Positions 1-64,000 of a stretch of DNA of 64,000 bases are shown here, one piece after another. The stretch lies in contig CAMBYH010000001.1 in NCBI GenBank assembly GCA_945872065.1, positions 62,001 through 126,000 on the forward strand. Direction: 5' to 3'. The DNA is from Arsukibacterium tuosuense. Its GTDB lineage: Bacteria; Pseudomonadota; Gammaproteobacteria; Steroidobacterales; GCA-2729495. The notes beneath the pieces were generated by a model. That model saw nothing but the letters and a program-made list of their open reading frames with translations, made no database searches and was not told the DNA's origin. The position numbers were made by a program, and so were the translations under genes. How positions within the stretch are numbered: the stretch's first letter is position 1; each line of letters begins with the position of its first letter.

Positions 1-1
1 C

Positions 2-493
2 TCACGACTCTGGCGCTCTGTGGCTACGGAGTTGTACGCGCAGGAGTTTCCCGGACTTGAGGTCGAGCACCTGCTGGTTGACGCTGCTGCCATGCACCTG
101 CTGTCCCGTGCGGCCGACTTTGACGTCATCGTCACCGAGAACATGTTCGGCGACATTCTGACGGACGAGGCGTCCATGCTCACCGGCTCCCTGGGAATGC
201 TGCCCTCGGCGGCGCTTGGCGATGGCAAGCGGGGCCTGTATGAGCCTATCCATGGCTCTGCCCCCGATATCGCGGGTCAGGGCAAAGCCAATCCCTGCGG
301 AACCATCCTCAGCGCCGCCATGCTGCTCCGCCATTCCCTGGGCCTGGAAGCGGAGGCCCAGCGCGTTGAGAACGCCGTGCTGTTTGCCATTGAGGCAGGC
401 CAGCGGACTGGCGATATCAGCTTGCCGGGGCACGCCCCTGTGAGTACCAGGACGATGGGCGACTCAATCCTGAGTCGCATTGCGGCCGGGTAG
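2..493 (+). CDS. leuB: 3-isopropylmalate dehydrogenase, C-terminal part (5' end cut by window)
   Basis: Catalyses NAD-dependent oxidative decarboxylation of 3-isopropylmalate in leucine biosynthesis. Only the last 163 residues lie in the window; the frame is open from base 2 with no start, so the gene begins upstream. Family landmarks are the SRLWR segment, [15 protein letters not shown] with the metal-binding aspartates, GSLGMLPSA, and the NAD-binding [19 protein letters not shown] stretch. The stop at 491-493 is followed by about 75 bases holding the promoter/operator of the next gene. The reading as LeuB rather than isocitrate or tartrate dehydrogenase rests on these motifs and the length after them. 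Confidence 0.93.
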
Positions 494-567
494 CCGCCCG
501 CGCCGGACAGAATCGGCTTGGCCTGCGAGGTCCTGACCGCAGACTTGCCTTATTGGCCGCCCTGTAT

Positions 568-593
568 TAATGTAATAGCACGCTATTACATTA
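568..593. promoter_or_regulatory. 26-bp perfect palindrome, likely operator of the TrpR-like regulator and his operon
   Basis: Two 12-base arms (TAATGTAATAGC and its exact reverse complement) are separated by AC. The palindrome ends 8 bases before the ATG at 602. A possible sigma70 promoter, TTGCCT (545-550) - 17 bases - TAATGT (568-573), would place the -10 element inside the left arm, so a bound dimer would block transcription. Position and symmetry are seen directly; that it is the operator of the adjacent TrpR-family protein is inference. Confidence 0.75.
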
Positions 594-601
594 GAGCGCT
601 G

Positions 602-907
602 ATGAAAGAGCACCGGATTCTCGACCAGCACGACGAAGAAGCCGCGGAGCAATCCCTGTTCCGGGCCATTCTCAGCCTGCGCGATCAGGCCGAAGTCCGG
701 GCTTTCCTGGTCGACCTCTGTACCCCTGCGGAACTGCAGGCACTGAAAGACCGATGGCTGGTTGCAGAACTCCTCGACTGCGACCTGCCCTATCGACAGA
801 TCCACGACCGCACTGGTGTCAGCGTGACTACCATCGGCCGCGTGGCCCGTTACCTGAACAGTGGATCCGGTGGTTACAGCAAGGCGCTGCAACGCCGGCG
901 AAAGTAG
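602..907 (+). CDS. TrpR/YerC-family transcriptional regulator, probable his operon repressor
   Basis: A 101-residue all-helical DNA-binding protein of the TrpR/YerC family. The C-terminal half carries the family helix-turn-helix, seen as LPYRQIHDRTGVSVTTIGRV followed by ARYLNSGSGGY, close to the YerC type. The ATG at 602 gives normal family length; extending to 518 would run the protein through the palindrome and adds poorly conserved residues. hisG starts 6 bases after its stop, so it is the first gene of the his operon and probably represses it, likely in response to histidine or an intermediate. From memory, TrpR-family regulators precede the his operon in Xanthomonadales. The ligand is unknown. 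Confidence 0.85.
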   Translation: MKEHRILDQHDEEAAEQSLFRAILSLRDQAEVRAFLVDLCTPAELQALKDRWLVAELLDCDLPYRQIHDRTGVSVTTIGRVARYLNSGSGGYSKALQRRRK

Positions 908-913
908 ACCGAC

Positions 914-1816
914 ATGAGCGAAAAGACCGCCCGAATCAAGGTTGCCATCCAGAAGTCCGGAAGGCTCACCGAACAATCACTCGACCTCCTGCAGCGCTGT
1001 GGTCTGAAGTACACCAAGGGGCCAGACCAGCTCATCGCTTTTGGTGAGAATATGCCCGTAGATGTCCTGCTCGTGCGCGACGATGACATCCCGGGACTGG
1101 TTCGTGACGACGTCTGCGACCTGGGGATTGCGGGCCTGAACATTGTTGAGGAGAAGCGCCTGCACTTCCTCGAGCAGGAGCCCGTTGAACCGTTTCGCAT
1201 CATCCGCGCGCTCGACTATGGCCAGTGTCGTCTGGCCTTTGCATACCCGGATGGCAGTTCCCTTCGGACAGTGGCCGACCTTGGGGGGCGCAGGATTGCC
1301 ACCAGCTACCCCTCGATCGTGCGCGACTATCTCCGCAGGCAGAACCTCAGCGCCACGGTTGTCGAGTTCTCCGGGGCCGTCGAGATTGCGCCCAGCCTCG
1401 GCCGGGCCGACGTCATCTGCGATCTGGTATCCACTGGCGCCACCCTGGTAGCCAACAAGCTTCGGGAGGGTGAAACCATCCTCGAGAGTCGGGCCGTGAT
1501 TTTGCAAACCCCCGTCGAAGTACCACCGGAGAAAGCCGACTGGATCAACAGACTTCTGCAGCGCGTAGAGGGCGTGATGCAGGTGCGGGAAAGCAAGTAC
1601 ATCATGATGCATGCACCAAAGGCTGCTCTGGGGAAGATCACGGCCTTGCTGCCCGGCTCCGAAGCTCCCACGGTACTGCCCCTGGATGGACGAGACGACC
1701 TGGTGGCCGTGCACGTCGTATGCCGGGAGAACGTATTCTGGGAGACCCTTGAGAGCCTCAAGGCAGCCGGTGCCACGTCCCTGCTGGTCTTGCCGGTGGA
1801 AAAGATGCTCGCCTGA
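914..1816 (+). CDS. hisG: ATP phosphoribosyltransferase, long form
   Basis: First step of histidine synthesis: condenses ATP with PRPP to phosphoribosyl-ATP. At 300 residues this is the long, hexameric, feedback-inhibited form, which needs no HisZ. The N-terminal catalytic core begins with RIKVAIQKSGRL and holds the PRPP-binding segment DVICDLVSTGATLVANKL near residues 165-182. The last 70-75 residues form the ACT-like regulatory domain, ending LLVLPVEKML. Starts 6 bases after the regulator; its TGA overlaps the hisD ATG by one base. Confidence 0.97.
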   Translation: MSEKTARIKVAIQKSGRLTEQSLDLLQRCGLKYTKGPDQLIAFGENMPVDVLLVRDDDIPGLVRDDVCDLGIAGLNIVEEKRLHFLEQEPVEPFRIIRALDYGQCRLAFAYPDGSSLRTVADLGGRRIATSYPSIVRDYLRRQNLSATVVEFSGAVEIAPSLGRADVICDLVSTGATLVANKLREGETILESRAVILQTPVEVPPEKADWINRLLQRVEGVMQVRESKYIMMHAPKAALGKITALLPGSEAPTVLPLDGRDDLVAVHVVCRENVFWETLESLKAAGATSLLVLPVEKMLA

Positions 1817-3129
1817 TGCGCATGAGACTCTGCATGTGGTCCAGCCTGGACGCACCCGCCCGTAAAGCGGTGCTCCGGCGTCCGGTCCTTGGCCTGAACC
1901 GGGATCTCGACGGTAGAGTGCGCAGCATCATTGCGGACGTAAGGCGCGATGGTGATGCGGCTCTGATCCGCCTCGCTCGCGAACTCGATGGGGCTGATCT
2001 CACGGCATTGCGCGTGTCTGAGGATGAGGCCGCATTGGCTGAGAAGGGCCTGGCGGCGGAAGCCCGCACCGCCATTGACAGCGCAATTACCAACGTCCGG
2101 CGCTTTCATGAAGCTCAGGTCGCTCCCCCGCTTCGCGTAGAGACCGCCCCGGGTGTCGTCTGTGAGCGCATCAGCAAACCGCTGGATGCGGTGGGTCTGT
2201 ATGTGCCTGCGGGAACCGCTCCACTCCCGTCAACGGCCATCATGCTAGGCGTCCCATCCGCGATTGCGGGCTGTCCGGTCCGTGTACTCTGCACCCCGCC
2301 ACGCCCGGACGGGCTGGCAGATCCCGCCGTGGTCGTCGCAGCCCGGGCCTGCGGCGTACGGGATATCTTCAAGGTTGGTGGCGCCCAGGCGATCGCGGCC
2401 ATGGCTTACGGCACGGCATCCATCACCAAGGTGGCAAAGATCTTTGGCCCCGGTAATGCCTGGGTCACGGCAGCCAAGACGGTGGTCGCAGGCGATCCAG
2501 AAGGTGCCGCGCTGGACATGCCGGCAGGGCCTTCGGAGGTTATGGTGGTGGCCGACCGGTTGGCTGATGCCCGGTTCGTTGCCCTGGATCTCCTGTCGCA
2601 GGCGGAGCACGGACCTGACTCCCATGTTGTTCTGGTGACGCCGGACGAGGCGCTCGTGGCCAGGGTTGAAGCTGAGATGGAAACAGCGCTGCAGTCGCTC
2701 CCCCGACGGGTAATCATCGAGGCCGCACTCCGCCACAGTGTCGCGGTTATCGTCTCGGACCTTGACGAAGCAATCGCCGTCGCGAACGAGTACGCGCCGG
2801 AGCATCTCATTCTGCAGGTAGCGGAACCCCGGAACCTTGCGGCCAACGTGAGCACTGCTGGTTCAGTCTTCCTTGGCCGGTGGACACCGGAGTCTGTTGG
2901 TGACTATTGCAGCGGCACTAACCATGTTCTGCCAACCTACGGCTATGCCCGAGCGTACAGCGGCTTGTCAGTTGCCGATTTTCAACGCCGAATGACCCTT
3001 CAGGAAGTGACGCTGTCAGGGCTGCGCGGCCTTGCGCCTACCGTACTGACCCTGGCCGGCCTCGAGGGGCTCGATGCACACGCGCGGGCGGTGAGTATTC
3101 GGCTTGAGGCGGCGGACACCAGGCCATGA
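1816..3129 (+). CDS. hisD: histidinol dehydrogenase
   Basis: Zinc enzyme that makes the final two NAD-dependent oxidations of L-histidinol to L-histidine. 437 residues, normal length. Seen: the GLYVPAGTAPLPSTAIM segment, KIFGPGNAWVTAAK in the NAD-binding region, DMPAGPSEVMVV, LLSQAEHG containing the zinc-ligand Gln and His, and ANEYAPEHLIL with the catalytic Glu-His. Overlaps hisG by 1 base (TGATG) and hisC by 4 (ATGA), so translation is probably coupled along the operon. Confidence 0.97.
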   Translation: MRMRLCMWSSLDAPARKAVLRRPVLGLNRDLDGRVRSIIADVRRDGDAALIRLARELDGADLTALRVSEDEAALAEKGLAAEARTAIDSAITNVRRFHEAQVAPPLRVETAPGVVCERISKPLDAVGLYVPAGTAPLPSTAIMLGVPSAIAGCPVRVLCTPPRPDGLADPAVVVAARACGVRDIFKVGGAQAIAAMAYGTASITKVAKIFGPGNAWVTAAKTVVAGDPEGAALDMPAGPSEVMVVADRLADARFVALDLLSQAEHGPDSHVVLVTPDEALVARVEAEMETALQSLPRRVIIEAALRHSVAVIVSDLDEAIAVANEYAPEHLILQVAEPRNLAANVSTAGSVFLGRWTPESVGDYCSGTNHVLPTYGYARAYSGLSVADFQRRMTLQEVTLSGLRGLAPTVLTLAGLEGLDAHARAVSIRLEAADTRP

Positions 3130-4184
3130 GTAGTGCTGTAAATCTTCTCCGTCCGGAGATCCGCGAACTTACACCTTACCGGGCAGCTGACTACGTGGGC
3201 GGCCTGATCCGGTTGAACGCCAACGAAACGCCCTGGCGTCCACCCGGCGACGACAGCCGCGACGGCCTTAATCGCTACCCCGAGCCGCGCCCTGCAGAAC
3301 TTGCCCGGCGCCTGACGGACTTTTATGGCTTAGAGCAGGGGCAACTACTGGTGACACGTGGCTCCAGCGAAGCGATCGATGTGCTGATCCGAGGGTTCTG
3401 CCGGGCAGGACTGGATAGCATCGTTATCTGCCCACCAACGTTCGGCATGTACGAAGTCTACGCGCGGATCCAGGGCGCCGGCGTTGTGCAGGTGCCACTG
3501 GAGCGGGCAGCCGGCTACGGCCTTCCTGTCGATGAAATCCTGCGCCAGTGGCTGCCCGCCACCAAGCTTGTGTTTGTCTGCTCACCAAACAATCCGACGG
3601 GCAATCAGATTCCAGATGCTGAAGTTGATCGCCTGTGTGCCGGCCTTGTCGGTCGAGGTGTGGTGGTACTCGATGCTGCCTACCAGGAGTTTGCAGAGAC
3701 GGATCCCATGCGCGAACTACTGGCGAGGCATGACAATCTCGTTGTGTTGCGTACGCTGTCGAAGGCACTCAGTTTGGCCGGAGTCCGTTGTGGAGTGCTC
3801 ATCGGACAAAACGAACTGGTAGACCTGCTCGGCCGGGTTCTGCCTCCCTACTGCTTTCCGACCACCGGTCAGGACGCTGTCCTGCGTTCTCTGGTCCCGG
3901 AGGCCCGGCAGGAACTCGCCAACCGTCGCGCCCGTATCATCACCGAGCGTGAGCGACTGATGGCCGCGCTCCCGGGAATGCCTGGCATAAAGAGAGTGTG
4001 GCCCAGCGCCGCAAACTTTATCCTGATCGAGTCGGTAGATGCCCCGGCACTTGTGGCCCGGGCACGCTCAGCCCGCATACTGCTGCGGGATTTCAGCTGG
4101 GACCCCCTGCTCCCGGGCTGCGTAAGGATCACCGTGGGCTCCCCCGATGAAAATGACCAGCTTCTTGAAACACTGAGGACCTGA
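3126..4184 (+). CDS. hisC: histidinol-phosphate aminotransferase
   Basis: PLP enzyme converting imidazole acetol phosphate and glutamate to histidinol phosphate. 352 residues, class I/II aminotransferase fold. Seen: LNANETPW near the N-terminus, CSPNNPTGN, VVLDAAYQEF with the PLP-contacting Asp and Tyr, and LRTLSKALSLAGVRCG with the PLP lysine. It overlaps hisD by 4 bases and hisB by 1. A second HisC-type gene is at 33650-34789; its location among aromatic genes suggests that this copy is the dedicated histidine enzyme. Confidence 0.95.
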   Translation: MSSAVNLLRPEIRELTPYRAADYVGGLIRLNANETPWRPPGDDSRDGLNRYPEPRPAELARRLTDFYGLEQGQLLVTRGSSEAIDVLIRGFCRAGLDSIVICPPTFGMYEVYARIQGAGVVQVPLERAAGYGLPVDEILRQWLPATKLVFVCSPNNPTGNQIPDAEVDRLCAGLVGRGVVVLDAAYQEFAETDPMRELLARHDNLVVLRTLSKALSLAGVRCGVLIGQNELVDLLGRVLPPYCFPTTGQDAVLRSLVPEARQELANRRARIITERERLMAALPGMPGIKRVWPSAANFILIESVDAPALVARARSARILLRDFSWDPLLPGCVRITVGSPDENDQLLETLRT

Positions 4185-5257
4185 TGGCCATTACCCGCAA
4201 GATCGCCTTTCTTGACCGGGACGGGACCCTGATTCTCGAGCCGGATGACGAGCAGGTGGACCGCCTCGACAAAGTGGCCCTGGTTCCGGGCGTTATCCCC
4301 GCCCTTCTGCGACTGCGCGACTCAGGCTATGAGTTCGTCATGGTGACCAATCAGGACGGGCTTGGTACAGGATCGTTCCCCACCGAGTCGTTTCAGCAGG
4401 TCCAGGACTTCGTCACGACCCTGTTTAAGTCCCAGGGCATCGAGTTTTCCCGGGTCTTTATCTGTCCCCACCGACCAGCGGACGGCTGCTCCTGCCGCAA
4501 GCCAAGTCCCGGTCATCTGGGAGATTTCCTGCGCACCGTAGCCATGGACCAGGAGACCAGCTTTGTCGCAGGTGATCGTGCTACCGATCTGGAGTTCGCC
4601 CGCAACATTGGGGTCCAGGGATTTCTGGTAGAGCCCGCCAAGCCCGGGTCCTGGGACCGGATTGCCCATTCCGTCGTCGACAGGCCGCGTACAGCCGCCG
4701 TGCAGCGCCGGACCCGGGAGACCAACATCTCCGTGGTGGTCGACCTGGATGCAGAGCTTCCCGTCCGTATCCGGACCGGAATCGGCTTTTTTGATCACAT
4801 GCTTGAGCAGATCGCCAAGCATGGTGGTTTCTCCCTGGACATAGACTGTGCGGGCGATCTGCAGGTTGATGAGCACCACACGGTTGAAGACGTCGCTCTG
4901 GCTCTGGGTGAAGCTCTTCGCACTGCACTGGGTGACAAGCGCGGGATCAACCGATTCGGCTTCCTCCTGCCCATGGACGAAACCGAGGCACAGATAAGCC
5001 TTGACTTGTCCGGTCGAGCCTATCTGGTCTTCAGCGGGACATTTCCACGCGCGGAAGTCGGTCAGTTGCCGACCGAACTCGTGCCCCACTTCTTCCGCTC
5101 GGTGGCCGACAGCCTCGGTGCCAACCTGCACATCACAGTTCGTGGGGAAAACACCCATCACATGGTCGAGGCGTGCTTCAAGGGCTTCGGGCGCACGCTC
5201 CGACAGGCCATCGCAAAGGCCGGGAGTTCCATGCCCAGCACCAAGGGCACCCTGTGA
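4184..5257 (+). CDS. hisB: bifunctional histidinol-phosphatase / imidazoleglycerol-phosphate dehydratase
   Basis: Carries two pathway steps in one chain of 357 residues. Residues 1 to about 165 form a HAD phosphatase with FLDRDGTLI nucleophile motif, the zinc-loop cysteines in CPHRPADGCSCRKP and the late GDRATDLEFA motif. Residues from about 168 form the manganese-dependent IGP dehydratase, with FFDHML, the DEHHTVEDVALALGEAL metal motif and FFRSVADSLGANLHI. The fusion is characteristic of many gammaproteobacteria. hisH begins within its stop codon (GTGA). Confidence 0.97.
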   Translation: MAITRKIAFLDRDGTLILEPDDEQVDRLDKVALVPGVIPALLRLRDSGYEFVMVTNQDGLGTGSFPTESFQQVQDFVTTLFKSQGIEFSRVFICPHRPADGCSCRKPSPGHLGDFLRTVAMDQETSFVAGDRATDLEFARNIGVQGFLVEPAKPGSWDRIAHSVVDRPRTAAVQRRTRETNISVVVDLDAELPVRIRTGIGFFDHMLEQIAKHGGFSLDIDCAGDLQVDEHHTVEDVALALGEALRTALGDKRGINRFGFLLPMDETEAQISLDLSGRAYLVFSGTFPRAEVGQLPTELVPHFFRSVADSLGANLHITVRGENTHHMVEACFKGFGRTLRQAIAKAGSSMPSTKGTL

Positions 5258-5862
5258 CGCAAAGGCAGGCAAGAGTAGCCATTATCGATGGCGGTGGCGC
5301 CAATATTGCGTCCCTGCAGTTTGCTCTGGCCCGCCTGGGGGTTGCTGGTGAGCTAACCGTAGACCCCGACGTGATTCGCTCCGCAACCCACGTCATCCTC
5401 CCTGGAGTGGGCGCTGCGCGGTCTGCGATGGCGCGTTTGCGGCAAAAGGGACTTTCCAGCCTGATTCCACAGCTGACGCAGCCGGTGCTCGGTATCTGCC
5501 TGGGTCTGCAGCTGCTTTATGAAACATCTGAGGAAGATGACGTGGACTGTCTCGGGGTTCTGGAAGGTGGGATCCGGCGCTTTGCTGCGGCTCCAGGCCG
5601 CCCTGTGCCGCACATGGGCTGGAACCAGGTGATGCCAGTGAGGAGCAGTCCGTTGCTCGCCGGCGTACCGGACAACAGTTACTTCTATTTCGTCCACAGC
5701 TATGCGGCCGGGATTTCCCCGGTGACAACGGGCAGCACCGAGTACGGTTGGCAGTTTTCCGCGGTTGTGGAATCCCGCAATTTTCTTGCTACCCAGTTTC
5801 ACCCGGAGCGCTCAGGCCCGCTCGGCGCCCGGGTGCTGGGCAACTTCCTGGCGTGCTCGTGA
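5254..5862 (+). CDS. hisH: imidazole glycerol phosphate synthase, glutaminase subunit
   Basis: Class I glutamine amidotransferase that hydrolyses glutamine and channels ammonia to HisF. 202 residues when started at GTG 5254, which overlaps the hisB stop by 4 bases and puts the conserved VAIIDGGGANI near the N-terminus as in the family. Seen: LPGVGAA oxyanion strand, GICLGLQLL with nucleophile Cys, PHMGWNQV, and ATQFHPERSG with catalytic His and Glu. An upstream start would extend into hisB without homology. Partner of hisF two genes downstream. Confidence 0.95.
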   Translation: MTQRQARVAIIDGGGANIASLQFALARLGVAGELTVDPDVIRSATHVILPGVGAARSAMARLRQKGLSSLIPQLTQPVLGICLGLQLLYETSEEDDVDCLGVLEGGIRRFAAAPGRPVPHMGWNQVMPVRSSPLLAGVPDNSYFYFVHSYAAGISPVTTGSTEYGWQFSAVVESRNFLATQFHPERSGPLGARVLGNFLACS

Positions 5863-5864
5863 CG

Positions 5865-6605
5865 ATGGAAGTCATACCGGCAATCGATCTGTTGAACCGG
5901 CAGTGTGTTCGTCTGTATCAGGGGGATTTTTCCCAAGTGACGGTGTACTCAACAGATCCGCTCGAGCTGGCCCGCCGTTACAGGGATGCCGGGCTCCATC
6001 GCCTGCATGTAGTAGACCTGGACGGTGCCCGGACCGGCAGTCCCCAGAATATGGAACTCATCACGGCCATGGCCAGCCAGGTGGGAGTCGCGGTTCAGGC
6101 TGGCGGCGGCCTGAGAGACATTGACCGGGCCCTGGCCCTTCGCGCTGCCGGTGCAGACCGGGTGGTGGTGGGCTCGGTAGCCGCCGAGGCCCCTGACACG
6201 GCTTTGGAATGGCTCGACCGGCTGGGTCCGGAACACCTGGTACTGGCCTTTGATGTTCGGGTTACCCAGAACGAGGATCCCACCGTGCTGACGCGGGGCT
6301 GGGTCAAGGACAGCGGGAGTAGCCTCTGGTCACTTCTGGAGAAGTTCTGTGCGCGGGGCGCCCGGCACTTCCTGTGCACGGATATTGCCCAGGATGGCAC
6401 TCTCGCGGGCCCCAACCTGGATCTGTATCGCGAGTGCAGCCGGCGCTTTCCCGCCGCCGCTGTCATTGCCTCCGGAGGCGTCGGCTCGCTGGCAGACCTG
6501 CAGCAGCTGGCCGTCACCGGGGCGGCTGCGGTGGTCACGGGGAAGGCCCTGCTGGACGGGCGACTGACCCTCGAGGAGATCAGGTCATTCTCGCGCGCCG
6601 CATAA
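5865..6605 (+). CDS. hisA: phosphoribosylformimino-5-aminoimidazole carboxamide ribotide isomerase
   Basis: TIM-barrel Amadori isomerase (ProFAR to PRFAR). 246 residues from the ATG at 5865, which gives the standard N-terminus [10 protein letters not shown]; a GTG two codons earlier (5859, overlapping the hisH stop) is a possible alternative. Seen: VIPAIDL with the catalytic Asp, [18 protein letters not shown] and the C-terminal ASGGVGSL phosphate-binding loop. Its last 19 bases overlap the proposed start of hisF. Confidence 0.95.
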
Positions 6606-7354
6606 TTCCGTGTCTCGATGTCCGCGATGGCCAGGTGGTCAAGGGTATCCAGTTTCGCAATCATGAGGTCGTTGGCGGCATCGTCGAGCTGGCGACACGC
6701 TACCGTGACGAAGGTGCGGATGAGCTGGTCTTCTACGACATAACGGCCAGTCCCGAGGAGAGATCGGTAGATCGGCGCTGGATCAGCCGCGTGGCTGAGG
6801 TGCTTGATATTCCCTTCTGCGTGGCTGGCGGAATTCGCAGTGTTGCCGATGCCGAGGAGGTCCTGCGCAATGGCGCAGACAAGATCTCCATCAACAGCCC
6901 GGCGCTGGCCAATCCGGGTCTGATAACGGACCTGGCTCGACGCTTTGGGTCCCAGTGCGTTGTGGTGGGGGTGGACAGCCGGGAGGAAGGTGGCACCTAC
7001 AAGGTCTATCGGAACACCGGTGACGCGGCCAAAACAGCCTATGCCGGGCTGGCGACAGAAGCCTGGATCGTGGAAGCCCAGGAGCGAGGTGCCGGAGAGA
7101 TAGTCCTGAACTGCATGAATCAGGATGGCGTTCGCGGCGGCTATGACCTTCACCAGCTCCGGAAGATCCGGGCTGTCACGTCGGTGCCCCTGATTGCCTC
7201 CGGCGGAGCGGGAAAAATGGAGGACTTCGCAGCGGTGTTCTCGGACGCAGGGGTAGATGGTGCGTTAGCTGCCAGCGTGTTTCATCGGGGACTAATCAAC
7301 ATCGGCTCACTAAAGGAATTCCTGCGGATCGCAGGCGTTGAGGTACGGTCATGA
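6587..7354 (+). CDS. hisF: imidazole glycerol phosphate synthase, cyclase subunit (proposed ATT start)
   Basis: Forms imidazole glycerol phosphate and AICAR from PRFAR with ammonia from HisH. TIM barrel of 255 residues. The family N-terminus is [13 protein letters not shown]; here the codon at the Met position is ATT (6587-6589), read before [11 protein letters not shown]. No ATG, GTG or TTG is near: the closest in-frame ATG (6374) would add 71 unrelated residues across hisA. A GGAG sits 8 bases before the ATT. Seen: IPCLDVRDG with catalytic Asp, [18 protein letters not shown] with the second catalytic Asp, [11 protein letters not shown]. Overlaps hisE by 4 bases. Confidence 0.93.
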
Positions 7355-7644
7355 CTACTGACTTCTCGTTTCTTGGACAACTGGAGCAGGTGATTGCCCA
7401 GCGATGTAACGCGCCAGCTGACGCCAGCTACACCGCGTCGCTACTCGCGTCCGGACCACAGAGAATCGCCCAGAAAGTGGGCGAGGAAGGCGTCGAACTG
7501 GCTCTGGCAGGCGTCGGCAGCGACCGGTCACGAGTTGTAGCCGAAACTGCAGATCTCATCTACCACGTGCTGGTGCTTCTGGCGGCCCACAAGATTGGCC
7601 TTCAGGAAGTGGTCGAGGAACTGAAGCGGCGTCACCAGGTCTAG
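7351..7644 (+). CDS. hisE: phosphoribosyl-ATP pyrophosphatase, stand-alone
   Basis: Hydrolyses phosphoribosyl-ATP to phosphoribosyl-AMP, step two of histidine synthesis. The 97 residues contain the MazG-like helical core with [13 protein letters not shown] and [13 protein letters not shown] metal-binding helices. Many gammaproteobacteria carry a HisI-HisE fusion at this spot; here the HisI cyclohydrolase half is missing, and no HisI-like sequence was seen elsewhere in the window. The stop TAG lies inside a CTAG shared with the stop of the convergent lysC-lysA gene. Confidence 0.93.
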
Positions 7645-10262
7645 ATGGCGATCTCGACAGCAGGCTCTCGCAGGTTATACCGCGAACTCATCACGTAGCC
7701 GTAGGCGCCCGCATTGGCTATTGCCAGCACATCGCCCTCCTCGCACTGGGGAAGCAGACGGTCCGTGCCCAGGCGGTCACCGCTCTCGCAGATGGGTCCG
7801 ACAATGGTCACGATCTGGGTGGCAGGCTCGCCCCAACGAGTCAGATTGGCAATTTCGTGATAGGCGCCATATAGCGCCGGACGGATCAGGCTGTTCATCC
7901 CCGTGCTCACGCCGACGTACTGCACCTGACCCTTACCCTTCGTCTGGGTGACAGTTGCTACCAGTACACCAGCTTCGGCTACGAGGTAACGGCCGGGCTC
8001 AAGCCAGATTTCAAGACCGGGCCGCGCCGCCCCGATCTCTGCAATCCCGGCATCCACGGCTGCCATATCCAGTGGCGCCTGGCCGACCTTCTCGGGTACC
8101 CCAAGACCACCACCCAGATCCAGGTAGCGCAGGTGGGGAAAATCTTCGGCCACAGTCACCAGTTCCCGACCGACTTCCTGCCAGTTCTCGGGCGTCAGAA
8201 TGCCGCTGCCCACGTGGGCATGGAGACCAACAACGGTAGCGCCGCACTCAGCGAGCAATTCCCGAGCCTCCTCCAGTTCAAACAGGGGAATACCAAACTT
8301 TGAGTGGGAGCCGGCTGTCTTGACGTGCTGGTGGTGGCCGCGACCGTGGCCGGTATCAATCCTCAGGAAGAGTTCCCGGCCCCGGAAGAGGTCGCCCCAG
8401 TTGCGCAGAGGGTGCAGGTTGTCCAGCGTCAGCCAGACGCCGCGTTCCAGCCCGTACGCATAGTCACAGCGGGGGGCGAAGTTGGGCGTGTACAGGATGC
8501 GCTGGCGGTCGATTTCCGGGAAGAGTTCGAGAATACGGCCGATCTCGCTCGGTGACACGCATTCGAAGCTGAGCTTCTCATCATGCAGAGCACGGAGGAT
8601 GGCGCTGGAGTTGTTCGCCTTCATCGCAAAGAAGACCCGGGTCACTGACTTCAGGGCCTTCAGGCGACCCGCTGCCCCTCGAACGGTCTCCAGATCGTAG
8701 ACGTAGGCTGAGCCCTCCTCCCTGCCTATGGCCACCAACTCGGTTCGGCGCCGCACCCACCAGGGCTCGTGATGCACTACCGGCTGATCGCTTCCGCGCT
8801 GGAGTTCCTCCCAGGTGCTGCCAAATACCTCGTCGTCCGGCCCCGGGTGGACGAGGGTCCCGTGGAGCTTCTGGATAAGTCGGGCTGCCTGCCCCTCCTC
8901 CACGACGAAGGACAGATTCAGGTCGGTCGCCGACTGGCTGACCAGATGAATCCTGTGTTCTTCAAAGGCTTCCAGCGCGGGTCCAATCTCGTGCAGCGCC
9001 GCGCGGATCTTCTGCCCCACCAGGCTCACGACCTCCACGCCCTGGATGATCGTTACCTTGCACAACCGCTCAAGACGTCCCTCGAGTTCGGCGAGGAGGT
9101 TGGCATCGATCGGGTTCACGCCGGGGTCCAGCGTGACGGTCACATTACTTTCCGACGTGGAAACAAGATCAATTGAAAGACCGAGATCAGAAAAGGTGCG
9201 AAAGGCATCGGCCAGGAAGCCAACCTCATGCCACATCCCCAGTGTTTCCATGGAGACCAGGGTAATCCTGCTGCGGCCAGAGATTGCCTTGACGCGGGGG
9301 GCATCGCTTCCGGCGCGGACGGTCACGAGCGTTCCCGGCAGTTCAGGCTGTGTTGTGCACAGGACCTTCAGGGGGATGCCATGACGCCGGCAGGGGCTGA
9401 TGCTCCGGGGGTGCAGAACAGAGCCACCGGTAGACGCAATCTCCTGGGCCTCGGCGTAGCTGAGAGTCCTCAGCAGCCGTGCACCGGGCACGACCTTCGG
9501 ATTGGCGCTGAACATGCCCGGAACGTCAGTCCAGATCTCGAGTGCCTGTGCCTGCAGTTTGGCCGCAAAATAGGCGGCTGATGTGTCAGAGCCACCACGG
9601 CCAAGCAGTACGCCTTCACCCCGGGTATTACTGGCGATGAATCCCTGGGTGAGGACCACGCCATCGATGGCCGCAAAACGCTTCTGCAGGGCGGAATCGG
9701 CATCGAAATCACAACTCGCGGCAAGATAGGCGCTGCGCTCGTTAGCTCCGGTAACCGGCAGGCTCTGCAGCAGATCCCGGGCGTCCAGCCAGGTGACCCT
9801 GACCCCCTGGCTCCGGAGGTAGGCGGCCCCCAGGCGCGTCGCCAGCAACTCTCCCATCCCCATAACGCGGGCCTGGACGCGCGGGCTGACCTCTCGAATG
9901 AGGTGAATCCCAGCCACCAGCTGTTCCAGTTCGGTGAAGTACTCAGCAAGCTCCAGAGGGCCATCGACACCCAGTTCAGCTGCGAGCTTGAAGTGCAGAG
10001 TCCTTAAGTCCTCGATCGAGGGGCGAACAGGCGCATCAGCGGCTATCCGGAGGAGTTCATCGAGCCGGTTGGAGACTGTTGCAAGGGCCGAGTGCACAAC
10101 CACCGGTCGCAGGCCTTCTGACTCGCGATGCTGGACGAGACGGAGAATCGTCCCCCATCGGGCCGCAGTGGACACGCTGGTTCCCCCGAACTTGAGGACT
10201 ACCCAGTTCGTCGGCGAGTGGGAGGATGACTGGCGCTTGGCACCGGTGCGCTGGGTTGCCAC
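7641..10262 (-). CDS. bifunctional aspartokinase / diaminopimelate decarboxylase
   Basis: Joins the first and last steps of lysine biosynthesis in one 873-residue chain. From GTG 10262 (TAGGA 8 bases upstream) residues 20 to about 305 form the aspartokinase with K24 in VLKFGGTSV and the LGRGGSDTSA loop; about 310-460 hold two ACT domains for feedback control; about 500-873 form the PLP decarboxylase with the PLP lysine about residue 548 in FFAMKANNS, HAHVGSGI, DLGGGLGVP and EPGRYLVAE. Starting at ATG 10325 would overlap ilvD by 53 bases. The same fusion is known in Xanthomonadaceae. Lies 10 bases downstream of ilvD. Confidence 0.95.
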   Translation of the reverse strand: MATQRTGAKRQSSSHSPTNWVVLKFGGTSVSTAARWGTILRLVQHRESEGLRPVVVHSALATVSNRLDELLRIAADAPVRPSIEDLRTLHFKLAAELGVDGPLELAEYFTELEQLVAGIHLIREVSPRVQARVMGMGELLATRLGAAYLRSQGVRVTWLDARDLLQSLPVTGANERSAYLAASCDFDADSALQKRFAAIDGVVLTQGFIASNTRGEGVLLGRGGSDTSAAYFAAKLQAQALEIWTDVPGMFSANPKVVPGARLLRTLSYAEAQEIASTGGSVLHPRSISPCRRHGIPLKVLCTTQPELPGTLVTVRAGSDAPRVKAISGRSRITLVSMETLGMWHEVGFLADAFRTFSDLGLSIDLVSTSESNVTVTLDPGVNPIDANLLAELEGRLERLCKVTIIQGVEVVSLVGQKIRAALHEIGPALEAFEEHRIHLVSQSATDLNLSFVVEEGQAARLIQKLHGTLVHPGPDDEVFGSTWEELQRGSDQPVVHHEPWWVRRRTELVAIGREEGSAYVYDLETVRGAAGRLKALKSVTRVFFAMKANNSSAILRALHDEKLSFECVSPSEIGRILELFPEIDRQRILYTPNFAPRCDYAYGLERGVWLTLDNLHPLRNWGDLFRGRELFLRIDTGHGRGHHQHVKTAGSHSKFGIPLFELEEARELLAECGATVVGLHAHVGSGILTPENWQEVGRELVTVAEDFPHLRYLDLGGGLGVPEKVGQAPLDMAAVDAGIAEIGAARPGLEIWLEPGRYLVAEAGVLVATVTQTKGKGQVQYVGVSTGMNSLIRPALYGAYHEIANLTRWGEPATQIVTIVGPICESGDRLGTDRLLPQCEEGDVLAIANAGAYGYVMSSRYNLREPAVEIAI

Positions 10263-10272
10263 GATAAATGTC

Positions 10273-11979
10273 CTACCGACGGGTCGTGACGGCGCCAAGC
10301 GAGGCTGAGCTAACCAGCTGCGCATACTTGCTCAGTACGCCGACCGGGGCAGTGCTCGCTGGCGCGCTCCAGGCACTGCGGCGCAGGTCAAGTTCAGAGG
10401 GTGGCAACTCAACGTCAATGGTTCTGCGCTCGGCGTCTATCGTGATCCGGTCACCATCCCGCAGTAGCGCTATCGGACCACCAACTGCAGCCTCCGGAGA
10501 TACGTGACCCACAACAAAACCGTGACTGCCGCCTGAAAAACGTCCATCGGTGATCAGGGCAACCTTGTCGCCCAGACCTTTGCCAACGATCGCGCTGGTG
10601 GGACTGAGCATTTCCCGCATACCGGGGCCTCCCCGAGGGCCCTCGTAACGAATCACGACCACATCGCCGGCGACGACGGTGCCGTCGAGTATCGCCGCCT
10701 GGGCCTGTTCCTCCGAGCCGAAGACGCGGGCAGACCCCTGAAAGCGCAGGCCCTCCTTGCCGCTGATCTTGGCGACGGCACCCTCTGGGGCAAGATTTCC
10801 ATAAAGAACAACAAGATGGCTATCTTTCTTAAGAGGATTATCCAGAGGACGAATGATGGTCTGACCGGCCGGGTACGGAGCCACGTTCGCCAGGTTCTCC
10901 GCCAGAGTCCGGCCGCTGACCGTCAGGCACTGACCGTGCAGGAGCCCGGCATCCAGCAACAGCTTCATGAGTGGCTGGATACCGCCGATTGCGACCAGTT
11001 CCGACATGGAATACTTGCCGCTCGGCCTGAGATCGGCCAACACCGGGACGCGCTGACCGATGCGGGTGAAATCATCCAGCGTCAGCGCAATGCCCGCTTC
11101 GTGAGCCATGGCAGGGAGGTGCAGTACCGCATTCGTGGAGCCTCCCACGGCAATTACTACCGTAATGGCGTTCTCGAAGGCCTCCTTGGACAGTATCTCG
11201 GAAGGCCGGATGCCGCGTTTCACCAGCTCGACCACGGCAGCTCCTGCCCTCAGGGCGTCCTCGTGTTTCTGGCTGGAAATCGCCTCCTGCCCGGAGCTGT
11301 TGGGCAAGCTGAGCCCCATGGCCTCGATGGCCGACGCCATGGTGTTGGCGGTGTACATCCCGCCGCAGGAGCCCGGACCCGGGATGCTTGTCCGTTCTAC
11401 TTCCAACAGTTGAAGCGCCGACATTCTGCCGCCGGCGACGGCGCCCACTGCTTCAAAAACCGAGACGATATCCCGGCGCTCTGTACCCGGCTGGATCGTA
11501 CCGCCATAAACGAAAACCGACGGTCGATTGAGCCGGGCCATAGCCATGACACAACCGGGCATGTTCTTGTCGCAGCCGCCAATGGCCACAAAGCCATCAA
11601 AACCCTCGGCCGCGACGACCGTCTCGATTGAGTCTGCGATTACTTCCCGGGACACCAGCGAGTACCGCATGCCCGGGGTACCCATGGAGATGCCATCGGA
11701 AACCGTAATGGTATTGAAGAGGACGGCCTTGCCACCCGCGCCGTCGGCGCCGGCAGCGGCGGCCCGGGCCAGGCCGTCGATGTGCATATTGCACGGGGTG
11801 ACCATGCTCCAGGTCGACGCGATCCCGATCTGGCTCTTGCGAAAATCCGCGTCGGTAAAACCGACAGCTCGCAGCATCGCGCGGCTGGGCGCCTGCTGCG
11901 GCCCGTCAACCACGACGCTTGAATAGCGGCGTTCGCCGCTGCCGGCACTATCGCCGGTGCCTTTCTTTGGGGTGCTCAT
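10273..11979 (-). CDS. ilvD: dihydroxy-acid dehydratase
   Basis: Iron-sulfur dehydratase of isoleucine, valine and pantothenate synthesis. 568 residues from ATG 11979; an in-frame extension to 12063 has no family character. The three cluster cysteines appear as [16 protein letters not shown] and [12 protein letters not shown], the pattern of the [2Fe-2S] type of plants and mycobacteria rather than the [4Fe-4S] E. coli type. Also seen: [12 protein letters not shown] near the C-terminus. Followed closely by the lysine fusion gene; probably cotranscribed with it. Confidence 0.96.
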
Positions 11980-12048
11980 GTTACTCACACTGTCTCGAGG
12001 CACCACGCCTCGGTCCGAACAGCCTTGAAGTTTAGCACCAGGGACGCA

Positions 12049-12078
12049 GACCCGGGGCTTCAAGAGACGCCCCGGGTC
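12049..12078 (-). terminator. strong GC hairpin at the end of the FAD oxidoreductase gene
   Basis: A 10-base perfect stem (GACCCGGGGC at 12049-12058 with its complement at 12069-12078) and a 10-base loop overlap the stop codon of the upstream minus-strand gene. No T tract follows on either strand, so it is not a textbook intrinsic terminator. It could protect the 3' end, cause a pause, or lower read-through into ilvD. Confidence 0.4.
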
Positions 12079-13561
12079 ACTCAGCCCGGAACAACTTCCC
12101 GGGGTTCATGATGCCAAGCGGATCAAGGGCGAACTTGATCGCCCGCATGAGTTCCAGGGGCAACCCGCTGCGCCAATGGGCCAACTCGGCAACCTTGAGC
12201 GCTCCGATACCGTGCTCGGCACTGAAGCTACCGCCAAAGCTGACGGCAACCTCGTGGACCCGGTGGCTGATCTCGTCCCAGCGGGCCAGGAAGGCGGCGC
12301 CATCTGAGTCCTGGGGCTGACTGAGGTTGAAGTGCACGTTCCCATCACCCAGGTGGCCGAAGGCGACGACCCGAACCCCCGTGACCATCGATCCAACGGC
12401 AGCTGTGGCGTCGGCCAGGAAATCTTCCATGCGGGCCACCGGCACAGACACGTCATGCTTGATGCTGGCGCCCTCTAGCTTCTGCGCCTCGGACATACTG
12501 TGCCGCAGGTGCCAGAGGGCGTCGCGTTGCGCGCGGTTAACCGCTACGACACCGTCAATGATCCTGTTCCCGTCCTGCATGGTCGCCAGGAAGTCCTGAA
12601 CACGGGCCTCCAGACCCGAGTCAGTCCGTGGCGTACTCACTTCCATCAGGAGATTCCAGGGCCCCGGGTTGTCCAGCGGCGCCCGTGTGCCTGGAATATT
12701 CTTCAGTACCAATTCAACGGTGAACTGACTGGCAAACTCAAACGCCGTCAGATCGTCACCCAAGTGGTCCCGGGCGGCACCGTACAGGCTGATGGCCGCT
12801 GCGACGCTGGGCAGGGTGACCCAGGCGGTAACCACACTGCTTGGCTGTGGAAACAGCTTGCAGGTCGCGGCGGTAACGAAACCGAGGGTGCCCTCGGCGC
12901 CAATGAACAACTGCTTGAGGTCGTAGCCGGTGTTGTCTTTGCGCAGACTACGCAGGCCGTCGAGGATACGGCCATCGGGGAGCACGACCTCGAGACCAAG
13001 AACAAGGTCCCGCATCGTTCCGAACCGCAATACGGCAGTTCCTCCCGCATTGGTCGAGATATTGCCCCCCAGCTGGCAACTACCCTCCGCTGCCAGGCTA
13101 AGGGGAAAGAGCCGCCCCGCTTCACTGGCAGCTGCCTGCAAGGTTGCCAGCAAGCAGCCGGCTTCTGCGGTAATACTGAAGTCCTCAGCATCGATCGACC
13201 GGATACGATCCAGTCTCCGGGCAGACACCAGCACCTGCGGCCGCGCTTCAGTTGAGTGGGGGATCGCCCCGCCAACCAGACCCGTGTTGCCACCCTGAGG
13301 CACGACTCCGATCCGGTGCCGGGCGCACAGTCTCAGGATCTCCGCCACCTGACCCGTCGTCGAAGGCAGCAGCACGCAGGGCGTCGTCCCCGAGTACAAA
13401 CCACGCCACTCCGTCAAATAGCCCCTGAGGTCTGTCTGCGCCGTCAGATAGCCTCCGGGCCCCACAATCGACTGCAGGCCTGAGGCGAGCTCTGGAGAAA
13501 ATGGGGTCAAATCCGGGGGCCTGTGGTCGAGCCATTGCAATGTCGCGGACAGCTCATGCAT
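12077..13561 (-). CDS. FAD-linked D-2-hydroxyacid dehydrogenase (D-2-hydroxyglutarate/D-lactate type)
   Basis: Flavoprotein of the GlcD/D2HGDH family, 494 residues. The N-terminal half is the PCMH-type FAD domain with [14 protein letters not shown] and the [10 protein letters not shown] segment; the C-terminal half is the FAD-oxidase C domain with the [11 protein letters not shown] metal/substrate motif and [10 protein letters not shown]. Sequence style fits D-2-hydroxyglutarate dehydrogenase, which in Pseudomonas recycles the 2-hydroxyglutarate made by SerA; D-lactate dehydrogenase is the main alternative. The start at 13561 is uncertain, since it adds about 30 residues before the conserved region. 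No transmembrane segment is seen. Confidence 0.85.
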
Positions 13562-13643
13562 CCTAAGTGACTAAGCGCCTGCTGGCAAAATCCGCCGGCG
13601 CCCTCTCGCCACGGAAGGAACCTGAGGCCTGCAGCCCGCACAG

Positions 13644-14900
13644 ATGCTCACGGACCCAATGCAACCCGCTTCCCTCCCCCTCGATCTCCGGCAGCGCGGC
13701 AACCTGCTGGATCTCGATCGGCAGTTCTACGAACACTGGAGCCTGGGGCGGAACCTCGTTCTTGCCTGGTCGCCGACGCGGGATGGAGTCCTTTTGCTGG
13801 TTGTCCCGCACTATGCCGTAGCTGCCTACGGCGGAGAGATACCAGAGCCAGCCGGGCCTCTCAGGAGCGAGACGCCAGCTCATCAGTTCATCATGCACCT
13901 GCTGTCGGGGCTTCGACAGTTTTCGGAACGGCAGATGCACAACGCTACACGTCTTCTGTCCGTAGAACCGACCCGAGTCGTCCTGCGCCAGCCACTCACG
14001 GGAACCCCGGAGGAATCGGCAGCAATTGAGCGACTCGTCAAGCGCTACAGCGTCAGCTATGTCCGCAATCGTGCCGTAGCACTCTTCGACATCGTTGGCT
14101 TCGGTCTGCTCACTCCGTTTGAGCAGATGACTCAGCTGAACAGTCTTTCCTGCTCACTTAACGCAGCTCACAGCCGACTCCTGGCCCGACGCATGCTGGT
14201 TAACTTTGCACGCTCTAGCACCGGGGATGGCTTCTACATCTGGAACCGGGATGTGGGCCTTGAAGCAAACACCAACCTTTACCATTTCATGCATCTGGTG
14301 CTGGCAGACAATGCCATTGCCCGGCAAAAGGGCCACGGACGGGGTGTACCTCTCCTACGCACGAGCTTCCATGTGGGCAGCTGCTATGAGTTCAATCATG
14401 CAGAGGGGCTGAACCCAACTGTCTACTGTGATGTCGTGGGCGAAGTAACCATTGGTCTCGCTCGCATGATCGAGCACGCACTACCCGGCCAGATTCTCGT
14501 CGGCGAATTCTGTGTACCTATGTTCCAGTCGGGCCATGAGCCGAACACGGACGACGCTACTGATTTCGACGCGATACGCTTCATGGAACAGGCTCAGGGA
14601 AGTCTGTCTCAGCTCAACGGCCTGGAACTTTCTGGAGAAGAAGTTGAGTCCATAAAGTGCTACCTCACGGGCGAGGCCTGCGCGGATGGAACATTCTCAA
14701 TCCGCAAGCTGGCCATTGAGGATAAGCACGGTCTGCGGCGCACTGCGTTCAATGCCAAGGTCAACATCCATCGCCGCGGAGCAGAACCTATCCTGCTGGG
14801 GATCGAGGACCGCATGCTTCGCGAGGCCCAGAGCAGCACGACGTTAGCCACTGCCCAGCTTATTCAGGCGTCCCAGTTCCCGGTCGACGCACCAATTTGA
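13644..14900 (+). CDS. class III adenylate/guanylate cyclase-like protein
   Basis: 418 residues. A weakly recognisable N-terminal region of about 135 residues precedes a cyclase homology domain at about 140-290. The two metal-site aspartates are visible: D149 in ALFDIVGFG and D195 in SSTGDGFYIW. The GEVTIGLARMIEHALPGQILVGE stretch matches the region before the last core strand, but the usual transition-state Asn is not evident (T/I/G at that place), though R274 is present. Activity and substrate are therefore uncertain. About 110 C-terminal residues follow without a recognised domain. No signal peptide or membrane helix is seen. Start may be 13644 or the second Met at 13659. Confidence 0.7.
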   Translation: MLTDPMQPASLPLDLRQRGNLLDLDRQFYEHWSLGRNLVLAWSPTRDGVLLLVVPHYAVAAYGGEIPEPAGPLRSETPAHQFIMHLLSGLRQFSERQMHNATRLLSVEPTRVVLRQPLTGTPEESAAIERLVKRYSVSYVRNRAVALFDIVGFGLLTPFEQMTQLNSLSCSLNAAHSRLLARRMLVNFARSSTGDGFYIWNRDVGLEANTNLYHFMHLVLADNAIARQKGHGRGVPLLRTSFHVGSCYEFNHAEGLNPTVYCDVVGEVTIGLARMIEHALPGQILVGEFCVPMFQSGHEPNTDDATDFDAIRFMEQAQGSLSQLNGLELSGEEVESIKCYLTGEACADGTFSIRKLAIEDKHGLRRTAFNAKVNIHRRGAEPILLGIEDRMLREAQSSTTLATAQLIQASQFPVDAPI

Positions 14901-15404
14901 CCGGCTCGGCACTTGCATTACCCCACGTGACCTTGCCGGCCTCGTCGACAAAACGTCCAAGGAACCAGTACTCGTCAGCCCGAATCGCACTTGCATCTTG
15001 AGCAGTGAGTTCCTTGTTAAGCCCCTTGCTGAAGAACCGGCATGCTCCCGCTCGCATCGGACCCCCGACCTGCTTTCCCGGGGACTTGAGGGTGAGCAGA
15101 AAGTCGCAGCCTGAGTCGACGTTAAACAGATCAAGCGTCAGCTGCCGCAGGCGCCGCTGGTCCCGATAAGCGTTCTTGAAGGGACCAGGCTCCTTGAAGT
15201 TGAGCTCCCGCTGGCGCAACTGGCCCGCTCCGTCTGGGCCGCGTTATCGTAGCGGCCGTTTACCCAGCTCCGGATCAGGGTCAGGGCCCGGTCGGCGCTG
15301 GCGCGGGACGTCATGGCCGAAGCGTCATCCGGGCTTTGGGCAAATGCGGCCACCGTGGCCAGCAGCAGGCAGGCGACCGTTATGGCGAACTTCAGACGCG
15401 CCAT
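14860..15404 (-). pseudogene. CpeT/CpcT-like secreted protein, interrupted by a frameshift
   Basis: From ATG 15404 the frame encodes a signal peptide ([22 protein letters not shown]) and then [13 protein letters not shown], like the start of CpeT-family proteins. Near 15215-15225 the homologous reading switches to another frame, which continues RQRELNFKEPGPFKNAYRDQ and ends near 14860 with WGNASAEPVKLV, as the CpeT C-terminus does. One missing base in the GGGCCAG context at about 15220-15228 would restore a protein of about 181 residues. Its 3' end overlaps the convergent cyclase-like gene by 41 bases. CpeT proteins attach bilins in cyanobacteria; their role in gammaproteobacteria is unknown. 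It may be a true pseudogene or a sequencing error. Confidence 0.6.
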
Positions 15405-15423
15405 GCTGATTGATACCACCATT

Positions 15424-15500
15424 TGGTCGGGGCGACAGGATTTGAACCTGCGACCCCCTGCACCCCATGCAGGTGCGCTACCAGGCTGCGCCACGCCCCG
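15424..15500 (-). tRNA. tRNA-Pro (anticodon GGG)
   Basis: 77 bases. Acceptor arms CGGGGCG and CGCCCCG pair fully, followed by A and an encoded CCA. The anticodon stem CCTGC/GCAGG holds loop ATGGGGT, so the anticodon is GGG, reading CCC and CCU. The T loop TTCAAAT is canonical. It lies downstream of the ihfA-merR pair, a placement also found in Pseudomonas. Confidence 0.97.
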
Positions 15501-15601
15501 TCCTTGAATGGTCATCGATCAGTCCAAGACCGCTCGAACTGCGCCGGGGATGATACCCGAAATCACTGCACGGACGAGACCTAAGCTTGCCTCGCGGGGC
15601 C

Positions 15602-15958
15602 TCAACGCCGTAACAGGCGCAGTACTTCTTCAAGTTCCAGACGCAGCTGCCGGATGATCTGCTGGCTCTGGCTAAGATCGGAGCGGGCTTCCTGCCCGGT
15701 CAGCTTCTGGCGGGCGCCACCGATGGTAAAGCCCTCGCTGTACAGCAGGCTACGGATCTGGCGAATAATCAGGACATCCTGCCGCTGATAATAGCGGCGA
15801 TTACCCCGCCGCTTGACCGGCTTCAGTTGCGGAAACTCCTGCTCCCAGTAGCGCAGAACATGCGGCTTTACAGCGCACAGTTCACTCACTTCACCGATCG
15901 TAAAGTAGCGTTTCCCCGGGATTGGGGGCAGGTCGTCGTTATTTCCCGGCTCCAGCAT
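15602..15958 (-). CDS. MerR-family regulator downstream of ihfA
   Basis: 118 residues with the winged helix-turn-helix at the N-terminus: [20 protein letters not shown] then [15 protein letters not shown] and [10 protein letters not shown] short C-terminal helical tail ([21 protein letters not shown]) should form the dimer coiled coil, leaving no ligand-binding domain and no metal-binding cysteines. It overlaps ihfA by 20 bases. This ihfA-linked MerR protein is conserved in gammaproteobacteria but its target genes are not known to me. Confidence 0.88.
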
Positions 15959-16244
15959 AAGCTTCTACTCGGGCTTTCAGTTTTTGTCCGGGACGAAACG
16001 TGACTACACGCCTCGCGGTGATTGGGATTTCCTTGCCCGTTTTTGGATTTCGGCCCGGCCGCTGGTTCTTGTCCCGCAGGTCGAAGTTACCGAATCCGGA
16101 GAGCTTGATCTGCTCCCCACTGGCAAGCGCTGCACGAAGATCCTCGAAGAACAACTCCACGAGTTCCCTCGCCTCGCGCTTGTTGAGCCCCAGTTCATTA
16201 AACAGGGACTCTGCCATATCCGCTTTGGTGAGAGCCAGGCTCAT
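15939..16244 (-). CDS. ihfA: integration host factor, alpha subunit
   Basis: DNA-bending subunit that pairs with IhfB (29448-29750). 101 residues, nearly the E. coli sequence in [19 protein letters not shown] and [16 protein letters not shown]. The proline-tipped beta arm (RPGRNP) that intercalates in the minor groove is intact. Placed directly after pheT, as in most gammaproteobacteria. Confidence 0.97.
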
Positions 16245-16262
16245 TTATTCACTCTCTTTTTC

Positions 16263-18650
16263 TTATTCTCTTATCTTCGCACCGAAATCCAGCCCCAGTC
16301 GGCGGACAACGGCACCGACGATACTGTCTCCGTCGGCATCAGTAAGGGTGCGGGATGTTTCCTGCAAAATCAAGCCCAAAGCGACGCTCTTTTGTGCGGC
16401 GTCGATGTGGTCGCCGGCGAAAATGTCAAATATAGTGACGTCCCGCAGAGCGGGTCCCGCCGCGGCCCGGACGGCTGCCACAAGGCTGGCCACCGGCGTC
16501 TCCCGGGCGACCAGCACAGCAAGGTCGCGCCGAATCGCGGGGAAGCGGGATACGCCCGCGTAGGGAGCGAGTGAGGCCATGCTTAGTCCAGCAATGGCAA
16601 GTTCGAACATTATTGGCGCTTCGTCCAGGCCACAGCGCTTCACCAGCACCGGGTGCATGGCTCCCAGCCAGCCAAGATGCTGTCCGCTCCGCCTCAGGCG
16701 GGCTGACCGCCCCGGATGCAGCGCGGGATGTAGGTCCGCGACCCACTCGAACTGCTGAGGTTCGCCGAGCAGCCCCAGGACCGCCTCCATGTCTGACTTG
16801 GCATCGAAGAGGTCCACCGGTCTCGCGGCAGAGTCCCACTGCTCCGGCATTACGGCTCCGGCAGCCAGGCCGGCGAGCACCTCCTCCTCCACAAGCCCGT
16901 CAGGTCCAGGCAGGAAGCGTATACCGGCCTCAAACAGCCTTACGCGACGCTGCTGACGGGCCAGGTTGTGCTTGAGGGCCTGGACTAGGCCAGGCCATAG
17001 GCCCTGGCGCATTACGGCGAGCTCAGCGGAAAGCGGATTGACCAGGGGTACGCCCTCCTGGCCACCTGCGAAAAGGCGATCCTGCTCCCGCTCAATGAAG
17101 CTGTAGGTCATGGCCTCCTGATAGCCCCTCTGTACCAGGGCCGCGCGCAGCGAATCCGTGGTGACTAGAGCGGCTGGAGCCTCTCCCAGCCGGGTGGCCT
17201 GCATCCCCGGATGCGTGGCGATCTGGTCATAACCGTGGACCCGGGCGATCTCCTCGATCAGGTCGACCTCAACGCCGATATCGAACCGAAAGGCGGGGGG
17301 CATAACCTGCCAGCCGTCGACCGAGGCGACCACCCCCATGCCAAGGCCACGGAGAATCCTCTCCACGGCGGTGTCCGGCACCTCGTCGCCCAGCACCCGG
17401 GCCAGCCTGGCCCGGCGCAGATTGACCGGCGCGCGGGGCAAGACTCCAGTCCCTGAGTACTGACAAGCACTGGCCACTCCGCCCGTGATGGCGAGCAAGA
17501 GTTCGGCTGCACGCTCGAGAGCACGCTCCTGACCCGTGGGATCAACACCGCGCTCGAAACGGGTTGCCGCGTCTGTCTGCAGCCCTAGCCGGCGGGCTCG
17601 ACCTGCCATCACTGCGGGACTGAAGAATGCGGACTCAAGCAGAACACCGGTGGTGGTGGCGGACACCGCCGTACGGGCGCCACCCATGATCCCCGCGATA
17701 CCAGCGGGTCCGACCCGGTCAGCAATCACTAGGACATCGGCATCGAGACTGACGTCAGCACCCGTCAGTAACTTGAGCGGTTCCTGATCCAGGGCGCGAC
17801 GTACCGTCAGACCACCGTCGACCTTATCCAGGTCATAGGCATGCAGAGGCTGTCCCATCTCCAGCATGACAAGGCTGGTGATATCAACCACGGGATGGAT
17901 GGACCGGATCCCGCTTCGACGGAGACGCTCCTGGAGCCAGACCGGTGATCTGGCGTCTGGGCGAATGCCATGGATGGTCCGCACCACGAACACGGGACAA
18001 GCGACGGAATCCTGAATGTTCACAACGACGCAGGCCGCGGCCTGGGTAGCTACGGGGACCGGCGTGGGCTCTGCAAAGTGCAGCCCGGTGGTGGCGGCCA
18101 GATCCCGGGCAATACCAAGCAGCGAAAAGCAGTCGGCCCGGTTTGGCGTAATTTTGAGGTCGAGGACCTGATCATCGAGGCCGAGGGCCGCGACTGCCGG
18201 CATACCGGGGAACGCAGAGTCATCGAACTCGAGAAGGCCCTCGCCTCCTCCAGCCGAACTCATATCGCCCAGCAGTCCCAGTTCAGCCCTTGAACACAGC
18301 ATACCCCCGGAATCGACTCCGCGCAGGGCTGCACTGCGGATGACGACGCCACCGGGCAGTGTGGCCCCGGGCAGCGCCACCGGGTAAATACCACCTACGC
18401 GAACGTTGGCGGCCCCGCAGACAATCTGCAGAGCACTGCCACCAACGTCGACCTGGCAGACCCGCAGGCGATCCGCATTTGGGTGGGGCGAGATCTCCGT
18501 AACGCGCCCCACAACCACCGCGTCCAGTGACGGCCCGGCCTTCTCGACGCTCTCAACCTCAAGACCCTGCATGGTCAGCTGGTGCACGAGGGCGCCGGTA
18601 TCTCCGGGCGGGTCGACGAATTCGCGCAACCAGCGTTCACTGAACTTCAT
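16263..18650 (-). CDS. pheT: phenylalanyl-tRNA synthetase, beta subunit
   Basis: 795 residues, full length. Seen: the N-terminal domain with the EMAP/OB-type tRNA-binding region (about 40-150, including ISPHPNADRLRVCQVDVG), the B3/B4 editing region, the B5 domain, and the C-terminal ferredoxin-like anticodon-binding domain (about 700-795, from VSRFPAIRRDLAVLV). Works as an alpha2-beta2 tetramer with PheS, whose gene ends 21 bases upstream. Confidence 0.97.
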   Translation of the reverse strand: MKFSERWLREFVDPPGDTGALVHQLTMQGLEVESVEKAGPSLDAVVVGRVTEISPHPNADRLRVCQVDVGGSALQIVCGAANVRVGGIYPVALPGATLPGGVVIRSAALRGVDSGGMLCSRAELGLLGDMSSAGGGEGLLEFDDSAFPGMPAVAALGLDDQVLDLKITPNRADCFSLLGIARDLAATTGLHFAEPTPVPVATQAAACVVVNIQDSVACPVFVVRTIHGIRPDARSPVWLQERLRRSGIRSIHPVVDITSLVMLEMGQPLHAYDLDKVDGGLTVRRALDQEPLKLLTGADVSLDADVLVIADRVGPAGIAGIMGGARTAVSATTTGVLLESAFFSPAVMAGRARRLGLQTDAATRFERGVDPTGQERALERAAELLLAITGGVASACQYSGTGVLPRAPVNLRRARLARVLGDEVPDTAVERILRGLGMGVVASVDGWQVMPPAFRFDIGVEVDLIEEIARVHGYDQIATHPGMQATRLGEAPAALVTTDSLRAALVQRGYQEAMTYSFIEREQDRLFAGGQEGVPLVNPLSAELAVMRQGLWPGLVQALKHNLARQQRRVRLFEAGIRFLPGPDGLVEEEVLAGLAAGAVMPEQWDSAARPVDLFDAKSDMEAVLGLLGEPQQFEWVADLHPALHPGRSARLRRSGQHLGWLGAMHPVLVKRCGLDEAPIMFELAIAGLSMASLAPYAGVSRFPAIRRDLAVLVARETPVASLVAAVRAAAGPALRDVTIFDIFAGDHIDAAQKSVALGLILQETSRTLTDADGDSIVGAVVRRLGLDFGAKIRE

Positions 18651-18671
18651 GACTACAACCGATCAGTGGCT

Positions 18672-19664
<993 letters not shown>

Positions 19665-19687
19665 TCATTGGAATAAGGAAGGACGTA

Positions 19688-19722
19688 AGGGATCATCGGT
19701 CGCTGGGCGGCCGATGATCCCT
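19688..19722 (-). promoter_or_regulatory. 12-base inverted repeat in the rplT-pheS gap
   Basis: AGGGATCATCGG (19688-19699) and its exact complement (19711-19722) flank an 11-base loop. In E. coli this gap holds the pheM leader peptide and attenuator of pheST. Here no Phe-rich leader peptide is visible and the following CCTTCCTTATTCC is only weakly U-rich on the minus strand. It may be a partial terminator of the infC-rplT unit or an attenuator of another kind. Confidence 0.5.
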
Positions 19723-19745
19723 ACAGTTCAGCACGGCGCCAAATC

Positions 19746-20120
19746 TCAGGCAGCAGCGACGCTGTTCTTGAGACTGGCCTTGGCCTTCTCGGCGAGCGCA
19801 CCAAACGCAGCGGCATCGTGCACTGCAAGGTCAGCGAGCATCTTGCGGTCCACTTCAATTCCAGCCTTCAGGAGGCCATTCATGAAGCGGCTGTAGGACA
19901 AGCCGTGCAGGTGTGCTGCTGCATTGATCCGCGTGATCCACAGGGCACGGAATTCGCGCTTGCGCACCCGACGATCGCGGAAAGCATATTGACCGGCCTT
20001 GATGACCGCCTGTTTGGCAGTCTTGTACAACTTGCTCCGGGCCTGGGACATTCCCTTGGCCTTCTTGAGCATCTTCTTGTGACGGGCTTTGACCGTCACA
20101 CCACGTTTAACTCGTGCCAT
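19746..20120 (-). CDS. rplT: 50S ribosomal protein L20
   Basis: Large-subunit protein binding 23S rRNA; in E. coli it also represses rpmI-rplT translation. 124 residues with the typical basic N-terminus [20 protein letters not shown] and [15 protein letters not shown], then the globular rRNA-binding domain with [11 protein letters not shown]. Starts 12 bases after rpmI. The tail is Ala-rich. Confidence 0.98.
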
Positions 20121-20132
20121 GAATCGGTCCTC

Positions 20133-20327
20133 CTATGAATACGGCAACATCTTTTTGACGCCAGGCACGTCGCACTCGGCCACCTGGTTCATTGCTCCGA
20201 GTTGGCGCTTTCGCTTGGAGCTCTTCTTCGTCAGGATGTGATTGAGATGCGACTGCGCGGCCTTGAAGCCATTGGCAGTCCTCCGGAAGCGCTTTGCGGC
20301 GCCCCGTTTGGTCTTCATCTTGGGCAC
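20133..20327 (-). CDS. rpmI: 50S ribosomal protein L35
   Basis: 64 residues. Start is GTG at 20327, preceded by AAGGAG at 6-7 bases and giving the standard N-terminus [16 protein letters not shown]; a longer in-frame ATG (20390) lacks both. C-terminal GVKKMLPY is typical. Lies between infC and rplT in the usual order. The 137 bases between infC and this start may carry the L20 translational control region, but I see no clear structure. Confidence 0.96.
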
Positions 20328-20464
20328 TGATATCTCCTTGAGCCTGGTCCGAGCCGGGCTGGACTCCATTGGGGTCCAGTCTTTGGCCATAACAGGCGGG
20401 TTCTGGTAACCCCCGGGGCGGTATTGCCCAGGCGATCAACCGTCACTCACTTTCCTTTAGGCAC

Positions 20465-20983
20465 TCACTTCTTCTTCGGCGCGATTACCATGACCATCTG
20501 CCGGCCTTCGAGCCGGGGAAACTGCTCCACGATCCCCACAGCCTCCAGGTCCTGCCGGACCCTCTGCAGAAGCCGTACGCCGATTTCCTGGTGGGCCATC
20601 TCCCGGCCCCGGAATCGCAGCGTGACCTTGGCCTTATCACCTGTTTCAATAAACCTGAGCAGGTTACGCAATTTGATCTGGTAGTCGCCTTCTTCAGTTC
20701 CAGGGCGGAACTTAACTTCCTTGACCTGGATCTGCTTCTGTTTGCGCTTCGCCGAGTGGGCCTTCTTGTTCGTCTCGAACAGGAACTTGCCAAAATCCAT
20801 GATTCGGCAGACCGGGGGCACTGCTGTTGGAGAAATCTCCACCAGATCCATGCCGACATCTTTGGCCAACTGAAGGGCGGCCTCCCGACCAAGGATCCCA
20901 ACCTGCTCGCCGCCGGCCCCGATCACACGGATCTCCCGCGCATCGATCTCGTCGTTCCGGCGGACTCGTTTATTCGCAGCGAT
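20465..20983 (-). CDS. infC: translation initiation factor IF-3 (ATC start)
   Basis: 172 residues from ATC at 20983-20981. An in-frame TAA lies two codons upstream (the codon before the start is CGT), and no ATG, GTG or TTG precedes the conserved [20 protein letters not shown] sits 8 bases before the ATC, inside the end of thrS. Rare AUU-type starts let IF-3 repress its own translation; ATC fits that scheme. Seen: [27 protein letters not shown] linker end and [14 protein letters not shown] in the C-terminal domain. Confidence 0.96.
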
Positions 20984-20986
20984 ACG

Positions 20987-22915
20987 TTATCCCTCCATAA
21001 CAGTGCGGCCGCGGCTCGCGATCTCAGCGGCCAGGCCCTGCACTAGCCGCTCGAGCGGCATTGCGCCAAGATCCTTGCCACCGCGCGTGCGCACGGCCAC
21101 CACTTGATTTTGTGCTTCCCGGTCCCCCACTACGACCAGATAGGGGACCCGCTGAAGAGTGTGCTCGCGAATCTTAAAGCCAATCGTCTCGTTGCGCAAA
21201 TCCACCTCGGCCCGAAAGCCCTGATTTTTCAGGCTTTCCTGTACCTGCAGGGCCAGTTCGGTCTGTCGGTCCGTAATATTCAGGATGGTGACCTGGACGG
21301 GGGCCAGCCACGTGGGCAGCCGACCGGCGTGATGTTCCAGCAGAATCCCGCAGAATCGCTCCAGGGAGCCAAACATGGCCCGGTGGAGCATGACTGGCAC
21401 CCGGCGCTGGCTGTCGTCCCCGATGAATGAGGCGCCCAGGCGCTCGGGGAGGTTGAAATCCACCTGCAGGGTCCCGCACTGCCAGTCCCTCCCAATAGCG
21501 TCCCGCAGGACGAACTCGAGCTTGGGGCCGTAGAACGCACCTTCCCCCGGGTTGTACTCCAGGGCCAGACCGCCCTCCTCGGCGGCCGACCGGAGCGCCG
21601 CCTCTGCCTTGTCCCAGATTGCATCCGTGCCCACCCGCTTGGCGGGCCGATCCGAGAACTTCACCCGGATATCGTCAAACCCGAAGTCGCGGTAGATGCC
21701 AAGGATGAGATCCGTCACGGCAACGGACTCTGCCGTGATCTGGTCCTCGGTACAAAAGATATGCGCGTCATCCTGGGTGAAAGCCCGAACCCGCATCAGA
21801 CCGTGGAGGGCGCCGGATGGCTCGTAACGATGCACCTTCCCGAACTCGCAGAGACGCAGTGGCAGTTCCCGATAGCTCTTGAGACCCTGGTTAAAGACCT
21901 GCACGTGTCCCGGACAGTTCATTGGCTTGATGGCAAAGACCCGCTCATCGGGGGTCTTGGTCATGAACATGTTATCGCCAAATTTCTCGATGTGGCCGGA
22001 CTGCACCCAGAGGTCGCGGTCCATGACCTCCGGCGTATTCACTTCCTGGTACCCGGCAGCCAGCTGCTGCTCCCGCATGTAGCTGATCAGCTGCAGAAAA
22101 AGGGTCCAGCCTCTGGGATGCCAGAAGACAGCACCAGGGGCCTCCTCCTGAAAGTGGAACAGGTCAAGTTCCCTGCCAATCTTCCGATGGTCCCGCTTTT
22201 CCGCTTCTTCCAGCCGGGTCAGGTGGGCCTTCAGTGCGGCCTCATCAGGCCAGGCGGTGCCGTAGATGCGCTGGAGCATCTCGTTGCGGGAATCGCCGCG
22301 CCAGTAGGCACCGGCCAGTTTGGTCAGCTTGAAGGCCTTGAGCTTGCCGGTTGAGGGCACGTGGGGGCCCCGGCAGAGGTCCGCCCAGCCTCCCTGGCCA
22401 TAAAGGCTGATCTCCTGGTCCGCCGGAATGGCCGCAATGATCTCGGCCTTGTAGCGTTCACCAAGGTCGGTGAAGAACTTCACGGCAGCATCCCGGGACA
22501 TCACTCGCCGTTCCACGGGCAGATCGGCCGCGACGAGTTCCCTCATCCTGGACTCAATGGTGACCAGGTCTTCCGGTGTGAAGGGCCTCTTGAAGGCGAA
22601 ATCGTAGTAAAAGCCGTTCTCAATCACGGGCCCAATGGTGACCTGGGCCTCAGGAAACAGGGACTGGACCGCCTGGGCCAGCAGGTGGGCGGTGGAATGC
22701 CGGAGCACCTCCAGGCCGGCTGGGTCCTTCGACGTCACTATCGAGAGCTGCGCGTCCTGCTCGATCAGATGGCCCGTATCCACCAGCTGATCGTTGACCC
22801 GCCCGGCCAGGGCGGCACGGGCGAGGCCGGCGCCAATAGCTGCGGCGACCTCTCCCACAGAAACGGGGCGGTCAAATACTCTCTGGCTGCCATCTGGCAG
22901 AGTGATGATGGGCAT
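20987..22915 (-). CDS. threonyl-tRNA synthetase (thrS): threonyl-tRNA synthetase
   Basis: 642 residues. TGS domain at about 1-60, editing domain with [11 protein letters not shown], then the class II catalytic core with zinc-ligand Cys in [10 protein letters not shown], motif 2 around [17 protein letters not shown], and a C-terminal anticodon-binding domain from about 540. Its stop is 3 bases before the infC start. tRNA-Val ends 16 bases upstream, so the two are probably in one transcript. No strong ribosome binding site is seen before ATG 22915. Confidence 0.97.
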
Positions 22916-22931
22916 GGGTGCTGTACGTTAA

Positions 22932-23007
22932 TGGTAGGCGCGAGTGGAGTCGAACCACCGACCCCTTCCATGTCAAGGAAGTGCTCTAACCACTGAGCTA
23001 CGCGCCT
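22932..23007 (-). tRNA. tRNA-Val (anticodon GAC)
   Basis: 76 bases. The acceptor stem AGGCGCG/CGCGCCT pairs fully, then A and an encoded CCA. The anticodon stem CTTCC/GGAAG holds loop TTGACAT, so the anticodon is GAC, reading GUC and GUU. It lies directly upstream of thrS on the same strand. Confidence 0.97.
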
Positions 23008-23085
23008 GCTGGGGGCCGGGCCGAACGATACAGAACTGGGGATGCCCTTAGCAAGATCAGCGGCCACAGAGTGGCCTGGGCAGAA

Positions 23086-25098
23086 CTACCGGGCGAGGCT
23101 GGCGGGCAGGCCCAGTTCGACGCGACGGAGGCTCTGCAGCTGGTCCCGCAGCCTCGCGGCCTCCTCAAACTCAAGATTGCGGGCATGCTCGAACATCTCC
23201 CGCTCCAGTTTGCCAATGCGTCGGGCGGCCTGTTCCGGAGTCAACTGCCGGTAGTCTTGGGCCGGCTCGGCCGCCCGGCGCCCCCTTCCCGGAGCGGAAT
23301 CCCGGGCCCCATCCATGATGTCGCGCACGTCTTTGACGATGCTACGGGGCTCGATGCCATGCTGGCGGTTGAACTCCAGCTGCTTGTCGCGGCGCCGGTC
23401 AGTCTCTGCAATTGCCCGCTGCATGGAACCGGTGATCTTGTCGGCATACATGATTGCCGTGCCGTTCAGATTTCGTGCGGCCCGACCGACTGTCTGGATC
23501 AGCGAGCCCTCCGACCGCAGGAAGCCCTCCCTGTCCGCGTCCAGTATGGCGACCAGGGAAACCTCCGGAAGGTCAAGGCCTTCGCGCAAGAGGTTGATCC
23601 CTACCAGCACATCGAATCCGCCCAGACGGAGGTCCCTGATGATCTCCATACGCTCGACAGTCTCTATATCCGAGTGCAGATACCGGACACGGATGTCGTG
23701 ATCCTGCAGGTACTCCGTCAGGTCTTCGGCCATCCGCTTGGTCAGCGTCGTAACCAGCACGCGTTCCTGCCGTGCCACCCGAATCCGGATCTCGGACAGT
23801 ACGTCATCGACCTGCGTCGACGCTGGCCGGATCTCAATCGGCGGGTCAACCAGCCCGGTGGGCCTGACGACCTGCTCAACTACCGCATCGGAATGCGCAC
23901 GCTCATAGGGGCCTGGCGTTGCAGAAACGTAAATCGTCTGTGGCGAAAGACCCTCGAACTCGTCGAAACGCAGAGGACGGTTATCCAGCGCTGATGGCAG
24001 GCGGAAGCCGTACTCCACGAGAGTTTCTTTCCGGGAACGATCGCCCCGATACATGCCCCCAAGCTGGGGAATGGTGACGTGACTTTCATCGACTACCAGC
24101 AGCGCATCGTCGGGAAGATAGTCAAAAAGGCAGGGTGGCGGTGCTCCCGGCTGGTTCCCGGAAAGATAACGACTGTAATTCTCGATGCCGTTGCAATAGC
24201 CAAGTTCAGCCATCATCTCGAGGTCATAGCGAGTTCGCTGCTCAAGCCTCTGCGCCTCGACCAGCTTGCTGGCATTGCGCAATTCCGCGAGCCGCTCGAC
24301 CAGGTCACCCTTTATCTGCTCAAGAGCCCGCAGCACGGTATCCCTGGGAGTGACGTAGTGACTCTTGGGAAAGATGGTCAGCCGAGGAACATTGCGGAGT
24401 ATTTCGCCGGTAAGGGGGTCGAACCAGGCCAGGCTCTCGATTTCATCGTCGAACAGCGTGACGCGCACTGCCTCGCGCTCTGAGTCTGCCGGAAAGATAT
24501 CAATAGTCTCTCCGCGTGCCCTGTAGTTGCCGTTCCCGAGTTGCACATCGTTGCGGGTGTACTGCATCTCGGCCAGTCGCCGGAGAAGGTCGCGCTCAGG
24601 CAAGCGGTGTCCACGGGAAAGATGGAGCACCATACTCAGGTAGGACTGGGGGTTGCCCAGGCCATAGATCGCCGAGACTGTAGCTACGATGATGCAGTCA
24701 CGCCGCTCGAGCAGAGCCTTGGTTGCCGACAGGCGCATCTGCTCGATGTGCGCGTTTATGGCGGCATCCTTCTCGATGTACGTATCGGACGACGGAACGT
24801 ACGCCTCGGGCTGGTAGTAATCGTAGTAGGAAACGAAGTACTCCACCCGATTGCTCGGGAAAAACTCGCGCATTTCCCCGTAAAGCTGACCGGCCAGGGT
24901 CTTGTTGGGCGCGAGTATCAGGGCGGGGCGTTGCTGGGCCTCGATCACGCTCGCAATCGTAAAGGTCTTCCCTGAGCCGGTAACCCCGAGGAGGGTCTGC
25001 CGGGCGAGGCCACTGGTCAGGCCCTGGTTGAGGGCCAGAATGGCTGCGGGTTGATCCCCCGCCGGTCTGAAACTGGAACTAAGCTGAATTCGGTCCAT
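23086..25098 (-). CDS. uvrB: UvrABC excinuclease subunit B
   Basis: Damage-verifying helicase-like subunit of nucleotide excision repair. 670 residues. Seen: Walker [12 protein letters not shown], the beta-hairpin region with [24 protein letters not shown] (Walker B), helicase motifs with [11 protein letters not shown] and QTVGRAARN, and the C-terminal UVR domain ([22 protein letters not shown]) that contacts UvrC. Divergent from the aminotransferase gene, with 100 bases between the two starts. Confidence 0.98.
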
Positions 25099-25129
25099 CG
25101 GGCAGGAATCGACTGGTCTTGATCAGGAG

Positions 25130-25158
25130 TTGGATGCGGAACCCGAATCCCTTAGAAT
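25130..25158 (+). promoter_or_regulatory. sigma70-type promoter of the aspartate aminotransferase gene
   Basis: TTGGAT (25130-25135), 17-base spacer, TAGAAT (25153-25158). Transcription would begin near 25166, leaving a leader of about 33 bases before GTG 25199. Found by inspection only. Confidence 0.55.
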
Positions 25159-25198
25159 TTGCGGCCCTCTTGAGCCACGAGTCCAGCGAGGAAGTGAA

Positions 25199-26380
25199 GT
25201 GAGTCTAGCAGTTTCGCAGCGTTGTCAACGAGTCAAGCCTTCTCCAACGATGGCCGTCACGGCCATGGCAGCGGAACTCCGGGCCAAAGGGCGGGATGTA
25301 ATCGATCTGGGGGCTGGCGAGCCGGATTTCGACACCCCGGAGCACATCAAGGCGGCGGGCATCGAAGCCATCCGCAGTGGCCAGACCAAGTACACCCCCG
25401 TTGAAGGCACCGCAGCACTGAAACGGGCCATCGTTGACAAGTTCAGTCGCGAGAACCATCTGACCTACGCGATGGATCAGATCGTTGTTTCCTGCGGCGC
25501 CAAGCAGACCTGCTACAACGTCTGTGGCGCGGTTTTGAATGCGGGCGACGAGGCTATCGTCCCCGCGCCCTACTGGGTTTCCTATCCCGACATGATCAAG
25601 CTGTGCGATGCAGAGCCGGTCATCGTCGGGGCCATGATGCAGGACGGCTTCAAGATCACCCCTCGCCTTCTTGAAGCAGCGATCACGCCGAAAACCCGCC
25701 TGATTTTCCTGAACAGTCCATCGAACCCCACTGGCGCTGCCTACACGCGCGCGGAACTTCAGGCGCTCGGCAAGGTGCTGGAGCGGCACCCAGACATAGT
25801 CATCGCAGCTGACGACATGTACGAGCATATCTACTGGGCAGCTGAACCCTTCGTGAGCTTCGCTGAGGCATGCCCGGCACTTTACGATCGGACGGTTACC
25901 ATCAACGGAGTCTCCAAGGCGTACGCCATGACGGGTTGGCGCATTGGCTACGCCGGTGGCCCGAAGGCGATCATCGGTGCGATGAAGAAGATCCAGAGCC
26001 AGAGCACTTCCAATCCGTCCAGTATTTCCCAGGCTGCCAGCGTCGCGGCCCTGTCAGGCGACCAGGCCTGCGTGCGCGAAATGACCAGGGCCTTCAGGGA
26101 GCGACATGACTATGTCGTGGCGGCTCTCAATGGGATTCCTGGTCTCAAGTGCCTCCCGTCCGCCGGCACCTTCTATGCTTTTCCGGACGCCAGCGACGCC
26201 ATTCGGGCCAAGGGCCTAAAGGACGACCTGGCGCTCTCCGAGCTGTTGCTGAACAGTGGCGACGTGGCGGTCGTGCCAGGTTCAGCCTTTGGTGCCCCAG
26301 GCTATCTGCGGCTCTCGTTTGCCTGCAGTCTGGACACCCTTAAGGAAGCAATCCGAAGAATTACGAGAGTTATTGGCTAA
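25199..26380 (+). CDS. aspartate aminotransferase, class I-beta
   Basis: Cytosolic PLP enzyme exchanging amino groups between aspartate and 2-oxoglutarate; this subclass often also takes prephenate. 393 residues from GTG 25199 (GAGGA 8 bases before), giving the normal SLAVSQRCQRVKPSPTMAV N-terminus; a longer frame to 25130 would start inside the promoter. Seen: DLGAGEPDFDTP, NSPSNPTGAAYT, DDMYEHI, and NGVSKAYAMTGWRIGY with the PLP lysine. Confidence 0.93.
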   Translation: MSLAVSQRCQRVKPSPTMAVTAMAAELRAKGRDVIDLGAGEPDFDTPEHIKAAGIEAIRSGQTKYTPVEGTAALKRAIVDKFSRENHLTYAMDQIVVSCGAKQTCYNVCGAVLNAGDEAIVPAPYWVSYPDMIKLCDAEPVIVGAMMQDGFKITPRLLEAAITPKTRLIFLNSPSNPTGAAYTRAELQALGKVLERHPDIVIAADDMYEHIYWAAEPFVSFAEACPALYDRTVTINGVSKAYAMTGWRIGYAGGPKAIIGAMKKIQSQSTSNPSSISQAASVAALSGDQACVREMTRAFRERHDYVVAALNGIPGLKCLPSAGTFYAFPDASDAIRAKGLKDDLALSELLLNSGDVAVVPGSAFGAPGYLRLSFACSLDTLKEAIRRITRVIG

Positions 26381-26394
26381 CGTGCGGGGCGTTC

Positions 26395-26424
26395 TTGACT
26401 TGCCACGCTACGATCGCTGAGAAT
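26395..26424 (+). promoter_or_regulatory. possible tRNA-Asn promoter
   Basis: TTGACT (26395-26400) and GAGAAT (26419-26424) with an 18-base spacer, ending 27 bases before the tRNA. Position and -35 quality support it; the -10 is imperfect. Confidence 0.45.
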
Positions 26425-26451
26425 TCGCGGCCTTCACGGCTATCTCTCGCT

Positions 26452-26526
26452 TCCCCGGTAGCTCAGTGGTAGAGCAACCGGCTGTTAACCGGTTGGTCGC
26501 TGGTTCGAATCCGGCCCGGGGAGCCA
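26452..26526 (+). tRNA. tRNA-Asn (anticodon GTT)
   Basis: 75 bases. Acceptor TCCCCGG pairs with CCGGGGA, then G and an encoded CCA. Anticodon stem ACCGG/CCGGT holds loop CTGTTAA; the anticodon GTT reads AAC and AAU. T loop TTCGAAT is canonical. No integrated element is attached to its 3' end: galU follows 20 bases later in convergent orientation. Confidence 0.98.
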
Positions 26527-26546
26527 ATTCATGGCGAGCGGAATCA

Positions 26547-27404
26547 TCAGCTAAGCGTCCGCAGATGGGCCCTTAGGGGGCCTGCAAGAGTGGCATCGGC
26601 CAGGGCGTAGTCGACGGTCGCCTCGATGTACCCCAGCTTGCTGCCACAGTCATAGCGCCGCCCGGTGAACGGCAGTGCGTAGACGGGCTCAACCTGCAGC
26701 AAGCGGGCGATGCCGTCCGTGAGCTGAATCTCCCCACCCGCACCCCGCCCCGTGGACTCGAGTATCCGAAAAATCGCAGGTGTGAGCAGATAGCGCCCAA
26801 CGACCGCCAGCCGCGACGGGGCCACCTCCGGTGCGGGCTTCTCGACTATCTGGCGGAGCTGGTGCGCTTCGTCCACGGCGACAATGCCGTAGTCGCGTGT
26901 TCGGTCCTGAGGCACCTCCTGCACGGCAAGCACGCTGGACCGGTGTTGCTCGTGGTGGCGCCGAAGCTGGGTAAGGCAACCAGTGTCGGCCTTGATGAGA
27001 TCGTCGGGCAGATGCACGAAGAAGGGCTCATCACCGACAGCTGGTTGCGCACAAAGAACCGCATGACCCAGACCCAAAGGCTCGCCCTGCCGAATGTAAA
27101 CGCAAGAAACGCCTGCCGGAAGGATAGCCCGGACGATGTCCAGGAGATCCTGTTTGCCAGCAACACTCAAGGCGCGCTCGAGTTCCGGATCGCGATCAAA
27201 GTGGTCCTCAATCGCCCGTTTACTGCTACCGGTAACAAAGACGAGCCGGGTCACTCCCGCCTCGAGTGCCTCTTCGACTGCATACTGAACCAGCGGCTTG
27301 TCAACAATTGGGAGCATCTCCTTGGGCATCGCCTTGGTAGCCGGGAGAAAGCGAGTGCCCCGCCCGGCAACAGGAAAGACGGCGGTGCGAACGGGACTCG
27401 ACAT
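26547..27404 (-). CDS. galU: UTP-glucose-1-phosphate uridylyltransferase
   Basis: Makes UDP-glucose for envelope polysaccharides and galactose use. 285 residues. Seen: the nucleotide-binding signature [48 protein letters not shown] and [10 protein letters not shown], all diagnostic of bacterial GalU. Single gene, convergent with tRNA-Asn; the comEA-like gene ends 116 bases upstream. Confidence 0.97.
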
Positions 27405-27520
27405 GCGGAATGCTCCAGAGGACTGGCTTATTTAAGGTTTGATCATAGCGAATCCACAGGCAGCGTGCTGCGCCCGGATGAGCTGGACGACGCAGTGGGC
27501 GCCACGCCGTCCAGCTGCTG

Positions 27521-27802
27521 TTACGGCTTGCTCGCAGGCTTGGCAGGCTGCCCCGTCCGGATATTGTCGCGATTCAACTTAAGCACCTGAGGGCCGATCC
27601 CGCTAACCTTGAGAACGTCCTCCGGTGTAGCAAAGCGCCCGTTTTTCTCCCGATACTCGACGATAGCCTTGGCGCGACTCGCTCCAATACCGTTCAGTTC
27701 CTGGGCGATGGTAGTGGCATCGGCGGTGTTGATATCCACTGGACCAGCACTAACCAGGGCCGGCAGGATTCCGAGTAGGCCAAGGCACATGATTCTTCGC
27801 AT
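27521..27802 (-). CDS. ComEA-like helix-hairpin-helix protein with signal peptide
   Basis: 93 residues from ATG 27802, chosen because AGGAG lies 7-8 bases before it and a clean signal peptide follows (RRIMCLGLLGILPALVSA); an upstream in-frame start at 27832 would spoil both. The mature part is a double helix-hairpin-helix: VDINTADATTIAQELNGIG and KVSGIGPQVLKLNRDNI. Such periplasmic DNA-binding proteins take part in DNA uptake; small homologues in gammaproteobacteria are often lone genes with unproven roles. Confidence 0.88.
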   Translation of the reverse strand: MRRIMCLGLLGILPALVSAGPVDINTADATTIAQELNGIGASRAKAIVEYREKNGRFATPEDVLKVSGIGPQVLKLNRDNIRTGQPAKPASKP

Positions 27803-27830
27803 GAGACTCTCCTTTACATTCTTTATGGAC

Positions 27831-27861
27831 AACAGCGCTGTCTGTAGCTGACAGCGCTGTC
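27831..27861. promoter_or_regulatory. tandem AGCGCT-centred palindromes upstream of the ComEA-like gene
   Basis: CAGCGCTGTC occurs twice (27833-27842 and 27852-27861). The second lies in the perfect 12-base palindrome GACAGCGCTGTC (27850-27861); the first is one base short of it. Centres are 19 bases apart, about two helical turns, as for two dimers on one face of DNA. The copies can also form an 11-bp hairpin, but no T tract follows. Operator is my favoured reading; terminator for lapB is the alternative. Confidence 0.5.
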
Positions 27862-27924
27862 ATCCTAAGAAACGAGGCCATGCTGATTGAAGCGGACTTT
27901 CCGCTGATTTGATCGAGTAATGAC

Positions 27925-29103
27925 CTAGGAGAGTATTCCGGCAAGCACCGACGAGTTCACCGGGTGCACTGTGTCCCAGGACCGGCAGCCTGGGCACTGC
28001 CAGTGGAGAACCGCGCTGCTATAACCACAGTTTTTGCATTGGAACCTGGCACCGGCGCCGAGCATCTTGTGCAGAAGCGGCCGAAGAGCCTTGACCCTGG
28101 CCGGTGACTGCCCTGACTCCCCCTCCCCGGCCGCCAGCAGCTCACCCAATGCAGGCTGTCCTGCCAAAAACTGAACCAGGCACCGTACGGCCCGGGGATC
28201 CTCAATGCGGGAGTCCCCGATGACTCCCAGCGCGATCCCACGCAGGCCTTCTGGTGTCGCAGCCAGCTGGTCAACGACCTGACCAACGCCAGACCCACCC
28301 TCAGCAGCCCGCGACAGGACCAGGATTCGCGGCAGAATCTCACTGAGCAGTGCCGGGTGCGCACGGCCAAGCTGCGCCAGCGTGGCACTCGCCTCGGCAG
28401 GGTGTCCCGAATCAGTATCCAGATCTGCCCGGATCAATGCGGTCCTTACCTTGCCCGGGTCACTGGCCTCGGCCTGATTGACCATCTCGCGGGCGACGCC
28501 AGGCAAGTGGTCCCGCCGCGCCACCTCTGCGAGCTCACAGTAGTAGTGCGCCAGCTGCGAGGGACTGACCTGCCCGGGAGAAACCCGGTTCAACTCCGCG
28601 CAAAGGTCGACCGCCCTGTCCCAGTCGCTCGTGACCTCGCAGATCCGGAGCAATCGGGCCAGTGCCGCCATGCCGTGGCCCCTTGAATTGCGCAGCTGCA
28701 CAAGAAGAGCTTCAGCACGATCAAACAGCCCGGCACTGAGATAGTCCTCGGCCAGAGCAAATGATGCCGCCTCACGCTGGGCGACGGTGCTGGATGCCCT
28801 GCCCACCAGGTCTTCGTGGAGGCGTATAGCCCTGTCGACCTCTCCGCGCCGGCGAAACAAGATGCCCAGAGCAAGCTGGGTCTCCATCGCGTCATCGCTG
28901 AGGTCGCCAGCGCCAGTGAAAACATCGACAGCCCGATCAGATTCCTCATTCAGGAGGTACCGGAAACCACGCAGGAACTTCGTGCGGGCTGACTGCTCCG
29001 CCTCCTCCACCTCGTCGGAATCGCCGAACCGCGCAAAGACATAACCAAGCGCGGCGGCCAGGAAAAGCAGGCCAGCAAAGAGAAAAGTCGACTCAGTCGG
29101 CAT
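27925..29103 (-). CDS. lapB: LPS assembly regulator LapB (YciM)
   Basis: Inner-membrane-anchored cytoplasmic TPR protein that presents LpxC to FtsH and so limits lipid A synthesis. 392 residues from ATG 29103 (E. coli has 389). Seen: an N-terminal transmembrane helix (FLFAGLLFLAAALGYVFA), about nine TPR-like helical pairs, and the C-terminal rubredoxin-type metal site CKNCGY...CPGCRSW. It overlaps lapA by 11 bases. An in-frame start at 29148 would lie deeper inside lapA. Confidence 0.95.
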   Translation of the reverse strand: MPTESTFLFAGLLFLAAALGYVFARFGDSDEVEEAEQSARTKFLRGFRYLLNEESDRAVDVFTGAGDLSDDAMETQLALGILFRRRGEVDRAIRLHEDLVGRASSTVAQREAASFALAEDYLSAGLFDRAEALLVQLRNSRGHGMAALARLLRICEVTSDWDRAVDLCAELNRVSPGQVSPSQLAHYYCELAEVARRDHLPGVAREMVNQAEASDPGKVRTALIRADLDTDSGHPAEASATLAQLGRAHPALLSEILPRILVLSRAAEGGSGVGQVVDQLAATPEGLRGIALGVIGDSRIEDPRAVRCLVQFLAGQPALGELLAAGEGESGQSPARVKALRPLLHKMLGAGARFQCKNCGYSSAVLHWQCPGCRSWDTVHPVNSSVLAGILS

Positions 29104-29389
29104 CCTGCACCGGGAGGCTGCGGAGTGCCTGAACCTCCTGCTCAGCAAGTCGCAGCGAACGACGAAGCGTCCGGCGCTGCGTCATCAGACGCAGGATGCC
29201 AAACAGGGCACACGTAATCCCGAACGCCCAGCCGAATGCGACTGCGACAATGATGGCGAGTGACTTCTCTACTTCCGTTGCCAGAAAAGCGAAATCGAGA
29301 GTAACCCGGCCAGGATTCAGGGCCGCAAACACCGCAGCCAGTCCGATGAAGAACAGGACAAGAATGGAAACCAGCAAACTGCGAATCAT
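29093..29389 (-). CDS. lapA: LapA family inner-membrane protein
   Basis: 98 residues with two transmembrane helices (about 3-22 and 43-65) and a basic coiled-coil tail (MTQRRTLRRSLRLAEQEV). The NPGRVTLDFAF loop is the LapA-domain (DUF1049) signature. Small partner of LapB in LPS assembly control. It follows ihfB by 58 bases. Confidence 0.93.
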   Translation of the reverse strand: MIRSLLVSILVLFFIGLAAVFAALNPGRVTLDFAFLATEVEKSLAIIVAVAFGWAFGITCALFGILRLMTQRRTLRRSLRLAEQEVQALRSLPVQDAD

Positions 29390-29447
29390 CTGGCAGGCTC
29401 CACCGGGCTGAAGGAGAGTTGCTGGATTCTCCAGTCAGCCAGAATCA

Positions 29448-29750
29448 TCAGTCCTTGATGGGAAGCTGGCGGTTCTTGTTGACGCGATCGCGCAGATCCT
29501 TACCGGGCTTGAAGTGCGGCACATGCTTCCCGGCCAGCGCGACGGCATCCCCTGTCTTGGGGTTACGCCCCATGCGGGGCGGCCTGAAGTGGAGTGAGAA
29601 ACTGCCAAAACCGCGAATCTCGATGCGCTGACCACCGGCCAGCGCATCGCTCATGAGATCCAACAGATGCTTCACCGCCAACTCGACATCCTTGGTTGGA
29701 AGATGCTTCTGCTTACGGGCCAGAACCTCGATTAATTCCGACTTTGTCAT
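29448..29750 (-). CDS. ihfB: integration host factor, beta subunit
   Basis: 100 residues, partner of IhfA. The HU/IHF fold is clear: [41 protein letters not shown] with the DNA-intercalating proline arm, and [16 protein letters not shown]. It follows rpsA by 54 bases, the standard gammaproteobacterial order. Confidence 0.97.
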
Positions 29751-29804
29751 CGCTGCGTGCCCATCAAACTTACCCCGCTCAACCCCTTACTGCGGCGACC
29801 AAAG

Positions 29805-31490
29805 TCAGGTGTCGCTAGCCTTGGAGATCTGCTCCTTCAGGAGTTCGCCCAGAGTGGTGGCGGTACTGCCCGACGAACTGTCACTTCGATAGCTTTCCAT
29901 TGCCTGGGCTTCTTCGTGGGCGTCCTTGGCCTTGATGGACAATGACACCACGCGGGTCTTGCGATCGAGACCGGTAAAGCGGGCTTCAATCTCGTCACCG
30001 ACCTTGAGCAAGGTACGCGCGTCTTCGACCCGATCCCGTGAGAGTTCACTGGCCCTTAGCTGGCCTTTGATTCCACCCTCCAGATCCACGACGGCGCCAC
30101 GCGCATCCACTTCGGAGACGACACCCTTCATGATCGAGCCCTTGGGGTTATCCGCAAGGAACTTGGAGAAGGGATCCTGATCGAGCTGCTTGACCCCGAG
30201 GGAAATGCGCTCGCGCTCCGGATCGATCGCCAGAACCACGGTATCGACGTCTTCACCCTTCTTGTAGTTGCGGACGGCCTCCTCGCCAGGCACATCCCAG
30301 GAGATGTCGGAGAGATGCACAAGTCCATCGATGCCACCAGGCAAGCCGATGAAAATACCGAAATCCGTGATGGACTTGATCTTCCCGGAGACCTTGTCGC
30401 CCTTGTTGTAACCGGTGGCAAAATCCGACCAGGGATTGGTCTTGCACTGCTTTATGCCAAGGGAAATACGGCGGCGCTCTTCGTCGATATCGAGCACCAT
30501 TACTTCCACTTCATCGCCAATCTGCACGACCTTTGCGGGACTGACGTTCTTGTTCGTCCAGTCCATCTCAGAAACGTGCACAAGGCCCTCGACGCCTTCC
30601 TCGATCTCCACAAAACAGCCATAGTCGGCGATGTTGGTGACCTTGCCGAACAGACGCGTCGTGGGGGGGTACCTTCTGGAAATGGCCTCCCAGGGATCAG
30701 AACCCAACTGCTTCATGCCGAGGGAAACGCGATTCTTCTCCCGGTCAAAGCGCAGGATCTTGACCTCAATCTCATCACCCACGGTGACAACTTCTGATGG
30801 GTGCTTGACTCGCTTCCACGCCATGTCAGTGATATGCAGGAGACCATCAATGCCACCGAGATCGACGAATGCGCCGTAGTCCGTAAGGTTCTTGACGACG
30901 CCCTTGACGGTAGAGCCTTCCTGCAGATTGGCCAGCAACGCTTCCCGTTCCTGGCTGTACTCGGCCTCAACGACCGCCCTGCGGGAGACGACGACATTGT
31001 TTCGTCGACGATCCAGCTTGATGACTTTGAACTCGAGCTCTTTACCTTCCAGGTAAGAGGGGTCACGCACTGGCCGCACATCTACGAGTGAGCCGGGAAG
31101 AAAGGCCCGGACGAACTCGATGTCAACGGTAAACCCGCCCTTGACCCGTCCATTAATGATTCCCTTGACGATCTTGCTGTGCTCGAAGGCATCTTCAAGC
31201 GCCTCCCAAGTACGGACGCGCTTGGCGCGTTCCCGGGACAGCTTGGTTTCTCCAAAGCCATCTTCCACGGAGTCGAGAGCGACTTCGACGTGGTCACCAA
31301 CCTTGACCTCGAGTTCGCCACGTTCATTCTTGAACTGGCTGGCCGGGATGACGGCTTCAGACTTCAGGCCGGCGCTGACGACTACGGCCTCGGAGGAAAC
31401 TTCGATCACCAGCCCCATCAGGATGGTGCCGGGCTTGATCCGTGTATTGGCGAGACTTTGCTCGAAGAGTTCGGCGAAATTATCCGTCAT
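29805..31490 (-). CDS. rpsA: 30S ribosomal protein S1
   Basis: Binds mRNA at the ribosome and helps unfold leaders. 561 residues with six S1 OB-fold repeats; repeats 3-6 carry the strong pattern VTxxxDYGxFVxLxxGxxGLxHxSxxxW. The 152-base gap to cmk (31491-31642) is the likely rpsA leader, the site of S1 self-control in E. coli; it contains an A7 run but no simple hairpin that I can defend. Confidence 0.98.
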
Positions 31491-31642
31491 TTGTGTTGAT
31501 TACCGCCCTGGGGCGGACCTATGGTTTAAGTGTGCTAACCCAGCTCGTAGGGGCAGCGGTTTCAGAAAAAAACCCGATAAACGCCATGTGCGTCACCGGA
31601 CCCAGTCGCTCATTCTTTCGGCTTTAAACGATTAAAAGGCTC

Positions 31643-32338
31643 TCAAGGCACGACTCGTTCCGCTACCCACCCCAGGACGATGGCTACCACTTCAGGCACA
31701 TCGATGCCCGTCGTATCCAGAATCCGTGCGTCGTCGCAGGCCTTTAGGGGCGCAATGGCCCGGGCCGAATCTCTTCGGTCACGTTCCACCATGTCCCTGG
31801 AAAGGGCGGAGAGGCTAACATCAATACCCTTGTCCTTCAACTGCTTATGACGCCTCAGGGCCCGTTCCTCCAGGCTGGCCGTGAGGAACACCTTGAGAGC
31901 AGCATCAGGAAAGATGACCCCGCCCATATCGCGGCCATCCGCCACCAGGCCTGGTGGCTGGCGGAACTGCCGCTGGCGCTCAACCAGGCTCCGGCGGACT
32001 CCCGGAACCGCCGCCACGCGGGAGGCGCCATCGCCCACCGCCTCGGAACGGATGGCTTCCGTGACATCCAGGCCGTTTAACAGGATGCGCGTCTGGTCAC
32101 CCTGGCTCTGAAACTGGGCGTCCAGGCGGGCAGCCAACTCGGCCACGGCCTGCTCCGCCTCGAAACCCAAGCCCCGCTGCCGGGCATCCAGAGCCACCAG
32201 GCGATACAGGGCCCCGCTATCGAGCAAATGCCAGCCGAGTCGGCCTGCAACCAGACGGCTGACCGTACCCTTCCCTGCCCCGCCCGGTCCGTCAATAGCC
32301 AGTACCGGTGGTGGCCGGGTCAGCCCGGCCTCACTCAT
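31643..32338 (-). CDS. cmk: cytidylate kinase
   Basis: Phosphorylates CMP/dCMP with ATP. 231 residues from ATG 32338; the P-loop AIDGPGGAGKGTVSR begins about 15 residues in, and DGRDMGGVIFPDA and the ALRRHKQLKDKG lid follow. It overlaps the aroA end by 8 bases. A longer frame would lie inside aroA. Confidence 0.96.
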   Translation of the reverse strand: MSEAGLTRPPPVLAIDGPGGAGKGTVSRLVAGRLGWHLLDSGALYRLVALDARQRGLGFEAEQAVAELAARLDAQFQSQGDQTRILLNGLDVTEAIRSEAVGDGASRVAAVPGVRRSLVERQRQFRQPPGLVADGRDMGGVIFPDAALKVFLTASLEERALRRHKQLKDKGIDVSLSALSRDMVERDRRDSARAIAPLKACDDARILDTTGIDVPEVVAIVLGWVAERVVP

Positions 32339-33650
32339 CGGGACCAGCCTCGATGTCGAGGCCAATCCCGCGGGCCTGAGTAACGAAACCGGGATAGGAG
32401 GTCGCCACATTGGCGGTATTGAGGATCTTTACGGGACCCAGGGCCCGGGAAGCACCCACGGCAAAGGACATCGCTACGCGATGGTCACCGCCGCTGTCGA
32501 TGACCCCCCCCCGAAGCTGGCCGCCGAGGATTCGGGCGCCGTCGGGTAACTCCACGACATCGACTCCGAGCGCACGGAGGCCGTCAGCCATAACGCGAAT
32601 CCGGTCGCTCTCCTTGTGCCGCAACTCCTCGGCGCCACGAATGACCGTTTCACCCTCGGCCAACGCCGCCGCCACGAAAATCACTGGAAACTCATCGATC
32701 GCCAGAGGCACAAGTTCAGTCGGAATCTCGATGCCCCGAAGACGGCTGGGAGCAATGACTACTCGACCTACCGGCTCGCCGCCATCATCGATAGCCATCT
32801 CGACCCGGAGCCTGGCATTCATCATCTGGAGGATGCGGAGTATGCCGGTGCGGGATGGGTTCAGCCCGACACCTTCGATGACCAGTTCCCCGCCGGTGGC
32901 GAGACAACCAGCCAGGACCATGAACGCCGCCGAAGAGAGATCTCCCGGTACGTCGATGCGGGCTGCAGAAAGACTGCCTCCACCGGCAACCGTGACGGAC
33001 GGACCTGCCCGGCGCACCGGGCAACCAAGGCGCGTCAGCATCCGCTCCGTATGATCACGCGTCACCGCCGGCTCAGTCACTGTAGTCTCACCTGCAGCGT
33101 AGAGTCCAGCCAGGAGGACCGCGGACTTCACTTGCGCACTCGCCACCGGCATCTCAAACCGGATACCACGCAGACCGGCGCAGCCTCGGATCCGTACCGG
33201 GGGCAGACCATTCAGCGTCTGCACGTCTGCCCCCATCTGGCGCAGTGGCTTGGCGACTCGCTCCATGGGCCGTTTGCCGAGCGACTCGTCGCCTGTTAAT
33301 TCCGATGGAAACGACTGGGCTGCCAGCAGACCCATGAAGAGCCGCATGGCCGTGCCCGAGTTACCCATGTCCAGCCCGTGACTGGCTTGGACAAGCCCGT
33401 GCATGCCCTGCCCCACCACATCAATGGTCGTCGCGTCCCTCTGATGAATTTCAATACCCAGACTCCGCAGGGCCGCCAGCGTTGCCAGGCAGTCCTCACC
33501 CGGCAAGAACCCGGTAACGTGGCTGGTACCCGCCGCGATTGCACCGAGCATCAGCGCCCGGTGCGAGATCGACTTGTCGCCGGGGACGCGCAGGGAACCC
33601 TCGACGGCGGTTGAGGGCTGCACCAGAAATCGCTGGGAGTTGGTCTGCAT
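32331..33650 (-). CDS. aroA: 3-phosphoshikimate 1-carboxyvinyltransferase (EPSP synthase)
   Basis: Penultimate shikimate-pathway step, joining PEP to shikimate 3-phosphate. 439 residues, class II-like. Seen: PGDKSISHRALML with the catalytic Lys, MGNSGTAMRLFMG, and ELRHKESDRIRVM. In Pseudomonas this locus carries a TyrA-AroA fusion; here the protein starts directly with the AroA core and no tyrA is present. Its ATG overlaps the hisC2 stop by one base. Confidence 0.97.
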   Translation of the reverse strand: MQTNSQRFLVQPSTAVEGSLRVPGDKSISHRALMLGAIAAGTSHVTGFLPGEDCLATLAALRSLGIEIHQRDATTIDVVGQGMHGLVQASHGLDMGNSGTAMRLFMGLLAAQSFPSELTGDESLGKRPMERVAKPLRQMGADVQTLNGLPPVRIRGCAGLRGIRFEMPVASAQVKSAVLLAGLYAAGETTVTEPAVTRDHTERMLTRLGCPVRRAGPSVTVAGGGSLSAARIDVPGDLSSAAFMVLAGCLATGGELVIEGVGLNPSRTGILRILQMMNARLRVEMAIDDGGEPVGRVVIAPSRLRGIEIPTELVPLAIDEFPVIFVAAALAEGETVIRGAEELRHKESDRIRVMADGLRALGVDVVELPDGARILGGQLRGGVIDSGGDHRVAMSFAVGASRALGPVKILNTANVATSYPGFVTQARGIGLDIEAGPDE

Positions 33651-34789
33651 CAGGCTCCCACCCCCCGCTCGCGGAGGATTCTCAATGCCTGGAGAAGCCG
33701 CTCGTTCTGCTCGGGCAAGCCCGCCGTGATGCGCAGATGCCGCGGCAGGCCATAGCTGGCCACGGGTCGAACGATGATCCCCGCCTGCAGCAGGCCCTCG
33801 TTCCAGGGTGCCGCCGGTCCGCCCGTATCGGCCAGTACAAAATTGCCCGCTGAGGCCGGCACCGACCAGCCCAACCCGACCAGGCCGGCTTGCAGCTGAG
33901 CCACGCCAGCCCGGTTCAGGTCCTGGGACCTGCGCACATGGTCCGTGGCGTCGAGGGCCGCTATCGCGGCCACCTGCGCCAGTGCATTGACGTTGAAGGG
34001 CTGCCGGACCCTGTTCAGAAGCTCAGCCACCTCCGGATGACTGATGGCGTAACCAACGCGCAGGCCAGCGAGACCGTACAGTTTCGAAAATGTGCGACTG
34101 AGAATCAGGTTAGGACACTCGGCAAGCCAGTCCAGCGTGTCCGGGCAGCTATCTGGGTGCATGTACTCCCGGTACGCCTCATCGACCACGACCAGCACAT
34201 GGTCCGGGAGACTACCGATGAAGCCCCGAAGAACTGCGGGTTCAAGCCAGGTCCCAGTGGGGTTATTGGGGTTGGCTATGAACACCAGCCTGGTTCGGGC
34301 ATTAGTCAGCGAACTGAACGCTTCCAGACAATGGCCAAGGGGCTGGCTATCCTGCTCGCCGTTGGCAGGTGCGACACGTGGTGTGGCCCCCGTGGCCTGG
34401 ACGGCAAGGGCATAGACGACAAAACCGAATTCCGAGTAGACCGCCTCGTCCCCGGGACCGAGAAACGTCTCCGCTATAAGCGACAAAACCTCGTTGGAAC
34501 CATTGCCCAGGGTGATGCACTCAGGGGGGATGGCCAGCTTGGCTGCCAAGGCCCGCTTGATCTCATAGCACGACCCGTCGGGGTAGAGAGCTACCCCACG
34601 AAGGGCGACCCGAATCGCTTCGAGACTCTCTTTCGGTGGCCCCAGGGGATTCTCGTTGGACGCCAGCTTCAGTACGTCACTAACGCCGAACTCGCGCTCC
34701 AGCTCCGCAACGGGCTTGCCGGGAACGTAGGGCTGCAGACCTCGCACTCCGGCGGCAGCAAGTCTCGAGAAATCCGCCGGTCCCCGCAT
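33650..34789 (-). CDS. hisC2: HisC-family aminotransferase in the aromatic operon
   Basis: PLP aminotransferase of the histidinol-phosphate/aromatic family, 379 residues from ATG 34789 (the frame continues further up, but into pheA). Seen: LASNENPLGPP, NPNNPTGTW, VVVDEAYREY and SRTFSKLYGLAGLRVGY with the PLP lysine. Lying between pheA and aroA, it probably transaminates phenylpyruvate or hydroxyphenylpyruvate, as HisC2 of Pseudomonas is thought to do. No good ribosome binding site is visible, so the start is less certain than the family. Confidence 0.9.
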   Translation of the reverse strand: MRGPADFSRLAAAGVRGLQPYVPGKPVAELEREFGVSDVLKLASNENPLGPPKESLEAIRVALRGVALYPDGSCYEIKRALAAKLAIPPECITLGNGSNEVLSLIAETFLGPGDEAVYSEFGFVVYALAVQATGATPRVAPANGEQDSQPLGHCLEAFSSLTNARTRLVFIANPNNPTGTWLEPAVLRGFIGSLPDHVLVVVDEAYREYMHPDSCPDTLDWLAECPNLILSRTFSKLYGLAGLRVGYAISHPEVAELLNRVRQPFNVNALAQVAAIAALDATDHVRRSQDLNRAGVAQLQAGLVGLGWSVPASAGNFVLADTGGPAAPWNEGLLQAGIIVRPVASYGLPRHLRITAGLPEQNERLLQALRILRERGVGA

Positions 34790-34806
34790 GGACTGAGAGA
34801 GGCCAG

Positions 34807-35940
34807 TCAGAGAACAGCCTTCGGGTAAGAACCCAGCACGCGAAACAGCTGAGCCCGTTTCTTGAGCTTGGCAAGCGCCGGCGCAACTCCGGGCTCCTCC
34901 GCATGGCCATCGATATCGATGAAGAAGACGTAGTGCCACTTCCGGCGCCGGGAGGGACGGGATTCGATCCGGCTCATGTTGATCTCGTGCTCTGCCAGGG
35001 GAGCCAGGAGTTTCTGCAGAGCCCCGGCATCACCAGTGTCCTTGGTGGACACCAGGAGGCTGGTCTTGTCCTTGCCACTGGCCTGCAGCATCTTGCGGCC
35101 GATGACGAGAAACCGCGTCGTATTGTCCGGGCGGTCCTCGATATCAGTGACCAGCTTGCTGAGGCCATAGACCTCGGCAGCAGCATCGCCCGCAATCGCC
35201 GCGGTACCAGCCTCATCCCGAGCCCGGCGGGCACCCTCTGCGTTACTGCTGGCGGGATGCAATTCGGCGTGAGGCAGATACTCCTTGAGCCAACCCCGGC
35301 ACTGCGACAGGGCCTGCGGATGCGCGCTCACCCGCAGCACCTCTTCGAGACCAGACGACTTGCCCAGCAAGTGGTGCCGAATGCGCATCTCAACCTCGCC
35401 ACAGATCCGGAGCGGCGACGTCAGAAACATATCCAGGGTGTGATTTACCGTGCCTTCGGTCGAATTCTCGATGGGTACAACACCAAAATCGGCGGCGCCG
35501 GATTCAACCTCATGGAATACCTCATCGATCATCCCCAGGGGCAACGCCCGCACGGAATGCCCGAAGTGTTTGTAGACAGCGGACTGGCTGAAGGTACCCT
35601 CCGGGCCCAGGTAGCCCACCTTCATCGGCTCCTCCTGGGCAAGGCACGCGGACATGATCTCCCGGAATAGCCTGACCATCTCCTCATCCGTCAGCGGGCC
35701 TTTATTGCGGGCCACGACCGCACGCAGCACTGCAACCTCCCGCTCTGGCCGATAAAAGTCCACGGCAGAACCGGCGGCGCCCTTGACCAGCGCAACCTGC
35801 TGGGCAAGCCCGGCCCGCTCAGCAATCAGTGCCTGTATGCGCTCATCGACGCCATCGATCTGCTGGCGAAGGGCTTCCAGGCCACCGACCGACTTGCGAG
35901 CGCCGCGAACGATGGTCTTGGCACGCTTCTTCATCGCCAT
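34807..35940 (-). CDS. pheA: bifunctional chorismate mutase / prephenate dehydratase (P-protein)
   Basis: Two steps towards phenylalanine. 377 residues: AroQ-type chorismate mutase at about 18-105 (LRQQIDGVDERIQALIAERA), dehydratase at about 107-285 (GYLGPEGTFSQSA, VPIENSTEGTV, TTRFLVIGR), and a C-terminal ACT domain with ESRPSRRRKWHYVFF, the phenylalanine-binding ESRP motif. The 16-residue basic N-terminal tail is unusual but continuous. It follows serA by 7 bases. Confidence 0.97.
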   Translation of the reverse strand: MAMKKRAKTIVRGARKSVGGLEALRQQIDGVDERIQALIAERAGLAQQVALVKGAAGSAVDFYRPEREVAVLRAVVARNKGPLTDEEMVRLFREIMSACLAQEEPMKVGYLGPEGTFSQSAVYKHFGHSVRALPLGMIDEVFHEVESGAADFGVVPIENSTEGTVNHTLDMFLTSPLRICGEVEMRIRHHLLGKSSGLEEVLRVSAHPQALSQCRGWLKEYLPHAELHPASSNAEGARRARDEAGTAAIAGDAAAEVYGLSKLVTDIEDRPDNTTRFLVIGRKMLQASGKDKTSLLVSTKDTGDAGALQKLLAPLAEHEINMSRIESRPSRRRKWHYVFFIDIDGHAEEPGVAPALAKLKKRAQLFRVLGSYPKAVL

Positions 35941-35947
35941 AGTTTTC

Positions 35948-37150
35948 TCAGGCCCTGGCCACAGGGCGACTACCCAGGTCGCGGACAGTCAGCACGCCGG
36001 GAATCGACCGGATCCGGGTTAGCGTTGCCCCGGTGATGGCGCCGTCAAGATCGATGATTGTGTAGGCAAGTTCACCACGCGACTTGTTCAAGAGGTCCGC
36101 AATATTCAGGCCAGCGTCGCCGAGACAGGTGGAGATCTGACCCACCATGTTGGGCACATTCGAGTTGGCGATGGTGATGCGATGAGCAGTAGTGCGCACG
36201 ACTTCAGCATCCGGGAAATTCACCGAGTGGCGAATGGTACCGTCCTCGAGATAGGCACGAAGGTTATCGGCGACCATCACTGCACAGTTTGCTTCGGCCT
36301 CGTGCGTGGAAGCACCGAGATGCGGGAGCATTACGACCCCCGGCGTACCCATCAGGGCGCGGCTCGGAAAGTCGCAGACATAGGCAGTGAGCTTGCCGGC
36401 ACCTAGTGCCTCGACTATAGCTGCCTCATCAACGATCTCCCCGCGCGCGAAATTGAGCACGACAGCCTTGTTGGGCATCAGCCGGATCCGTGCTTCATTG
36501 ACCATGCCCCTGGTGGCGTCGAGCAGAGGCACGTGAACCGTCACGAAATCCGAGCGACTAAACAGCTCATCAAGGGTTCGCGCCTGCTCCACCGCAGACG
36601 ACATCTGCCAGGCTCTCTCCACAGTAATGAGCGGATCAAAGCCCACGACCCTCATACCGAGGGCCAGTGCCGCGTTGGCCACCTGAACACCGATGGCACC
36701 GAGACCAATGACGCCCAGCGTCCTGCCAGGCAACTCGAAGCCGACGAACTGTTTCTTGCCAGCCTCGACTGCCTTGTCGAGGGCGGCCCCCTCTTCCTTG
36801 AGGTGCTCGACAAAGTTCCAAGCCTGACAGAGGTTTCGGGCACTGAGGAGCATACCGGCGAGAACGAGCTCCTTTACCGCATTGGCATTCGCGCCAGGGG
36901 CATTGAAGACAGGGATGCCCTTCTTCGACAAGGCAGCAACGGGCACGTTATTGACGCCCGCCCCTGCTCTGGCAACCGCGAGGAGTGACTCTGGCAGCAC
37001 CATATCGTGCATCTTCGCCGACCGGACCAGGATGGCATCCGGCTGCTGGGCGTCTGCAGACACCTCGTAGTACTCGCGGGGCAGGCGCTGCAGCCCCTCG
37101 GTCGAGATACTGTTCAGGGCAAGAATCCTGTAGTTGGTCTTTGCGCTCAA
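35948..37150 (-). CDS. serA: D-3-phosphoglycerate dehydrogenase (TTG start)
   Basis: First step of serine synthesis. 400 residues: NAD-binding Rossmann domain with GVIGLGAIGVQVANAAL, active-site region LNFARGEIVDEAAI and HLGASTHEAE, and a C-terminal ACT domain from about 325. The start is TTG 37150 with AGAGG 8 bases upstream, giving SAKTNYRILALNSIS as in the family. An ATG nearby (about 37176) is in another frame and makes only a nine-codon peptide. SerA usually sits elsewhere in Pseudomonas; here it lies between serC and pheA. Confidence 0.93.
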   Translation of the reverse strand: MSAKTNYRILALNSISTEGLQRLPREYYEVSADAQQPDAILVRSAKMHDMVLPESLLAVARAGAGVNNVPVAALSKKGIPVFNAPGANANAVKELVLAGMLLSARNLCQAWNFVEHLKEEGAALDKAVEAGKKQFVGFELPGRTLGVIGLGAIGVQVANAALALGMRVVGFDPLITVERAWQMSSAVEQARTLDELFSRSDFVTVHVPLLDATRGMVNEARIRLMPNKAVVLNFARGEIVDEAAIVEALGAGKLTAYVCDFPSRALMGTPGVVMLPHLGASTHEAEANCAVMVADNLRAYLEDGTIRHSVNFPDAEVVRTTAHRITIANSNVPNMVGQISTCLGDAGLNIADLLNKSRGELAYTIIDLDGAITGATLTRIRSIPGVLTVRDLGSRPVARA

Positions 37151-37205
37151 ACGGGACAACCTCTTGTGAATGTCATGTATAGCGTAGGGTGGCCTTAAGC
37201 GTCGC

Positions 37206-38288
37206 TCAGCCGTGTTTCGTGGCAAAGTCCGCCATGAAATCCACCAGGGCAATAACCCCATCCTCTGTCATGGCGTTATAAATACTCGCCCGCATACCAC
37301 CCACCGACCGATGACCCTTCAGGTTAGTAAGGCCGGCACGTTCAGCCTGCTTCAGGAACTCCGCATCCAGATCCTCCCGGGGAAGGGTAAAGGGCACGTT
37401 CATCCAGGAGCGGTAAGGCTTGGCCACCGGATTCTTGTAGTAGCCCGATTCATCGATAGCGCGATACAGGCACTCGGCCTTGCGCTGGTTCAACTCAGCC
37501 ATTTTGGCCAAGCCGCCCTGGCGCTTTAGCCACGCGAAGACCAGTCCGGCGAAGTACCAGGCAAAGGTTGGTGGAGTATTCAGCATCGAACCTTCGGCGG
37601 CGTGTGCCGAGTACTTTAGGATCGGTGGCAGCCCCGCGGGCGAACGCTCGAGCAGATCCTTGCGGACAATGAGTATGACAATCCCGGACGGCCCGATGTT
37701 CTTCTGCGCTCCCGCATAGATCATGCCGAACTTCCGGACGTCGATGGGACGGGAAAGAATCGTAGACGACATGTCCGCAACAAGCGGCACCGCACCCACA
37801 TCCGGCGGCGTGTGCATCTCAAGGCCGCTGATCGTCTCGTTGGCGCAATAGTGGAAGTAGGCAGCGTCGGAATTCAGCTTCCAGTTCTTTCGCTCAGGAA
37901 CATCCATGTAGTTGGACGACGCGCCATCGGCCACGACGCCGACCTTGCGAATGACACCCGCCTCCTTGCTGGCCTTTTTGGACCAGCTACCTGTAACCAG
38001 ATAGTCACTGGCCTGGTCGGCGGACGACAGGTTCAGCGGAATGAGTGCAAAGTGGGTGGTGGCACCGCCCTGCAGGAACAGCACCGAGTAGTCGTCGGGG
38101 ATCTGCATGAGTTCGCGCAGATCTGCTTCAGCCTGCTCTGCAGCCTTGATGAAGGCCTTGCTGCGATGACTGATCTCCATGACCGACATACCCAGGCCCT
38201 GCCAGTCGACTAGTTCCGACTGCGCCTGCTGGAGCACATCAAGCGGAAGTACAGCGGGACCGGCACTGAAATTGATAACCCTTGCCAT
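37206..38288 (-). CDS. serC: phosphoserine aminotransferase
   Basis: Second step of serine synthesis and also a pyridoxal-phosphate precursor step. 360 residues, class V aminotransferase. Seen: NFSAGPAVLPLDVLQQ, GMSVMEISHRSKAF, LVADMSSTILSRP, and YAGAQKNIGPSG with the PLP lysine. Lies 51 bases downstream of gyrA and 55 bases before serA, so serC-serA-pheA-hisC2-aroA-cmk read as one operon. Confidence 0.97.
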   Translation of the reverse strand: MARVINFSAGPAVLPLDVLQQAQSELVDWQGLGMSVMEISHRSKAFIKAAEQAEADLRELMQIPDDYSVLFLQGGATTHFALIPLNLSSADQASDYLVTGSWSKKASKEAGVIRKVGVVADGASSNYMDVPERKNWKLNSDAAYFHYCANETISGLEMHTPPDVGAVPLVADMSSTILSRPIDVRKFGMIYAGAQKNIGPSGIVILIVRKDLLERSPAGLPPILKYSAHAAEGSMLNTPPTFAWYFAGLVFAWLKRQGGLAKMAELNQRKAECLYRAIDESGYYKNPVAKPYRSWMNVPFTLPREDLDAEFLKQAERAGLTNLKGHRSVGGMRASIYNAMTEDGVIALVDFMADFATKHG

Positions 38289-38339
38289 CTGAATCTCTCG
38301 GTCTTTTTAAAGGTAAAGGATGGCCACTCCCATCCCGAA

Positions 38340-40901
38340 TCAGGAAACCGGTTCTGCGCCCTCGCCGGCGTCGTCGCTCTCCGGGAGGATCCGGTCAAGG
38401 CCTACGAGACGGTCCTCATCGTCAATCCGAATGAGGCGGACGCCCTGCGTATTACGACCCTGCTGGGATACTTCGGAGACTGGAGTCCTTACCAGCGTGC
38501 CGCCTGAACTGATGAGTACGATCTCATCCTCATCACGCACCTGGATCGCACCAACCATGCGGCCGTTTCTGTCCGACGTCTGAATCGCAATCACGCCCTG
38601 ACCGCCCCGGCACTGAACCGGGAAGTCACTGACTGCAGTTCGTTTACCGTAGCCCTTCTCGGTGGCCGTGAGGACTTCGCCCTCGCCGATAATGAGCAGG
38701 GCAATCACCTCATGGCCCTCAGCTACCCGGATGCCCCGAACCCCGGCGGCAGTCCGACCCATGGGCCGCACGTCGGATTCCTGAAAGCGTATGGCCTTGC
38801 CGGAGCTGGCGCACAGCATGATGTCGCACTCCCCGTCAGTGATCGCGACATCGACAAGGCGGTCTCCTTGATGAAGCTCAATGGCACGGATGCCAGCGGT
38901 GCGCGGCCGCGAGAAGGAATCCAGCGAGGTCTTCTTGACCGTACCGTCGCTCGTCGCCATGAAGATAAAGTTGTGATCAGTGAACTGCCGGACCGGAAGC
39001 ACCGCATTGATACGCTCCTCCGGCTCCAGGGGAAGGAGGTTGACCATGGGGCGGCCGCGCGCTCCGGGGCCTGCCCGCGGCACTTCATAGACTTTAAGCC
39101 AGTAGACCTTGCCCGTACTCGTGAAGCACAGCAGGGTGTCGTGGGTGTTAGCTACAAACAGCTTGTCGATGAAGTCCTCATCCTTCACCTTCGCTGCAGC
39201 CCGCCCCTTGCCGCCCCGGCGCTGGACCTGGTAGTCGCTGACGCTCTGGGCCTTGGCGTAGCCGCCGTGGGACAAGGTCACGACGACGTCTTCCTCGGGA
39301 ATCAGATCTTCCATCTCCAGGCTGGAGTGAACCTGGACGATCTCCGTGCGCCGCGCGTCTCCGTAGTTATCCCGGATCTCGGTCAACTCCGCCCGGATAA
39401 CGGCAATGAGGCGGTCCGGATCAGCCAGGATTTCACAAAGCTCGCGGATCCTCCCCAGCAACTCCTGGTACTCGGCAATAATCTTGTCCTGCTCAAGGCC
39501 AGTAAGCCGCTGCAGCCGCAGATCAAGGATCGCCTGCGCCTGGACCACTGAGAGCTTGTAGCCCTTGGGCCCCGGACCGAAGTCCGCCGCCGCATCTTCC
39601 GGTCGAGTAGAGACATTTCCGGCGCGGGCCAGCATCTCCGTGACCGCACCCGGGGACCAGTGCCGCCCGGTCAGCGCTTCGCGCGCTTCTGGCGGGGTTG
39701 GTGATGCCTTGATCACGGCAATCACCTCGTCGATATTCGCCAGCGCAACCGCCTGCCCCTCCAGAATGTGGGCGCGGTCCCGGGTCTTGCGGAGGTCGAA
39801 TATCGTCCGTCGGGTGACTACTTCCCGGCGGTGACGAACAAAACACTCAAGCAGGCCCTTGAGATCAAACAACCTGGGCTGACCATCCCGCAGGGCAACC
39901 ATGTTGATGCCAAAGACGGTCTCCAGCGGCGTCTGCTTGTAGAGGTTGTTCAGGACGACGTCGCTGGACTCCCCCCGCCGCAGCTCAATGACGACCCGCA
40001 TACCGTCCTTGTCGGACTCATCCCGAAGCTCACTGATACCCTCCAGCTTCTTCTCCCGGACCAGCTCTGCAATCTTCTCGATGAGCCTCGCCTTGTTCAC
40101 CTGGTAGGGAAGCTCGGTAATGATGAGTGCCTCCCGACCCCGGGAGTCGATCTCCTCCACGTGCGTCCGCGCCCGGATATGAACCCGCCCGCGACCCGTC
40201 GTGTAAGCCGCATAGATTCCCTGGGAACCGTTGATGATCCCCGAGGTCGGGAAATCCGGACCGGGCATGATCGCCATCAGCTCAGCGACGGTAATCTCCG
40301 GGTCATTGATCAGCGCAAGCGTTGCAGTAATGGTCTCGCCAAGGTTATGTGGCGGAATATTGGTAGCCATGCCGACGGCGATACCTGACGAGCCGTTTAT
40401 CAGCAGGTTGGGAATCCTGGCGGGCATGACCGAGGGCTCGGTTTCAGAGCCGTCATAGTTGGGCACGAAGTCGACCGTGTCCTTGTCCAGGTCTGCCAGC
40501 AGCTCACTGGCAATGCGGGTCATCCGGACTTCGGTATAGCGCATGGCGGCTGGCGCATCGCCGTCTACGGAACCGAAATTGCCCTGCCCATCAACCAGCA
40601 GGTACCGCAGCGAGAAGGGCTGCGCCATGCGGACGATCGCGTCGTACACCGCAGTGTCACCGTGGGGATGGTATTTGCCGATAACGTCGCCGACCACGCG
40701 AGCCGACTTCTTGTAGGCCTTGGTGTGGTCGTTCCCCAGCTCCCGCATAGCGTGCAGGACCCGGCGATGGACGGGCTTGAGCCCATCCCGCACGTCCGGC
40801 AGAGCCCGACCGACAATGACGCTCATGGCGTAGTCCAGATAGGACTGACGCATCTCGTCTTCGAGGTTTACCGGGAGAATTTCCTTGGCGACTTCAGCCA
40901 T
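38340..40901 (-). CDS. gyrA: DNA gyrase subunit A
   Basis: Cleaving-rejoining subunit of DNA gyrase. 853 residues from ATG 40901, giving the [17 protein letters not shown]-terminus. Seen: the catalytic Tyr in [10 protein letters not shown], the quinolone region [19 protein letters not shown], and QRRGGKG, the GyrA box needed for DNA wrapping. Thr is at the position of E. coli Ser83, which is normal in Pseudomonas. The 217 bases to the divergent mtaD-like gene must hold both promoters; no convincing pair could be picked by eye. Confidence 0.98.
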
Positions 40902-41118
40902 CGATCTCGAAGTTTCCGCATTAATGCACACCCCTAACCGGGAAGGTCCGTGCTGGAGATTCCAGTGGGACCATCGGCTTAAACGGGCGCGACAGTGTTA
41001 ATTACCGGGTCGTCAGAATCGTTCTGAATTCAGACCGTTATGGTAGCACGGTTCAGCCTGCAACCGGACCAGCGGGGCGAACCCGGATAAGGCATTATCC
41101 GCCTGTCGAAAGCCCTGC

Positions 41119-42441
41119 ATGCACCCTGCCGACTCAATCATTAGCGCCCGCTGGATTGTCCCCATCGAACCCTTTGGGGTCGTACTGGAGGACCATGCCA
41201 TCGTGGTCCGGGATGGCCGGATTCTGGCCATTCTTCGCCGGGACGACGCGCTGGCTGCCTACCCTGCCGCATCCCATGTCCACCGGCCGAATCATGTGCT
41301 CCTGCCAGGCCTCATTAACGCCCACACACATGCGGCAATGACGCTCTTCCGCGGAATGGCGGATGACCTACCCCTGGACATCTGGCTGAATCAGCACATC
41401 TGGCCCGCAGAAGCGCGCTGGGTTACTGGTGACTTCGTCCGGGATGGAACCGAGCTGGCCCTCCTGGAGATGCTTCAGGGAGGAACCACAACCTGCGGCG
41501 AGATGTACTTCTTCCCGGATATCGTTGCCCGGGCCGTCGCGGATAGCGGCATGCGCGCCTCGGTTGGCATGATCGTCCTTGAGCACCCGACGGTATGGGC
41601 AGCATCGGCCGACGAGTACCTCAGCAAGGGTCTGGCCGTACGCGATCAGTTCAAGGGCCATCCTCGTGTATCAATGATGTTTGCACCGCATGCTCCGTAC
41701 ACCGTGTCTGACAGAACTTTCGAGAAGATTCGCGTACTGGCAGATGAACTTGATGTGCCAGTGCAGATGCATGTCCACGAAACGGCTGGTGAAGTTTCCA
41801 ACAGCGAAATGGAGTCAGGGTGCCGGCCGCTGGAACGACTTGGTGCACTGGGCATGCTCACTCCACTACTGGCAGCCGTACATATGACTCAGCTGGAAGC
41901 AGATGAGATCGCCGTGCTGGCTGCGCGCGGCGTCAGCGTCGTGCACTGCCCGGAGTCCAACCTGAAGCTCGCGAGTGGTCTGTGCCCGCTGTCGAAGCTG
42001 CTTGCATCAGGAGTCAACGTCGCCCTTGGCACCGATGGTGCCGCCAGCAACAACGACCTGGACATGTTTGGCGAGATGCGCACCGCCGCCTTGCTGGCCA
42101 AGGGCATCGCGCAACGGGCAGACGTCGTTACTGCCGCCGAAGTACTGAGGATGGCCACCCTGAGTGGAGCCCGGGCCTTGGGCCTGGGCGACCGCGTGGG
42201 TTCATTGGAGCCGGGCAAGGAGGCTGACCTGATCTGCGTCGACTTTTCCCGTCCAGCTAGCCAGCCTGTTTTTTCGCCCATCTCCCAGCTGGTCTACACA
42301 GCATCCCGGGACCAGGTCACCGATGTATGGATCGCCGGCCGGCAGCTGCTCGAAGATGGCAAACCGTTGATCGCAGATAGTAAAGCCATCCTCGGGCGAG
42401 CCTCAGCGTGGGCCGACAAATTGCGGAGCACTCATGGCTAG
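41119..42441 (+). CDS. amidohydrolase, 5-methylthioadenosine/S-adenosylhomocysteine deaminase type (TRZ/ATZ family)
   Basis: Metal-dependent deaminase of 440 residues. Seen: LPGLINAHTHAAMTLFRG with the HxH metal site, QMHVHETAGE, LAAVHMTQLEADEI with a further His, and ALGTDGAASNNDLDMF with the catalytic Asp; EPGKEADLICVD ends the small beta domain. In Pseudomonas the homologue also sits next to ubiG and gyrA. Substrate is not readable: deaminated methylthioadenosine or adenosylhomocysteine is likely, which would link it to methylation by UbiG. Its stop lies inside ubiG (8-base overlap). Confidence 0.9.
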   Translation: MHPADSIISARWIVPIEPFGVVLEDHAIVVRDGRILAILRRDDALAAYPAASHVHRPNHVLLPGLINAHTHAAMTLFRGMADDLPLDIWLNQHIWPAEARWVTGDFVRDGTELALLEMLQGGTTTCGEMYFFPDIVARAVADSGMRASVGMIVLEHPTVWAASADEYLSKGLAVRDQFKGHPRVSMMFAPHAPYTVSDRTFEKIRVLADELDVPVQMHVHETAGEVSNSEMESGCRPLERLGALGMLTPLLAAVHMTQLEADEIAVLAARGVSVVHCPESNLKLASGLCPLSKLLASGVNVALGTDGAASNNDLDMFGEMRTAALLAKGIAQRADVVTAAEVLRMATLSGARALGLGDRVGSLEPGKEADLICVDFSRPASQPVFSPISQLVYTASRDQVTDVWIAGRQLLEDGKPLIADSKAILGRASAWADKLRSTHG

Positions 42442-43150
42442 GGAACCAAACAGCAACGCAGCCGAGATCGCGCACTTCAGCCGGCTGGCCAGCCGCTGGT
42501 GGGACCCGGATGGCGAGTTCAGGACACTTCACGATCTGAACCCGGTTCGCCTTGCGTGGATCGAAGAAGTGGCCGGCCTTGCAGGCAAGTGGGTTCTCGA
42601 CGTGGGTTGCGGGGGCGGTTTGCTCTCCGAGGCCATGGCACGCCAGGGGGCCTGCGTTACGGGTCTGGACATGTCAGCAGAATCGCTGGCCATTGCGCGG
42701 CTGCACCTGATCGAGTCTGCCTCGCTCAGCGTGGAGTATCGCGAATCAACGGCGGAGGAGCTGGCGCTTGAGTCGCCAGCAACGTACGACGTTGTGACCT
42801 GCATGGAGTTGCTGGAGCATGTCCCTGATCCCGGTCAGCTCGTCAAAGCCTGCGCGCAGCTGGTCAAGCCGGGCGGCAGTGTTCTGTTCTCGACACTCAA
42901 CAGGACGCCGCAGGCCTTTGCCCTGGCTATAGTGGGTGGCGAGTACCTCACTCGCCTCGTTCCGCGCGGGACACACCATTACTCCCAACTCATCAGACCG
43001 TCGGAGCTTGATGCCTGGGGACGCCAGTGCGGCCTGCAGCTCGTCTCGTTACGAGGCGGCTCGTACAATCCGGCAAATCGCGTTTTCAGGTTGACCGCTG
43101 GTGCCGCGGTCAACTATTTTGCTCACTTCAGATTGGGCGCAGCTCAATGA
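42434..43150 (+). CDS. ubiG: ubiquinone biosynthesis O-methyltransferase
   Basis: SAM-dependent enzyme for both O-methylations of ubiquinone synthesis. 238 residues. Seen: FSRLASRWWDPDGEFRTLHD, the SAM motif VLDVGCGGGLLSEAMA, GLDMSAESLAIA, CMELLEHVPDP and FSTLNRTPQAF, a near-perfect UbiG pattern. Overlaps its neighbours by 8 and 4 bases. Confidence 0.97.
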   Translation: MAREPNSNAAEIAHFSRLASRWWDPDGEFRTLHDLNPVRLAWIEEVAGLAGKWVLDVGCGGGLLSEAMARQGACVTGLDMSAESLAIARLHLIESASLSVEYRESTAEELALESPATYDVVTCMELLEHVPDPGQLVKACAQLVKPGGSVLFSTLNRTPQAFALAIVGGEYLTRLVPRGTHHYSQLIRPSELDAWGRQCGLQLVSLRGGSYNPANRVFRLTAGAAVNYFAHFRLGAAQ

Positions 43151-43827
43151 CTCGCTGGGTAGCCCACTCCCCTCCAGATGCAGTCCTCTTCGATCTCGAC
43201 GGCACCTTGCTGGACACAGCCCCAGACATGATCGGCGCCCTCAACGCGATCTGCGCCGAAGAAGGCAAGAACCCTGTCGCTTACGCGCAGGCCCGGAGCT
43301 ATGTCTCCAACGGCGCCGTGGGACTCCTCCGCCTCGCGTTTCCGGGCTTTGACCCCACCGTTGACGCGGACCTGCATCGCCGCTACCTGAACCTCTACGC
43401 GGCAAGGCTGGCTGTCGAAACACAGTTGTTCCCGGATCTCGGCGCACTCCTCGATCGCCTTGAGGCGGGGGCAGTTCCCTGGGGCGTGGTGACCAACAAG
43501 CCGGCGCACCTTACCGACCCGTTGATGACGGCTATGGGGCTTCACCTCCGCTCGGCGTGCACGGTCAGCGGCGACACTCTTCCTGAACGAAAGCCACATC
43601 CACGACCCGTGCTCTTTGCCCTGGAACGCCTGGGAGTCAACCCCTCCAGATCCGTTTACGTGGGCGACGCGCGCCGCGATATCGAGTCTGGCAGGTCCGC
43701 GGGCACCACCACCATCGCGGTGCGCTACGGCTACGTGGAACCAGGGCAGGATCCTGGAAGCTGGGGTGCTGACTATGTCCTGGACACCACGTTGGACCTC
43801 CTGTCCCTGCTGAAATGGGAGCACTGA
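43147..43827 (+). CDS. mupP: HAD phosphatase, MupP/Gph type (probable MurNAc-6-phosphate phosphatase)
   Basis: 226 residues from ATG 43147 (ATGA overlap with ubiG). HAD motifs: VLFDLDGTLLDTAPDM, VVTNKPAHL, and VYVGDARRDIESGRSAG. Long annotated as phosphoglycolate phosphatase, but the ubiG-mupP-yciK order matches Pseudomonas, where this gene encodes MupP of the peptidoglycan-recycling bypass to UDP-MurNAc. The choice of MupP rests on that synteny; Gph activity cannot be ruled out. Confidence 0.8.
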   Translation: MTRWVAHSPPDAVLFDLDGTLLDTAPDMIGALNAICAEEGKNPVAYAQARSYVSNGAVGLLRLAFPGFDPTVDADLHRRYLNLYAARLAVETQLFPDLGALLDRLEAGAVPWGVVTNKPAHLTDPLMTAMGLHLRSACTVSGDTLPERKPHPRPVLFALERLGVNPSRSVYVGDARRDIESGRSAGTTTIAVRYGYVEPGQDPGSWGADYVLDTTLDLLSLLKWEH

Positions 43828-43830
43828 CAA

Positions 43831-44586
43831 ATGCTGTCCGTTACCGCGAAGGCACACGACGCAATGCCGGATGAACTGAAGAATCGGGTCATTCTCATCA
43901 CCGGTGCCGGCGACGGAATCGGGCGGGCTGCCGCTCTGGCCTGTGCCGGCCACGGAGCAACTGTCGTCCTGCTCGGCCGAACCCAGTCCAAACTCGAAGT
44001 TCTTTATGACGAGATAACCGGTGCCGGTTGGCCGGAGCCAGCCATCTGCGTCCTCGACCTTGCTCGTGCGGACGGGCCTGGCTACTTCAAGCTGGCCGAA
44101 CAGATCGCGGCCACCTGGGGTCGGCTTGACGGACTGCTGCACAACGCAGGAATGCTGGGGCAACGAGCACCGATCGAACACTACGACATCGGAATCTGGC
44201 ATCAGGTAATGCACCTGAATCTTAATGTGCCCTTTATCCTTACCCAGGTCCTCATGCCAGCGCTGCGGAAGTCGCCGGACGCTTCTGTCGTGTTCACCAG
44301 CAGCGGGGTTGGCCGGCAAGGCCGGGCCTACTGGGGTGCTTACGCAGCATCCAAGTTTGGCCTGGAGGGCCTGTCGCAGACCCTGGCTGATGAACTGAAG
44401 ACCGAGGGCACAATCCGGGTCAATTGCATCAACCCCGGCGGCGCCCGGACACGCATGCGGGCAGCTGCCTATCCGGGGGAAGACCCCGCTTCAAGACCAG
44501 AGCCTGGGACGCTGATGGGACCTTACCTTTGGCTGCTTGGGCCCGCCAGCAAAGGCGTAACGGGGAAATCCCTGGACTGTCAGTAG
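43831..44586 (+). CDS. yciK: short-chain dehydrogenase/reductase YciK
   Basis: 251 residues, classical SDR. Seen: LITGAGDGIGRAAAL (NADP loop), LDGLLHNAGMLG, the Ser of FTSSGVG, and YAASKFGLEGL with catalytic Tyr and Lys. Start 43831 has GGGAG 9 bases upstream; a second Met at 43864 is possible. YciK substrate is unknown. Its 3' end overlaps the convergent rluB by 7 bases. Confidence 0.9.
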   Translation: MLSVTAKAHDAMPDELKNRVILITGAGDGIGRAAALACAGHGATVVLLGRTQSKLEVLYDEITGAGWPEPAICVLDLARADGPGYFKLAEQIAATWGRLDGLLHNAGMLGQRAPIEHYDIGIWHQVMHLNLNVPFILTQVLMPALRKSPDASVVFTSSGVGRQGRAYWGAYAASKFGLEGLSQTLADELKTEGTIRVNCINPGGARTRMRAAAYPGEDPASRPEPGTLMGPYLWLLGPASKGVTGKSLDCQ

Positions 44587-45365
44587 CGCGGCGGTGCGCT
44601 GTCAGGCTCTGCCTCGCGCAGCCCCGCAGCCACGTAGAGCGCATCCAGCTCCTTGTCTTTCAGCAGCCGGTGATGGCCCGGACGGAGAGACCGGGGCAAT
44701 TCTACGGGGCCGTAGCGCACCCTGATCAGTCGACTCACCCGGCACTCGACTGCCTCCCACACCCGCCTGACCAGCCGGTTCCGCCCCTCACTCACTACCA
44801 CGTGCAACCACTGGTTTGAGCCATCCCCGCCAGTGGGCTCCACACTGTCGAACTTTGCGACACCGTCCTCGAGAGGTATGCCCTCGCGGACGCGCTGGAG
44901 AGTTACCTCGCTGACGGTGCCCTGCACTCTGACTGCATACTCCCGTTCGATTTCCCGGGATGGGTGCATGAGGGCATTGGCAAGCCCACCATCCGTAGTG
45001 AGGAGCAGCAGACCGGACGTTGCCAGATCCAGGCGACCAACATTGATCCACCGACTGCCCTGCAGGGGTGGCAGTCGATCGAATACGGTAGGGCGACCTT
45101 CGGGATCACTTCGAGTGCAGACTTCGCCGGATGGCTTGTGGTAGAGGAGCACGCGAGGTGACGGGCGGGTCTTCCTCAGTGCAGGGATCTGGCGACCATC
45201 AATGAGGATCTTTTCGCGACCTGAGACCTTCTGACCCAGTTCTGCCACATTGCCATTGATGGTGATCCGGCCCAGGCGAATCCACTGCTCTATCTCGCGT
45301 CGCGAGCCAACGCCAGCACCAGCAAGTACCTTTTGCAGGCGCTCTGTGCCAATCGAAGAACTCAC
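44580..45365 (-). CDS. rluB: 23S rRNA pseudouridine synthase B
   Basis: 261 residues. N-terminal S4 RNA-binding domain (ERLQKVLAGAGVGSRREIEQ), then the RsuA/RluB catalytic core with VGRLDLATSGLLLLT, which contains the catalytic Asp, and SEGRNRLVRR. Acts on position 2605 of 23S rRNA in E. coli. The arrangement scpA-scpB-rluB is common; it follows scpB by 10 bases. Confidence 0.95.
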   Translation of the reverse strand: MSSSIGTERLQKVLAGAGVGSRREIEQWIRLGRITINGNVAELGQKVSGREKILIDGRQIPALRKTRPSPRVLLYHKPSGEVCTRSDPEGRPTVFDRLPPLQGSRWINVGRLDLATSGLLLLTTDGGLANALMHPSREIEREYAVRVQGTVSEVTLQRVREGIPLEDGVAKFDSVEPTGGDGSNQWLHVVVSEGRNRLVRRVWEAVECRVSRLIRVRYGPVELPRSLRPGHHRLLKDKELDALYVAAGLREAEPDSAPPRY

Positions 45366-45375
45366 AGTGAAGCGT

Positions 45376-46140
45376 TCAGCGAATCTTCAGCGGCACGACG
45401 TTCGAGCCGGAGTCCGAGTCCGCTTCGGGAACTTCGTCGCCGGCATCCACGTAGTTACGGGCAGTCGAGATCCGGGTCACCGTCGCCAGCTCGCCGTCAG
45501 ACTCCTCGCCATCGGAGTCGTCGGCATCGGGGTCGAGGCGCACGAGCAGCGGCGCACCTGCACCCGGGGGCAGCGCTTCTGCGTCGGAAAGCTCCAGCTG
45601 CGCCGTAAATGCCTCAAGATCCTTGAGATCCGCCAGTGGCGGCAGGTCGTCGAGCTTCTTCAACCCAAAGTAATCGAGGAACTCCCTCGTGGTGCCGTAG
45701 ATCGCGGGCTTGCCGGGCACATCCCTGAACCCGACGACGCGGATCCAGGATCGCTCGAGCAGGGAACGCATGATGTTGGTTGTGACCCCAACGCCGCGGA
45801 TGTCCTCAACGTCACCCCGGGTGACTGGCTGCCGATAGGCAATGATGGCAAGGGTTTCCATTAGCGCCCGGGAGTACCGCGGCGCCCGTTCCTCCCACAA
45901 ACGCGCGAGCCAGCCCGACATGCTGCTGCGAATCTGCACCCTGAACCCGCTGGCTACCTCCTCAATGGCGATCCCGCGACCCGAGTAATCCTCCTGCAGG
46001 CCGACGATGGCCGCCCGCAACTCATCCTTGCCTGGCGGATGATCGTCGCCGAACAGTGCCTGCAGGCCGTTGAGATCCAGCGGCCGGCCGGCGGCCAGCA
46101 GGGCGGCCTCGACGATGTACTTGAGTTGTTGGTTGTCCAT
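45376..46140 (-). CDS. scpB: segregation and condensation protein B
   Basis: Winged-helix kleisin partner of ScpA and Smc. 254 residues; about 190 residues of tandem winged helices (EAALLAAGRPLDLNGL, YSRALMETLAIIAYRQPVTRGDVE, TTREFLDYFGLKKLDDLPPL) and an acidic, low-complexity tail of about 60 residues with DPDADDSDGEESDGE. Lies 24 bases after scpA. Confidence 0.95.
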   Translation of the reverse strand: MDNQQLKYIVEAALLAAGRPLDLNGLQALFGDDHPPGKDELRAAIVGLQEDYSGRGIAIEEVASGFRVQIRSSMSGWLARLWEERAPRYSRALMETLAIIAYRQPVTRGDVEDIRGVGVTTNIMRSLLERSWIRVVGFRDVPGKPAIYGTTREFLDYFGLKKLDDLPPLADLKDLEAFTAQLELSDAEALPPGAGAPLLVRLDPDADDSDGEESDGELATVTRISTARNYVDAGDEVPEADSDSGSNVVPLKIR

Positions 46141-46164
46141 ATCTGCCTGTTCGGGGAACTTGGG

Positions 46165-47118
46165 TTAGGCCGGAAGGGTTGAACCACCGGCAGCAAAAGC
46201 CTCCACGCCCGACTCCCGAGGCAACTGGATTGCGGCAGCCCGCACGTGGATGGGAGCGTAGGGCTCAGTCTGCACTACCTCGATAAGGGACTCTTTAAGG
46301 AGTTCAAGGAGCGCCAGGAACGTTACGGTTACCCCCATGCGCCCTTCCTGCGGATCGAAGAGGTCCCGGAACTCCGCGAAGGACTCTTGCTGCACCTTCA
46401 GCAGTACCTCCGACATCCGCTGGCGCACTGAAAGCGGTTCCCGCCGAATGTGATGGTGGGCAAGCATCTCCGCGCGCGTAACTACGTCCCTGAACGCGAG
46501 CAAGAGTTCCTTCAACGTGAGATCCGGAAGGCGCGTCACGACGGTCCGATCGACAACTTCGGCGTTCGCCTGGAAAAAGTCCCGCTCCAGCCGCGGCACT
46601 CCATCCAGCGCAGTCGCCGCCTGCTTGTACCTTTCGTACTCCTGCAGGCGCCGGACAAGCTCGGCCCGGGGATCGGCTTCCTCGTCTTCCGCAGCACCGA
46701 TACGCGGCAGCAGCATCCGTGACTTGATCTCGGCAAGCATGGCAGCCATGAGCAGATACTCACCGGCCAGCTCAAGGTGAAGATTCTTCATCAGATCGAT
46801 GTACTGAACATACTGGGTCGTGATTTCAGCGACCGGGATATTCAGGATGTCGAGGTTTTGCCGCCGGATCAGGTAGAGCAGCAAATCGAGCGGGCCTTCG
46901 AAGGCCTCGAGAAAAACCTCGAGTGCAAAGGGCGGGATGTAGAGATCCTGAGGCAACTGGGTTACCGGCTCGCCGGCGACCAGTGCAAAGGGCATTTCGG
47001 CCTGGGCCGGATTTCCACCAGCCTCCTCGGCCGTCAGTATGGGGCTGCGGGGAGCGTCGGCGTCGTGCACTACCAGGAGCCTGGGTGGCCACGCAGTGTC
47101 ATGTTTTGTTGTGGTCAT
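46165..47118 (-). CDS. scpA: segregation and condensation protein A
   Basis: Kleisin subunit bridging Smc heads. 317 residues, with about 60 residues of poorly conserved N-terminal extension before the core at FEGPLDLLLYLIRRQNLDIL. AEYLLMAAMLAEIKSRMLLP-like helices and a C-terminal winged helix (VTVTFLALLELLKESLIEV) are seen. smc is at 55180-58668, so all three condensin genes lie within 13 kb. Confidence 0.94.
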   Translation of the reverse strand: MTTTKHDTAWPPRLLVVHDADAPRSPILTAEEAGGNPAQAEMPFALVAGEPVTQLPQDLYIPPFALEVFLEAFEGPLDLLLYLIRRQNLDILNIPVAEITTQYVQYIDLMKNLHLELAGEYLLMAAMLAEIKSRMLLPRIGAAEDEEADPRAELVRRLQEYERYKQAATALDGVPRLERDFFQANAEVVDRTVVTRLPDLTLKELLLAFRDVVTRAEMLAHHHIRREPLSVRQRMSEVLLKVQQESFAEFRDLFDPQEGRMGVTVTFLALLELLKESLIEVVQTEPYAPIHVRAAAIQLPRESGVEAFAAGGSTLPA

Positions 47119-47137
47119 TCGTGAGATCAGTCCCGGT

Positions 47138-47806
47138 TCACAGGCCAGCGAAGGAAAAAAACAGTGCCGTTACGGACTGCACCAACGGCGAAATAATCCG
47201 GCCAAGTATTCCCAGCGACAGAAGCGCTATGACGATTATAAGACCATAGGGTTCCAGAGCATCGAGCCTGCGGCCAAGCACTTCCGGCACGAGTCCGCGG
47301 AGCACCCGACCACCGTCCAGCGGTGGAATAGGTAAAAGATTAAATATAGCCAGTAATATATTGAAGCTTATACCAATCTGGGCCATCGAAAGCAGAAAGC
47401 GACGGGCACCTGACAGCGGGACTGGCGCGCTCCACCCCAGCACGCTGACAAGCACGACGACCCAGAACAGGGCCATCAGCAGGTTACTGACTGGACCTGC
47501 CGCAGCCACCAGGACCATGTCGGACTTCGGGTTCCGCAGATTCCGCGCATTCACCGGGACTGGCTTGGCCCAGCCGAAGGGTGGCAGGTTAAGGAACGTC
47601 AGTACCAGTGGGACCGCGACAGACCCAACAGGATCGATGTGCTTGATGGGATTCACAGTCAGGCGCCCCAGCAACTCGGCCGTCCGATCACCAAAGTGCC
47701 TGGCGGCCCAGCCATGGCAAACCTCGTGCAGGGTGATAGCGAACAACACTGGGATCGCTGCTGCTGAGAGCAACTGGATCGACGCAGCAACATCCATGTC
47801 GGGCAT
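47138..47806 (-). CDS. site-2 protease family (M50) integral membrane protein
   Basis: 222 residues with about five hydrophobic segments. The zinc site is HEVCH in helix one (LFAITLHEVCHGWAARHFGD), and the third ligand Asp is in NLLPIPPLDGGRVL. No PDZ domain, so it belongs to the compact M50 group rather than RseP. Substrate unknown. Start at 47806 or at Met4 (47797). It follows yciO by 36 bases and precedes scpA. Confidence 0.93.
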   Translation of the reverse strand: MPDMDVAASIQLLSAAAIPVLFAITLHEVCHGWAARHFGDRTAELLGRLTVNPIKHIDPVGSVAVPLVLTFLNLPPFGWAKPVPVNARNLRNPKSDMVLVAAAGPVSNLLMALFWVVVLVSVLGWSAPVPLSGARRFLLSMAQIGISFNILLAIFNLLPIPPLDGGRVLRGLVPEVLGRRLDALEPYGLIIVIALLSLGILGRIISPLVQSVTALFFSFAGL

Positions 47807-47842
47807 GGGAAAGAGTATACGGGTGCGCGCGCAAGGGCGCCC

Positions 47843-48463
47843 CTACTCGAAGCCTCTGGTATCGCCCCGCCCCTGGCGAATGACTACGGGGTAGTCACCT
47901 GTAACGTCAACGACAGTCGTTGGCTCGATGCCGCAACTACCGCTGTCGATCAGCAAGTCAATCTTGCCGGCCAGCGTAGCTCTGATCTCCTCTGGATCAG
48001 ACAAAGGCAGATCATACCCAGGCAGCAGGAGCGTGGAACTCATGAGTGGCTCACCAAGCACCTCAAGCAACGAGAGGGGCACCGGATGATCCGGCACTCG
48101 GATGCCAATAGTCTGCCGTTTCGGATTCTGCAGCCGACGGGGTACCTCCCGCGTCGCTTTTAGGATGAAGGTGTAGGGTCCGGGCGTGTGCGCCTTGAGC
48201 AGGCGATAGCACCAGTTCTCGACTTGCGCATAGGTGGCGATCTCCGAGAGGTCCCGGCACACCAGGGTGAAGTTATGGTCTTTGCCAGTCTGGCGAATCC
48301 GCTGCAGCCGTCCCGCAGCCTCCCGATCGCCAATGTGCCAGCCAAACGCATAGCAGGAATCGGTTGGATAGACCATCAGTCCATCGCGTCGCAGGATCTC
48401 CACGGACTGCTGGACCAGCCGGCGCTGGGGATTGACGGGATGGATGTGAAAGCATTGAGTCAT
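47843..48463 (-). CDS. yciO: Sua5/YciO/YrdC-family protein YciO
   Basis: 206 residues with the YrdC fold: VYPTDSCYAFGW, RIRQTGKDHNFTLVCRDL, TPGPYTFILKAT and IGIRVPDHP. The YciO branch is related to the threonylcarbamoyl-AMP synthase TsaC but E. coli YciO has much weaker activity and its physiological role is open. Divergent from yciB with 87 bases between the two start codons. Confidence 0.92.
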   Translation of the reverse strand: MTQCFHIHPVNPQRRLVQQSVEILRRDGLMVYPTDSCYAFGWHIGDREAAGRLQRIRQTGKDHNFTLVCRDLSEIATYAQVENWCYRLLKAHTPGPYTFILKATREVPRRLQNPKRQTIGIRVPDHPVPLSLLEVLGEPLMSSTLLLPGYDLPLSDPEEIRATLAGKIDLLIDSGSCGIEPTTVVDVTGDYPVVIRQGRGDTRGFE

Positions 48464-48550
48464 GGCCCTATTCTAGCGTCACAGTGCGGACTCCCCCGGG
48501 GCCTCTCCGATGGGTATCATGGCTAGCGTTTCCATAGCGACATCCCGTTA

Positions 48551-49096
48551 ATGCAGGCTGTAGTCGACTTCTTGCCCCTAATTGCGTTTGCCGTGGCGTA
48601 TTGGCTAGGTGGGATGCACATCGCGATCGCTACGATCATGGCCGCTATCTCCCTGCAGGTGCTGATTACCTGGCTCGTGAAGCGCACCGTCAGCCGCATG
48701 CTGCTGGCCTCTGCCGCACTGGTGGTGGTCCTCGGTGGAATCAGCCTGTTACTGAACAACGACCTCATTTTCAAGTGGAAACCAACCGTGCTGAACTGGG
48801 CTTTCGCTGCGGTCTTCCTGGGCAGCGGGTACATTGGTGACCGGACGGTCGCTCAACGCATCCTTGAGTCGGTCTCAAAGGACGAATTCAAACTTTCCCA
48901 GACGGACTGGCGACAGCTCAACCTCATGTGGGTGGGCTTTTTTCTGGTTTCCGGCGCGGCAAACATCTTCGTGGCGTATCGGTTCAGTGAACCCGTGTGG
49001 GTTAACTTCAAGCTGTTCGGACTCACGGGCATGACACTGGTCTTCGCCGTGATTCAGGGGCTATGGCTGAACAGGCGCACGCCGGGGGAGACGTAG
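48551..49096 (+). CDS. yciB: inner-membrane septation/envelope protein YciB
   Basis: 181 residues with five predicted membrane helices. Seen: VVDFLPLIAFAVAYWLGG at the start, KWKPTVLNWAFA, SKDEFKLSQTDWRQLNLMW and FKLFGLTGMTLVFAVIQ, the IspZ/YciB signature. Affects envelope synthesis and septation in enterics. The next gene starts at the base after its stop. Confidence 0.95.
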   Translation: MQAVVDFLPLIAFAVAYWLGGMHIAIATIMAAISLQVLITWLVKRTVSRMLLASAALVVVLGGISLLLNNDLIFKWKPTVLNWAFAAVFLGSGYIGDRTVAQRILESVSKDEFKLSQTDWRQLNLMWVGFFLVSGAANIFVAYRFSEPVWVNFKLFGLTGMTLVFAVIQGLWLNRRTPGET

Positions 49097-49396
49097 GTGC
49101 TGTACGCCATTGCCGGCACTGATGCGCCCGACAGTCTGCCCGGACGACTCGCCGCACGAGCAGCCCATCTGTCGAGGGTCGCCCTGCTCAGGGATCAGGG
49201 CCGCCTGGTACTGGCCGGCCCGCACCCACGCCTCGATACGAGCGACCCCGGCGCGGCAGGCTTCAGCGGTAGCCTGATCGTCGCGGAGTTTCCGACCAGG
49301 GCGGAAGCGGAGGCCTGGGCCGCCGCTGACCCCTACATAGAGGCTGGAGTCTGGACCGAGGCCAGCGTCAGGCCCTTCATCCAGGTCATGCCGTGA
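49097..49396 (+). CDS. yciI: YciI-like small protein
   Basis: 99 residues, ferredoxin-like YCII domain: RAAHLSRVALLRDQGRLVLAGP with the conserved His and Arg, and FPTRAEAEAWAAADPYIEAGVW with the Asp. GTG 49097 directly follows the yciB stop, with GGGGAG 6 bases before it. Biochemical role unknown. Overlaps bolA by 4 bases. Confidence 0.93.
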   Translation: MLYAIAGTDAPDSLPGRLAARAAHLSRVALLRDQGRLVLAGPHPRLDTSDPGAAGFSGSLIVAEFPTRAEAEAWAAADPYIEAGVWTEASVRPFIQVMP

Positions 49397-49665
49397 CTAA
49401 TGAGCTTTCCGCGGTTCGGCTGGCTGCCATCCGGAGTCGCCTCACCCTCGCCATTGCCCCCCGACTTCTGGAGATTGCAGACGAGAGCCATCTGCATGCC
49501 GGGCACGCTGGGGCCCGGGATGGCCGCGGCCATTTTCGGGTGACTATTGCCTCGGAGCGCTTTCGGGGCCTGAGCCGCCTTGCGCAGCATCGCCTCGTGT
49601 ATGACGCGCTCGGCGACCTGATGCTCACGGATATACACGCGGTCAGCATCTCGTCCCAGATCTGA
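49393..49665 (+). CDS. BolA family protein
   Basis: 90 residues with the class II KH-like BolA fold: LEIADESHLHAGH (conserved His), GHFRVTIASERF and LAQHRLVYDAL. Starts at GTG 49393 inside the yciI stop. BolA-like proteins work with monothiol glutaredoxins in iron-sulfur handling or as regulators. The 190 bases that follow hold the promoter of the next gene and no further gene. Confidence 0.92.
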   Translation: MTNELSAVRLAAIRSRLTLAIAPRLLEIADESHLHAGHAGARDGRGHFRVTIASERFRGLSRLAQHRLVYDALGDLMLTDIHAVSISSQI

Positions 49666-49800
49666 CGGCCTCCCCCGCCTGACCAGCCGGCCTCGCCCTT
49701 CGGCAAGGGTGTCCCCTTGACTGCCGGATCACTTTACAAAACACTGGTCCCAGTCGACTACATTCGCCCCCAAGTAACCACTTTAAGCGCTTGATTCCTG

Positions 49801-49829
49801 TTGACTAGACATAACTTTCGCCCTAACCT
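49801..49829 (+). promoter_or_regulatory. possible promoter of the first DUF6502-type gene
   Basis: TTGACT (49801-49806), 17-base spacer, TAACCT (49824-49829), giving a start about 20 bases before ATG 49856. A second TTGACA at 49832-49837 would need a -10 element over the start codon. The whole 49780-49856 stretch is AT-rich compared with its surroundings. Confidence 0.45.
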
Positions 49830-49855
49830 CTTTGACATAACGAATTAGAAAGAAT

Positions 49856-50671
49856 ATGGAAGCCGACCTTAAGGCAGCGCTGCTGACGGCGTATGCACGG
49901 CTTCTGAGGCCACTAGTCCAGATCCTGTTACGCAACGGCATCTCTTACTCCGAGTTTGCTGATACGGCCAAGCGGGTTTTTGTGAACACAGCTGCGACAC
50001 ACATTGGCAAGGGCAAGGCTGAAGTTTCAGCTGCGCAGATCGCCATTCAGACGGGACTCTCGCAGCGCGAGACGCAGGAGATTCTCGACGGACGGAGCCA
50101 GCCGGCGGTGAACACAAATCTGGCCAGGATTGCTGCCCTATTAACGGCTTGGCATAGCGACGACCGGGTTGTTGGCCCGTACGGATTGCCGCTTGAACTT
50201 CAGCCGCGCGAACCGGGCTGCATGGATTTTGAGACCTTGGTTCGCGAGTACTGCCCTGGAGCTGATCACGGCCCGCTGCTGAGCCAGCTCATTGCAATTG
50301 GAGTGGTTCGACAAACAGACGACGGCTGGTTGCGTGTCCTGACCAGGACTTACCTGCCGGATGTGGACGCTCCCGACAGCGTGGAACGGATCGGCTACGC
50401 GGTAGAGCGCCTAGTTGAAACCGTCGACTTCAACCGCCAACAGCAGGACCCGGAGCAGCGGCTTTTTGAACGGACCGTCACCGCGGACTTTGGACTGAAA
50501 GAAGAAGACTTGCCGGCATTGGAAGGCTTTGTCCGGCAGCGCGGCCAGCAGTTGCTTGAAGAAATCGACAACTGGGTAACGCTCCGCGACAAGCCGGACC
50601 TAGAGCGCGGAGACCGGGCAGTCCAGACCGGCTTGGGCATTTATCACTTTGTAGACGGCTGGAAAAACTAA
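49856..50671 (+). CDS. DUF6502-type protein, probable winged-helix regulator
   Basis: 271 residues, function unknown. The N-terminus RPLVQILLRNGISYSEFADT and the segment VSAAQIAIQTGLSQRETQEIL (about 57-77) look like a helix-turn-helix DNA-binding region, typical of DUF6502 as I recall it. The middle and C-terminal part is helical and ends GLGIYHFVDGWK. A diverged paralogue lies in convergent orientation at 51589-52407. No signal peptide or membrane helix. The secreted repeat protein gene begins 41 bases downstream in the same direction, so the two are probably one operon. Confidence 0.8.
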   Translation: MEADLKAALLTAYARLLRPLVQILLRNGISYSEFADTAKRVFVNTAATHIGKGKAEVSAAQIAIQTGLSQRETQEILDGRSQPAVNTNLARIAALLTAWHSDDRVVGPYGLPLELQPREPGCMDFETLVREYCPGADHGPLLSQLIAIGVVRQTDDGWLRVLTRTYLPDVDAPDSVERIGYAVERLVETVDFNRQQQDPEQRLFERTVTADFGLKEEDLPALEGFVRQRGQQLLEEIDNWVTLRDKPDLERGDRAVQTGLGIYHFVDGWKN

Positions 50672-50712
50672 AACAAGACAAACGTCATCCGGATATCTCA
50701 GGGAAATAGCAG

Positions 50713-51543
50713 ATGAAAATCGTCAGCAGCATCGCATCTGCCCTGGTCCTCTCACTGAGTTGGTCTTTGGCAGCTGCCGAAGCATCGGCCGACATGGCCG
50801 GTATCCGAATCGTTGGTCAGGAAGTCGACGGTACGTTGGTTCTTGATGACACGGTGAGCGGTCTCTCGACCTGGGCAACGCCAGGCTTGGCCATGCCCGC
50901 TGGGGAATCGGTGGAATCCGCGCCAACCCTGCTGGTGATTGGGCACCTTGAGGGTTGGGATCCAAAGACGGGTGTCCTGACTGTTTCGGGGCAGACCATG
51001 ACCCTGGCTGACGGCGCCACGATCATTGACGCTCCGCGAGATATGCAGGCGACACTCACAGCGGACAGCGTGATTTGGTACCTGCAGCAAGGTCGCTACA
51101 CTGCCGTGGCCGGCGACACTTTCGGCGGCGGCGAGAGCCTCGCAACCCACATCGTGCGGCTGGACAACGAAACCAAGCCGGGCACGGCACCCATCTATGT
51201 TCGGGGCTCACTGGACCTGGTTGATGACCTTCAGGGTATCGCCTATATGGGCGGCATGGCGCTGAGTCTCAACAGCATGACATCTGGCGAGTTTCCTTCG
51301 ACTGGAAATCTCGTTGAAGTCATGGCCTATGAGGCTACCGCCGGAAACGCGATCGTCACGAATTACTCCAGCTTGGATGCAGAAGACTCGAGAGGCACCA
51401 AGTCTGGGCTCGCTGGCATCAGTGGCAGCGGCGCTCGGGCCCAGGGCATCAGCGGCAGTGGCATCAGAGTCAGGACATTAGGCATCAGCGGCAGCGGCGC
51501 TCGGGCTCAGGGCATCAGTGGCAGCGGCGCTCGGAAAAAATAA
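50713..51543 (+). CDS. secreted DUF5666-like protein with a C-terminal GISGSG repeat tail
   Basis: 276 residues. Signal peptide KIVSSIASALVLSLSWSLAAA, then a predicted beta-rich body of about 215 residues. Two segments resemble DUF5666 modules: LLVIGHLEGWDPKTGVLTVSG and IYVRGSLDLVDDLQGIAYMG followed by LVEVMAYEATAGNAIVTNY. The tail has four copies of GISGSG-x-R with basic linkers (AQ, VRTL, AQ, KK). No cysteines in the mature part. GGGA lies about 10 bases before ATG 50713. Secretion is supported by the signal; function of the tail is unknown, perhaps surface or polysaccharide contact. Confidence 0.8.
   Translation: MKIVSSIASALVLSLSWSLAAAEASADMAGIRIVGQEVDGTLVLDDTVSGLSTWATPGLAMPAGESVESAPTLLVIGHLEGWDPKTGVLTVSGQTMTLADGATIIDAPRDMQATLTADSVIWYLQQGRYTAVAGDTFGGGESLATHIVRLDNETKPGTAPIYVRGSLDLVDDLQGIAYMGGMALSLNSMTSGEFPSTGNLVEVMAYEATAGNAIVTNYSSLDAEDSRGTKSGLAGISGSGARAQGISGSGIRVRTLGISGSGARAQGISGSGARKK
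51415..51540 (+). repeat. four-copy in-frame repeat encoding GISGSG units
   Basis: Copies begin at 51415, 51445, 51481 and 51511, with spacings 30, 36 and 30 bases. The shared unit is GGCATCAG[C/T]GGCAG[C/T]GGC followed in three copies by GCTCGG. The third and first copies are almost identical, pointing to recent duplication or slippage and possible length variation. Confidence 0.9.
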
Positions 51544-51588
51544 TAGACATCGGTCACGCTCACCCGCCAAGAACAGCCTTCGCCCCCT

Positions 51589-52407
51589 CTAGGAGCGGAA
51601 GTTAGCTGGATCGTCCACGAACTGATAGAGACCCACGCCAATCACTTCGTTAGCTTCTGACTGTGTTTCTCGATCAGCCTCAGAAAGCAGATCATCTATC
51701 TCGTGGGAAAACTCCTTAAGGCGTTCCGCTAACAATCTATCTATCGCTCCCCGCTGCGCCTTAGGAAGACAGTAGTTCCAAACGATTCGTTGAAAGCGCA
51801 GCTGTCTGCCATCATCAGTGCTAGCGTTGTAGGCGACAGTCATTCCAAGTTGGCGTATTCCGTACTGCAGCCCCTGAATCAGCCTCTCCTCAGTGGTTCC
51901 CGGAATGAATGATCGCCGATTCGCAACGAATAATCCGTTCTCTGACTCCGACACGGCGCCTACCCGAACTAATTCGGCCCGCATCGTACTTGGCGAAACA
52001 CTGCGAGAGCATTGACGCACCAATTCGCAAAACGAATCATTCCCAGAGTCCCAGGTGAGAGATCTCGGCTTACCGGAGGTACTACAGAATCTGAAATCTG
52101 TATGCCACAAAGTTAAAACTTCCGATGGAAGACTTCGCACCTCATTGTTCGAAAAAGGCGCCTCTAGGAGCTGCGCCTGGACAAGACTCACAACCTTGCG
52201 AGGCAAGCCAGTCATCAAGGAGATTCGAGAGACGTTCGCCGATCTTCCACGAGACCCGTACTCATCCATCGCTACTCCGACAAATGCAGCTTTACACACC
52301 CTCTCAAAGTCGTGATAGGTGATACCGAACTTTAGGAGTATCGAAGCTATTGGACGGAGTGTCGCGAGCAGGACAGAGTAAACCGTCCCCCGTATTGGAT
52401 TGTTCAT
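51589..52407 (-). CDS. second DUF6502-type protein
   Basis: 272 residues. Aligns by eye with the 49856 gene: LRPIASILLKFGITYHDFER at the start, VSRISLMTGLPRKVVSLVQ as helix-turn-helix region, and GVGLYQFVDDPANF at the end. The identity looks low (roughly a quarter to a third), so this is an old or separately acquired copy. Its base composition is visibly lower in GC than the flanking core genes. It faces the repeat-protein gene tail to tail with a 45-base gap. Function unknown. Confidence 0.78.
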   Translation of the reverse strand: MNNPIRGTVYSVLLATLRPIASILLKFGITYHDFERVCKAAFVGVAMDEYGSRGRSANVSRISLMTGLPRKVVSLVQAQLLEAPFSNNEVRSLPSEVLTLWHTDFRFCSTSGKPRSLTWDSGNDSFCELVRQCSRSVSPSTMRAELVRVGAVSESENGLFVANRRSFIPGTTEERLIQGLQYGIRQLGMTVAYNASTDDGRQLRFQRIVWNYCLPKAQRGAIDRLLAERLKEFSHEIDDLLSEADRETQSEANEVIGVGLYQFVDDPANFRS

Positions 52408-52488
52408 TACTCAGCCTCGCACGCTTGGGTAACAGTTAAGTGGGCGGCTTTCCTTAACGACTGACGACCTCGAAACTGGTCGACTGAA

Positions 52489-54558
<2,070 letters not shown>

Positions 54559-55173
54559 TCAGCCCGGCCGGCCATGCCGGTGCTGAAACTGAATGACGTC
54601 TTCCCGGAGGTACCGCTCACGCTGGACACTAAGCGTACTGCCGTGCTCGTCCACGAGGTTGCCATCCAGGCGCTTGGCAACAGCCCGGCCGGCGCTAACC
54701 ATGGCATCAAAGGCTGCTACGGGCTCGATCGGCCCCGGCAGGCCCAGAAACAGGCTGACGCCGGGATACTGGTCAGTGCGCAGTCGTGTGAGATCGAAGG
54801 ACCCGGGCTCCGTGAGACTGGCGACACTGAAGATGGGCGTCTCGTCTGTATCGGACACGCTCTGGTGAAAGATGCCGAACTTGCCGTGACGCAACCCCGC
54901 CTCACGCAATGCGAGGACAAGATCTTCGCCGGGGAAAGCACTGGCTCCACGACTCAGGATCCGGATGGTCACGATCTTGGCTGGGAGCTCCGGGACTGCC
55001 ACCTTAACCGGCAGGGTCGGCTCCTGACGCACTCCGGTGCCAGTTACGAGAGGCGCCGGACGAAGTGCTGAGCGAAAACGCTCCGTCAGTCGCGCGCGGT
55101 AACGGGACCAAAGGAATAGAGCCACCAGGATGAGCAGGGCGGCAAGGAGAAGAACCCAGCGCAGCTCAGTCAT
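54559..55173 (-). CDS. zipA: cell division protein ZipA, short-linker form
   Basis: Anchors FtsZ to the inner membrane. 204 residues from ATG 55173: a transmembrane helix at about 6-22 (WVLLLAALLILVALFLW), a basic patch RYRARLTERFRSALR, and the C-terminal FtsZ-binding domain from about 65 (AKIVTIRILSRGASAFPGEDL). E. coli ZipA has 328 residues with a long Pro/Gln-rich linker; here the linker is only about 30-40 residues. The assignment is supported by position between smc and ligA. Confidence 0.92.
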   Translation of the reverse strand: MTELRWVLLLAALLILVALFLWSRYRARLTERFRSALRPAPLVTGTGVRQEPTLPVKVAVPELPAKIVTIRILSRGASAFPGEDLVLALREAGLRHGKFGIFHQSVSDTDETPIFSVASLTEPGSFDLTRLRTDQYPGVSLFLGLPGPIEPVAAFDAMVSAGRAVAKRLDGNLVDEHGSTLSVQRERYLREDVIQFQHRHGRPG

Positions 55174-55179
55174 GGGCAA

Positions 55180-58100
55180 TCAGCTGGCGACGAGCTTAAC
55201 GGCCTCATCGATATCCACCGCAACCAGCCGCGACACACCCGGCTCATTCATCGTTACCCCGGTGAGCTGCTTGGTCATCTCCATTGTGGTCTTGTTGTGG
55301 GTAATGACGATGAACTGCACGGTCTTGGACATCTCACGAACGATATCGCAAAAGCGCGCGACATTGGCTTCATCCAATGGCGCATCAACCTCATCCAGCA
55401 GGCAGAAGGGCGCAGGATTCAGCTCGAAGATGGAAAAGATGAGCGCGACTGCCGTCAGGGCCTTCTCACCGCCAGAGAGCAGGTGGATATGGCTGTTGCG
55501 CTTGCCTGGCGGACGGGCCATAACCGTCACTCCAGCAACGAGCAAGTCCTCCCCCTCGAGCGTGAGATAGGCATGACCGCCACCAAAGAGTCTTGGGAAA
55601 AGACGCTTGAGGCCAGAGTTTATGTTGTCGAAGGTCTCCTGAAACCGCGTCCGGCTCTCACGATCTATTCGCCGGATCGCGTGAGACAGGGTCTCCAGTG
55701 CTGACGACAAGTCGGCATGCTGGGAATCGAGATAAGTCTTGCGCTCCGACTGCTCAGAGAACTCATCAATCGCCGCCAGATTGATGGGCCCAAGGCGCTC
55801 GATGGAGGTCCGCGTCTGGGTGAGGCGCTGATCCCACTGCTCTGGATTCGCGTCGGGAGGAACCAGGGCAGACACGTCACTCAATAGCAGTCCGGTAGCA
55901 GCAAAGCGCTCGTTCAGGGACTCGCCCCGAACCTCCAGCTCACGCACGTGCATCCGCAGGGCCTCAAGGCCCTCCCGTTCGCTGGCTACCCGCTTCTCCA
56001 GCTCGTGACGCTGACCTTCGCTGGTCTTTACCCGCTGCTCAACGGACGTCAGCCCATCGCGCTGGCGCGTCAGCTCGGCCTGGACTTCGAGTTGCCGGGC
56101 CAACTGGCCGTCAAGCTCCGCCTGGTAGTCCTGGATCGGTGCCTCACTGTCGACCGTATCCACCTCGAGCGTCGCAATGCGCTGATCCAGCTGGCCGTGT
56201 TGCTGGGTAACTCGCTCCAGAGCGGTTGCCGCAGCCCCATGGGCTGCGCGGCGGCTCTCAAACTCAATCAGGATCTGGCCAACAGCCGCCCGCTGGCTAT
56301 CGGCCAGTTCCCTGGCCGCATTGTATCGGCCCAGGAGTGCCTCCTGCTGTTCCCGTCGATCGGGGCGCTGCAGGTCTAGCTCGGCGAGACTCCGCTCTGC
56401 CCCCTGGAGCCGGCCCCGGGCTTCTTCAATGACAATGAGAAGTTCACCAAGCTCACTGCGGACCACATCCTCATCGTGGGCCAGATTCTGGAGTCGCTGC
56501 CGGGCACGCTCCAGATCCTGATGCAGGGTGGCTGCTATCGACGCAGATTCCAGGCTTTGCCTGTTGGCATCGGTAAGCCGAAGCTGGATCTGCTGGCGCT
56601 CCCGCTCCAGCGCATCAATCTCGCCGCGCAGGGTGAGACGGGATTGCCCGAGGACCAGAATCTGGGCTTCATCTCCGACGAGTGCGGCTTCGAGATCCCG
56701 GATCTCCCGCTCCCGGGCCATCATGCCCACGTAGCGCTGACCCCGATTGATGCGCACCCAGCCTGCGCCCAACCAGATACCCTCAGGAGTGATCAGCGAC
56801 TGACCATCCTGAAGACTGGCCCGCAATCCCAGGGCTTCATCGACCGTTTCCACGCACTGAACGTTAGCCAGCAACCTGCCCACAGAACCCGCATGCTGAA
56901 CCCGGCTGGCCAGTGAACCTGGCGGTGCAACGGCCTCCGCACCAGAATCCTCCACCAGAACCAGTGTGGCGTCAGGCAATGACGTCGCATGTGCTCCCGG
57001 ATCACCCACACAAACTGCCTGCAGGAAGTCACCCAGCACAGTCTCAACCGCCCGGGTCCACCGTGTATCCGCAACCAGCTGCTGCACGAGTCGCTTCCGC
57101 TCGCCCAGACCGGACTTGGCGAGCCAGCCACTGAGTATTTCCTCTTCGTTACCCAGTGCGGCGTTCTGAATGACCCGCAACGTGTCGAGCCGGCCGCGCC
57201 GGGCCTCAAGTTCTCCCCGCAACTGCTCGATGTCACCGCCCAGGCGCTGCTCTGCCTCGCGCTGGCTGCCCAGGGTAAAGCCAGCCTCCTCCAGAGCCTT
57301 AACCTCGGCGGTAAGCAGTAACTGTGTTTCTGCCTGCAACCGGTCCTGGGCGATCAGCCGCGCCTCCAGATCCACAACGGAAATGGACTGCCGCTCCCCC
57401 TCGACCGAGTGGAGCTGCCGCTCAAGACGGATCTTATGCGCTTCGAGGTGCTCCAGACGGGTCTGCTCCACCTGGCGCGCCTGCTGCTGTTCCTTTACGT
57501 CCAGATTGAACCTGTGCCACTCATCCTGCCAGGCGTCCAAAGCAGTCTCTCCAGCCTGCAGCTCGGCGAGCGCTGCCGCTTCCGCTTCGCGGGCAGCGGC
57601 CAGACCCGGCTCGAATCCAGCCATACCGAGCTCGATAGCGGAGAGAGCCTGGCTGTCGCGCTCGACTTCGGCCACTACAGTGGACAACTCAGTGCGGGCC
57701 TGGGCCAGATCGCGGAGTGCGCGTTCGCGCAGTTCACGGGCATGGGCCAGCGTCTGCTCAAGCCGGGCAATCTCACCCTGAACAGCGTAGTACGTCGCCT
57801 GGGTGGCTGAGAAGGCATCGCTGGCTATCAGGTGTTCGGCACGATCCCTCTCGATATCCAGCTCTACCTGGCGCTGGCCGGCCAAGGCGGCGTCCATTGC
57901 TGTCTGGCGCGCAGACAGCTCAGCTCGGTGGGCAGCCAGCCCGCCCTCAAGCTCTGCCAGTCTGATAGCCAGCAGCTCCGCTTCAAGCTGCCGCTCCTGC
58001 TGCTTGAGGGTCCGGTACTTTTCTGCCACCTGGGCCTGGCGCTGCAAATGCTTGATCTGCTTCTCCACCTCATCCCGCAGATCGGCCAGGCGGGCAAGGT

Positions 58101-58668
58101 TCTCCCGCGTATTGTGCATGCGGGTTTCTGTTTCGCGGCGGCGCTCCTTGTACTTGGAGATACCCGCTGCTTCCTCGATGTAACTGCGCATCTCCTCGGG
58201 CTTGGCGTCGACCAGGCGGGACACCATGCCCTGCTCGATAATGGCGTAGCTGCGGGGACCAAGGCCCGTGCCCATAAACAGGCCGGTGATGTCTTTGCGC
58301 CGGCATCGGGTGTTGTTCAGAAAGTACTGGGAAGTGCCATCCCGGGACACGGTCCGGCGAATCGAGATCTCAGCGTAACTGGCGTACTGGCCGCCCAGGG
58401 TGCCATCAGAGTTATCAAAGAAGAGTTCGATGGCCGCGGAGCCGACCGGCTTCCGGGAGCTGGAGCCATTAAAGATGACGTCTTCCATCGAGTCACCGCG
58501 CAGATGACGCGCCGAGGTTTCGCCCATGACCCAGCGGATGGCGTCGATTACATTGGACTTACCGCATCCGTTCGGCCCAACGACACCCACAAGATTGCTT
58601 GGAAAATGGACGGTGGTCGGGTCGACGAATGACTTGAATCCCGCAAGCTTGATCCTGCTAAGTCGCAT
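55180..58668 (-). CDS. smc: chromosome segregation ATPase Smc
   Basis: 1162 residues. Walker A GPNGCGKSNVIDAIRWVMGE at the N-terminus, two long coiled coils (about 170-500 and 660-1000), a hinge at about 510-650, the C-loop LSGGEKALTAVALIFSIF and Walker B FCLLDEVDAPLDEANV at the C-terminus. True Smc instead of MukB, consistent with scpA and scpB at 45.4-47.1 kb. It overlaps nothing and precedes zipA by 6 bases. Confidence 0.97.
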   Translation of the reverse strand: MRLSRIKLAGFKSFVDPTTVHFPSNLVGVVGPNGCGKSNVIDAIRWVMGETSARHLRGDSMEDVIFNGSSSRKPVGSAAIELFFDNSDGTLGGQYASYAEISIRRTVSRDGTSQYFLNNTRCRRKDITGLFMGTGLGPRSYAIIEQGMVSRLVDAKPEEMRSYIEEAAGISKYKERRRETETRMHNTRENLARLADLRDEVEKQIKHLQRQAQVAEKYRTLKQQERQLEAELLAIRLAELEGGLAAHRAELSARQTAMDAALAGQRQVELDIERDRAEHLIASDAFSATQATYYAVQGEIARLEQTLAHARELRERALRDLAQARTELSTVVAEVERDSQALSAIELGMAGFEPGLAAAREAEAAALAELQAGETALDAWQDEWHRFNLDVKEQQQARQVEQTRLEHLEAHKIRLERQLHSVEGERQSISVVDLEARLIAQDRLQAETQLLLTAEVKALEEAGFTLGSQREAEQRLGGDIEQLRGELEARRGRLDTLRVIQNAALGNEEEILSGWLAKSGLGERKRLVQQLVADTRWTRAVETVLGDFLQAVCVGDPGAHATSLPDATLVLVEDSGAEAVAPPGSLASRVQHAGSVGRLLANVQCVETVDEALGLRASLQDGQSLITPEGIWLGAGWVRINRGQRYVGMMAREREIRDLEAALVGDEAQILVLGQSRLTLRGEIDALERERQQIQLRLTDANRQSLESASIAATLHQDLERARQRLQNLAHDEDVVRSELGELLIVIEEARGRLQGAERSLAELDLQRPDRREQQEALLGRYNAARELADSQRAAVGQILIEFESRRAAHGAAATALERVTQQHGQLDQRIATLEVDTVDSEAPIQDYQAELDGQLARQLEVQAELTRQRDGLTSVEQRVKTSEGQRHELEKRVASEREGLEALRMHVRELEVRGESLNERFAATGLLLSDVSALVPPDANPEQWDQRLTQTRTSIERLGPINLAAIDEFSEQSERKTYLDSQHADLSSALETLSHAIRRIDRESRTRFQETFDNINSGLKRLFPRLFGGGHAYLTLEGEDLLVAGVTVMARPPGKRNSHIHLLSGGEKALTAVALIFSIFELNPAPFCLLDEVDAPLDEANVARFCDIVREMSKTVQFIVITHNKTTMEMTKQLTGVTMNEPGVSRLVAVDIDEAVKLVAS

Positions 58669-58804
58669 AAGATTTAGGTACTCGGAATTGAGAAGGAAAG
58701 CTCACGATATTCACTTCCTTAGTGTAGATTAAATCCTAACCGCACACACGTCACGGGCGGGACTGACACCCAACACCTCCAGTGAGCCAAGAGACGGACT
58801 ATCC

Positions 58805-59209
58805 ATGCCCTCCTCGCCCAGCACCGTTCTGGAAACGTTCCAGAATCCCGAACCGACGCGGCCCTTCACGATTCGGATGCGCCTGCCGGAGTTCACCTGC
58901 CTGTGCCCCAAGACCGGCCAGCCCGATTTCGCCACACTCCATCTCGAATACGTTCCTGATAAGTTGTGTATCGAACTGAAGTCGCTGAAAAACTACATCT
59001 GGTCGTTCCGGGATCAGGGCGCGTTTCATGAAGCGGTGACCAATCAGATACTTAATGACCTTGTCATGGCCACCGGACCCCTCTTCATGCGCCTGACGGC
59101 AGACTTCAACGTTCGTGGCGGCGTCTACACCGTCGTCGTGGCTGAACACCGGAATCCAGCCTGGCGCCCGCCAGAGCCAGTGACTCTGCCCCCGTGCGCA
59201 GCGCTTTGA
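58805..59209 (+). CDS. queF: NADPH-dependent 7-cyano-7-deazaguanine reductase, unimodular type
   Basis: Reduces preQ0 to preQ1 in queuosine synthesis. 134 residues, the short (type I, YkvM) form. Seen: [17 protein letters not shown] with the catalytic Cys, and the QueF motif [20 protein letters not shown] followed by AVTNQ. Enterics carry the long two-module form, so this is a useful lineage mark. Confidence 0.96.
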
Positions 59210-59289
59210 GGCCCCGCCAGCGCTAAGCCTTCCCGTGCGGATTTCCCTATGTATAATCCCGCGCTCAAATTTGGAGCAGGGCCCCCAAG

Positions 59290-60237
59290 ATGCCGTCAGC
59301 CAAGAGACCGGTCCGCAAGATCAGCTCAGCCACCAAGGGCCGAGTGGCGATTCCGGCCAAGGCGCAGGCCGGTCGAAGTGCCTCCGGTAAGGCCGGCCGC
59401 AAGTCGGCGCCTGTGAAGGCGGCATCTGCCAAGGCCGCACCGGCCAGGAAGGCCAAGGCCAAACCAGCAGCCAGCAAACCGGCCAAGAAGCCAGCAATCA
59501 AGCCAGCGAGCAAGCCAGCCAGCAAGCCAGCCAGCAAGCCAGCCAGCAAGCCAGGGACGGACTCTCGATTGAAGATCACGAAGGGCGGCAAGGCAGCCAC
59601 CGTAAAGCTGGCCGTTGCTGGGCCCGCCAAGGCGAGTGCGGCGAAGGTCGACCCTGGAAAAACGACCCCTGCAAAGACTCAGTCCCCGCCGCTCAGGGAA
59701 ATGGTGGTGCGCAGCACCCCTGGGCTGATTAAATCGACGGGCAGGAAGCCTTCCCGGCTCTCGCAGGATGGCACCCGGCGAGGCCCTGAGCGCTATGATC
59801 CGGACGCCCTGATTCACGGCATCAAGCCCTACCGGGCACAGTCTGGCGAGACTTACATGAACCCCACACAGCTGGAGCACTTCAGGCAGATTCTCCTGGC
59901 CTGGAGGCGGGAACTCATGGAAGAGGTGGATCGCACCGTCCACCACATGCAGGACGAGGCCAGCAACTTTCCTGACCCGAATGACCGTGCCACCCAGGAG
60001 TCGGAGTTCGGCCTGGAGCTGCGCACCCGGGATCGGGAGCGAAAGCTGCTCAAGAAGATCGACGGCGCGCTGGAGCGCATCGGTGACCGTGCCTACGGCT
60101 ATTGCGAGGAGACCGGCGAAGAGATCGGCCTGAAGCGCCTGGAAGCCCGCCCGGTGGCTACGTTGTGCCTGGAAGCCCAGGAACGGCGGGAGCTGGCCGA
60201 GAAGCAGTACGGTGAACGCGAAGACCAGTACCGCTGA
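59290..60237 (+). CDS. dksA: DksA-type RNA polymerase-binding protein with two-cysteine site and long basic tail
   Basis: 315 residues. The last 135 or so form a DksA: coiled-coil tip DPNDRA (D229, D232, A234 of the DxxDxA motif) and a C-terminal zinc-finger region reduced to C272-x2-T275-x17-C293-x2-A296. That pattern matches zinc-independent DksA2 of P. aeruginosa. The first 180 residues are Lys/Ala/Pro-rich, histone H1-like, with KPAS repeats, and should bind nucleic acid non-specifically. Binds the RNA polymerase secondary channel with ppGpp to control rRNA and amino acid promoters. As no other DksA is in view, it may be the main one. Confidence 0.92.
   Translation: MPSAKRPVRKISSATKGRVAIPAKAQAGRSASGKAGRKSAPVKAASAKAAPARKAKAKPAASKPAKKPAIKPASKPASKPASKPASKPGTDSRLKITKGGKAATVKLAVAGPAKASAAKVDPGKTTPAKTQSPPLREMVVRSTPGLIKSTGRKPSRLSQDGTRRGPERYDPDALIHGIKPYRAQSGETYMNPTQLEHFRQILLAWRRELMEEVDRTVHHMQDEASNFPDPNDRATQESEFGLELRTRDRERKLLKKIDGALERIGDRAYGYCEETGEEIGLKRLEARPVATLCLEAQERRELAEKQYGEREDQYR
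59500..59547 (+). repeat. tandem 12-base repeat encoding KPAS in the DksA tail
   Basis: Four contiguous copies of AAGCCAGC[C/G]AGC, the last three identical; a partial copy follows. Each adds Lys-Pro-Ala-Ser. Identical neighbouring units suggest slippage, so the copy number may vary between strains. Confidence 0.9.
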
Positions 60238-60316
60238 CCCCCGCCTTTTCTTTAGCCCTTAATTTACCCGGCTGCCACCACCCTACTTTCAATGTAGGTC
60301 ATAAAACATTTGGAAC

Positions 60317-60333
60317 CCCATGTTTTTCATGGG
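60317..60333 (+). terminator. weak hairpin between dksA and the phaR-like gene
   Basis: CCCATG (60317-60322), loop TTTTT, CATGGG (60328-60333), then CTTTCT. It lies in a 248-base AT-rich gap (60238-60485) that otherwise holds only the ribosome binding site of the next gene (AGGAAGGA before ATG 60486). The stem is short, so terminator function is uncertain. Confidence 0.35.
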
Positions 60334-60485
60334 CTTTCTATCCATTTGCAATTTTCCTCTTCCAAGGTTGCATCGCGAACCAATTTGCGAGCGAAGGTGT
60401 CTATACGACTGAGTTGGGGGCAATCGTATGCCGGACAGCTTAAGTCGTCTGGAACAGAGGCTTGGAACCACAGGAAGGACCCGCC

Positions 60486-60866
60486 ATGAGCGAGCTAAGA
60501 CTGATTAGAAAGTACGTTAACCGGCGACTCTACGACACCACCCAGAGCCGGTATGTAAACCTGCAGGACGTGGGCGATCTGATTACCAAAGGCGCGCAGG
60601 TGAAAGTCGTCGAACAGGCCACGGGGCTGGACATCACCACCCCAGTCCTTCTGCAGATCATTGCAGAAGGCCAGCGAGGCGGTGCCCCGCTGCTCTCGGC
60701 TGATTTTCTGGCCGGTATGATCCGGCTGGGGACCAACGACCGGGACCCCGAACTCGCAGGTCGCCTGGATCGGGCCCTGAAAAGCGCTTTGACCGCACCC
60801 GGCCGTCCGATCGGAGTCCCCGGTATGACGGCAAACGGAGCTGCGGCCGCGTCGGCCGCTGGCTAA
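60486..60866 (+). CDS. PhaR-like PHB/PHA accumulation regulator, DNA-binding domain only
   Basis: 126 residues from ATG 60486, preceded by AGGAAGGA. The N-terminal 60 residues are the PhaR DNA-binding domain: LIRKYVNRRLYDTTQSRYVN, then DITTPVLLQIIAEGQ. The usual C-terminal PHB-binding extension of PhaR (total about 180 residues) is mostly absent and replaced by an Ala-rich end. No phaC or phasin gene is in the window. It may control a polyester regulon elsewhere or have another role. Confidence 0.85.
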   Translation: MSELRLIRKYVNRRLYDTTQSRYVNLQDVGDLITKGAQVKVVEQATGLDITTPVLLQIIAEGQRGGAPLLSADFLAGMIRLGTNDRDPELAGRLDRALKSALTAPGRPIGVPGMTANGAAAASAAG

Positions 60867-60900
60867 AAAAAACGGCGTGTCCCCGTTTGGGGACACGCCG
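60865..60900 (-). terminator. intrinsic terminator of pnp
   Basis: A 12-base perfect stem (CGGCGTGTCCCC at 60873-60884 with its complement at 60889-60900), 4-base loop, followed on the minus strand by eight T (complement of A8 at 60865-60872). It lies 31 bases after the pnp stop. On the plus strand it directly follows the phaR-like stop and may slow that transcript too. Confidence 0.92.
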
Positions 60901-60931
60901 CCTCTATCGGCGTCCGGCGGTTAGAGTGGCT

Positions 60932-63019
60932 TCAGGCTGCGTCGAGCCCGCGCATGCTCAGGCGCACCCTGCCCTGACGATCAACCTCAAGCACCTTGAC
61001 GCGCACGATGTCGCCTTCCTTGAGCTTGTCACCGACCCGCTCCACGCGCTCGTCGGAGATCTGCGAGATGTGCACAAGCCCATCCCGGCCCGGCAGGATG
61101 GTGACGAAGGCGCCAAAGTCCATCAGGCGCGCCACGCGACCCTCGTAGACGCTGCCAACTTCCACATCTGCAGTGATCAGCAGGATCCGGTTCTTGGCTT
61201 CCAGGCCTGCTGCTGCCTGCACGGACGCAATCTTCACCGTACCGTCATTGTCGATATTGATCGTCGCGCCAGTCTCCTCGGTGATGGCGCGAATCACGGA
61301 GCCACCCTTACCGATGACATCCCGGATCTTTTCCGGATCAATCATCATCGTGATGATCGTGGGGGCCCATTCAGACATGTCCTGACGGTGCGTGGCCAGG
61401 ACACGGTTCATTTCCTCAAGGATATGAAGACGGGCGTCCTTGGCCTGGGAAAGCGCCTTCTCCATGATGTCCCGGGTGATCCCGTCGATCTTGATATCCA
61501 TCTGCAGGGCGGTAATGCCGTTGGCGCTGCCGGCAACCTTGAAGTCCATGTCGCCAAGATGATCCTCGTCACCCAGGATGTCGGTCAAAACCTGATAGCG
61601 GTCCCCGTCCTTGACAAGGCCCATGGCCACACCAGCGACAGGCGCCAGCAGAGGCACACCGGCGTCCATCAGGGCAAGACTGGTGCCGCAAACACTGGCC
61701 ATGGAACTTGACCCGTTCGACTCGGTGATCTCGGAGACCACCCGGAGAACGTAGGGGAAGGTCTGCATATCGGGGAGAACAGCCTCGATACCCCGCCGTG
61801 CCAGACGACCGTGACCAATCTCCCGGCGCTTGGGAGAGCCGACAAAACCCGTCTCGTTCACGCTGTAGGGGGGGAAGTTGTAGTGAAGCATGAACCGGTC
61901 GCGATACTCCCCGGTCAAAGCGTCAATAATCTGGGAGTCACGATCAGTGCCGAGCGTGGCAACCACCAGCGCCTGGGTCTCGCCACGGGTGAAGAGCGCG
62001 GAACCATGGGTTCTGGGCAGGACGCCGGTGCGAATGGTTATCGGCCGTACCGTGCGGGTGTCCCGGCCATCAATGCGCGGCTCACCATCCAGCACCTGGC
62101 CCCGAACGATCTTTTTCTCAAGGCGGTTGAGGGCATCACCCACCGGACCGCTGGCAGGGGCGCCCGGGGCGCCGGTGGCCACTGCGGCAGAAGCCTCCTG
62201 CTTGAGCTGGGCAATCGCAGCGTAACGCTCACCCTTGTCACGGATCCGGTAAGCGGTGGCGAAACGGTCGCCAACTGCCTTGCTGACCGCTATAGCAATA
62301 GCCGGATCAGCAACCGGCGCCGACCATTTCCAGGCCGGCCGGCCAGCTTCCTTCACGAGTGCCCGGATGTTTTCGATCGCAATCTGCATCTGCTCGTGGC
62401 CAAAAATGACGGCATCAAGCATCACCTTTTCAGACAACTGGTGGGCAGCCGATTCGACCATGAGAACAGCGTTGGCCGTCCCCGCCACCACGAGATCCAG
62501 CTTGGACTGCTTGAGCTCGGTAGCCGTGGGGTTGAGGATGTACTTACCGTCAATGTAGCCAACACGGGCGCCGCCGATCGGGCCTGCAAACGGAGCGCCT
62601 GTGAGCCCGAGGGCGGCAGATGCACCGAGCATTGCCAGAATGTCGGAATCAACTTCGGGGTTCATGGAGATCACGGTGGCAATCACCTGCACCTCATTCA
62701 TGAAGCCTTTAGGAAACAGGGGGCGGATCGGCCGGTCGATGAGCCGGGAAATGAGGGTCTCCTTCTCCGAGGGCCGGCCCTCGCGACGGAAGAAGCCACC
62801 GGGAATACGACCCACAGCGTAGGTCTTTTCCTGGTAGTTCACGGTCAGCGGAAAGAAGTCCCGCGGCTGGCTGCCGTCGGTGTTCGCCACAGCGGTAACC
62901 AGAACGACGGTTTCCGCCATGCTGACGATGACGGCACCACCCGCCTGCCGGGCAATTTCGCCCGTTTCGATGGTGACCTGATGCTGTCCGTAGGGAAAAG
63001 ACTTTTTGAATGACGCCAC
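60932..63019 (-). CDS. pnp: polyribonucleotide nucleotidyltransferase
   Basis: Phosphorolytic 3' to 5' exoribonuclease, RNA-degradosome component. 695 residues: two RNase PH domains (first from [20 protein letters not shown]; second with [17 protein letters not shown]), a KH domain ([20 protein letters not shown]) and a C-terminal S1 domain ([28 protein letters not shown]). Located after truB-rpsO as usual. Confidence 0.98.
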
Positions 63020-63062
63020 GTTGGTTTCCTAATCAGTATCTAGTTCATTGGAGAGGAGAAGT

Positions 63063-63087
63063 GGCAGATAGCCATCAGGCATCTGCC
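63063..63087 (-). promoter_or_regulatory. stem-loop in the pnp leader
   Basis: GGCAGAT (63063-63069) pairs with ATCTGCC (63081-63087), continued by GCC/GGC after one bulged A, with loop ATCA. A second, shorter stem is at 63115-63136 (GCCGGAC/GTCCGGC). In E. coli a leader stem cut by RNase III lets PNPase control its own mRNA; these stems sit where that element would be. Confidence 0.55.
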
Positions 63088-63162
63088 CCGCCCAAAACCC
63101 TGGACGAAACGGCAGCCGGACTCTTGTCGGTCCGGCGGGGTCGTACAGGGCAGAAGCCGCGA

Positions 63163-63432
63163 CTAGCGGCGCAGGCCGAGCTTGTCGATCAAGCCCTGAT
63201 AGCGTCCGCCATCCTTCGCCCGCAGGTAATCCAGAAGCTTGCGCCGCTGGTTGACGAGACGAAGCAATCCCTGACGGGAGTGATGGTCTTTCTTGTGACG
63301 GGCAAAATGTTCGGTCAGTTCACTGATACGGGCCGACATCAGGGCGACCTGTACTTCCGGTGATCCTGTGTCAGTCGGACCGCGGCTGTGCTCAGCGACG
63401 ATCTTGCTCTTCTCTTCAGCCGTGTGAGGCAT
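63163..63432 (-). CDS. rpsO: 30S ribosomal protein S15
   Basis: 89 residues, four-helix 16S rRNA-binding protein. Seen: [40 protein letters not shown] and [10 protein letters not shown]. Lies between truB and pnp; the 143-base gap to pnp contains the pnp leader stems. Confidence 0.98.
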
Positions 63433-63522
63433 TGAAGCTCTCTCCTGTTGCCAATGTCATTAATTTGTCTATGAAAACGGGCGGTATTCTAACCATGTGT
63501 TGCCCGGAGTTACAGCCCGTCA

Positions 63523-64000
63523 TCACGCGTCAGCCAGAATCGGCGGTGAAACGTGCGCGACGAGCCGACGGGGCGCTATCAGTCCATCGGGCTGGACCTC
63601 CCCCACGCCCAGGAATCGGTAGCCCGGCCCATGGAGCCGGACCAGACCAGTAACGAGACCCGGGGGAGCCAGGACCCGGCCGCCCCTGCTCACAAGGAGG
63701 GCCATGGGCCCATCGAGTTCCACGGCAGGACAGCGGGGCAAGGCCGCCTCCAGAGGGCGCAGGAGCGCATCCAGGGCTTCCAGAGACGGACTGAGCGCGT
63801 CCCCTGCCGCCGCCTCGAGCGCTTGCATGGGGAGCATTGGCTGCCCGCTGAAGGGTTCCACGGCGAGCCGGCGGAGCGCAATGACATGGGCGACGGTGCC
63901 CAGTTGAGCGGCCAGATCCTCGACAAGCGTCCGAATGTAGGTGCCCTTGCTGCAGCGGACCTGAAACACCGGCCTCAGCGGGTCATAGGCTTCGACAGTG
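63523..64000 (-). CDS. truB: tRNA pseudouridine(55) synthase, C-terminal part (5' end beyond window)
   Basis: The frame is open to the right edge with no start, so the N-terminal half with the catalytic Asp is outside. The visible 159 residues show CSKGTYIRTLVEDLAAQLGT and VIALRRLAVEPF, the end of the TruB catalytic domain, and a C-terminal PUA-like domain from about LVSRGGRVLAPP to the end. Gene order truB-rpsO-pnp is standard. Confidence 0.94.
   Translation of the reverse strand, partial: TVEAYDPLRPVFQVRCSKGTYIRTLVEDLAAQLGTVAHVIALRRLAVEPFSGQPMLPMQALEAAAGDALSPSLEALDALLRPLEAALPRCPAVELDGPMALLVSRGGRVLAPPGLVTGLVRLHGPGYRFLGVGEVQPDGLIAPRRLVAHVSPPILADA

Follow-up and report, generated by a model that had tools for sequence, protein, structure and literature searches.

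DUF6502 proteins as predicted winged-helix regulators paired with exported OB-fold proteins carrying GIxG[ST]G motifs

DUF6502 proteins are probably winged-helix regulators of their own operon and, in trans, of further DUF5666 genes, with an exported OB-fold protein that carries a GIxG[ST]G motif as their partner. From the architecture, synteny, co-occurrence, site enrichment and motif conservation observed in an overall comparison of more than 1000 genomes, we infer DNA binding, autoregulation, a role for the second DUF6502 paralogue and a ligand for the exported protein. Two domain families without an assigned function, present in about one quarter of the sampled gammaproteobacterial species, would be united as one system, and DUF6502 would gain a predicted molecular role together with a precise candidate DNA site. 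Our literature search found no paper on DUF6502 or GIGGTG, and DUF5666 was mentioned only in passing.

The window, the whole 64,000-nucleotide stretch of Arsukibacterium tuosuense DNA that was analysed, contains three genes of interest. DUF6502-A (A; 49856–50671, forward strand, 271 aa) is followed after 41 bp by S (50713–51543, forward strand, 276 aa), which encodes an apparently exported DUF5666-type OB-fold protein with a C-terminal GISGSG array. Convergent with S, at a distance of 45 bp, is DUF6502-B (B; 51589–52407, reverse strand, 272 aa), a clade-B paralogue by Pfam and tree. It lies 3' of ligA (52489–54546, reverse strand), its conserved upstream neighbour, as judged from the reading frame and synteny; in certain sister-genus genomes the two genes share 4 nt. 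The earlier note on this DNA had described three open reading frames with two flanking DUF6502 proteins, the 41-base spacing, the tail-to-tail position of B and its lower GC content, and all of these agree with the reading-frame positions, the Pfam matches and the base composition (51.2% GC in B versus 58.5% in A, 60.3% in S and 63.1% in ligA).

The same note took these genes for the only accessory-looking block of the window, which is wrong: throughout the family they keep their synteny with bolA on one side and ligA-zipA-smc on the other. DUF6502 is present in 37 of the 40 genomes of this family, and the gene order bolA-A-S-B-ligA-zipA-smc recurs throughout, with A and S on one strand and B and ligA on the other. 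Other families of the order have the same A-S-B trio next to ligA, either convergent or entirely codirectional (ligA-B-A-S). In a tree of 68 DUF6502 proteins, the split between B, the paralogue by ligA, and A plus C is fully supported, and A and C each form supported clades (paralogue clade support 100/99). B adjoins ligA in most genomes where the locus is readable. The third DUF6502 gene of the window's genome (G000), C, is located on contig C13 at 29588–30400 (L001, L053). A, B and C are thus old paralogue clades and the block is vertically inherited; it is not accessory, given the family-wide synteny and the tree. PHROG and plasmid searches of the block gave no match. Among known defence families, PADLOC reported a marginal match for B only (E = 0.0024, a partial SAVED_TM), and a toxin-antitoxin or defence system was dropped in view of this single marginal match, the lack of PHROG and plasmid matches and the conserved synteny. 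C is flanked by two six-module DUF5666 lipoproteins, of which only the downstream one has a GIDRLG motif. Clade-B-related DUF6502 genes also occur away from ligA, in another neighbourhood, in the window's genus (L071, L083, L089). A 3.4-kb contig labelled Planctomycetales (L102) carries S and a 55%-identical A; it is probably a misbinned gammaproteobacterial contig.

Both A and B are members of PF20112 (DUF6502), a family without a described function; the regulator role and the operator are new predictions. A matches over residues 8–266 (112 bits, E = 2.3e-32) and B over residues 16–265 (78 bits, E = 1e-21), both above the curated cut-off of 27 bits, and the two proteins align over their full length with 24% identity (E = 5e-28). 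The AlphaFold2 (AF2) model of A (pLDDT 89.5, pTM 0.75) places helices at residues 31–51, 59–66 and 70–78, with a helix-turn-helix (HTH) at 59–78, and a winged helix at 125–161 (helices 125–132 and 138–147, strands 151–153 and 159–161), followed by two long helices. DUF6502 is accordingly predicted to possess an HTH and a winged helix. No PDB structure gave a significant full-length fold match (E ≥ 0.17); the top insignificant matches include the winged-helix proteins SelB, ScpB, MarR, Rex and IclR. Sequence searches of the PDB gave no useful match, and Pfam HTH families matched only weakly. As in MarR, Rex and IclR one-component regulators, a winged helix, a palindromic site by the promoter and an autoregulated operon would be combined in DUF6502, but the lack of a significant sequence or fold match makes the family look distinct from them. 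An ScpB-like SMC partner, considered for the weak ScpB fold matches and the nearby smc and scpA genes, was dropped, as DUF6502 accompanies DUF5666 class-wide. The HTH consensus TGLTRKEVxR is retained in most DUF6502 proteins. The recognition helix of the window's A, TGLSQRETQEI, has diverged from this consensus, so that the window copy may bind a different site or none.

Judged from its model, S is an exported protein with two OB-fold modules of the DUF5666 type. A low-confidence leader with a signal-peptide-like N-terminal helix precedes two high-confidence beta modules, and the tail of the monomer is unstructured and of low confidence. Module 1 (50920–51171, residues 70–153) has a pLDDT of about 90 over most of its length and, taken as a single domain, matches OB folds; module 2 (51184–51375, residues 158–221) is likewise delimited by the structure model. 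Foldseek matches to these modules are the OB folds of Ten1, PilY2, RPA14 and CusF (probability 0.9–1.0, E about 1e-2). S itself has no Pfam match, DUF5666 (PF18914) included, whereas 19 of its 25 aligned relatives match DUF5666 (best E = 2e-9). Relatives such as L110 score up to 29.1 bits against it, and a local profile detects two domains in the close relative L068. OB-like modules, export and a DUF6502 neighbour are what S shares with DUF5666 proteins according to the model, Foldseek and synteny, and its two-module OB layout is that of its matching relatives. It differs from PF18914 proteins in falling below detection, in having two modules as opposed to the usual four to six, in lacking a lipobox and in carrying a repeat array. 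The signal peptide and DUF5666-like beta modules ascribed to S beforehand are borne out by the leader helix, the matches of the relatives and the OB model.

The S tail forms one tandem array (51415–51534, period 30, 3.8 copies by TRF), made up of four basic units (51415–51540, forward strand) of 10, 12, 10 and 10 residues: GISGSGARAQ, GISGSGIRVRTL, GISGSGARAQ and GISGSGARKK. The four-copy basic Gly/Ser tail of the earlier note is therefore present, with an imperfect second unit. By sequence, this tail is an amplified form of a class-wide motif and no lone oddity. GIxGTG or GIDRLG stands between the lipobox and the first OB module in 42 of 48 DUF5666 proteins downstream of DUF6502 and in none of 13 directly upstream of it, a contrast scored with a loose pattern composed after inspection of the sequences, and with several of the 13 truncated at the locus edge. 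In relatives of S this motif also forms arrays, repeating every 8, 9 or 10 residues or irregularly (12–23 residues) at either terminus or at both, and two to four spaced GIGGTG copies are found outside Gammaproteobacteria. Array copy numbers are minimum values, as many contigs end inside arrays; six (L065, L068, L074, L077, L081, L090) break within the repeats of S, where assembly masks the true numbers. Amino-acid identity between array units exceeds identity at third codon positions (1.00 versus 0.59 in L035, 0.99 versus 0.68 in L160, 0.87 versus 0.40 in L122). The amino acids are kept while third positions drift, which suggests purifying selection on the peptide. The arrays clearly illustrate how a surface motif present once is multiplied into repeats while selection acts on the peptide, and offer a handle on the binding partner of the motif. 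Since basic residues are missing from many arrays (GINTGDVL, GIDQADVL, GIHGSDAL), the idea of a multi-core RiPP-like precursor cleaved at basic sites was dropped. Two exported proteins that adjoin DUF6502 (L154:2579–4459 and L168:3860–4351) have E-I-S/T-G-S-G directly after the signal peptide and no match to the DUF5666 profile; here the motif may count for more than the OB domain.

Pairing of the two families is not confined to the window's family. Among 369 gammaproteobacterial genomes, DUF6502 occurs in 99 and DUF5666 in 94; 83 have both, 16 only DUF6502, 11 only DUF5666 and 259 neither (p = 3e-53). Usually DUF6502 overlaps a downstream DUF5666 lipoprotein gene by 4–8 bp. Of the 30 class loci, 21 encode DUF5666 on the same strand directly 3' of DUF6502, as do almost all readable clade A and C loci, and in a phylum-wide sample of other classes and further genomes it adjoins DUF6502 at 17 of 18 loci. 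The recurrent neighbourhood, whose absence the earlier note would have taken as refutation, is thus found class-wide.

For a regulator role, DNA sites give stronger evidence than the fold. Upstream of DUF6502, the palindrome TGGGA-N6-TCCCA was detected in 16 of the 30 class loci, against 2.2 in shuffles (maximum 5). The search used TGGGAA-N4-TTCCCA with up to two mismatches and permitted gaps of 0–9; all 16 sites have gap 4. At the order level, 22 of 58 loci have the palindrome (shuffles 3.9), and outside Gammaproteobacteria it occurs with a 3-bp gap at eight DUF6502 loci. Exact TGGGAWWWWWWTCCCA is present in 56 of the 369 genomes, namely 46 of the 99 with DUF6502 versus 10 of the 270 without (p = 2e-21), and absent from the other 53 genomes with DUF6502. 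A reversed control pattern, found in 16 genomes of which 3 have DUF6502, showed no such link. Among the 75 exact sites listed, at least 32 lie at DUF6502 operons, with 13 of the genomes there outside the training set, and at least 9 are situated in front of lone DUF5666 genes; both figures are lower bounds because the gene tables used for distances are partial. One further site of the latter kind was found additionally. Palindromes before distant DUF5666 genes without an adjacent DUF6502 fit a trans-acting DUF6502 protein.

The palindrome is a conserved candidate operator family-wide, and the window has only a different element, ACATAA. Neither the A nor the B promoter of the window has the palindrome, and one-mismatch palindromes in its genome number 7 versus 5 for the control. 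The candidate A-S promoter and operator (49801–49844, forward strand), conserved with L099 and other clade-A promoters, would comprise TTGACT (49801–49806), a 17-nt spacer and TAACCT (49824–49829), with ACATAA copies at 49809–49814 and 49835–49840. Allowing up to three mismatches, the genome contains this core a single time. A sigma-70 consensus scan did not report it, and sigma-70 and terminator scans gave nothing beyond chance. ACATAA/TTATGT was identified in all 22 clade-A upstream regions (41 sites; shuffles mean 2.7, maximum 7) and in none of 28 clade-B promoters. Relative to the start codon, most genera have it near -70 and -10 and the window's genus has it at -47 and -21; some sister-genus clade-A promoters retain GGGAA-N4-TTCCC next to it. 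The simplest reading of these sequences is a change of site, in which conserved ACATAA replaces the lost palindrome. A loss of DNA binding by the window's A is possible, and the ACATAA copy near the start codon may instead serve as a signal in translation.

We propose that DUF6502 proteins would act as winged-helix, probably dimeric, one-component transcription regulators of their own operon and, in trans, of other DUF5666 genes. Class-wide, the partner would be an exported OB-fold lipoprotein with a single GIxG[ST]G immediately following the lipobox; the window's lineage would have a secreted protein whose motif has expanded to a tandem array. A would be co-transcribed with S and act on the A-S promoter via sites adjoining the -35 and -10 elements, and B, an old paralogue of the ligA operon, may tune this or another promoter. 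Beyond the inner membrane, the OB modules and multivalent GIxGSG array of S would bind a ligand or partner. The suggestion made beforehand, of a regulator of a surface or periplasmic protein, is well supported by the HTH/winged-helix model, class-wide adjacency, co-occurrence and palindrome as far as the family is concerned; for the window it is weakened by promoters that lack the palindrome. The further idea of a regulator pair, or of a regulator with an antagonist, gained no support; B is an old paralogue of the ligA operon.

Several other explanations were weighed against such a regulator. Rather than acting mainly on DNA, DUF6502 could be a cytoplasmic partner, co-produced with the exported protein and serving for example in its folding, targeting or stoichiometry, with the palindrome belonging to another regulator. 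The frequent 4–8 bp overlap suggests coupled, matched expression, the window's A lacks the consensus recognition helix and no fold match is significant, all of which would suit such a partner, but it seems unlikely since the palindrome follows DUF6502 presence among genomes, also precedes DUF5666 genes that DUF6502 does not adjoin, and the HTH consensus persists in most of the family. That A and B form an opposing pair, both binding the A-S promoter with A activating and B repressing, or acting as a heterodimer, we regard as quite unlikely: B is linked to ligA and not to S, and its promoters in the window's family are devoid of ACATAA, even though the positions of A and B around S are constant family-wide (convergent in some genera, codirectional in Woeseia-like genomes), no exported partner accompanies B itself and a related TGGGC-N7-TCCCA-like palindrome occurs in some B promoters at the order level. 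Horizontal gain of the block as an accessory or selfish element, to which the lower GC of B might point, is hardly credible in view of the family synteny, the 100/99 support for clades A, B and C and the place of B by ligA in most readable genomes.

It is very unlikely that the S tail is a phage-spike-like triple beta-helix and S a trimeric fibre. In T4 gp5 and VgrG, an OB module stands beside octapeptide repeats (VxGxxxxx) with a hydrophobic residue and a glycine two apart, a spacing and architecture that S-type proteins share. Many arrays have period 8, matches to pyocin spikes are weak, and Gp5_trimer_C (PF22178) matches L126 (2.2e-5) and L123 (0.012), both with scores under the cut-off. 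S-type proteins differ in being exported by a signal peptide, in their variable period, in having arrays on either side of the OB modules, N-terminal ones included, and in that most relatives class-wide have a single motif; the tail of S is modelled with low confidence as a monomer. Strict octads were not found in S, where the period is 10–12, and relatives have 8, 9, 10 or irregular spacing of 12–23 residues. With repeat spacing not fixed, a beta-helix spike was rejected as a general reading of the tail.

Returning to DUF6502 as a regulator, a broader proposal can be offered tentatively and falls somewhat short of probable: DUF6502-DUF5666 may be an undescribed proteobacterial envelope pathway with TGGGA-N6-TCCCA as operator, GIxGTG, expanded in several lineages into arrays with as many as some 40 copies, as dedicated assembly tag or multivalent ligand, and a regulon reaching multihaem cytochrome and other envelope genes. 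In genomes with DUF6502, exact palindromes lie near multihaem cytochrome genes in L219 and L234 (C7 and MtrC/MtrF-like matches), and L236, from a genome without detected DUF6502, has the same arrangement as L219. In L232 the site lies in a gene cluster with AprB, and other sites are near lipoproteins. These cytochrome, AprB and lipoprotein sites might belong to a wider regulon; they are single cases, and some will be due to chance. The exact-site locus of L218 is another DUF5666 gene. In three loci of one genus (L220, L224, L225) the palindrome is followed by a P-loop (MobB-like) gene and then by an ABC-transporter-like gene, and in two of them it sits just past a DUF5666 gene.
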